Source: Magnetococcales bacterium
Lineage (GTDB): Bacteria > Pseudomonadota > Magnetococcia > Magnetococcales > Magnetaquicoccaceae
Assembly (NCBI GenBank): GCA_015231755.1
Contig: JADGAZ010000030.1
Span: 1 to 32,742 of the forward strand
Direction of reading: 5' to 3'
Length of the DNA: 32,742 bases
Each line of letters opens with the position of its first letter. The first letter of the stretch is position 1. The notes beneath the pieces are model-generated. The model ran no database searches and was not told the DNA's origin. It saw only the letters and a list, made by a program, of their open reading frames with translations. Shown piece by piece: positions 1-32,742 of the stretch. A program made the position numbers and the translations under genes.

Positions 1-192
1 GGGCTGGGGGGGGGGGTGTGGGGGGGGGGGGGGGGGGGGGCGGGGGGTGGGGCGGGGGGGGGGGAGCGAGTCGGGCTGCTGAGGGAGATGGGGCGGCTTG
101 GGGGCGGGGCTGTGGCCGGGGCGTTGGCGGCGTTGCTGATGGAAGGGGTGGGGCGGCGGATGCGGGGGAGTTTCCGGGCATCCCCTCGGTAG
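1..192 (+). CDS. Possible 3' end of a truncated gene in a poly-G edge
   Basis: Frame 1 is open from the window edge to a TAG at 190-192. Its last 40 or so codons look protein-like: they read ERVGLLREMGRLGGGAVAG, then ALAALLMEGVGRRMRG, then SFRASPR. That is a glycine/alanine-rich hydrophobic stretch followed by a basic tail, as in the end of a small membrane or membrane-anchored protein. Upstream, positions 1-64 are almost pure G, with runs of about 20, so the reading frame there cannot be trusted and may reflect an assembly or sequencing artefact at a contig end. I do not recognise a family. It converges on the hisD-like gene and ends at a short inverted repeat. Confidence 0.3.
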   Translation, partial: GLGGGVWGGGGGGAGGGAGGGERVGLLREMGRLGGGAVAGALAALLMEGVGRRMRGSFRASPR

Positions 193-206
193 ACAAGAGG
201 ATGCCC
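176..206. terminator. Inverted repeat between convergent genes
   Basis: The arms GGGCATCC (176-183) and GGATGCCC (199-206) pair perfectly over 8 bp around a 15-base loop. The hairpin lies 24 bases downstream of the hisD-like stop and overlaps the end of the candidate truncated gene. It has no clear U-tract on either strand, so it may be a weak bidirectional terminator or only a stabilising 3' hairpin. Confidence 0.35.
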
Positions 207-229
207 GGCGGCAATCGATTCAAAACGGT

Positions 230-1531
230 TTAGTTGGGCCGTTTGAGGATGGCGTTGGCGTGGGCGGAGAAGCCTTCGTACTGGGCGAAGCGCAGGGCGG
301 TATCCTTGATGTCGTGGTAGCCCTGACGGCTCAACCAGCCCATGGAGGAGCGTTTCAGGAAGTCGAACACCGTGACGCAGGAGAAGGTTTTGGCGAATCC
401 GCCGGTGGGCAGGATGGCGTTGACACCCAGACAGAAGTTGCCGACGGTGATCGGGGTATGGGCGCCCAGCAGGATTTCGCCGGCGTTCAGGATGCGATTG
501 GCCACGAACAGCGGATCTTCGGTCATCACCTCCAGGTGTTCCGGGGCGAAGTCGTTGGTGAAGGCGATAGAGGCTTCGAGGCTGGAGGTGAGGACCACGC
601 CGCCGTAGTTGGTCAGCACAGTGGTGCAGAACTCCTGGCGTTGTGGGGGCAGGTCGGCGATCAGACCGGGGAGGATCTCCCGGACCCGTTCCGCCAGTGT
701 GCGGTCGTGGGTGACCAGCATGGCGGTGGAGTCGGGACCGTGTTCGGCTTCGATGAGCAGATCCAGGGCGGCGACGAAGGGATCGGCGTGCTGGTCGCAC
801 AAGATGATGGATTCGCTGGGACCCGCCGGGGCGCCCACATCGATTTTGCTGTAGAGCAGCCGTTTGGCCGCGGAGACGTATCCGCTGCCCGGACCGCTGG
901 TTTTGAGTACCTTGGGTACGGTTTCGGTGCCATAGGCCATGGCGGCGATGGCTTGGGCTCCGCCGGTTTTGTAGACTTCGCGGATGCCGCATAGTTCGGC
1001 GGCGTACAGGGTGGCGTCATCGGCGCCGCCGCCGGGGGCGGGGGGGGTGCAGACCATGATGTGTTCCACGCCGGCGATTTTCGCCGGCAGTCCCAGCATC
1101 AGCATCACCGACGGGAAGGCCCCTTTGCCCCTGGGCACGTAGAGTCCCACCGAGGGGATGGGGGTGATCTTTTCCCCGGCCATGATGCCGGGTTGGATCT
1201 CCTTGAACCACATGGATTCCGGCATTTGCGCTTCGTGGAAGGAGCGGATGTTGTCGGCGGAGCGTTTGATCACCTCCTTGACATCGTTCGGAAGGTTGCG
1301 GCGTGCCTGCTCGAACTCCTCTTCGCTGGCCTTGAGCTGGGAGGCTTGCATCTCCACCTTGTCGAAGCGGGCGTTGAAATCGATCAGCGCCGCATCTCCT
1401 TCGTTTTTGACGCGCTCGATGATGGGCGCGACTACCGGCAGGAGTCTTTCGATATCGTTTTCCGAACGGGTCAGCAGGGCGCCAATCTGGGACGGATTCA
1501 TGTCGTCCAAGACGAACAGGTTGATTTTCAT
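230..1531 (-). CDS. Histidinol dehydrogenase family protein, altered active site
   Basis: The 433-residue product has the normal HisD length and fold signatures: GPSESI, AEHGPDS, the catalytic EHLE (H332) and a C-terminal SAHAN with H424. HisD makes histidine from histidinol with NAD and zinc. Compared with the E. coli enzyme, the zinc ligand Gln259 is Glu here (E261), the zinc ligand Asp360 is Asn (N365, in VGNFCLG), and substrate-contact His367 is Ala (A372). Related HisD paralogues, such as sulfopropanediol dehydrogenases, show this kind of change, so another alcohol substrate is likely. I chose the ATG at 1531 because GGAG lies 8 bases upstream; an ATG at 1537 is too close to it. No other his gene is nearby. 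Family assignment is firm; substrate is unknown. Confidence 0.88.
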   Translation of the reverse strand: MKINLFVLDDMNPSQIGALLTRSENDIERLLPVVAPIIERVKNEGDAALIDFNARFDKVEMQASQLKASEEEFEQARRNLPNDVKEVIKRSADNIRSFHEAQMPESMWFKEIQPGIMAGEKITPIPSVGLYVPRGKGAFPSVMLMLGLPAKIAGVEHIMVCTPPAPGGGADDATLYAAELCGIREVYKTGGAQAIAAMAYGTETVPKVLKTSGPGSGYVSAAKRLLYSKIDVGAPAGPSESIILCDQHADPFVAALDLLIEAEHGPDSTAMLVTHDRTLAERVREILPGLIADLPPQRQEFCTTVLTNYGGVVLTSSLEASIAFTNDFAPEHLEVMTEDPLFVANRILNAGEILLGAHTPITVGNFCLGVNAILPTGGFAKTFSCVTVFDFLKRSSMGWLSRQGYHDIKDTALRFAQYEGFSAHANAILKRPN

Positions 1532-1605
1532 GAACATTTCTCCATAACGATCCCGACAGAATCCGGGGTTGCTGGCACAGTTGTTTCCATCGGCATAAAC
1601 CGGCA

Positions 1606-1636
1606 AATATTGGTTCGACTGGGGCGGGTTTGTCAA
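1606..1636 (-). promoter_or_regulatory. Candidate sigma-70 promoter of the hisD-like gene
   Basis: On the minus strand a perfect -35 TTGACA (plus-strand TGTCAA at 1631-1636) is followed after 19 bases by AATATT (1606-1611), about 70 bases upstream of the start codon. The spacing is longer than ideal; CAATAT one base earlier gives 18. Confidence 0.4.
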
Positions 1637-1677
1637 GATTCCTTGCGAATGGCGCCCCGACAGGCGAACCTGAAGTG

Positions 1678-2244
1678 ATGATTCCCATGACCCGACTGTT
1701 GCACGAGATTCTGCTGGCCCACCCCGCCGGCCTGCGGGAGTATACCCTGGTGAAGCTGTTGCAGCGCCAGGGGGTGGCCCCGTTTGACCGCAGCGATCTG
1801 TCCGATGCGTTATCCCTGTTTCGCACCCATTTTTTCTTGTTTCATCAGTTGTATCTGTTGCAGGGACAATTGCGGCGGGAGCGGCGGGGGGATGTGCGGA
1901 TTCACTGTCTGGAGATCGTGCTGCTCCCCTGGCGGGACGATCCGGCGGGGTTGGATGAGGCCGATCCCATGCGGGGATATTACCTGGACACCACCCACCT
2001 GGAACAGACCACCCGGGAGGAGGTGACCGGCTGGATCGCGGGTTTTTGGCAGCGGTTGGGTTGCTGGGAGCGACGGGATTCCGCCCGGGCGGTTCTGGGG
2101 GTGGAACCGGGGGCGGACCGGGAGACAATCCGGCGGCGCTATCGGGAGCTGTCGTTGCTCCACCATCCGGACCGGGGTGGGGATGGCGAACGCTTCCGGA
2201 CGATTGCCGAGGCGGCGGAAATCCTGCTGAAAGTTTCCGGGTGA
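1678..2244 (+). CDS. DnaJ-related protein with C-terminal J domain
   Basis: The 188-residue protein has an N-terminal region (about 1-125) resembling the DNAJ_related domain, which is helical with an LHEILLAHPAGLREY opening. A short J domain follows from about residue 135 (ARAVLGVEPGADRETIRRRY), with an intact HPD tripeptide in LLHHPDRGGD. J domains stimulate the ATPase of DnaK-type chaperones; the HPD motif makes that plausible here. The Gly/Phe and zinc-finger regions of true DnaJ are absent, so this is an accessory co-chaperone, not DnaJ itself. An upstream TTG at 1630 is in frame, but ATG 1678 begins the conserved part. It is divergent from the hisD-like gene and converges on nodT 19 bases away. 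Confidence 0.72.
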   Translation: MIPMTRLLHEILLAHPAGLREYTLVKLLQRQGVAPFDRSDLSDALSLFRTHFFLFHQLYLLQGQLRRERRGDVRIHCLEIVLLPWRDDPAGLDEADPMRGYYLDTTHLEQTTREEVTGWIAGFWQRLGCWERRDSARAVLGVEPGADRETIRRRYRELSLLHHPDRGGDGERFRTIAEAAEILLKVSG

Positions 2245-2263
2245 TGGCTCCGGCAAGATGGTC

Positions 2264-3775
2264 TCACCGGGTGGGAGCCTGCGGAGGGGCCGTCTGCGGG
2301 GTGAGGGATTCCGTTTGATTTGCGGCGGTATCGGGAAGCTCTCCGCCCAGGGCCTTGAATAGCCCGATGGCGGCGTTCAGGCGCGCCTGACGGGTTTGGG
2401 GCCGTTCGTCTTGGGTTTGCAGCAGACTCCTTTGCGCTTCCAGCACCGTGAGAAAATCCACCGCTCCGGCCTGATGGCGTGCTTCCGCCAGCCGCAGAGA
2501 CTCTTGCGCCGCGCTTTCGGCCCGCTGTTGGGCCTTTTCCTGTTCGGCCAGCCAGTGGATGGCTCCCAGATTGTCTTCCACATCTTTGAGGGCGGAAAGC
2601 ACGGCCTTTTGATAGGCGGCCACGGCGGCTTGTTGTTCGGCTTCCGCCAGTTCGATGGCTCCTTGGGTTTTGCCATGATCGAACAGAGTGGCCACCAGGG
2701 AGGCGCTCAGGTTCCAAAAGGCGCTGCCGGGAGACAGCAGGGTGGAGAGTCCGGCGCTGGAATAGCCCCGTTCTCCGGTCAACTGGATCGAGGGAAACAG
2801 GGCGGCGCGGGCGGCTTGAAGATCCGCATGGGCCGCTTGCAGGGTGGCTTCGGCCCGTCGTATATCCGGGCGGCGGGCCAGCAGGGTCGAGGGCAGACCA
2901 GGCTGGATCACCGGCAGTCGCAACTGTTCCAGGGAGCCTTCGAGGCGGCTCACCTCTGCCAGGGGTTTGCCGGAAAGCAGCGCCAGGGCATCCAGGGTTT
3001 GATGGTATTGCAGCTCCATGGCCGCCAGTTGGGCGTCGATGGAGGCGACGGTATTTTTCTGTCTGGCCTCGTCGAGGGGAGAGGCGTAGCCCAGAGCGAC
3101 TTGACTGGCCACCAGTTCCAGGATTCTCCCGGCGGTCTCCCGGGATTGGTGCGCCAGGGCGCGTCTGGTTTTCAAAGTCAACAATTTGATGTAACTGCTG
3201 GCCAGATCGGCGGTCAGGCTCCAGTGGACCGAGGTCCGTTCCAGCCGACCGGCTTCGGCTTCCCGTTCGGCCTTGTGGGCCAGAGCCCGGTTGCGACCCC
3301 GGTAGTCGAGTTCGTAGCTGGCGCTCAACGAGGCCTGGGTGGCCTGCACGATGGGTCCGCTGAACGATGCGGCCCGGGTGGTGCCGCTGTTGCCCCGCTG
3401 GGAGATCTGCTCGCTGGTGTCCAGGGAAAGAGACGGGAACAGAGGACTTTCGGCGATGCGCGCCCGGGTTTCCGCCTGGGCCAGCCGGGCTGCGGCGCTG
3501 GCGATGTCGGGATGATGGGCGAGCAGGTCGGATTCCAGGGTGTCGAGGGTCGGACTGCCCAGAGTCCGCCACCAAGGATCGATGGAGCGTTGCGCCGTTT
3601 CGGAGCCGTTGGGGTCGGCGGGGGGGGTATGGGTCCAGTGGTCGGGCAGGGTAGCCCGGGGGGTCGGGAACGGTTCCGGGGAGACGGAAAGGCATCCGGA
3701 AACGGTCAGCACGCCGAGCAGGGTCGGAATCGTGCCACAAAGACGGAACAGGGACGGAAGAGAGGGCATGGGCAT
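2264..3775 (-). CDS. Outer-membrane efflux lipoprotein, NodT/TolC family
   Basis: The 503-residue protein begins with a lipoprotein signal peptide ending in the lipobox VSGC (lipidated C28). Two outer membrane efflux repeats follow, rich in long amphipathic helices, with typical phrases such as LVARRPDI-like LLARRPDIRRAEATLQAAHA. Members form the trimeric outer-membrane duct for tripartite pumps. The ATG at 3775 shares one base with the macB stop (TGATG), giving translational coupling; an adjacent GTG at 3778 is also possible. As the third gene after macA and macB it should be the duct for that exporter. The last residues (APPQAPTR) are a low-complexity tail. The substrate cannot be read from the sequence. 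Confidence 0.93.
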   Translation of the reverse strand: MPMPSLPSLFRLCGTIPTLLGVLTVSGCLSVSPEPFPTPRATLPDHWTHTPPADPNGSETAQRSIDPWWRTLGSPTLDTLESDLLAHHPDIASAAARLAQAETRARIAESPLFPSLSLDTSEQISQRGNSGTTRAASFSGPIVQATQASLSASYELDYRGRNRALAHKAEREAEAGRLERTSVHWSLTADLASSYIKLLTLKTRRALAHQSRETAGRILELVASQVALGYASPLDEARQKNTVASIDAQLAAMELQYHQTLDALALLSGKPLAEVSRLEGSLEQLRLPVIQPGLPSTLLARRPDIRRAEATLQAAHADLQAARAALFPSIQLTGERGYSSAGLSTLLSPGSAFWNLSASLVATLFDHGKTQGAIELAEAEQQAAVAAYQKAVLSALKDVEDNLGAIHWLAEQEKAQQRAESAAQESLRLAEARHQAGAVDFLTVLEAQRSLLQTQDERPQTRQARLNAAIGLFKALGGELPDTAANQTESLTPQTAPPQAPTR

Positions 3776-5736
3776 CACTTGTCGGCCAGGGCCACGACCG
3801 GGTCCAGGCTTGCGGCCTTGCGGGCTGGCATGAATCCAAAGAGCAGTCCCGTGGCCACGGCGAATCCAAAGGCCATGGCCACCGGGGCCGGAGAAAACAG
3901 CGCCGAGACGCCGAATTTGATGGCGATGAGGGCGGTCAGCAGACCACCGGCCACGCCGAGTACCCCGCCGAGCAGACAGACCACCAAAGCCTCGACGAGA
4001 AACTGAGTCATGATGTCTCGGCCTCGGGCGCCGACGGCTAGGCGGATGCCGATTTCCCGGGTGCGTTCCGTGACGCTCACCAGCATGATGTTCATCACGC
4101 CGATGCCCCCCACCAGCAGGGAGATGGCCGCGATGGAACCCAGCAGCAGGGTCATGGTGTTGTGGGTTTCGGTGGCAGTTTCCAGGATCGAGGCCATGTT
4201 GCGCACCTGGAAATCCACCGTCCGGTGACGGGCCGTGAGCAGGGTGGTGATGGCCTCTTGGGTGGCGTCGATGTTGCGGACATCCTCGACTTCCACATTG
4301 ATGGATCGCAGATGGTGTTGACCGAACAGTCTCAATCCGCCGGTGGACAGGGGCACGAGGATCACGTCATCCATGTCGGTGCCAAAGGGGGTGGCCCCCT
4401 TGGCGGTCATGACCCCAATCACCTGAAACGGAACGTTGTTGACCAGAAGTTGGTGTCCCAGGGGATCTTCGTCCGGGCCGAAGATGTTTTCCACCACGGT
4501 TTTGCCAAGCACCGCCACAGGGGCGTAACTCTTGACATCGTCGTCGGAAAAGAAAATGCCCCGTTCCACCGCCCAATCCCGGGCCACGGGGAATTCGGCG
4601 GTGGTGGCGGTGGTCGGGGTCTGGGAGTCGTTGCCGCCGGTACGCAAGGTGACGGCGCCATTCATTTCCGGTACCGCGTTGCGGACATTGGGCAGTCGGG
4701 CGATCTCTTCGGCGTCCTCCGGTACCAGGGTGGCCACCTGGGAGCCGGCGCCTCGCATGTTGGGGGCTCCGGCGCGGACCATGAGCAGATTGGTGCCCAT
4801 GGCCTGGATGCGGCCAAGCACATCCTGTTTGGCTCCGTCCCCCAGGGCCAGCATGGCCACCACCGAGCCTACCCCGATGATGATTCCCAGCAGGGTCAAC
4901 ACGGTGCGAAACAGATTGGCCTGGAGGGAATGGAGGGCGATCTTGATCGTTTCCCCCAGATCCATGACATGACCGGTCTTGTTTTTCGTTTTTTCCGAGG
5001 CGGCGGAGGTGATGGTTCCCGCTGGCGGGGTGTAGCCGGTATCCGAGACGATGAGACCATCGGCGATGGTGACCAGCCGTTTGGCCTCCCGGGCCACGGC
5101 GGGATCGTGGGTGATGAGGATGATGGTATGCCCTTCGTTGTTGAGCCGGTGCAACAGGGCGAGAATGTCCCGTCCTCCTTTGCTGTCCAGGGCGCCGGTG
5201 GGTTCGTCCGCCAGAATTACCCGACCGCCGTTGATCAGGGCACGGGCAATGGCCACCCGTTGTTGCTGTCCCCCGGAGAGCTGACTGGGGCGATGGGTCA
5301 GCCGTTCTCCCAGTCCCAGAGTGGTCAACAGTTCTTGGGCGCGGCGGGAGCGGTCGTGTTTGTTCAATCCGGCGTACATGGCCGGCATTTCCACGTTTTC
5401 CGCGCCGGTGGCGGTGGGCAGCAGGTTGTACTGCTGAAAGATGAATCCGAACACATTACGACGCAAGGCCGCCAGGGCGTCCCGATCCAGACCGGAGATG
5501 TCCTGGCCTTCCAGGAGCAGACGCCCACGGCTGGGACGATCCAGGCAGCCGATCAGGTTCATCAGGGTCGATTTGCCCGAGCCGGAGGATCCCATGATGG
5601 CCAGAAATTCACCCGGCCAGATGTTCAGGGAGACCCCGTGCAGCACATCCACCGTCAACGCGTCGGAGGTATAGCTTTTGTAGACCTGATCCAGCGTGAT
5701 GATCGGTTGGGGCAGGTCGTTGGGTGGGTTGGTCAT
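3775..5736 (-). CDS. macB: MacB-type ABC exporter, ATPase-permease fusion
   Basis: The 653-residue protein is an inner-membrane half transporter. The N-terminal ATPase has Walker A GSSGSGKST (49-57), signature LSGGQQQR, Walker B VILADEPTGALDS and a switch histidine in LITHDP. After a linker come one membrane segment (about 275-298), a large periplasmic MacB core domain and three C-terminal segments with the FtsX-type SVTERTREIGIRLAVGAR. MacB dimers work by mechanotransmission, moving substrates from the periplasm through MacA and an outer-membrane duct. Its start overlaps the macA stop by four bases (ATGA) and its stop overlaps nodT by one. Macrolide export is the name-giving activity; peptides, lipoproteins or siderophores are equally possible. 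Confidence 0.95.
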   Translation of the reverse strand: MTNPPNDLPQPIITLDQVYKSYTSDALTVDVLHGVSLNIWPGEFLAIMGSSGSGKSTLMNLIGCLDRPSRGRLLLEGQDISGLDRDALAALRRNVFGFIFQQYNLLPTATGAENVEMPAMYAGLNKHDRSRRAQELLTTLGLGERLTHRPSQLSGGQQQRVAIARALINGGRVILADEPTGALDSKGGRDILALLHRLNNEGHTIILITHDPAVAREAKRLVTIADGLIVSDTGYTPPAGTITSAASEKTKNKTGHVMDLGETIKIALHSLQANLFRTVLTLLGIIIGVGSVVAMLALGDGAKQDVLGRIQAMGTNLLMVRAGAPNMRGAGSQVATLVPEDAEEIARLPNVRNAVPEMNGAVTLRTGGNDSQTPTTATTAEFPVARDWAVERGIFFSDDDVKSYAPVAVLGKTVVENIFGPDEDPLGHQLLVNNVPFQVIGVMTAKGATPFGTDMDDVILVPLSTGGLRLFGQHHLRSINVEVEDVRNIDATQEAITTLLTARHRTVDFQVRNMASILETATETHNTMTLLLGSIAAISLLVGGIGVMNIMLVSVTERTREIGIRLAVGARGRDIMTQFLVEALVVCLLGGVLGVAGGLLTALIAIKFGVSALFSPAPVAMAFGFAVATGLLFGFMPARKAASLDPVVALADK

Positions 5737-6977
5737 GGTTTGGGTTTGCCGCCTCCCTTGGGGGAGCCACCCAGACCCAGGGGGGAGGTGGTGGAGACCG
5801 TGGATTTTTCGGCGGTGGCGATCACCACTTCATCCCCCTCTTGCAGACCGGAGAGAATCTGGGCTTGCAGACGGTTTTTTACCCCCACCTCCACCACCCG
5901 GTTTTCGGGTTTGCCATCCACCATGAGCCGCACCGTGGTTTGGGGTTTGCCCTTGTTCCGTTCTCCGGATTCACGACGTTCGCCCTTGTCGCCCTTGTCG
6001 CCCTTGTCGCCATTCTTTCTTTTGCTCGTACTGGTGTTCAAGGCGGTGATGGGGACCATCAGCGCGTCACGGGCCGAGGCGTGGACAAACGACACCTGGG
6101 CCGACATCTGAATGCCCAGTTCTCCATCCGGATTGGCCACGTCGAACAGGGCGTTGTACAAGACCACATTGTTGACCACGTCCGGAGTGGGCAGAATCTG
6201 GCGCAGGCGGCCATAATGGCGTTTTTCCGGATGGCCCAGGGTGGTGAACCAGGCTTCCATGCCCAGTTTCAGGCGGGAGATGTCCGCCTCGGAGACCTGG
6301 GTCAGGACGGTCATGGTGGTCAGATCGGCGATGCGCAACAGAATCGGCGCCTGCTGACTGGCAATCAGGGTTTGACCCTGACGGGCCGGCAGGGTGACCA
6401 CGGTGCCATTCATCGGCGCCAGGATGCGGGCATAGCCCAGACTCGCCTCATCGGCCCGCAGGGAGGACTCCACCTGCCGGATCTGGGCCGTGATCTGGAC
6501 GATTTGCGCGTTGGCGCTTTTTAGGGCGGACTCGGCGGATTGATAGGACTCCTGACTGGTGGCGTTGGCGGCCAGCATGGTTTTCTGGCGTTCAAATTGG
6601 ATTTTGGCCAGGGCGTGTTGGGCTTTTTTTTCGATGCGCTGGGCCTCCAGGGATTCGATCTGCGCCCGGTTCGACTCCACGCGGGCGGCCAGCAGCGTGG
6701 GATCGATTTCGGCCAGCAGTTCCCCTTCCTTGACCGTGGCGCCCAGGTCCACATGAATCTTTTTCAACTGTCCCGAAACCTGAGCCCCCACATCCACGAA
6801 ATTCAAAGGCTGCAAGGTGCCCAGCGCTGTGGTGGTCTCCTCGATCTCCCCCAGAATTACCTTGGCGGTGATCAGATGGTTTTGTTCGTTTGATCCGTAC
6901 TGACGCCAATAATACCATCCCCCGGCACTCACCGTGGTGACCAGCAGGGTGATGATCGTCCATCGTTTCCAGTTCAT
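5733..6977 (-). CDS. macA: MacA-type periplasmic adaptor of the ABC exporter
   Basis: The 414-residue protein has an N-terminal membrane anchor (about residues 4-22, RWTIITLLVTTVSAGG) followed by the membrane-fusion-protein order: half lipoyl domain (LQPLNFVDVGAQVSGQLKK), long alpha hairpin with several coiled-coil heptads, second lipoyl half (ILAPMNGTVVTLPARQGQ) and beta-barrel domains. It bridges MacB and the outer-membrane duct. ATG 6977 starts directly before the anchor; upstream in-frame ATG 7013 has no visible ribosome site. Near residues 320-345 an unusual hydrophilic insert, including three GDK repeats, interrupts the C-terminal beta domain. First gene of macA-macB-nodT. Confidence 0.93.
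   Translation of the reverse strand: MNWKRWTIITLLVTTVSAGGWYYWRQYGSNEQNHLITAKVILGEIEETTTALGTLQPLNFVDVGAQVSGQLKKIHVDLGATVKEGELLAEIDPTLLAARVESNRAQIESLEAQRIEKKAQHALAKIQFERQKTMLAANATSQESYQSAESALKSANAQIVQITAQIRQVESSLRADEASLGYARILAPMNGTVVTLPARQGQTLIASQQAPILLRIADLTTMTVLTQVSEADISRLKLGMEAWFTTLGHPEKRHYGRLRQILPTPDVVNNVVLYNALFDVANPDGELGIQMSAQVSFVHASARDALMVPITALNTSTSKRKNGDKGDKGDKGERRESGERNKGKPQTTVRLMVDGKPENRVVEVGVKNRLQAQILSGLQEGDEVVIATAEKSTVSTTSPLGLGGSPKGGGKPKP
5981..6007 (-). repeat. 9-bp tandem repeat inside macA
   Basis: Three perfect copies of CGCCCTTGT (plus strand) encode Gly-Asp-Lys three times in the hydrophilic insert of the adaptor. The period is a multiple of three, so copy-number change would lengthen or shorten the protein without shifting frame. 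Confidence 0.9.
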
Positions 6978-7090
6978 GGCAGGGCTTGTTTCTTTAAAAA
7001 AGGGGGGGCCCATCAAACAGCCCAATGGGCGCGTGAAAACCGCAAGCCGACAACGCCAAGCGGCAACCGGGATTGATTTTTATCATTCTT

Positions 7091-8035
7091 TTAGTTGGAG
7101 TCGAACACGGAGTGGACCGTCCCGGCGTCAAAGACCCGTTCACTCCAACGTTCCAACTCCTCCCGCTCCGCAGAGGCGATCCGTTCGCGCACGGCGTCCG
7201 GCAGGGGTCCGAAGCGTTTTTGCAGCAACTGGATCAGGATCTGGGCTTTTCCGATCCGTTCGCCTTCCAGCAGTCCCTCCTGGAGACCTTCTAGCCGACC
7301 TTCCAGCCGACCTTTCGACTGACCCTCTTCCCGGGCCAATGCCACCCGTCCCCGGGCATCCGCCACGGCGATTTCCGCCTTGTCGTACAGTTCCAGTTCG
7401 TCGGGGGTCATGTTGGCTATTTTGGCTTTTTCAAAGGCGTGCCGGATGGGGGCGCTGCCCATTTTGGCCGGAATTTCCTCGATCCGGTCCGCGTGTTTGA
7501 GGAAATAGATCCACTGGTCAAAAACGGATACGCAACTGTCCAGATCCTTGGAGAACTTGGGGAGTTCCACAAAATAGTGGATGATATCCAGAAGATAGGG
7601 GTTACCGGTGACCCGCTCCCGGGATTCGTGAACCGATACGCAGTGATCAAAACCTTCAAACAGGACAAAATCGGTGATGGTGATGGCGATCACCTGCTTG
7701 AGCCTGGGATAGTCCACCCCCCGGGCGATTTGTTGGGCATAGGCCTTGGCGCTGTTGTACTGGATTCGTTTCAGAAAGGCCGCCACCTTTTCGATTTGCA
7801 TTTCGACGATATAGGAGATGCCACGGTGGTCCTTGCAGCGCACATCCAGCACCGAGGATTTGAGATCCCGGATTCGGGGGGCCAGGAAGGGGTCCAGGAT
7901 GGTCAATTCGGCGATGCGTCGGTCGCCTTCGAGTCCGAGCAGGCTCTCCAGAAAACTGATGAGAATATCCTTGGCATCTTCGCTGCCAAATATTTTCTTG
8001 AAGGCAAAATCGATGCGGGGATCGATGAATTTCAT
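7091..8035 (-). CDS. Rpn-like PD-(D/E)XK nuclease family protein
   Basis: The 314-residue protein opens with IDPRIDFAFKKIFGSEDAKD, the hallmark of the Rpn / PDDEXK_2 'transposase-like nuclease' family. The predicted catalytic Asp lies in SVLDVRC and the E-x-Q (a K variant) in YIVEMQIEK. The C-terminal third carries the family's charged EGxLEG-type helix repeat (GRLEGRLEGLQEGLLEGE). Family members are DNA endonucleases that promote RecA-independent recombination in E. coli, and many vary within a species and act in phage defence. ATG 8035 is preceded by GGAG at 7 bases, favouring it over the codon at 8053. There is no transposon end or companion gene. The start lies back to back with the glycine-zipper gene. 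Confidence 0.85.
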   Translation of the reverse strand: MKFIDPRIDFAFKKIFGSEDAKDILISFLESLLGLEGDRRIAELTILDPFLAPRIRDLKSSVLDVRCKDHRGISYIVEMQIEKVAAFLKRIQYNSAKAYAQQIARGVDYPRLKQVIAITITDFVLFEGFDHCVSVHESRERVTGNPYLLDIIHYFVELPKFSKDLDSCVSVFDQWIYFLKHADRIEEIPAKMGSAPIRHAFEKAKIANMTPDELELYDKAEIAVADARGRVALAREEGQSKGRLEGRLEGLQEGLLEGERIGKAQILIQLLQKRFGPLPDAVRERIASAEREELERWSERVFDAGTVHSVFDSN

Positions 8036-8057
8036 CTTTGGACTCCAGGTCACGTTC

Positions 8058-8087
8058 TTGACCCTTTTGCATGGCTTATGCTACAGT
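8058..8087 (+). promoter_or_regulatory. Candidate promoter of the glycine-zipper gene
   Basis: TTGACC (8058-8063) and TACAGT (8082-8087) are separated by 18 bases, about 70 bases before the start codon. Each hexamer is a partial consensus match. Confidence 0.4.
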
Positions 8088-8092
8088 ATTAT

Positions 8093-8120
8093 TTAGTATG
8101 GAAAGGGACGAATTTGTCAA
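8093..8120 (-). promoter_or_regulatory. Candidate promoter of the Rpn-like gene
   Basis: On the minus strand TTGACA (plus TGTCAA, 8115-8120) is followed after 16 bases by TACTAA (8093-8098). The -35 is perfect and the -10 weak, but the surrounding DNA is unusually AT-rich for this window. Confidence 0.38.
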
Positions 8121-8157
8121 TTGATTTTGATGGCTTGTCCGGAAAGGAGTGACTCTT

Positions 8158-8808
8158 ATGAAACGCGGGTTGGTGTTACCTTTGGCCTTGGCCGGGTTGC
8201 TGGCAGCGCCCACCGGAGCCATGGCCGATGGAGGACAGGGGGCGGCCGTGGGGGCATTGGGGGGGGCTTTGGTGGGCAGTTTGTCGGGGCCATCCAAGAA
8301 TCGGGTCGAAAACTCCTTGATCGGGGCATTTGCCGGGGGGTTGCTGGGTGCCGCCATTGCCAATGATCGGGATCGGCAAGGGCATGTGGTGGTCCATCAG
8401 GCCTTGGAATATGCTCCTTCGTATCAGACCACCACCTGGGTCCATCCGGAGACCCATGTCTCCTATGTGGTGGTGCCCCGACCGGCCCGAACCATCCATG
8501 GCCGTGTCTGTCGGGAGGTGGAAATCCAGGCCACCATCGATGCCAAACGGGAAACCCTCTCCGGCCTGAGCTGTCGGGATCGGTCCGGACAATGGCGTCT
8601 GGTGGATCGGGTGGAGGCCAGTCCGGTTCCCGCCCCCAGCGTGGTGGTGGCGCAGCCCGCTTCCAGCTACGTGGTGGTGGAGTCCCCGCCACCTGTGTAC
8701 TATCCGGCTCCGTTGGTCATCTACCGGGGATCGTCTCATCCGTATCGTTACGGCTATCCCCGTTATTATGACCGGGATTGGCGTGACCGGCACTGGCGCT
8801 ACCGCTAG
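8158..8808 (+). CDS. Secreted glycine-zipper envelope protein
   Basis: The 216-residue protein has a Sec signal peptide (KRGLVLPLALAGLLAAP...AMA, cleavage near residue 23), then a glycine-zipper pair (GAAVGALGGALVGSL and IGAFAGGLLGAAIA) of the kind found in 17-kDa surface antigens and envelope two-helix hairpins. A middle domain contains two cysteines (GRVCREVE and GLSCRDRSG), possibly a disulphide, and the C-terminus is rich in Tyr, Arg, Pro and Val (YRYGYPRYYDRDWRDRHWRYR-like). AGGAG lies 8 bases upstream of ATG 8158. Role unknown; probably periplasmic or outer-membrane associated. It is a single gene closed by a strong terminator. Confidence 0.8.
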   Translation: MKRGLVLPLALAGLLAAPTGAMADGGQGAAVGALGGALVGSLSGPSKNRVENSLIGAFAGGLLGAAIANDRDRQGHVVVHQALEYAPSYQTTTWVHPETHVSYVVVPRPARTIHGRVCREVEIQATIDAKRETLSGLSCRDRSGQWRLVDRVEASPVPAPSVVVAQPASSYVVVESPPPVYYPAPLVIYRGSSHPYRYGYPRYYDRDWRDRHWRYR

Positions 8809-8840
8809 CACGGTCCGGAAATCCCCTCGGTTCCCCTTGC

Positions 8841-8879
8841 CGCGCTCCACCGTAAGATGGTGGGGAGCGGTTTTTTTTT
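8841..8879 (+). terminator. Rho-independent terminator of the glycine-zipper gene
   Basis: CGCTCC-ACC pairs with GGT-GG-GGAGCG (a two-base bulge) and is followed by nine T residues at 8871-8879, starting 33 bases after the stop codon. Confidence 0.85.
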
Positions 8880-8902
8880 GGCTTGTCCTGATCCGAAAAA
8901 CA

Positions 8903-8942
8903 AAACGCCCTTTCCCCGGCTACTCCGAAGGAAAGGGCGTTT
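8903..8942 (-). terminator. Rho-independent terminator of the yebC-tolA operon
   Basis: AAACGCCCTTTCC (8903-8915) and GGAAAGGGCGTTT (8930-8942) form a perfect 13-bp stem with a 14-base loop. Read on the minus strand, it is followed by a T-rich TTTTGTTTTTC tract. It lies about 30 bases past the tolA stop and separates this operon from the converging gene. Confidence 0.9.
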
Positions 8943-8972
8943 GTGTTTGAAAGACCGATTGGTGGGTGCGGA

Positions 8973-10151
8973 TTACAGTTCCGGTCGGAAACGAATCTCC
9001 AGTTCGCGACACTCCTGACATCCCGCGGGCGGGGAGTCCACGGATTCCGTCTTGGTGATGGCGCGCATCACCGACTCGTCATACAGCGGATTGCCCGAGG
9101 AGTGGGTCACCCGGGGATTGAGCAGGACACCATTCGGTCCCACCTGCACCACCACCGTCACCTCCAAAGCCGCCTCGCCACGCAATCCACCGGGCTTGCG
9201 CCAGTTGTCCCGCACCTTGTTGGTCACCCCGTGTTGCCAACGGGAGATGGCGAAGGACGAAACCGGTGGATCCGCGCTCGCGGCAGGCGTCGCAGCGGGA
9301 TGGGCTGCCGGTTCCGGGGAGGGTTTGCTCTCCTCGGCCTTGGCTTCACCCTTGGTCGGCGATGCCTTCTGATGCTTGGCGATCTCCTTGGCCAGATCCC
9401 ACTCTTCGGCTTTCTTTTCCGTCGGCTTTTCAGCCGGCTTTTCGACCGGTTTCTTCTCGGTTGATTTTTCGGAGGTCTTTTCAGACTTCTCCGTCGGTTT
9501 TTCCACCGGTTTTTCCGGCGGCTTCTTCTCCGCGGGTTTTTCCGGTGGTTTTTCAGCCGGTTTTTCCGGTGGTTTCTTCTCCACGGGTTTTTCCGGTGGT
9601 TTTTCAGCCGGTTTTTCCGGCGGCTTCTTCTCCACGGGTTTTTCGACCGGTTTTTCCGGTGGTTTCTTCTCCACGGGTTTTTCAGCCGGTTTTTCCGGTG
9701 GTTTCTTCTCCACGGGTTTCTCCACCGGTTTTTCCGGTGGTTTGGGGGGCTCCACGGGAGGCGGTTCCGGCTTTTTGGGTGTGGGTTTTTCCGGCTCCTT
9801 GGGCGGAGGCGGCGTCTCCTTGGGAGGCGGCGGAGTCTCCTTGGGCGGAGGCGGAACCGGTGGCGTCTCTTTGGGCGGCGGCGGGAGCGGCGGAGTCTCC
9901 TTGGGTGGAGGCGGAGCCGGAGGAGCCTCCTTGGGCGTGGCCGGCGGCTTGGGGGGGGTCTCCTTGGGGGGGTGAGCCTTGGGAGCCTCCTTGGGGGCGC
10001 TCGGCATTTTTTTGGGTGGCATCTCCACCAGGGCCACGGCGAACACCGGTTGCGGCGGCAGTGGCGGTTGCGTGAAGGGCACCACGAAGAACAGCGCCGC
10101 AATCAATAGATGGAGCGCAACCGAAAGCAGCAGGGTGGTACGAGAGGGCAT
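8973..10151 (-). CDS. tolA: TolA-like energy transducer with long Pro/Lys/Glu linker
   Basis: The 392-residue protein has an N-terminal inner-membrane anchor (about residues 6-26, TLLLSVALHLLIAALFF), a very long low-complexity linker, and a C-terminal TolA/TonB-type domain (about 300-392: ISRWQHGVTNKVRDNWR, then LEVTVVVQVGPNGVLLNPRV, SGNPLYDESVMRAI). TolA spans the periplasm and uses the TolQ-TolR proton motor to act on TolB-Pal during outer-membrane constriction. The linker is PPKE repeats then EKP repeats, more like TonB than the Ala-rich helix of E. coli TolA. Position after tolQ-tolR and ybgC supports tolA. A CxxC (CQEC) sits where a proline-rich stretch is more usual. tolB and pal do not follow. 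Confidence 0.85.
   Translation of the reverse strand: MPSRTTLLLSVALHLLIAALFFVVPFTQPPLPPQPVFAVALVEMPPKKMPSAPKEAPKAHPPKETPPKPPATPKEAPPAPPPPKETPPLPPPPKETPPVPPPPKETPPPPKETPPPPKEPEKPTPKKPEPPPVEPPKPPEKPVEKPVEKKPPEKPAEKPVEKKPPEKPVEKPVEKKPPEKPAEKPPEKPVEKKPPEKPAEKPPEKPAEKKPPEKPVEKPTEKSEKTSEKSTEKKPVEKPAEKPTEKKAEEWDLAKEIAKHQKASPTKGEAKAEESKPSPEPAAHPAATPAASADPPVSSFAISRWQHGVTNKVRDNWRKPGGLRGEAALEVTVVVQVGPNGVLLNPRVTHSSGNPLYDESVMRAITKTESVDSPPAGCQECRELEIRFRPEL
9415..10000 (-). repeat. Tandem low-complexity repeats encoding the TolA linker
   Basis: Two blocks are visible. About 9780-10000 encodes repeated PPKETP/PPPPKE units. About 9415-9780 encodes EKP-(V/A)-EKK-P-P units, with near-identical copies of CCGGTGGTTTCTTCTCCAC on the plus strand. 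Units are in-frame multiples of three, so recombination would change linker length only. Confidence 0.9.
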
Positions 10152-10154
10152 CGG

Positions 10155-10583
10155 TCAACCAGGGGGTGGTTCGGTGATCAGACCGACGCGGTCCACGCCG
10201 GCCAACTGCAACTGGGACATCACCGCCATGATCGAACCATACGCGGCATTGCGATCCCCGCGCACGTAGACCGGAAAATTGGGATTGTTCTGGCGAATCG
10301 CCCGGATCTTGTCCACCATTTCGGTGACGGTGACGGCCCGGTCTTCGATATAGGTCGAACCATTGGCCGTCACGCTGATCACCAGAGGCTCGTTGTCCGT
10401 GCTCATGGCGCTGGCTTCGGAGTCGGGGAGGTTGACCTCCACCCCCTGGGTCAACAGCGGGGCGGTCACCATAAAGATCACCAGCAGCACCAACATGATG
10501 TCCACCATGGGGGTGACGTTGATGTCGCTCATGGCCTGGAGTCGGTCAGACCCCTGGTTGTTCATGCTGGATCCCATGGCCAT
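10155..10583 (-). CDS. tolR: TolR, proton-channel subunit of the Tol motor
   Basis: The 142-residue protein has the ExbD/TolR layout: short cytoplasmic N-terminus, one membrane helix (NVTPMVDIMLVLLVIFMVTAP) with the essential Asp (D28), and a periplasmic domain ending in LAGVDRVGLITEP. TolR pairs with TolQ to form the proton-driven motor energising TolA. Its ATG shares one base with the tolQ stop (TGATG) and tolA begins three bases after its stop. ExbD is the close alternative; the ybgC-tolQ-tolR-tolA order decides for TolR. Confidence 0.93.
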   Translation of the reverse strand: MAMGSSMNNQGSDRLQAMSDINVTPMVDIMLVLLVIFMVTAPLLTQGVEVNLPDSEASAMSTDNEPLVISVTANGSTYIEDRAVTVTEMVDKIRAIRQNNPNFPVYVRGDRNAAYGSIMAVMSQLQLAGVDRVGLITEPPPG

Positions 10584-11284
10584 CAGGGTTGACTCCCGCG
10601 ACGGGAGGATTGCCGTTCCAGAATGTTGAGGAACTCAGAGCCGAAGTTGTCCATTTTCTGATGCTGTCTGCGCAGATCGGCGGCGTATTTGTTGTAGGCG
10701 ATCACCGCCGGGATGGCGGCCACCAGTCCCATGGCCGTGGCGATCAAGGCTTCGGCGATGCCCGGGGCGACCATGGTCAAGGTGGTGGATTTGGCCCCGG
10801 CCAGACCTAAAAAGGAGTTCATGATGCCCCACACCGTGCCGAACAGGCCGATGAACGGACAGATGGAACCCACCGTGGCCAGAAAGGTCAAGCCCCGACC
10901 CAGATTGTCCACTTCCCGGTTCAAAGAGACGGTCATGGCCCGGCGCACATTGGTGAACAGATCCCCCACCTCGCTGACCCGGGTGCCATTGCTTTCCCAG
11001 CGTTTCCACTCCCGGAAGCCGGTCACGAACACCGTGACGATGGGGCTTTCCGGCCACTCCTGGGCAGCGGTCTGATAGAGTTTGGCCACGCTGCCGCCAC
11101 TCCAGAAACGCTCCTCGAACTCGGCGGCGTCCTTGGTGACGCGACGGAAACGGCGCCACTTGTCGATGATGATGGCCCAGGAAACCACCGATGCGGCCAA
11201 CAGGGCCAACATCACCAGTTTCACCACCGGTCCGGCCTGGACCACCAGATCCCAAATGCTGTGAGAAGTCAGTGCTTGATTCAC
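10583..11284 (-). CDS. tolQ: TolQ, motor subunit of the Tol system
   Basis: The 233-residue protein has the MotA/TolQ/ExbB pattern of three membrane helices: one near residues 17-40 (VVKLVMLALLAASVVSWAI) and two after the cytoplasmic loop, in LATVGSICPFIGLFGTVWGI and IATAMGLVAAIPAVIAY. TolQ pentamers surround a TolR dimer and conduct protons. Translation starts at GTG 11284, which overlaps the ybgC stop by four bases (GTGA); no better ATG exists close by. ExbB is the paralogous alternative, disfavoured by context. Confidence 0.94.
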   Translation of the reverse strand: MNQALTSHSIWDLVVQAGPVVKLVMLALLAASVVSWAIIIDKWRRFRRVTKDAAEFEERFWSGGSVAKLYQTAAQEWPESPIVTVFVTGFREWKRWESNGTRVSEVGDLFTNVRRAMTVSLNREVDNLGRGLTFLATVGSICPFIGLFGTVWGIMNSFLGLAGAKSTTLTMVAPGIAEALIATAMGLVAAIPAVIAYNKYAADLRRQHQKMDNFGSEFLNILERQSSRRGSQP

Positions 11285-11739
11285 GGTTGTTCATCCAAAG
11301 GAGGTTGCAGCCGGTTCAGGATATCCGCAGGGATGCGAACCGGCTTGAAATCACGACTCAACATGGCAATGCGCACTTTGGCCCGAATCAGCGGCGCTGC
11401 GTCGTCCGCCGGGTTGCTTCGGGTGATGGTTTGTGCGAGCGTCAGGCTGACACGCTTGGTCTGTTCCAATATTACCGAAACATTGAGCAGGTCGTCCAGT
11501 CGCGCAGAGGCCAGGAAGTCAATTTCCATGTTGGCCACCGCGAAAAGCAACCCGCGCTCCTGGAGCAGCGCCTGCTGCTCGAATCCCAGATCCCGCAGCC
11601 ATTCGGTGCGGGCCCGTTCCATGAATTTAAGATATTCCGCATGATAGACCACGCCACCGGCGTCGGTATTTTCATAATAGACCCGGGCGGACCAGTGGAA
11701 GGCCCCGGTATTCAGGGTCGTATTCAGGGTCGTGTTCAT
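11281..11739 (-). CDS. ybgC: YbgC acyl-CoA thioesterase of the tol cluster
   Basis: The 152-residue hotdog-fold protein carries the 4-hydroxybenzoyl-CoA thioesterase-type motif [19 protein letters not shown] with the catalytic Asp (D26), then [13 protein letters not shown]. YbgC hydrolyses acyl-CoA in the cytoplasm and is linked with phospholipid synthesis; it is usually the first gene of tol-pal operons, as here. The ATG overlaps the ruvB stop by four bases. The extreme N-terminus is a NTTL-NTTL duplication produced by a 12-bp tandem repeat, an odd addition before the conserved fold. Confidence 0.93.
11708..11731 (-). repeat. 12-bp tandem duplication at the ybgC start
   Basis: Two perfect copies of GTATTCAGGGTC (plus strand) adjoin a partial third that contains the start codon. 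They encode the repeated NTTL residues. Copy-number change would be in frame and would move the fold relative to the coupled start. Confidence 0.85.
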
Positions 11740-12767
11740 GGCAACACCCTTTGCCAGTCGGAAGGGGTGGCGCGTCCCAGATGGCGGAAGGCCGTCGGTG
11801 TGGCGCGTCGTCCCCGGGGGGTGCGGTCCAGCAGACCCTGTTGTACCAAAAAGGGTTCGATCACCTCTTCGATGGCGTCCCGGGTCTCTCCCAGGGCCGC
11901 CGACAGGGTGTCGAGTCCCACCGGACCCCCGCCGAACTTGTCGATGATGGTCAACAGCAAACGCCGGTCCATGGCGTCCAATCCGTGGGGATCCACCTCC
12001 AATTGGGTCAGGGCCGTATCCGCCACCATCGCGTCGATGCGTATGGCTCCGCTCACCTCGGCAAAGTCCCGCACCCGTTTGAGCAGCCGGTTGGCGATGC
12101 GGGGGGTTCCTCTGGCCCGGGTGGCGATCTCCCGGGCTCCGGAGGGGAGCAGGGGAATGGCCAATAATTTGGCGGAACGTTGCAATATTTGAGCCAGCTC
12201 GTCCGGGGAGTAGAACTCCATCCGCGCCAGAATGCCGAATCGGTCCCGCAACGGATTGGTCAGCAGCCCGGCGCGGGTGGTGGCCCCCACCAGGGTGAAG
12301 GGGGGCAGATCGATCTTGATGGAACGGGCCGAAGGGCCTTCGCCGATCATGATGTCCAGTTGGAAATCCTCCATGGCCGGATAGAGAATCTCCTCTATGG
12401 CCGGACTCAAACGGTGGATTTCGTCCACGAACAGCACATCCCCCCGGTCCAGGTTGGTCAGCAGGGCGGCCAGATCCCCGGCCCGCTCCACGATGGGGCC
12501 GGAGGTGGTCTTGAGTCCGGTTTCCATTTCGGCGGCGATGATGCGGGCCATGGTGGTCTTGCCCAGTCCCGGCGGACCGTGCAGCAGCAGATGATCCAGA
12601 GTCTCGCCACGCTGTCTGGCGGCGCGGATGAATACCTCCAGATTGCTTTTCAGCCCCTCCTGTCCGACGAATTCCGCCAGACGGGGGGGACGCAATCCGG
12701 CGGGTTCCCGTTTGTCCTCCTCGCTGGTCGGCTCCGGGGCGATCAGGCGGATATTCTCGGGAATCAT
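11736..12767 (-). CDS. ruvB: RuvB, Holliday junction branch-migration helicase
   Basis: The 343-residue AAA+ ATPase has RuvB's N-terminal [10 protein letters not shown], Walker A GPPGLGKT (64-71), Walker [10 protein letters not shown], sensor region [11 protein letters not shown] and a C-terminal winged-helix domain ([20 protein letters not shown]). Two RuvB hexamers flank a RuvA-bound four-way junction and pump DNA through it. Length and order are standard. The ATG overlaps the ruvA stop by four bases. Confidence 0.97.
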
Positions 12768-13414
12768 CGGGACAGGATCTTCAAGGCGGCACGCAGGGCC
12801 ACAGCCGGATCCGCCAGTTCAGGGGCGGTCAGACCCCGCAACACCCGTTCCGCGTCCAGGGGGCGGTAGCCCAGATTGACCAGGGCTGCCACCAGATCCT
12901 GACGCAGGGCCGAGGTGCTCTGGACCGGGGTGGCGGCGGGGAGCGGGGTGGCGATTGGCGCGCTGCTGTCGTCCGCGGGAGGAGGCAGGGGGTCGGGTGT
13001 GGCCGGGGGCAGGGCGGGGAGTCGGTCTTTCAGCTCCACCACCAGCCGCATGGCGATCCGTTTGCCCACCCCGGGGATGCGCGCCAAAAGATTGGCATCT
13101 TCCCGGACCACGGCGGTGATCAGTTCTTCGGGGGTAAAGGTGGAAAGGGCGGCCATGGCCAGTTTGGCGCCGATGCCGGTGACGGAGTTCAACACCACGA
13201 ACACCTCCCGTTCGGCGGGGGTGGCGAAACCCTGCAATAAGAAGGCGTCCTCCCGTACATGGGTCACGGTGAGCAGTCGCACCGCCTCGCCGATGGCGGG
13301 GAGTCGCTCGAAGGTGGACAGGGGAATGAACACCCGATAGCCCACCCCTCCCACATCCACCACCACCTGATGGGGTTCTTTTTCCGCCAGGATGCCCCGC
13401 AGATGGGCGATCAT
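12764..13414 (-). CDS. ruvA: RuvA, Holliday junction recognition subunit
   Basis: The 216-residue protein starts [20 protein letters not shown], the OB-fold domain I. Domain II has helix-hairpin-helix motifs ([14 protein letters not shown] and [16 protein letters not shown]). A Pro/Ala-rich flexible linker and the small RuvB-binding domain III ([18 protein letters not shown]) follow. The linker ([15 protein letters not shown]) is longer and richer in proline than in E. coli. ATG 13414 overlaps the ruvC stop by four bases; upstream in-frame extension lacks family similarity. Confidence 0.96.
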
Positions 13415-13917
13415 GAAACTGCACGCTTGGCCAGCCGGGCGGCGAGCCCGGAGGCGCATTGCAGATGGCATAAGGCTCCGGCCAGGGCGTCGGCTGCATC
13501 CTGGGGGGGGGCGGCGGGCAGGGACAGGAGCATCTTGACCATGGCCTGCACCTGACTCTTTTCCGCCCGCCCGTATCCCACCACCGCCTGTTTGATCTGC
13601 AAGGCGGTGTATTCAAAGACTTCAAGCCCCTGGGCGTTGGCCGCCACGATGGCCGAGCCTCGGGCCTGGCCCAGTTTGAGGGCGCTTTGCACGTTCATCG
13701 AGACGAAAATCTCCTCCACCGTGACCACTTCGGGACGATGTGCGTGGATTGCCGCCGTCAACCCGGTGAAGATCTGTCCCAACCGTTGGGGCAGGGGCGT
13801 GTCGGGGGAGGTGCGGATGCAGCCGTGGGCCACATGGCCAAAACCCGAACCTTTCGACTCCACCACCCCCCACCCGGTGACCGTGGTGCCGGGATCGATG
13901 CCCAGAACGCGGGTCAT
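13411..13917 (-). CDS. ruvC: RuvC, Holliday junction resolvase
   Basis: The 168-residue RNase H-fold endonuclease has all expected acidic residues: Asp in LGIDPGT near the start, Glu in VTVEEIF, and the Asp pair in the DAADALA segment. It cuts four-way junctions symmetrically after RuvAB migration. The stop overlaps ruvA by four bases, and the start lies three bases after the yebC stop. Confidence 0.97.
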   Translation of the reverse strand: MTRVLGIDPGTTVTGWGVVESKGSGFGHVAHGCIRTSPDTPLPQRLGQIFTGLTAAIHAHRPEVVTVEEIFVSMNVQSALKLGQARGSAIVAANAQGLEVFEYTALQIKQAVVGYGRAEKSQVQAMVKMLLSLPAAPPQDAADALAGALCHLQCASGLAARLAKRAVS

Positions 13918-13920
13918 GGT

Positions 13921-14670
13921 TCAGCCGTTGCCCAGGCGTTCCATGATGTCGTCCGGGATGTCGAAGTTGGCGTAGACTTTTTGCACGTCGTCGTTGTCTT
14001 CGAGCATGTCGAGGAGTTTCAACAGGCTGGTGGCGCCCTTTTCATCCAGGGTGATGGTGTTCTGGGGACGCAGCGTCACTTCGGCGGAGACCGGATTGCT
14101 GAATCCGGCGGCGGCCAGGGCATCCCGCACGGTTTCAAAGTCTTCCGGAGCGGTGAGTACTTCGCATTCGCCGTTGTTGGCGATCATGTCTTCGGCGCCG
14201 GCCTCCAGGGCCGCTTCCATGAGTTTCTCTTCATCCGCGTCTTGGAACAGGATCTGTCCTTTTTTGTCGAACAGATAGGAGACGCATCCCGAAGACCCCA
14301 TGTTGCCGCCATACTTGTTGAAAATATGGCGCACGTCGGCCACGGTACGGTTGTTGTTGTCGGTCAAGGTATCGACGATGATCGCCACCCCGGAGGCGCC
14401 ATATCCTTCAAAGCGTACCTCCTTGAAGTCGGTCCCCTCCTCGGCGCCGGCGCCGCGTTTGATGGCCTTGTCCATGGTGTCTTTGGGCAGATTTTGCGCC
14501 CGCGCCGCCAGAATGGCCGCCCGCAGACGGGGATTGAAGGAGGGTTCAGCCCCGCCGATGCGGGCTGCGGTGGTGATCTCGCGGATCAGTTTGGTGAAGG
14601 CCTTGCCCCGCTTGACGTCTTGAGCGCCTTTGCGGATCTTGATGTTGGCCCATTTGCTGTGTCCCGCCAT
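13921..14670 (-). CDS. yebC: YebC/PmpR-family protein (translation factor or regulator)
   Basis: The 249-residue protein starts MAGHSKWANIKIRKGAQD, the invariant family N-terminus, and has the typical FEGYGASGVAIIVDTLTDNNNRT core and an acidic C-terminal part. The family is described both as transcriptional regulator and as a ribosome-associated factor that relieves stalling at proline runs. The latter role is notable because the same operon ends in tolA with its PPPP-rich linker. ATG 14670 has AGGAG nine bases upstream; the 21-codon upstream extension is not conserved. First gene of the eight-gene operon. Confidence 0.95.
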   Translation of the reverse strand: MAGHSKWANIKIRKGAQDVKRGKAFTKLIREITTAARIGGAEPSFNPRLRAAILAARAQNLPKDTMDKAIKRGAGAEEGTDFKEVRFEGYGASGVAIIVDTLTDNNNRTVADVRHIFNKYGGNMGSSGCVSYLFDKKGQILFQDADEEKLMEAALEAGAEDMIANNGECEVLTAPEDFETVRDALAAAGFSNPVSAEVTLRPQNTITLDEKGATSLLKLLDMLEDNDDVQKVYANFDIPDDIMERLGNG

Positions 14671-14826
14671 GGATGAAAACTCCTGAAACGAAAATTGCGA
14701 ATCGAGTGGGTCATGCGAAAAAGGATGATCCAAAAAAGGTTAGACAATTCCGACCAAGCCGTCCAGGCGTGACGCACCGGATCCGGGGGAAATCGTTGGA
14801 GGGGGAGATAAGTTTCTCCGGTGGGC

Positions 14827-14854
14827 TTGACTTTCCCTAACTTGGCAATAGAAT
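14827..14854 (+). promoter_or_regulatory. Candidate sigma-70 promoter of the chemoreceptor operon
   Basis: TTGACT (14827-14832) and TAGAAT (14849-14854) are 16 bases apart, about 70 bases before the chemoreceptor start. Both hexamers match five of six consensus bases. No similarly good promoter for yebC was found on the other strand of this 256-base gap. Confidence 0.6.
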
Positions 14855-14926
14855 CGGACATAAAAAGTGTTTTTTCCTTCGGGGCCGGGTTTGGGTCCCG
14901 ATTTTTGTGTCAGGGTCCGTGCGACA

Positions 14927-17332
14927 ATGAAGAGTCTGTTCGCCATAAAGGATTGGGGGTTGCGCACCACGATGATCGCCATGGTGGCGGCGCTGCTAGT
15001 GGCATCGTTGGCCGGTGGGGGATTGTTGATCTACAGCCTGCGGTCCACGGTGGGGGATTATACGGATATTCTTCAAGTTGTTGATCGTTTCAAGGACACC
15101 ACCCACCACATGAATACCCTGATGCTCCAGGCCCGCCGGAGCGAAAAGGATTTCCTGTTGAACCGGGAAGCCAAGGATGTGGAACGGCTGGTGCAGGTGA
15201 CCCAGGATCTGGAAAAAGAGGCCGGTCTGGCATGGGAGTTGGCCAACCATCCGGTGATCGCCGACGCCAAAGATCAGGGACATGCCCGGCGCATCCAGGA
15301 GATCGCGGTGCGTTACCGGGGCGCGTTTCTGGAGGTGGTCAAGGCCGTTCAGGTCAGCGGCGGGGATCACTCCGGGACGGTGGTGAATCCGAAAATCGAG
15401 GCCATGCGGGTCACGGTGCGGGAGATCGAGCCTTTGGTCGAGGAGATGTCGGAGCGGATCGAGGCGCGATCCCGTCAGATGCAAGAGCGAATCGGCGTCC
15501 GTTCCTCCCAGTGGATGCAGGCCGCCTTGTGGCTGTTCGGCGTGTTGAGTCTCGTGTCTTTGGGGTTTGCGGTATCGGGTGTGCGGCGGGTGTTGCGTCA
15601 GATCGGGGGTGAGCCGGTCGAGGTGAGTCATCTGGTGGCGCGGATCGCCGCCGGGGATTTGACCATCCGGGGAGGTGGTGTGGGTGGTGGCCTGTTGGGA
15701 GAGATCGAAACCATGGCCGCCCGGCTGCGGGACATGATCACCCTGATCCGGTTGCAAGGCATGTCCACGCTGCCGCCGGTGAGCGAGCAGATCGCCAAGG
15801 CCGTGGAGCGGTTGACCCTGGTGGCCGACGATGTGCGGTGCAGCACGGTGAATGCCCAGGAGAGCAACACCCGCCTGGAGAACCTGATCCGCGAACAGGT
15901 CAAGTCCGGAGCGGAATACATCGTCTTTTCCATGGCGGATATCGGTCAGGCGGTGGCCGAGCAGTCGAAGGCGGCCAGCACGGTCTCCTGCGCTGCCGAG
16001 GAGGGGAGCGCCAATACCACCACCCTGGCGGCAGCCGCCGAGCAGATCAGCGTCAATGTGGGGGAGGTGAACCACAGTTTGCAGGAAGTGGGTCTCATGA
16101 TCGATAACGTGGCATCGAGCATGGCCCGCATGACCCGCAGCCAGGAGGCGGTGCGGGAGCGTTGCCGCATTGCCGACGCCGAGGCCAGCCGCGCCACCTC
16201 CCGGGCGCAAAACGGCCATCAGGTGATGGAACAGCTCACCCTTTCCGCCGAGCAGATCGGGCAGATCGTGCAAACCATCAACCACATTGCCGAGCAGACC
16301 AACATGCTCGCCTTGAACGCCTCCATCGAGGCGGCGGGAGCCGGAGACGCGGGCAAAGGTTTCGCGGTGGTGGCCAACGAGGTCAAGGCCCTGGCCCGGC
16401 AGACCGCCGAAGCCACCGAGGATATCGGCAATCGCATCTACGAAATTCAAGGTCACGCCCACGAGGCGGCCAGAACCGTGGAGGCGATCACCACGGCCAT
16501 CGAGCGACTCGCGGAGGTCAACCGGGAGATCGTCACCGCCGCCGACGAGCAATCCCTGGCGGCCAACGAGATTGCCGCTTCCATGGACGGAGTGACCCGT
16601 GCGGCGGCGGTGGTGATGCACGGGTCGGAAGAACTGGGGGCTTCGGTCAACGAGATCGCCCGGACTGCCAACGAGCTGGGCAACGGCTCCCGGGAGTTGG
16701 CCGCCACGGCCACGATGATGGCCGCCTCCATCGAGCAGACCGCCACCCAGGCGGGTCAATCCAACACCCTGGCCCAGGCGATGTTGTCCACCGTGGGTCA
16801 GACCGTGCAGGCCTCCCAGTCGATGCGGGAGAACATGGAGCAGACCCGTTCCGCCTCCCATCGTCTCGAAGCCACGGCCCATACCATCACCTTGCTGATC
16901 GACGCCTTGAGCAGCGTTTCCGACCGTCTGCATGCGGTTCAGGCCAACTTGAACACCGGAGCGGCCCCTTTCGACATGCTGCGGGTCAAGACCGCCCATC
17001 TGGAATGGCTGCGCAAGCTGGAAGCCATGATCAACGGCGAGGGGGTGATGAGTCCCGAGGAGGCCTGCGACGTGAAAGGGTGTCAACTGGGCCAATGGTT
17101 CTACGCGCCGGAAGGGGGCGGACGTTTTTCCACCCTGTCCGCCTATGACACGGTGGATGTGGCCCATCGGGCGGTCCACGAATTGGCCGCTTCCATCATT
17201 CGCTCCCATGGGGAGGGCAAGCCGGTGCAGGGGGAATTGCAGCGGTTCAACCGATTGCGCGACCAGTTGTTCATTGAACTGGATGGCCTTTACATCGAGG
17301 CGGCGCGGGAGTGGGACGGGGATGAGTCATGA
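14927..17332 (+). CDS. Methyl-accepting chemotaxis protein with C-terminal CZB domain
   Basis: The 801-residue receptor has TM1 (about 12-38, [21 protein letters not shown]), a periplasmic helical sensor (40-190), TM2 (194-216, [20 protein letters not shown]), a HAMP region (about 216-270), and a signalling coiled coil with the conserved tip near residue 459 ([23 protein letters not shown]). A C-terminal chemoreceptor zinc-binding domain (about 681-790) has [17 protein letters not shown] and VAHRAVHEL as predicted zinc ligands. CZB domains sense zinc or hypochlorous acid in the cytoplasm. A coiled-coil segment rich in Met/Gln follows HAMP. ATG 14927 directly precedes TM1; its ribosome site is weak. 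It overlaps the next gene by four bases. Confidence 0.93.
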
Positions 17333-17640
17333 CCTTGCCGGGGTTGCCTGCGTTGCGGTTCATCGAAACCCTGAAGGGGTTGCCCTTTGTGGAGGCGATC
17401 TATCTGTACGGCTCCCGGGCGCACGGAACCCACGGTCCCCGTGCGGATATCGATTTGGCGATTTGGTGTCCTGGCGCCACGCCGGGGGAGTGGCGGCGGG
17501 TTCTGGAGATTGTGGAAGATGCGGATACGTTGCTTGAAATCGACTGCCTGCGTCTGGACGCGGAACCCGAGACCAGCCGCTTGCGTCGTCACATCGAGCA
17601 GGACCGGGTGGTGATTCATGTCCGCAATCCTGGAGCGTGA
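17329..17640 (+). CDS. MntA-like minimal nucleotidyltransferase (HEPN partner)
   Basis: The 103-residue protein is a minimal DNA polymerase beta-fold nucleotidyltransferase with GSRAHG (G28-S29) followed by the D-x-D metal ligands D40 and D42 in ADIDLA and a third Asp in LEIDC (D72). In type VII toxin-antitoxin pairs such proteins AMPylate and silence a HEPN ribonuclease encoded beside them. All catalytic residues appear intact. The ATG overlaps the chemoreceptor stop by four bases (ATGA), so its translation is coupled to a receptor gene, which is unusual. The HEPN-like gene starts 23 bases before its end. Confidence 0.85.
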
Positions 17641-17953
17641 GCGGCTGGAGTGTTCCTTGGAGGCGTGGGGACGGGCTTTGGATCGTCTGGAGGAGGCTTT
17701 GTCCTTGCCACCCGGCACCCCTTTGTTGATCGACGGGGTGACGCAGCGTTTTGAGTTCTGTTTCGAGTTGACCTGGAAAACCTTGAAACTGGCCTTGTTG
17801 CAGGGGCACGGTTTTGATGTGGTCTCCCCGAAGCAGAGTCTGCAAAAGGCGTTCGCGGTGGCGTGGCTGGAGGATGATCGGGTGTGGCTGGAGATGCTCA
17901 AGGATCGCAATCATGATGAGAATAATGCAATCGATGATTCAAATTGTCTATAA
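17618..17953 (+). CDS. HEPN-like nucleotidyltransferase partner, apparently truncated
   Basis: The 111-residue protein matches the nucleotidyltransferase substrate-binding (HI0074-like HEPN) family through RFEFCFELTWKTLKLAL, SPKQSLQKAFA and WLEMLKDRN. Family members normally continue with a DRNxxxHxYDE motif, the RX4HXY site that is the toxin active centre and AMPylation target, then two more helices. Here the chain reads DRN-H-DENNA (R97, N98, H99) and stops nine residues later. This fits an in-frame loss of about five residues plus a later frameshift: the -1 frame continues through IQIVYKRNF before stopping. DNA from about 17900 onward is AT-rich. The protein may be a non-toxic remnant. Confidence 0.75.
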   Translation: MSAILERERLECSLEAWGRALDRLEEALSLPPGTPLLIDGVTQRFEFCFELTWKTLKLALLQGHGFDVVSPKQSLQKAFAVAWLEDDRVWLEMLKDRNHDENNAIDDSNCL

Positions 17954-18039
17954 GAGAAATTTTATTATGTCTTAATGCGCCGTAATCGGTTGTAGGGTCG
18001 GTCTTGCTGTTAGGTGATTAGTAAACATTCTTTGGCTCT

Positions 18040-18672
18040 TTAGGAGCGGGCTCGTTTGCCTCCTGAAGCCGCCGCAACGGCGTCGTGAAAGGCCTGGAAA
18101 CTGCGCGAGGTGTTGCGGGCAGGCTCCATATGCCGGGCAACGGCTCGGGCGCATTCCAACTTCCGAAGTCCGGTATTGAAATAACCCGCCTTCTTCAAGA
18201 CATCCTCCAGAGACTCCCAGGTTCCACCCGAAATGGCATCTGGATCGCGATAGCGTGCCTTGTTCGGAATCGTGGTGGACACTTTTGGGTAGGCGGTCTG
18301 CACCGCTGGCCAGTCGCCAAAGAACCAGGACTCCAACTCTTCGATGGCAATTCTGTTGGCAACCTGAAAGCGATGCATGCTGCCGGCAGCCGTTTTGGTC
18401 ATCAGTCCGGCTTGTCGTGCCATGTTCTCCAGTTGTTGCTTCAACATGATGCAATCGTCATGATCACGATCCACCAATACCAGAATCGTCCAGGTTTCAG
18501 GCATCCAGGCCGCATATCCGGCCAGTCGTTTCGGCAGATTTTTCATGAGATCGTTTTTGCATTGGAAGCGTCGAATCTCAAAATCGGTATCCCCCAATAT
18601 CTTGGGCAGAAGGTGTTCCAAGGCGGCTTCCATCGAGTATTCCTCGACGAAAACAATCATCTTTTCAAGCAT
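18040..18672 (-). CDS. DUF4276 protein, TOPRIM-like, partner of the upstream ATPase
   Basis: The 210-residue protein matches DUF4276. Its N-terminal strand carries Glu (IVFVEEYSMEAAL, E10/E11) and a second strand ends in an Asp-x-Asp (ILVLVDRDHDDC, D68 and D70). This is the acidic arrangement of TOPRIM nuclease and primase domains. A conserved IEELESWFFGD block follows and the C-terminus is basic. The ATG shares one base with the ATPase stop (TGATG). Separate ATPase and TOPRIM-like subunits recall OLD-type and PARIS-like anti-phage systems. Nuclease function is inference; the family assignment is fairly firm. Confidence 0.8.
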   Translation of the reverse strand: MLEKMIVFVEEYSMEAALEHLLPKILGDTDFEIRRFQCKNDLMKNLPKRLAGYAAWMPETWTILVLVDRDHDDCIMLKQQLENMARQAGLMTKTAAGSMHRFQVANRIAIEELESWFFGDWPAVQTAYPKVSTTIPNKARYRDPDAISGGTWESLEDVLKKAGYFNTGLRKLECARAVARHMEPARNTSRSFQAFHDAVAAASGGKRARS

Positions 18673-19916
18673 CAAGTGCGTCTCCTCTTGTGGAGGGGTG
18701 GCGCTCCCTGGTTGATCAGTGGGTCACCCAGGCCAAAATGGCCCTCCATCCAGAGAAAGCCCAGTGACGCACCTTCGCGGATGAACTGAGGAATGCCTTG
18801 AATATCGCTGGCGCGAACAGCCTGAGTGAAGCCGTGATCATCGCGGTACAGCACGCGTACCTCTTCGGCACGCATGGCATTGATCAGAAAGGGCGAGTGG
18901 CTGGTGATCAGCATCTGCGCGTGCTCGGACGCTGCGCGGCACTCTTCTGCCAGTTCTGGCAACAGGCGCGGATGCAAGAAATTTTCTGGTTCCTCGATGC
19001 CGATGAAACGCGGCGGTTCCGGGTCGTGGAGTACCGTCAGGTAGGCCAGCATTTTCATGGTGCCGTCAGAGGCGAATTTGGAAAGGATTTGTTGCTCAAA
19101 AGGTGCATCCTTGATTTGGAGCAGCAAGCGTCCATCCGGCATGGGATCCGCTTCGACGCGCTCCAGACGTGGAATGCGCTGGCGCAAGACGCTGAAAATG
19201 TGTTCCAGTCGCTCCGGGTGTTGTTCTTTCAGATGTTGAATGACGTTGGCCAGGTTTTCCCCGCCCTTGCTCAAACGTTCTTGAGGGCCCGCTTCGGGCT
19301 GATTGCGGGTTTGATCGATCGAGAGATAAGAGACATACCAGTCGGTGATGAATTCGCGCAAAGCCGCCACTCTCGGGTGTTCGGCCAACTGCCCCAGGGT
19401 GTTGGCCGCGATCAGGTCCGGTGCGCGCAGGGTGGATTCTCTGCGTTGATCCTCCTCGTCTGGCCGTTCCCCGCTTACCGCACGGCCTACGCCTCGACGG
19501 AATTCCAGGAATCGAAACGGTTGGTCTGTTGTGCCACGTCGCCATTGCAGCCACTCTTCGATGACTTCTGGACCTTTGGTCCCTTCATCGATCGCCAGAT
19601 GATAGGTGATTATCGGAGTCTTGGGGCGTTCCCGATACTTCAAATCAAAGACGATGGGACCGCTTGAGCCTCGGGTCTTCAGTTCCTTTCCCCGGCCTCG
19701 CCGATCCCATGCGTGGCGCAGACCAAACTGGAAGCATTCGGAAAGGAAATTGAATACATCAAAAATGGTTGACTTTCCGCTGCCATTGGGCCCAAGCAGG
19801 ATTGTGATCGGAGTCAGGTTATCGAATTCCACCTTGTGCAAAGCACGGTAATTCGTAACCCGCACAGATTCAATGCGAGGAATTCCTCTGTGGTCGGGTT
19901 CATGGGGATGACTCAT
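18672..19916 (-). CDS. OLD/ABC-like AAA ATPase, likely defence-related
   Basis: The 414-residue protein is a soluble SMC/ABC-type ATPase of the AAA_21/COG4637 kind. It has [19 protein letters not shown] at the N-terminus, Walker [10 protein letters not shown] (42-50), a [12 protein letters not shown] segment, the signature-like SDGTMKML, Walker [14 protein letters not shown] (304-316) and the switch TSHSPFLI (338-345). There are no membrane segments. Related ATPases sense phage components and drive nuclease partners. The next gene encodes a TOPRIM-like protein with a one-base overlap, so they probably form one complex. ATG 19916 has a GAAAG site just upstream; a TTG at 19934 is an alternative. 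No clear promoter was seen. Confidence 0.85.
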
Positions 19917-19976
19917 TTCTTTCACCGGTTTCAAACCGCGTCCATTTCGGGATACGTTGTTTTGCTGAACAGGGGT

Positions 19977-20019
19977 CCAGGGGGATTATCCTCCTGGTGG
20001 GATCCAAGGGCGAAGCCCT
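19977..20019. repeat. REP-like intergenic hairpin pair
   Basis: CCAGGGGGA-TTA-TCCTCCTGG (19977-19997) forms a 9-bp stem with one G-T pair, and AGGGC-GAA-GCCCT (20007-20019) a smaller stem just after it. The first shares its core with the terminator hairpin at 20067-20088. This dyad style recurs in intergenic DNA of some GC-rich proteobacteria. It lies upstream of the ATPase gene. Confidence 0.6.
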
Positions 20020-20066
20020 ATTCTCAAGCCATGTGTTGGAAATAGTGTGTTAGTCAAAGTCAAAAC

Positions 20067-20088
20067 CCTGGGGGATGAATCCCCCAGG
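20067..20088 (-). terminator. Terminator of lolA-yajQ-rimO, bidirectional by shape
   Basis: CCTGGGGGA-TGAA-TCCCCCAGG is a perfect 9-bp hairpin 35 bases beyond the rimO stop. On the minus strand a GTTTTGACTTTG tract follows it; on the plus strand an eight-T run lies at 20096-20103. It therefore could stop transcription from either side. Confidence 0.75.
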
Positions 20089-20122
20089 CCCTCTCTTTTT
20101 TTTCACCAGTTTGGATGGGCTG

Positions 20123-21484
20123 TTATTGGAGCGGCAGACCGGCGATGCGGGCTTTCAAGTCGTATTCGGAGGATGCGGTGATCACCACCGGAACCAGACT
20201 GCCCACCTTGAGCATCGGACGACCGGAGACACGGGTCACCCCGTCGATCTCCGGGGCCTGACCGGTGGTGCGTCCCACCGAGACGCCGTTTTCTCCCCCG
20301 TCCACCATCATCACCCGGCTTTTGCCCACCAGTTCCGCCAGTTTTTCCCGGCTGATGGCCTGTTGCAGGGTCATCAACACGTCGCGTCGCGCCTCGGCCA
20401 CTTCCGGGGGAACCTTGTCCGGCAGTTGCGACGCTTCGGCCTCCGGTTCGTCGGAATAGGTGAACACCCCGACATGATCGAAACGGCTCCGCTCCACAAA
20501 GGCTTGCAAGCTGGCGAATTCCGCGTCGGTTTCGCCGGGAAAACCCACGATGAACACCGAGCGCAACACCGCCTCCGGCATGCGCCGACGAATGCGTTGC
20601 ACCAGTTCCACCAGATCGTCGGGACGCTCCGCCCGTTTCATGCGCCGCAACACCGCTTCGTGGGCGTGCTGCAACGGCAGGTCGAAATAGGGCAGCACCT
20701 TGCGGGATGCGGCGATGTGATCCAGCAGCGCGTCGGTGATCATGGTGGGATACAGATACATCAACCGGATCCATTTCACCCCGCGTACCCGCTCCAGCCG
20801 GGTCAGCAGCTCCACCAGACTCAAGCGCGGATGCAGATCGCGACCGTACAGGGTGGTATCCTGGGAGACCACGATCAGTTCCTTGACTCCTCCCGCCGCC
20901 AGGGCTTCGGCCTCGGCGACGATTTCATCCAAAGGACGGGAGCGGAATGGACCCCGCAACCGGGGAATGATGCAGAACGTGCAGGGGTTGTTGCACCCTT
21001 CGGCGATCTTCAGATAGGCGGAGTGGGAGGGGGTGGTCAACAGACGCGGGGCCAGCTCCGAGGCGTTCGTGAAATCCGCCTCCGGCATGGGGGTGATGGG
21101 GATGGCGAGCCGCTCCAGGACTTGATCGTGCCCGGTGGTGCCGGCCAACAGATCGATGCCGGGCATCTCGGCGATCAGCCGATCCCCGTAACGCTGCGCC
21201 AGACAGCCGGTGACCACCAGGCGCTTGCCCGGATAGGCCGCCTTGAGGGCCGACATCTCCAGGATCGCCTCCCGGGATTCGGCTTCCGCATCCGCCTTGA
21301 AGCCGCAGGTGTTGACCAGCAACACATCCGCTTCCAGCGGGTTCGAGGTGGGTTCGTATCCCCCATCCAGAAACCGGCCCAGCAGACGTTCCGCGTCCAC
21401 CACGTTTTTCGGACACCCCAAAGAGATCAATCCCACCCGCTTGGCGCGGGGTTTCTTGAGGCGTTTCTTCCAGTCGCCGGCCAC
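20123..21484 (-). CDS. rimO: RimO, ribosomal protein S12 methylthiotransferase
   Basis: The 453-residue radical-SAM enzyme methylthiolates an Asp of ribosomal protein S12. It has the MTTase N-terminal domain with three cluster cysteines (C24 in SLGCPKN, C60 in NTCGF, C94 in TGCLAQ), the radical-SAM CxxxCxxC (C164, C168, C171 in EGCNNPCTFCIIP) and a C-terminal TRAM domain. SLGCPKNVVDAE separates RimO from MiaB. Start is GTG 21484 with GGGAG six bases upstream, in the space after the yajQ stop. Third gene of lolA-yajQ-rimO. Confidence 0.96.
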   Translation of the reverse strand: MAGDWKKRLKKPRAKRVGLISLGCPKNVVDAERLLGRFLDGGYEPTSNPLEADVLLVNTCGFKADAEAESREAILEMSALKAAYPGKRLVVTGCLAQRYGDRLIAEMPGIDLLAGTTGHDQVLERLAIPITPMPEADFTNASELAPRLLTTPSHSAYLKIAEGCNNPCTFCIIPRLRGPFRSRPLDEIVAEAEALAAGGVKELIVVSQDTTLYGRDLHPRLSLVELLTRLERVRGVKWIRLMYLYPTMITDALLDHIAASRKVLPYFDLPLQHAHEAVLRRMKRAERPDDLVELVQRIRRRMPEAVLRSVFIVGFPGETDAEFASLQAFVERSRFDHVGVFTYSDEPEAEASQLPDKVPPEVAEARRDVLMTLQQAISREKLAELVGKSRVMMVDGGENGVSVGRTTGQAPEIDGVTRVSGRPMLKVGSLVPVVITASSEYDLKARIAGLPLQ

Positions 21485-21487
21485 GTT

Positions 21488-21973
21488 CTACTCCCGGAAA
21501 TTGGTGAATTGCAGCGGCAGTTCGTACCCGGCGGCCTTGATGCTGGCAATGGCCTCTTGCAGGTCGTCGCGTTTTTTGCCCGTCACCCGCACCTGTTCGC
21601 CTTGAATGGAGGCTTGTACCTTGAGCTTGGCAGCCTTGATCCCGGCCACGACCTTTTTGGCCAGTTCCGAATCCAGTCCCTGGCGTACCGTGATCTGCTG
21701 ACGCTTCGAGCCCAGCGAGGCCGCCTCCACGGTGCCGTAGTCCAACACCTTGAGATCCACCTTGCGGCGCACCAGTTTTTCTTTCAGCACATCCAGCACC
21801 TGGGCGAGCTTGTAGTCGTCGTCCGCGGTCACCTTGAGGATGGCCTCCTCCCGCTCCACCTTGCACTTGGAGCCGCGAAAATCATAGCGCGTGGCAATCT
21901 CTTTGGTCACCTGATTGACCGCGTTGTCCACCTCCTGCAAATCCACCTCGGAAACCACGTCGAATGATGGCAT
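21488..21973 (-). CDS. yajQ: YajQ-family nucleotide-binding protein
   Basis: The 161-residue protein matches YajQ across its length: MPSFDVVSEVDLQEVDNAV, RYDFRGSKCKV, ASLGSKRQQ and a terminal ELPLQFTNFRE. It is a duplicated small alpha-beta fold; in Xanthomonas a member binds cyclic di-GMP and acts with a transcription factor. That may matter here because the window encodes a GGDEF-EAL protein. GGAGG stands seven bases before the ATG. It lies between lolA and rimO with short gaps. Confidence 0.95.
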   Translation of the reverse strand: MPSFDVVSEVDLQEVDNAVNQVTKEIATRYDFRGSKCKVEREEAILKVTADDDYKLAQVLDVLKEKLVRRKVDLKVLDYGTVEAASLGSKRQQITVRQGLDSELAKKVVAGIKAAKLKVQASIQGEQVRVTGKKRDDLQEAIASIKAAGYELPLQFTNFRE

Positions 21974-21997
21974 TGCCCGTCCTCCAGTTTCGTTTTT

Positions 21998-22816
21998 TTA
22001 GTGCGCGTTCTTGTCGGTTTTGTCGTTGTTTTCGATGATGTCCACATCTTTGGGCACGTCGAAGCGGAAACGTTCCGGGGGCACCTCTCCGTTGGCGCGC
22101 CAATTCACGAAACGGATCCGCGAGCGGTGTTTGAGGGAGTCTTCGACCACGAAATCGTCGATCTCATCTTTCTGGGGGTGGAGGCTGATGGCGATCCAGT
22201 GGATCGAGCCTTCGTGGATGGGCCGCAGCAACACCGCCATCTGACCCGCCTTGGGACTGGGGGTCACCTCCCAGGTGAAGATCTCCTCCAGCTTTTTGCC
22301 GGAGGTCAGAAAGCCCGCCGGGGTTTTTTCCAGCCGGCCTGCCGGGGAGCGGGTCACCTGCTTGAGATCCGGTTCGTAAAACCAGACCATGCGGCCATCC
22401 GACACGATCACCTGCTTGTAAGGCGCGGAGTAGTCCCAGCGGAATTTTCCGGGACGACTGGCGGAAAATTGGCCTCGGCTCTCCTGGGGTTCTCCGGCTT
22501 CGGCGTCCAGCAGACGCTGTTCAAATTCCGCCTCCACGCTTTTCAGCCGATCCATGAAGGCCTGCAACCGTTTGACTTCCGGGGGTGTCTCTTCTTTGAT
22601 CGTTTTGGCTTCCTGGGGGGTGGTCTGGGGCGTCTGGGGAGGCGGGGTCGCCTTGACCGCCTTGACCCCCTGGGACGGGTCGGTGGGCTTGACCGCTTCG
22701 GCGGCCTCGGCCCGTTGCGCGCACCACCCCAGACCCAGGGCGCAGACCATCACCACTCCCCGGCGGGTCAGGGGGTGTTGCAACCAGGATTGTCTCGAAA
22801 GATTTATCATTGGCAT
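21998..22816 (-). CDS. lolA: LolA, periplasmic lipoprotein carrier
   Basis: The 272-residue protein has a signal peptide (RRGVVMVCALGLGWCAQRAEA, cut near residue 38). An unusual 40-residue Pro/Thr/Gln/Lys linker follows, then the LolA fold (LKSVEAEFEQRL, RGQFSASRPGKFRWDYSAPYKQVIVSDG, VWFYEPDLKQV). LolA takes lipoproteins from LolCDE and hands them to the outer-membrane receptor; the NodT lipoprotein here is a plausible client. The linker makes it longer than the usual 200 residues. ATG 22816 or 22810 are both possible, with no clear ribosome site. The C-terminus (ENNDKTDKNAH) is extra. Confidence 0.9.
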   Translation of the reverse strand: MPMINLSRQSWLQHPLTRRGVVMVCALGLGWCAQRAEAAEAVKPTDPSQGVKAVKATPPPQTPQTTPQEAKTIKEETPPEVKRLQAFMDRLKSVEAEFEQRLLDAEAGEPQESRGQFSASRPGKFRWDYSAPYKQVIVSDGRMVWFYEPDLKQVTRSPAGRLEKTPAGFLTSGKKLEEIFTWEVTPSPKAGQMAVLLRPIHEGSIHWIAISLHPQKDEIDDFVVEDSLKHRSRIRFVNWRANGEVPPERFRFDVPKDVDIIENNDKTDKNAH

Positions 22817-22896
22817 GAATTTCGCATTTTACGATGTGGAATAATAGCCGGAATTGGGCTGTCAACCGTTTGTCGCTTTCACGGTGCGAGACCTTT

Positions 22897-23400
22897 ATGG
22901 ACATGACATCCTTCCCCGATTTGAGCCTTTGGGAGACGCCAAACCCAGTGGTGAACCCGGACCCTCCCGCCGCGCCCGATGAGGATCTCGCGGCGGTCAT
23001 GGAAAAACTCGCCCGTTGGTTGACCCAGACCCTGCCCGTGGAGATGGTAGCTTACTGGAATCCCCGTCAACGCAAAAGTCATTTGCTGTGTTTGGCTCCC
23101 AAGAATGCGTGTCAGGAGCTGGAAGGGATGGTCCGGGGGCTGATGGAGGGGAGTGTTCCACGCATTCGTCATTGGCGTCAACAGCATTGGTTTTTTCATC
23201 TGTGGATGGGAACACCTTTGGATGCCTGGGATCGTCTGCTCATCGTGGAACGGAGCGGTTCCCTCACCGCCGAGGAGTACAATCTGTTGATCCAGGAAGC
23301 GGTCCGCGCTTTTCGGGATAGCCTGCACGCCGCCGATCAGCCCGCCAGTCGCAGGGTCTCCGTGTCGGCGGACTGTCTCAACAGTTCCCGGGCCTGTTGA
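22897..23400 (+). CDS. Unrecognised protein, possibly GAF-like
   Basis: The 167-residue product has no family I recognise. It has an acidic, Pro-rich N-terminus, then DLAAVMEKLARWLTQTL, a beta-rich centre (VEMVAYWNPRQRKSHLLC, WFFHLWMG) and a helical end (TAEEYNLLIQEAVRAFRDSL). This order resembles a small GAF domain, which is a guess. No signal peptide or membrane segment. Several starts are possible; ATG 22897 was taken, with ATG 22903 as alternative, and neither has a strong ribosome site. Its last 64 bases overlap the 3' end of the converging gene; the final 25 residues look unlike a conserved ending and may be read-through. It is divergent from lolA. Confidence 0.55.
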   Translation: MDMTSFPDLSLWETPNPVVNPDPPAAPDEDLAAVMEKLARWLTQTLPVEMVAYWNPRQRKSHLLCLAPKNACQELEGMVRGLMEGSVPRIRHWRQQHWFFHLWMGTPLDAWDRLLIVERSGSLTAEEYNLLIQEAVRAFRDSLHAADQPASRRVSVSADCLNSSRAC

Positions 23401-23885
23401 AACACCTGAGGGGGATAGAATCCGGCCCGACGTTCATCCCGGATCTGTTCCACAAAGCGGTCCAGCTCTCCCGGAGCGGCGTGGACACTGGCCAAGGCTC
23501 CTCCCGCCACCCTGCCGGGGGGTGACAGTTCCACCCGGAACGCCGGCGTGGTCCACTGCCCCTTGCGGTCCGGAGGAACGGACCAAGCCGTGGAACGGTG
23601 CAATACCTCCATCCGTTTCCAATTCCCCTGTTTTTCGTACACGACCCCGCAATCGGTTGCCGGACCACTTTCCGGTGTCACACTGCGTCCCATCAAACGG
23701 GCCAGGGTCTGTCCCCGCCGCGACAAGGAGACGCGAAACGCCCGCAGGGACCAACGGCTTTGTCCGGGTTCGGTCGGGGTGTCGTGTCTGCCCGAGGTGG
23801 CTTCGCCGGTCTGTGCGGCGAGACGGTTCCAGGTCTCTCCGATCCAGCGTGCCGAGGCGTGAAGCCAGCGTTCCAGTGTGATCAT
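23337..23885 (-). CDS. Unrecognised basic protein
   Basis: The 182-residue product is rich in Arg, Trp and Ser and resembles nothing I know. It opens MITLERWLHASARWIGETWNRLA, possibly an amphipathic helix, and ends GFYPPQVFQQARELL followed by RQSADTETLRLAG. The middle has repeated basic-hydrophobic strands (RWSLRAFRVSLSRRGQTLARLMG). An upstream in-frame start at 23972 would add an unlikely Pro/Ser-rich stretch, so ATG 23885 was preferred without a clear ribosome site. It overlaps the converging gene by 64 bases. Confidence 0.5.
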   Translation of the reverse strand: MITLERWLHASARWIGETWNRLAAQTGEATSGRHDTPTEPGQSRWSLRAFRVSLSRRGQTLARLMGRSVTPESGPATDCGVVYEKQGNWKRMEVLHRSTAWSVPPDRKGQWTTPAFRVELSPPGRVAGGALASVHAAPGELDRFVEQIRDERRAGFYPPQVFQQARELLRQSADTETLRLAG

Positions 23886-24200
23886 GTCGTGACAGCATTC
23901 CGCAGGGTCGGTGGATCCGAGGGGCGTTTTTGTTGCCGATCCTTGGGCGTGGGACGGGGGATTCCGGAACAAAGGCCGCTTGGGTATGAATATCGGTTTT
24001 CATGTTTTCAATAACGTCCAAACGGGTCGCCGTCAAGAGGAGGAGAGGGGATGAGGGCGGTGTGGTCCGTTCTTTTTGGGGGAGGGTTGTTTGGTCAAGA
24101 ATGGCCATCACCGGGAGAGGGACTCGTCAGACGGGTGGGAATGCCGTAGAATGGCCATTCCATCGTTGACACCGACCAGGGCAGGAGCGCGAGAATCATC
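23886..24200. other. Intergenic gap with no gene seen
   Basis: This 315-base gap holds no convincing gene. It includes G-rich DNA, a twin AGAATGGCCAT motif (described separately) and a TTGACA at 24166-24171. That hexamer lies too close to the next start codon to be its promoter with normal spacing. Confidence 0.6.
24098..24160. promoter_or_regulatory. Twin AGAATGGCCAT motif, candidate operator
   Basis: AGAATGGCCAT occurs at 24098-24108 and 24148-24158, exactly 50 bases apart. The second lies in a perfect 12-base palindrome, GAATGGCCATTC (24149-24160). Spacing near five helical turns would place two bound proteins on one DNA face. The pair is 40-100 bases upstream of the MBL gene. Confidence 0.4.
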
Positions 24201-25151
24201 ATGATATCAAGATTTCAGGAGATCCATGCGGGCATTACCCGGATCGATGTGGAGTACACCCGGAGCGGATTCGCGGCAGCCTGGCTGATCCGCGAGGGGG
24301 AGCGGGCCGCTTTTGTGGAGACCGGTCCTTTGCCATCGGTGCCGATCCTGCTGGAGGCGTTGACCCGTCAAGGATTGACCCCCGAGGCGGTGAGCGCGGT
24401 GATCGTCACCCATGTCCATCTGGACCATGCGGGGGCGGCGGGGGAGTTGCTGCGTCACCTGCCGAATGCGACGCTCTATCTGCATGCCCAGGGGGTCAAG
24501 CATCTGGTGGATCCCTCCCGGCTGGTGGAAGGAGCCAAGGTGGTGTATGGGGAGGAGCGTTTTCTGGCCACTCTGGGCGGGGCGGTGCCCATCGATCCGG
24601 CCCGGATGCATACCCCGGTGGATGGGGAGTCGCTGGATCTGGCGGGGCGCTCCCTGGTGTTTCTGGATACCCCGGGACACTCCCTGAACCATTTGTGCGT
24701 GCTGGATACCCGTTCCAACGGACTGTTCACCGGGGATGCCTTCGGGCTTTCCTATCGGGTCTTCGATGGGGGGATCCGGCCTTTGATCGTGCCCGCCACC
24801 ACCCCCACCCAGTTCGACATCGACCAGTCCCGGGCCACGGTGCGCCGTCTGGCCGCCTTGCAACCCGACTGGCTCTATTTGACCCACTTCGGACCGTTGC
24901 GGTTCGAGTCCGGCTTGGCCGACGATCTGGATGCCCAGTTGGCCGGGTATCAACAGGTGGCGGAACAGGAAGGGGCGGATCTGTCGATTCCCGCCTTGAC
25001 CGCCGCCCTGGCGGAACTTACCAAGGCCCATGGCCGGCGGATCGGCATGCCGGAGGTGCCGGACTGGGAGATGTTCGCCATGGATCTGAACCTGAACGCC
25101 CAGGGGTTGGCGATCTGGCGGGAACGGGCGTTGCGGCGGGCGGCGGGGTGA
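24201..25151 (+). CDS. Metallo-beta-lactamase-fold hydrolase
   Basis: The 316-residue protein has the dinuclear metal motif THVHLDHAG (H71, H73, D75, H76), a later His in DTPGHSLNHLCVLD, the bridging Asp in LFTGDAFG and a final His in YLTHFGPL. The metal site looks complete. There is no signal peptide, so it is cytoplasmic. Such enzymes include glyoxalase II, thioesterase-like and flavodiiron relatives; the substrate is unknown. About 90 C-terminal residues beyond the core form a helical extension. The stop shares one base with the next ATG (TGATG), so it is coupled to the FAD oxidoreductase and may act on the same metabolite. Confidence 0.87.
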   Translation: MISRFQEIHAGITRIDVEYTRSGFAAAWLIREGERAAFVETGPLPSVPILLEALTRQGLTPEAVSAVIVTHVHLDHAGAAGELLRHLPNATLYLHAQGVKHLVDPSRLVEGAKVVYGEERFLATLGGAVPIDPARMHTPVDGESLDLAGRSLVFLDTPGHSLNHLCVLDTRSNGLFTGDAFGLSYRVFDGGIRPLIVPATTPTQFDIDQSRATVRRLAALQPDWLYLTHFGPLRFESGLADDLDAQLAGYQQVAEQEGADLSIPALTAALAELTKAHGRRIGMPEVPDWEMFAMDLNLNAQGLAIWRERALRRAAG

Positions 25152-26515
25152 TGGAGCTGACCTCCGGGGCCCGTGTGGCTGTGATCGGCGGCGGGCCTGC
25201 CGGTTCCCTGAGTGCCTATTTCTTGCTGGATCTGGCCCGGCAGACCGGCCTGACGTTGCAGGTGGATCTGTTCGAGCCGAGGGATTTCAACCAGACCGGT
25301 CCTCCGGGCTGCAACATGTGCGGCGGGGTGATCTCCGAGTCCCTTATGCAGAAAATGGCCGCCGAGGGGATCACCCTGCCCAAGGAACTGCTGCTCGACG
25401 CCATCGATTCGTATGTGTTGCATACCGATTCCGGCGCGGCGGCCATCCGGCCTTTGCAAGAGGAGATGCGCATCGCCTCGATTTTTCGGGGGGCCGGTCC
25501 CCAGGGGGCGGAAAGCCAAAGCCCTTTGCCCTGGAGCAGTTTCGATCAACACCTGATGCAACTGGCCCAGGGGCTGGGCGCCCGTCATGTGGCCCGCAGG
25601 GTGCGTCAACTGGTCCGGGACTCGGAGGGCAGGCTGGAGGTCCATCTGCAACCGGCCAAAGGAGAGTCGGATGAGCCGGAAGGGCCGTATGGGGTGTATG
25701 ATTTCCTGATCGGCTGCGTGGGGTTGAACGGAGCCGGGGTGCGGCTTTTCGAGGAGCTGGACTTTGGCTATCAGCCTCCCAAAACCGATCGGGCCTGGGT
25801 GGCGGAGTTCTATATGGGGGCCGAAGAGGTCCGCCGGCGGCTTGGCCACGCCATGCACATCTTTTTGCTGGATATCCCTGGCATGAAATTCGCTGCCATG
25901 ACCCCCAAGGGCCATTATGCCACGTTTATCATTCTGGGGGACGATGTCAACGAGGAGGTGGCCAGACATGTCTGCCTCTCCCCCCATGTCCGGGAGCTGT
26001 TTCCCGAAGGGTGGGAGACTCCGGTGCGTCCCTGCCGGTGTCAGCCCCGGATCAACATCGGGCCGCCGGTCCATCCGTTCGGCGACCGGGTGGTGCTGGT
26101 GGGGGACTGCGCCAGCTCCCGTCTCTACAAGGACGGCATCGGCGCCGCCTATCGCATGGCCAAGGTGTGCGCCCTGACCGCCGTGACCCGGGGCATCTCC
26201 GCCGAGGATTTCCGGCAGGGCTACTGGCCCGCCTGTCAGGAGATGGACCGGGACAATCGTTTGGGCCATATGCTGTTTTCCATGGATGGCTTGATGCGTC
26301 ATCTGTCGTTTTTCCGCTGGGCCATGGTGACGGTCATCCGGGAGGAGCAGTCCCGGACCGACGATCCCCGCCGGTTGAGTTCCGCCATGTGGGACACCTT
26401 CACCGGCAGCGCCAGTTATCGCCACATTTTCCGGCGCGCATTTCATCCGCTGGTTTTGTGGCGTCTGTGCGTGGCCATGCTGCGCTCGTTGCTGCCCGCT
26501 GGCCGGGAGCGTTGA
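25151..26515 (+). CDS. FAD-dependent oxidoreductase, geranylgeranyl-reductase-like
   Basis: The 454-residue protein starts with an FAD-binding Rossmann motif (VAVIGGGPAGS, GGGPAG at 13-18) and has the second flavin motif DRVVLVGDCASSRLYKDGIGAAYRMA, as in geranylgeranyl reductase-like monooxygenase-fold enzymes. A cysteine pair in GPPGCNMCGGVIS (C54, C57) and two more in RPCRCQPR could hold a metal or disulphide; these are not general features of the superfamily. The C-terminus (about 380-450) is basic-hydrophobic and may bind membrane. ATG 25151 overlaps the MBL stop by one base. The reaction is unknown; reduction of a lipid or quinone-like substrate is a guess. Confidence 0.82.
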   Translation: MELTSGARVAVIGGGPAGSLSAYFLLDLARQTGLTLQVDLFEPRDFNQTGPPGCNMCGGVISESLMQKMAAEGITLPKELLLDAIDSYVLHTDSGAAAIRPLQEEMRIASIFRGAGPQGAESQSPLPWSSFDQHLMQLAQGLGARHVARRVRQLVRDSEGRLEVHLQPAKGESDEPEGPYGVYDFLIGCVGLNGAGVRLFEELDFGYQPPKTDRAWVAEFYMGAEEVRRRLGHAMHIFLLDIPGMKFAAMTPKGHYATFIILGDDVNEEVARHVCLSPHVRELFPEGWETPVRPCRCQPRINIGPPVHPFGDRVVLVGDCASSRLYKDGIGAAYRMAKVCALTAVTRGISAEDFRQGYWPACQEMDRDNRLGHMLFSMDGLMRHLSFFRWAMVTVIREEQSRTDDPRRLSSAMWDTFTGSASYRHIFRRAFHPLVLWRLCVAMLRSLLPAGRER

Positions 26516-26554
26516 CGGACGCTTGGGTTGTTTGGATGGCAAAGGAGACCTTCC

Positions 26555-26959
26555 ATGTTGTTCGACTCGGAAAAACCCTCCCTGGGCCGGGAGTTCGCGG
26601 ACGGAGAGGTGATCTTGCGGGAAGGGGATGTCGGGGATTGCCTGTATGTGATTCTGGAAGGTCAGGCGGAGGTGGTGGTGGATGACGGGGGCGAGGAGCC
26701 TTTGCGTCTGGCGGTATTGGAAAAGGATGGCTTTTTTGGCGAGATGTCCCTGTTTTCCGATTATCCCCGGGTGGCTACGGTGCGGGCTTTGGGACCGGTG
26801 CGGGTGATGACCGTGGACAAACGGGGATTGTTGCGCTGGTTGGGGGATGATCCCACCTTGAGCCTGCGCATTTTGTTGAAAATGGTCGAACGCATTCGTC
26901 TGCTGGTGTCCGAGGTGATCCGGTTGCGCAAGGCGTTGCGCGAGCGCGGGGATGGTTGA
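26555..26959 (+). CDS. Stand-alone cyclic-nucleotide-binding protein
   Basis: The 134-residue protein is a single cNMP-binding beta barrel: FADGEVILREGDVGDCLYVILEGQAEVVV, then the phosphate-binding cassette FFGEMSLFSDYPRVATV with the Glu and Arg that contact the cyclic phosphate. A C-terminal helix (LRILLKMVERIRLLVSEVIRLR) could be a dimerisation coiled coil. It lacks the DNA-binding domain of CRP. AGGAG seven bases before ATG 26555 fixes the start. Lying between the FAD enzyme and a membrane protein, it may be the regulatory subunit of this cluster. Confidence 0.88.
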   Translation: MLFDSEKPSLGREFADGEVILREGDVGDCLYVILEGQAEVVVDDGGEEPLRLAVLEKDGFFGEMSLFSDYPRVATVRALGPVRVMTVDKRGLLRWLGDDPTLSLRILLKMVERIRLLVSEVIRLRKALRERGDG

Positions 26960-26962
26960 TCC

Positions 26963-27541
26963 ATGCTCAGGAATTTGATTTTTTTTGTGCTGTTCCGGCC
27001 CGAGGGACTGTTCACCCGTCTGCGGGCTTATGATCTGTTCCGATGGGCCTTTGTGCTGCAACTGGTCCGCTGGGAATCCACGGCCTTGACCACCATGGTC
27101 ACCTTGTATCACGAACGCAGCGCCATGTTGCTTCCGGTGCCTTTTGGCATCGATCCAGTGATTTATCGTTTTGTCGAAATTTTCGCCTATGGTCCCTACG
27201 GATTGCTCATGATCACGATCATGGCGTATGTGATTTGGGTTCACGGGGCGCCGTATGCCACCATCAGTCCTTTGACTATGCGCAAGGCATGGACTTTGCT
27301 CGGTTTTTGTTTCTTTGGTCCCTGGCTGCCCAGCCTGTGTGTGGACAGCTTTTTGATCATGCTCGGTTTTGGCGGCCCGGAGGTGATCATTCCGTGGCAT
27401 GTGACCATCGTGGCTGCGGAAAGCCTGTTCACCGCGGCGGGATTGCGTTCGATTTTCGGCATTCCCAAAGGACGCGCCTTGACGCTGGGGGGATTGGCCG
27501 GAGTGATGTTCTTGATCCTGGCCGGATCGGTGATCCGTTGA
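26963..27541 (+). CDS. Polytopic membrane protein of unknown function
   Basis: The 192-residue protein has four or five predicted membrane segments: about 77-94 (YGLLMITIMAYVIWVHG), 108-138 (LLGFCFFGPWLPSLCVDSF and on), 143-165 and 171-190 (LGGLAGVMFLILAGSVI). Its N-terminal part (LFRPEGLFTRLRAYDLFRWAF) is basic and aromatic, probably lying on the cytoplasmic face. The layout is loosely Yip1-like, which I would not press. It starts three bases after the cNMP-binding gene and is probably cotranscribed with it. The ribosome site is weak. Confidence 0.75.
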   Translation: MLRNLIFFVLFRPEGLFTRLRAYDLFRWAFVLQLVRWESTALTTMVTLYHERSAMLLPVPFGIDPVIYRFVEIFAYGPYGLLMITIMAYVIWVHGAPYATISPLTMRKAWTLLGFCFFGPWLPSLCVDSFLIMLGFGGPEVIIPWHVTIVAAESLFTAAGLRSIFGIPKGRALTLGGLAGVMFLILAGSVIR

Positions 27542-27547
27542 TTATGG

Positions 27548-27568
27548 AATCCCTTCCCAAAAGGGATT
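27548..27568. terminator. Hairpin after the four-gene cluster
   Basis: AATCCCTT-CCCAA-AAGGGATT is a perfect 8-bp stem 6 bases past the membrane protein stop. It has no T-tract, so termination is uncertain. The remaining bases to 27664 carry no gene that I can see. Confidence 0.4.
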
Positions 27569-27664
27569 GACCGATATGCCCTGGTTTGCGAAACTTCCCA
27601 TGATGGCAGGGATTTTTCTGGTGCGTGGTGGGCAACCAAGGAGGCTCGGGGGGGTCGGGCGAGG

Positions 27665-30600
27665 ATGAGACTTTTGGAGTCCCTCTCTTTTCAGGTGAAG
27701 TTGTTGCTGATCCTGCTCATTCCGTTGAGCGGGATTTTGGGGTTGGGAATCGTCGGCGTCCAGGAAAAACGGATCCTCACCGATCAGATGGAACGGATGA
27801 ACCGTCTTTCCGGTCTGGTGGTGAACATCAGCGATCTGGTCCACGAGATCCAGCGGGAACGGGGCGTGACCGCCGGGTTTCTGGGCAGTCGGGGGGAGCG
27901 CTTTCGGGAGGATCTCACCCGTCAGCGACCCGGTACCGATCAGGCACTGAAACGCCTGACCCAACGACTCGCCACCCTGCATTTTTCCGGAGTCCGGGAA
28001 GACGATTCCACCGGCTTCATCCGGACCGCCCTGGAACCCATGCAACGCCTGGAGACGCTGCGACGTCGCATGGACGCCCTGGAGATGTCCAGCGGGGATG
28101 CCATCGATTATTACTCCGGGGTTAACGGGGGGTTGCTTCAAGCCATCGATCGGCTCTCCGGCCTGACCGCCACGGTGGAGATGTCCACCCTCACCAAAAA
28201 TTACAATAATTTTTTGCAAGGCAAGGAACGGACCGCGCAGGAACAGGCGATCATCGTCGATACCCTGACCGCGGGTCGTTTCGCTCCCGGCATCTATCGC
28301 CGTTTCAGCGCTCTGGTCTCCGAGCAGCAGACCTTATTCGGGATCTTCCGTGCCATGGCCGACCCCGGCGAGCGGGAGTTGTTCGAGTCCATGGCCCGTG
28401 GCCCGGTGGCCGGCGCGGTGGCGCGGATGGAAACGGAGATTTTCAAGATCGGGCATGCCAGCTCTCTTTATGTGTTGCTGGGGCAGTTGTACCAGAACAT
28501 GGCGTTGCGGGGGGCGTATCACTCCATCAAGAACCTGTTGATCCGGGGATCCCTGTACGGTTTCGCCCCGGGAGCCTTTGATCCGCAGGAGCAACAGAAT
28601 CACTACCGGCAGCAGTTCGCCCACAATCACCGGGAGATCCGGCAGATCGTGGAGCAGATTCGCGCCTTGCCTTCCTCGGAGTTGACCCCGGAACAGCGGC
28701 TGGATGTGGAGATCGTCTGGGCCAATGTCGAGGCGTATCATCGCAGTGTGGATGTGATCATCGCCTTGCAGAATCAGGGCAGGCATTTGCACGAAATCGA
28801 CCGGGATGTGGAGTCCGGGGTCAAGATCGACGACTATCCGGCGGATGAGGCGATTCGGCGTCTGGTGGCCTCCACGCAGGTGGGACGGTTTTCCATCGAT
28901 GCCAACCACTGGTTTCAGACCATCAGCGCCCGGATTAACGGCCTGAAGGGGCTGGAGGATCGTCTGGCCGGACAGTTGCAAGAGCGGGGTGGGCTTTTGG
29001 CCCGAGAGGCCAAACAAGGACTGTTTGGATATCGGTTGTTCACGTTGGCCATCATGGCCATTTCGTTGGGATTTGGTGTCACCCTGGTCCGTCAGTTGCG
29101 CGACAAGGCCAATCGGATCGTGGCCGTGAACCGGCAGATCGCCCTGGGGGATCTGAAGGCCCGCATTCCGGTGGCCGAAAGCGCCACCCTGGATGAACTC
29201 GACCGCATCGCCCTTTCCATGAACCGCATGGTGGAGGGGCTGGATCACACCACCCGACTCAATCAGCAGACCATGCGCGCCTTGGAAGAGTCCGAAGGCC
29301 GGATCCGCTCCATGCTCGAAACCGCTCCGGATGCGATTCTTTCCTTGAATGCTTCCGGTCAGGTGGAATCGGTCAATCCGGCGGGGGAGGAGCTGTTCGG
29401 ATATTATCCCGGCTCGATGATGGGTTGTTCCATCGAAGAACTGGTGCCGGATCTGCCCGCCGTGCTGGCGAATCGATGGGGTTCGGGTCGTCTGGGGGAC
29501 GGACGGGCGGTCCATGTGACGCTGGAAATGGAAGGACAGTGCCGGGATGCGGGCATTTTTCCGGTGGAAGTCTCCCTGAAAGGCTACGAGGTGGGTTCCG
29601 GGAGTCGTCATTACACCCTGATTCTCAAGGACATCACCGAGCGCAAGCAGGTCAAGGCCGCCCTGGATCGGGCCTACAGCGATCTGGAAGAGCGGGTGCG
29701 GGCCCGGACCACGGAGCTGGAACAGACCAATCAACAACTGTTCGCCGAAATCGACGAGCGCATTCGCGCCGAACAGGGGTTGACCCTGGCGGCCAAGGTG
29801 TTCGAGACCGCCACCGAGGGGATTCTGATCACCGATTCCACGGGACGCATCATCACCTGCAATCAGGCTTTCACCGGCATTTCGGGTTATGGCCAGGAAG
29901 AGGTGTTGGGACGCAATCCCAGCATGTTGAGTTCCGGTCGTCACGATGGGGCTTTTTACACCCAGATGTGGGATGGCATCCGGGAGACCGGCTCCTGGTC
30001 CGGCGAGGTCTGGAACCGGCGCAAGAACGGCGAGATTTTTCCCCAACGGGTCTCCATCACCGCCGTGTGGAACTCGGTCAACGAACTGACCCATTATGTG
30101 GGCATCTTTTCCGACATCACCAAGCTCAAGGAGACGGAAAAACGCCTGGAGCAGATGGCCTATTTCGACGCTCTCACCCATCTGCCCAATCGGGTGTTGT
30201 TCCGGGACCGGTTGCAGCAGGAACTGGACAAAAAAAGCCGCAACGACATGAAACTGGCGGTGCTGTTCATCGATCTGGATCGTTTCAAGCATGTCAACGA
30301 CTCTTTGGGGCACTCCGCCGGGGATCAGTTGCTGGTGGAGGTGGCGGAGCGTATCCGGGTTTGTCTGCGCAAATACGATACCGTGGCCCGTCTGGGGGGG
30401 GATGAGTTCGCGGCCATCATCACCGGTTTGAAAAATGGCCGGGACGCCGCCCCCGTGGCCCGCAAGATCATCGACAACTTGAAAAATGTCTTTTTGCTCA
30501 ACGGTCACGAGGTATTCATCGGCGCCAGCATCGGCATCAGTGTGTTTCCGGGGGACGGGGATGAAATCGAAACCCTGACCAAACACGCCGACATCGCCAT

Positions 30601-31453
30601 GTACAAGGCCAAGGAGAGCGGTCGGGGAGTCTTCAAGTTTTTCGAGGAGGCGATCAACGCGGGTTTGCAGAATCATTTGCAGATGGAAAGCGCGTTGCGC
30701 AGCGGATTGCGCAACGGGGAGTTCTCGGTTCACTACCAGCCCAAGGTGTCGTTGGCCAGCGGTCGCATCATCGGCATGGAGTCTTTGGTGCGCTGGTTTC
30801 CGCCCCAGGGTCCGATGATCTCTCCGGCCCGTTTCATTCCGGTGGCGGAGGAGACCGGATTGATTCTGCCCCTGGGCGCCAAGGTGTTGCGGGATGCCTG
30901 CGGTCAGGCCGCCGCCTGGCGGAACGAGGGGCAGGAGATTCGCATGGCGGTGAATCTTTCCGCTTTGCAGTTCCAGAAAAGCGATCTGGTGGACGAGGTG
31001 CGCGCCGTGCTGGAGGAGACCGGGTTGCCAGCCGGTGCGTTGGAGTTGGAAATTACCGAAAGTATGGTCATGGGCAATGTGGAAAAGTCCATCGAGCGGA
31101 TGCGCAACCTGAAGGATCTGGGTTTGACCCTGGCGGTGGACGATTTCGGCACCGGCTACTCTTCCTTGAATTATCTCAAGCGGTTTCCCATCGACACCTT
31201 GAAGATCGATCAGTCGTTCGTGCGGGATCTGGGCAACACCCGGGAGGGATTGGCCATTGTGCTGGCGATCATCTCCATGGGGCGGGCGTTGAACCTGGAG
31301 ATCGTCGCCGAGGGGGTGGAGACCCGCGAGCAGATGTTGTTGCTCAAAGAGCATGGTTGTCATGAGTTGCAGGGATATTTCTTCAGCAAGCCGGTCTCTG
31401 CCGAGGGGATTCGGGAGTTGTTCGACCAGGGACGGACGCTGGACGATCTTTAG
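27665..31453 (+). CDS. NIT-HAMP-PAS-PAS-GGDEF-EAL c-di-GMP enzyme
   Basis: The 1262-residue inner-membrane protein has TM1 (10-32), a periplasmic NIT (nitrate/nitrite sensing) domain with HEIQRERGVTAGFLGSRG at about 59-76, TM2 (about 452-475), HAMP (475-530), PAS (542-660), a coiled coil and a second PAS (705-825). GGDEF (about 832-990) has intact RLGGDEF near 911 and an I-site RKYD just before. EAL (1000-1262) has ESLVRW for EAL, AVNLSALQF, LEITES, VDDFGTGYSSL, LKID and AEGVE, so the metal and catalytic residues are retained. Both synthesis and breakdown of c-di-GMP are plausible, gated by the sensors. ATG 27665 has only a close GAGG before it. Confidence 0.93.
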   Translation: MRLLESLSFQVKLLLILLIPLSGILGLGIVGVQEKRILTDQMERMNRLSGLVVNISDLVHEIQRERGVTAGFLGSRGERFREDLTRQRPGTDQALKRLTQRLATLHFSGVREDDSTGFIRTALEPMQRLETLRRRMDALEMSSGDAIDYYSGVNGGLLQAIDRLSGLTATVEMSTLTKNYNNFLQGKERTAQEQAIIVDTLTAGRFAPGIYRRFSALVSEQQTLFGIFRAMADPGERELFESMARGPVAGAVARMETEIFKIGHASSLYVLLGQLYQNMALRGAYHSIKNLLIRGSLYGFAPGAFDPQEQQNHYRQQFAHNHREIRQIVEQIRALPSSELTPEQRLDVEIVWANVEAYHRSVDVIIALQNQGRHLHEIDRDVESGVKIDDYPADEAIRRLVASTQVGRFSIDANHWFQTISARINGLKGLEDRLAGQLQERGGLLAREAKQGLFGYRLFTLAIMAISLGFGVTLVRQLRDKANRIVAVNRQIALGDLKARIPVAESATLDELDRIALSMNRMVEGLDHTTRLNQQTMRALEESEGRIRSMLETAPDAILSLNASGQVESVNPAGEELFGYYPGSMMGCSIEELVPDLPAVLANRWGSGRLGDGRAVHVTLEMEGQCRDAGIFPVEVSLKGYEVGSGSRHYTLILKDITERKQVKAALDRAYSDLEERVRARTTELEQTNQQLFAEIDERIRAEQGLTLAAKVFETATEGILITDSTGRIITCNQAFTGISGYGQEEVLGRNPSMLSSGRHDGAFYTQMWDGIRETGSWSGEVWNRRKNGEIFPQRVSITAVWNSVNELTHYVGIFSDITKLKETEKRLEQMAYFDALTHLPNRVLFRDRLQQELDKKSRNDMKLAVLFIDLDRFKHVNDSLGHSAGDQLLVEVAERIRVCLRKYDTVARLGGDEFAAIITGLKNGRDAAPVARKIIDNLKNVFLLNGHEVFIGASIGISVFPGDGDEIETLTKHADIAMYKAKESGRGVFKFFEEAINAGLQNHLQMESALRSGLRNGEFSVHYQPKVSLASGRIIGMESLVRWFPPQGPMISPARFIPVAEETGLILPLGAKVLRDACGQAAAWRNEGQEIRMAVNLSALQFQKSDLVDEVRAVLEETGLPAGALELEITESMVMGNVEKSIERMRNLKDLGLTLAVDDFGTGYSSLNYLKRFPIDTLKIDQSFVRDLGNTREGLAIVLAIISMGRALNLEIVAEGVETREQMLLLKEHGCHELQGYFFSKPVSAEGIRELFDQGRTLDDL

Positions 31454-31563
31454 GTCGTTGGCGGGATGGCCCCCGTTTCTTGGGTGGTGTCTGGCGGAGT
31501 CTGGTGGGGTTTGGTGTCCGGCGTGATCGGGCATGAGTGGCGAAGGAAAAAGGGGGGGGATCG

Positions 31564-32742
31564 ATGCAGGGGATGTGGGGGCAGCTCCGTTTCAAGGTAT
31601 TGGTATTGTTGGTGTGCGCCTTGTTGGTCATCGTGGGATTGAGTGGCAGCGCCACCATGGAACGATTGGCCCAGTCCCGGGAGGCGGGCTTGCATGTGGA
31701 TCTGGCGGAGTTGGCGGTTTTGAGTGGCACCGTGATCCACGAGGGTCAGAAGGAACGGGGATTGACCTCTGGATATCTTTCCAGTGGCAAAAAACGGTTC
31801 CGTCCGGAACTGGAGGCCCAGCGGATCGTCACGGATCGGGTGATCGAGGCGTGGCGTGTTTGGTTCGATCAGGAGAGATGGCGGCATTTCGCTCCGTCTT
31901 TGGCCGTTTTGGTGGAGCGGTCCGCCAACAGCGCAACCCGGCTCAAGGCCATCCGGCAGGAAGCGGACAGCGACAAGGGCAGCGCTTCGGTGGTGGTGCC
32001 GAAATACACCCAGGAGTTGGCCCTGCTGTTGGAGTTGATCGCGGATTTGCCGGCCCACTCCCACAACGTGGCATTGGCGGCCCGGGCGTTGGCTTATGCC
32101 CATCTGGTTTCGGGCAAGGAGTTGGCGGGTCAGGAGCGGGCCTTGATGATGGCGGTTTTTACCTCGGATCGTTTCGATGCGGGCAAATTGACCCAGTATT
32201 CCGCCCTGGTGGGGGGGCAGGCGGTCTATTTCAAGAGTTTCTCCGGTCTGGCGACGCCGGAAGAGATCGAACGGGCCCGGCAAGTTTTCGCCTCCCCGGT
32301 GGAAGCGGAGGTGCAACGGATTCGTACCCTGGTGTTCGACAAGGCTTTGACCGGGGGATTCGGTTTGGATCCGGGGGTATGGTTTCAGGCGGCCACCAGG
32401 CGCATCGACCTGTTGAAAGAGGTGGAAGAGCAGGTGGCCCAGGATCTGGGGGTTTTGTCCCAGGGGATGAAAATTCGGGCGGATCGGGCTTTCTGGAGTT
32501 ATTTGTCCGGAACCCTGGTGGTGGTGGGTGGACTGCTGACCGTGGTGGTGGTGGGCATGATCTCCGTGGGACGGCGGTTGCGTCGCACGCTGGCGGGATT
32601 GCAACGGCTGGGACAAGGGGATTTGACCGGTCGGATCGATGTGGGCGGGGCGCAGGATGAACTGGGGGCGATTGCCAATGGAATCAATACCATGGCCACG
32701 GCTATGGCGTCCAATTTGCGCACCGTGCATACCGAAGCCGCA
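31564..32742 (+). CDS. NIT-HAMP sensor, probably a chemoreceptor; 3' end missing
   Basis: The reading frame is open from ATG 31564 for 393 codons to the window edge. AGGGGGGG precedes the start. It has TM1 (about 8-30, FKVLVLLVCALLVIVGLSG), a NIT domain beginning IHEGQKERGLTSGYLSSGKK, TM2 (about 318-341, LSGTLVVVGGLLTVVVVGMI) and HAMP (RLRRTLAGLQRLGQGDLTGRI). After HAMP only TMATAMASNLRTVHTEAA is seen. Continuation as a methyl-accepting chemotaxis signalling domain is most likely; a histidine kinase or cyclase is possible. The NIT domain resembles that of the preceding gene, so the two may sense the same signal. Confidence 0.87.
   Translation, partial: MQGMWGQLRFKVLVLLVCALLVIVGLSGSATMERLAQSREAGLHVDLAELAVLSGTVIHEGQKERGLTSGYLSSGKKRFRPELEAQRIVTDRVIEAWRVWFDQERWRHFAPSLAVLVERSANSATRLKAIRQEADSDKGSASVVVPKYTQELALLLELIADLPAHSHNVALAARALAYAHLVSGKELAGQERALMMAVFTSDRFDAGKLTQYSALVGGQAVYFKSFSGLATPEEIERARQVFASPVEAEVQRIRTLVFDKALTGGFGLDPGVWFQAATRRIDLLKEVEEQVAQDLGVLSQGMKIRADRAFWSYLSGTLVVVGGLLTVVVVGMISVGRRLRRTLAGLQRLGQGDLTGRIDVGGAQDELGAIANGINTMATAMASNLRTVHTEAA

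Follow-up and report, generated by a model that had tools for sequence, protein, structure and literature searches.

Background

In the OLD family, Classes 1 to 3 carry the ATPase and the Toprim domain fused in one chain. For the Class 2 protein of Burkholderia (BpOLD) the metal ligands and the lysine have been assigned to E400, D455, D457, T506/E508, and K562 (PMC6755086). PARIS (AriA/AriB), ranked as Class 4 OLD, consists of an OLD-type ATPase and a separate Toprim effector encoded in one operon and is used here as functional model (PMC12409363). WonAB from the WASA prophage of Vibrio cholerae is likewise a two-gene system of an OLD-ABC ATPase and a nuclease, and it has been shown experimentally that its abortive infection requires both proteins (PMC12137116). 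In BREX loci, Toprim-linked OLD-ABC modules have been described as backup effectors (PMC12839542). Hma-embedded candidates, abbreviated HEC, go back to a 2024 preprint by Payne et al., cited in PMC12988326; the latter article states that protection was shown for several HECs, including HEC-06.

The window analysed here, a stretch of 32,742 nucleotides from a Magnetococcales bacterium, contains an ATPase gene followed by a gene of the DUF4276 family. A sequence-only reading had proposed the two as a candidate two-gene defence system, a split OLD-like or PARIS-like module with DUF4276 as effector. In the analyses described below, the defence reading gained support from genomic contexts, but the pair does not represent a new kind of candidate, as it has an entry in PADLOC under the name HEC-01.

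Results and discussion

A gene pair matching the candidate system HEC-01

The pair is arranged as follows:

19916-18672, minus strand: ATPase gene, OLD/SMC-type ABC, HEC-01A-like, 414 aa (PADLOC, Pfam, motifs)
18672-18040, minus strand: DUF4276 gene, HEC-01B-like, 210 aa (PADLOC, Pfam, predicted model, residue conservation)
18670-18674, minus strand: TGATG, ATPase stop and DUF4276 start sharing one base (sequence)

The ABC/SMC-type ATPase with a one-base overlap to DUF4276 had been recognized before, and both minus-strand frames as well as TGATG, in which base 18672 is common to the two frames, were confirmed. Starting DUF4276 at a TTG at 18675 would extend the overlap to four bases, and an alternative upstream TTG start of the ATPase is possible at 19934. 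The one-base overlap suggests translational coupling of the two genes; tight or overlapping junctions recur in homologues.

PADLOC searches matched the ATPase to the HEC-01A model (E 2.1e-157) and the DUF4276 protein, whose gene adjoins that of the HEC-01A-like ATPase, to HEC-01B (E 1.8e-87). The corresponding Pfam hits were AAA_21 (E 7.5e-28) and DUF4276 (E 9.4e-33). Judged by these matches, the pair is a member of the catalogued PADLOC candidate defence system HEC-01. A literature search yielded HEC-01 in one paper, only as a detected system, and no mention of DUF4276 by name. In Pfam, AAA_21 is described as a 'putative AbiEii toxin', which could also be taken to indicate a toxin-antitoxin system; this reading was discarded, since the ATPase fits HEC-01A much better.

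The motifs described earlier are all present in the ATPase: Walker A (GPNGSGKS, residues 42-49), the signature (SDGT, residues 283-286), Walker B/D-loop with E308/E309, and the switch (TSHSP, H340). Across 10 ATPases with identities down to 40%, none of these four motifs varies in its core residues. The predicted model (pLDDT 74) matched PtuA, SMC, and OLD ATPases, the best Foldseek matches being to PtuA. The ATPase is regarded as the putative sensor or regulator of the pair.

DUF4276 is predicted to be an OLD-type Toprim nuclease

A model of the DUF4276 protein was built from six sequences and reached a pLDDT of 83.8 and a pTM of 0.82. Foldseek comparison with the Protein Data Bank gave a sole match below 0.001, the C-terminal nuclease region of Burkholderia OLD (6nk8, E 7.7e-4, probability 1.00). 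A second aligner also placed Burkholderia OLD on top (Z 10.3 over 170 residues), next to Xanthomonas OLD (Z 10.1). PARIS AriB (8ux9) followed at lower rank with Z 8.7 over 159 residues, values of 7 to 9 being weak by themselves, and Gabija GajA with Z 7.2, which alone means little because Z below 8 can reflect a common arrangement. The predicted fold thus finds its counterparts in the Toprim domains of OLD, PARIS, and Gabija. In the model, which is a prediction and not a solved structure, E10 follows the strand 4-9 and D68 the strand 61-67, the Toprim arrangement; this agrees with the strand order of the acidic residues read from the sequence. The fold assignment relies on structure comparison, because profiles of DUF4276 searched against solved structures gave no significant OLD or Toprim match. 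A viral library of predicted structures contained no match to the model.

A solved hypothetical protein from Pyrococcus, PH0156 (PDB 2p62), also aligns to the DUF4276 model (Z 8.9). Its sequence match runs through the first glutamate and is below significance (E 0.42). PH0156 may be another Toprim relative.

Among 42 DUF4276 homologues, E10, D68, and E114 are invariant, an acidic residue stands at the position of E112 in 40, and 39 have a lysine at that of K171. Of the residues singled out before, E10/E11 and D68-x-D70, E10 and D68 are thus corroborated, but E11 is not, position 11 being mostly glycine (28 of 42). D70 holds for close relatives only: it is kept in all 11 of these and in 15 of 26 sequences of one alignment (A1), the count being higher in the alignment of 42 homologues because gaps are placed differently there, and distant subfamilies have lost the second D of DxD. 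E112/E114 and K171, which had been overlooked, are as well or better conserved. Order and spacing of E10, D68, D70, E112/E114, and K171 correspond to E400, D455, D457, T506/E508, and K562 of BpOLD, with numbering offsets of 390, 387, 387, 394, 394, and 391 (range 387-394). Position 14, the counterpart of the second glutamate of BpOLD, E404, is glutamate in 26 of the 42 homologues but methionine in the protein from the window. From the model and the residue order, DUF4276 is predicted to be an OLD-type Toprim nuclease with E10, D68, D70, E112/E114, and K171 as its putative catalytic set. A Pfam domain of unknown function has thereby obtained a predicted fold and a catalytic set that can be tested.

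Pairing and distribution

That the pair should be conserved elsewhere is borne out. By automatic count, an ATPase gene lies directly upstream of 61 out of 62 distinct DUF4276 genes, and after trimming of its start the last one has a related upstream ATPase as well (62/62). Pairwise distances of ATPases and DUF4276 proteins are correlated with r = 0.95, a value reached in none of 2000 permutations. Pair loci are found in Pseudomonadota, Spirochaetota, Acidobacteriota, Deinococcota, and Cyanobacteriota. Any DUF4276 gene is present in 64 of 398 genomes of the phylum and none in 14 well-known control genomes, and close relatives are distributed patchily across sister genomes. One pair resides inside the transfer region of a conjugative Pseudomonas plasmid, and another belongs to a phage-like region on a plasmid from Rahnella. 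In viral contigs, a scan with the single protein detected no relative, and alignment-based scans a few.

DUF4276 is common in the order to which the window belongs: 41 of 61 relatives, mostly from that order, carry it, some in 6 or 7 copies. A second ATPase-DUF4276 pair, more distant, lies on another contig of the window's own genome (C15, locus L037, 7794-9899).

Defence genes next to related pairs

Six out of twelve close relatives of the pair flank or lie within BREX, type I, or type IIG restriction loci:

L033, Endozoicomonas: pair flanked by PglX and PglZ within a BREX operon
L034, Rhodocyclaceae genome: pair upstream of PglZ and BrxL
L035, Spirochaetota genome: pair directly after a type IIG enzyme
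L049, L057, and L062: pairs adjacent to hsdR within type I restriction operons

A more distant pair (L048) is located after a type I R-like gene. At L035, a second ABC ATPase gene (4456-5736) is present 3' of the pair, weakly related to the ATPase profile (E 1.4e-5). Among 96 neighbouring ORFs, PADLOC matches comprised REase_I (3), HsdS (3), PglX (2), PglZ (2), and BrxL (2). The 92 control ORFs, taken from random stretches of pair-bearing genomes, gave three PADLOC matches at 1e-20, none of them to restriction or BREX models; this contrast is to be read as an indication and not as a probability, because the control genomes are not identical to the genomes of all neighbours. Proximity to known defence genes, named beforehand as a check, was thus observed, and these contexts support a defence role of the pair. 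Recurring as they do within BREX and restriction operons, such pairs may form a backup layer which fires once restriction is blocked.

A specific version of this idea is that HEC-01 guards restriction: the ATPase would respond to phage proteins directed against methylation-based defence, or to the enzymes that these have put out of action, and then fire the Toprim effector. We consider this version speculative and rather unlikely. If true, it would account for close relatives being embedded in type I restriction and BREX operons, and guarding in the manner of PARIS would be a general task shared by several distinct ATPase-nuclease pairs.

The module occupies a variable site beside rimO

In the genome of the window, the module is located outside any restriction locus. 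The chemoreceptor side and the rimO side of its setting had been noted before, but a further gene pair on the former and repeats on the latter have to be added:

17329-17953, plus strand: MntA-like nucleotidyltransferase gene and HepT/HI0074-like partner (Pfam, E 2e-11 and 1e-18)
19970-20019 and 20056-20105, no strand assigned: dispersed repeat copies of about 50 bp each, between module and rimO (genome matches)

The module therefore lies between rimO and the MntA/HepT-like pair, which follows the chemoreceptor gene and overlaps its end. The HepT-like frame ends early, after KDRNHDENNAIDDSNCL, and covers positions 3-92 of the 126 of the profile; judged by its sequence, the gene may be truncated or decayed. 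GC content of the module is about 0.55, compared to 0.60-0.65 around it. A search of the genome with the intergenic stretch beside rimO gave 63 matches, many of which form inverted pairs spaced by about 100 bp; the second copy (20056-20105) carries the palindrome CCTGGGGGATGAATCCCCCAGG. The dispersed repeat is REP/BIME-like. An Rfam scan of the window revealed no RNA gene and hence gave no hint of a retron RNA or another known RNA partner.

The nearest relative within the genus (G006), whose RimO is 99% identical, lacks the HEC-01 module downstream of rimO. Its DNA matches the window only down to position 20057, a break that falls inside the repeat stretch, and a Septu system (L098, 83-2019; PtuA E 5e-115, PtuB E 6e-31) is found 97 bp after rimO on the same strand. 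In a third member of the genus (G008), a C-terminal fragment of PtuA is present downstream of rimO (L102, 3780-4442). The site downstream of rimO is thus likely an exchange slot for defence modules in the genus, and one may guess that recombination at the dispersed repeat served as exchange route. Occupied by HEC-01 in one genome and by Septu in a sister, the slot is a place where more defence systems of the genus could be found.

Proposed function

Taken together, the pair is probably a two-gene abortive-infection antiviral module of the HEC-01 type, composed of an OLD-ABC ATPase and a Toprim nuclease; we assign this reading a probability of about 0.72. The ATPase would dimerise or oligomerise and hold DUF4276 inactive in a complex, perhaps via its conserved C-terminal tail, in which W389 and D398 are invariant. 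Upon sensing a trigger derived from a phage or another element, it would free or activate DUF4276, which would cut nucleic acid with two metal ions, and the cell would stop before making phage. As to the target, host tRNA or other RNA appears somewhat likelier than DNA, a guess by analogy with the split-gene relatives PARIS, retron-Eco7/Septu, and WonAB, all of which target tRNA or translation.

A possible but less probable reading is that the pair protects the cell chiefly through destruction of incoming DNA, the mode of the fused OLD and Gabija nucleases, and not by cutting host RNA and arresting the infected cell. The nearest folds to DUF4276 are C-terminal regions of OLD proteins, and its putative active site agrees with that of the DNA-cleaving Burkholderia OLD, down to the lysine on which processive cutting depends. 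However, the same residue set is present in RNase M5, AriB also scores well against the model, and in the split relatives it is the separate effectors, AriB, PtuB of retron-Eco7 Septu, and WonB, that act on tRNA or translation.

The pairs in the transfer region of the Pseudomonas plasmid and in the phage-like region of the Rahnella plasmid, together with the MntA/HepT pair next to the module in the window, could point to a module that serves mobile elements in conflicts or for their stability, either against plasmids or as an addiction pair of the toxin-antitoxin kind, without a main anti-phage role. Such a function is improbable in view of the BREX and restriction operons that flank or include half of the twelve close relatives and of the rimO slot shared with Septu. 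Still less probable is a housekeeping pair for DNA repair or the cell cycle, with a RecF/Rad50-like ATPase and a Toprim protein. An OLD-family protein with a cell-cycle role, archaeal Cran1, does exist, and the ATPase resembles SMC/Rad50 heads in its fold, but against a housekeeping function stand the patchy occurrence of close relatives in sister genomes, the 64 of 398 phylum genomes with any DUF4276, the absence of the module downstream of rimO in the nearest relative, and the absence of the family from the 14 control genomes. An antiviral module acting by abortive infection remains the preferred interpretation.

Comparison with known systems

The closest structural counterpart of DUF4276 is Class 2 OLD, represented by GajA and Burkholderia OLD, in which E, DxD, xE, and K occur in the same order and spacing. 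In contrast to the fused chains of Classes 1 to 3, the window encodes ATPase and Toprim protein by two separate genes, and no UvrD-like helicase gene adjoins them as in Class 2. PARIS shares the split organization in one operon, and the predicted DUF4276 fold matches AriB, but the effector is shorter (210 versus about 305 residues) and has no AriB model among its PADLOC matches at a threshold of E 0.1. The ATPase matches the general AriA model at 6e-28, far under its HEC-01A match. Of the suggested OLD-like or PARIS-like module, the pair of OLD-type ATPase and predicted Toprim effector is retained; membership in PARIS itself was rejected, the effector being a DUF4276 protein without AriB match.

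MADS was considered as well. The ATPase matches MAD3 (NCBIfam, E 3e-34) with 118.9 bits, far under the cut-off of 420, a MAD4 match is seen at E 0.039 only (PADLOC), and no other mad genes were found among the neighbours scanned in the window. Membership in MADS was dismissed on the low MAD3 score and the missing partner genes. MADS includes the methyltransferase- and specificity-like genes mad2 and mad5, and the restriction genes that adjoin the pair in L062 match these too.

WonAB resembles the pair in its two-gene organization, but WonB is a PD-(D/E)xK nuclease and not a predicted Toprim protein. Septu is related by the ATPase fold of PtuA and uses the same rimO slot in the sister genome; its PtuB is an HNH nuclease, unlike the predicted Toprim effector. 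By analogy, the module is best read as working like PARIS or WonAB yet belonging to neither. With HEC-01 it shares matches of both genes to the models and their side-by-side arrangement, but the pair in the window stands alone and is not embedded in Hma or another system. To this catalogued kind, the present analysis adds a predicted catalytic assignment and the rimO exchange slot.
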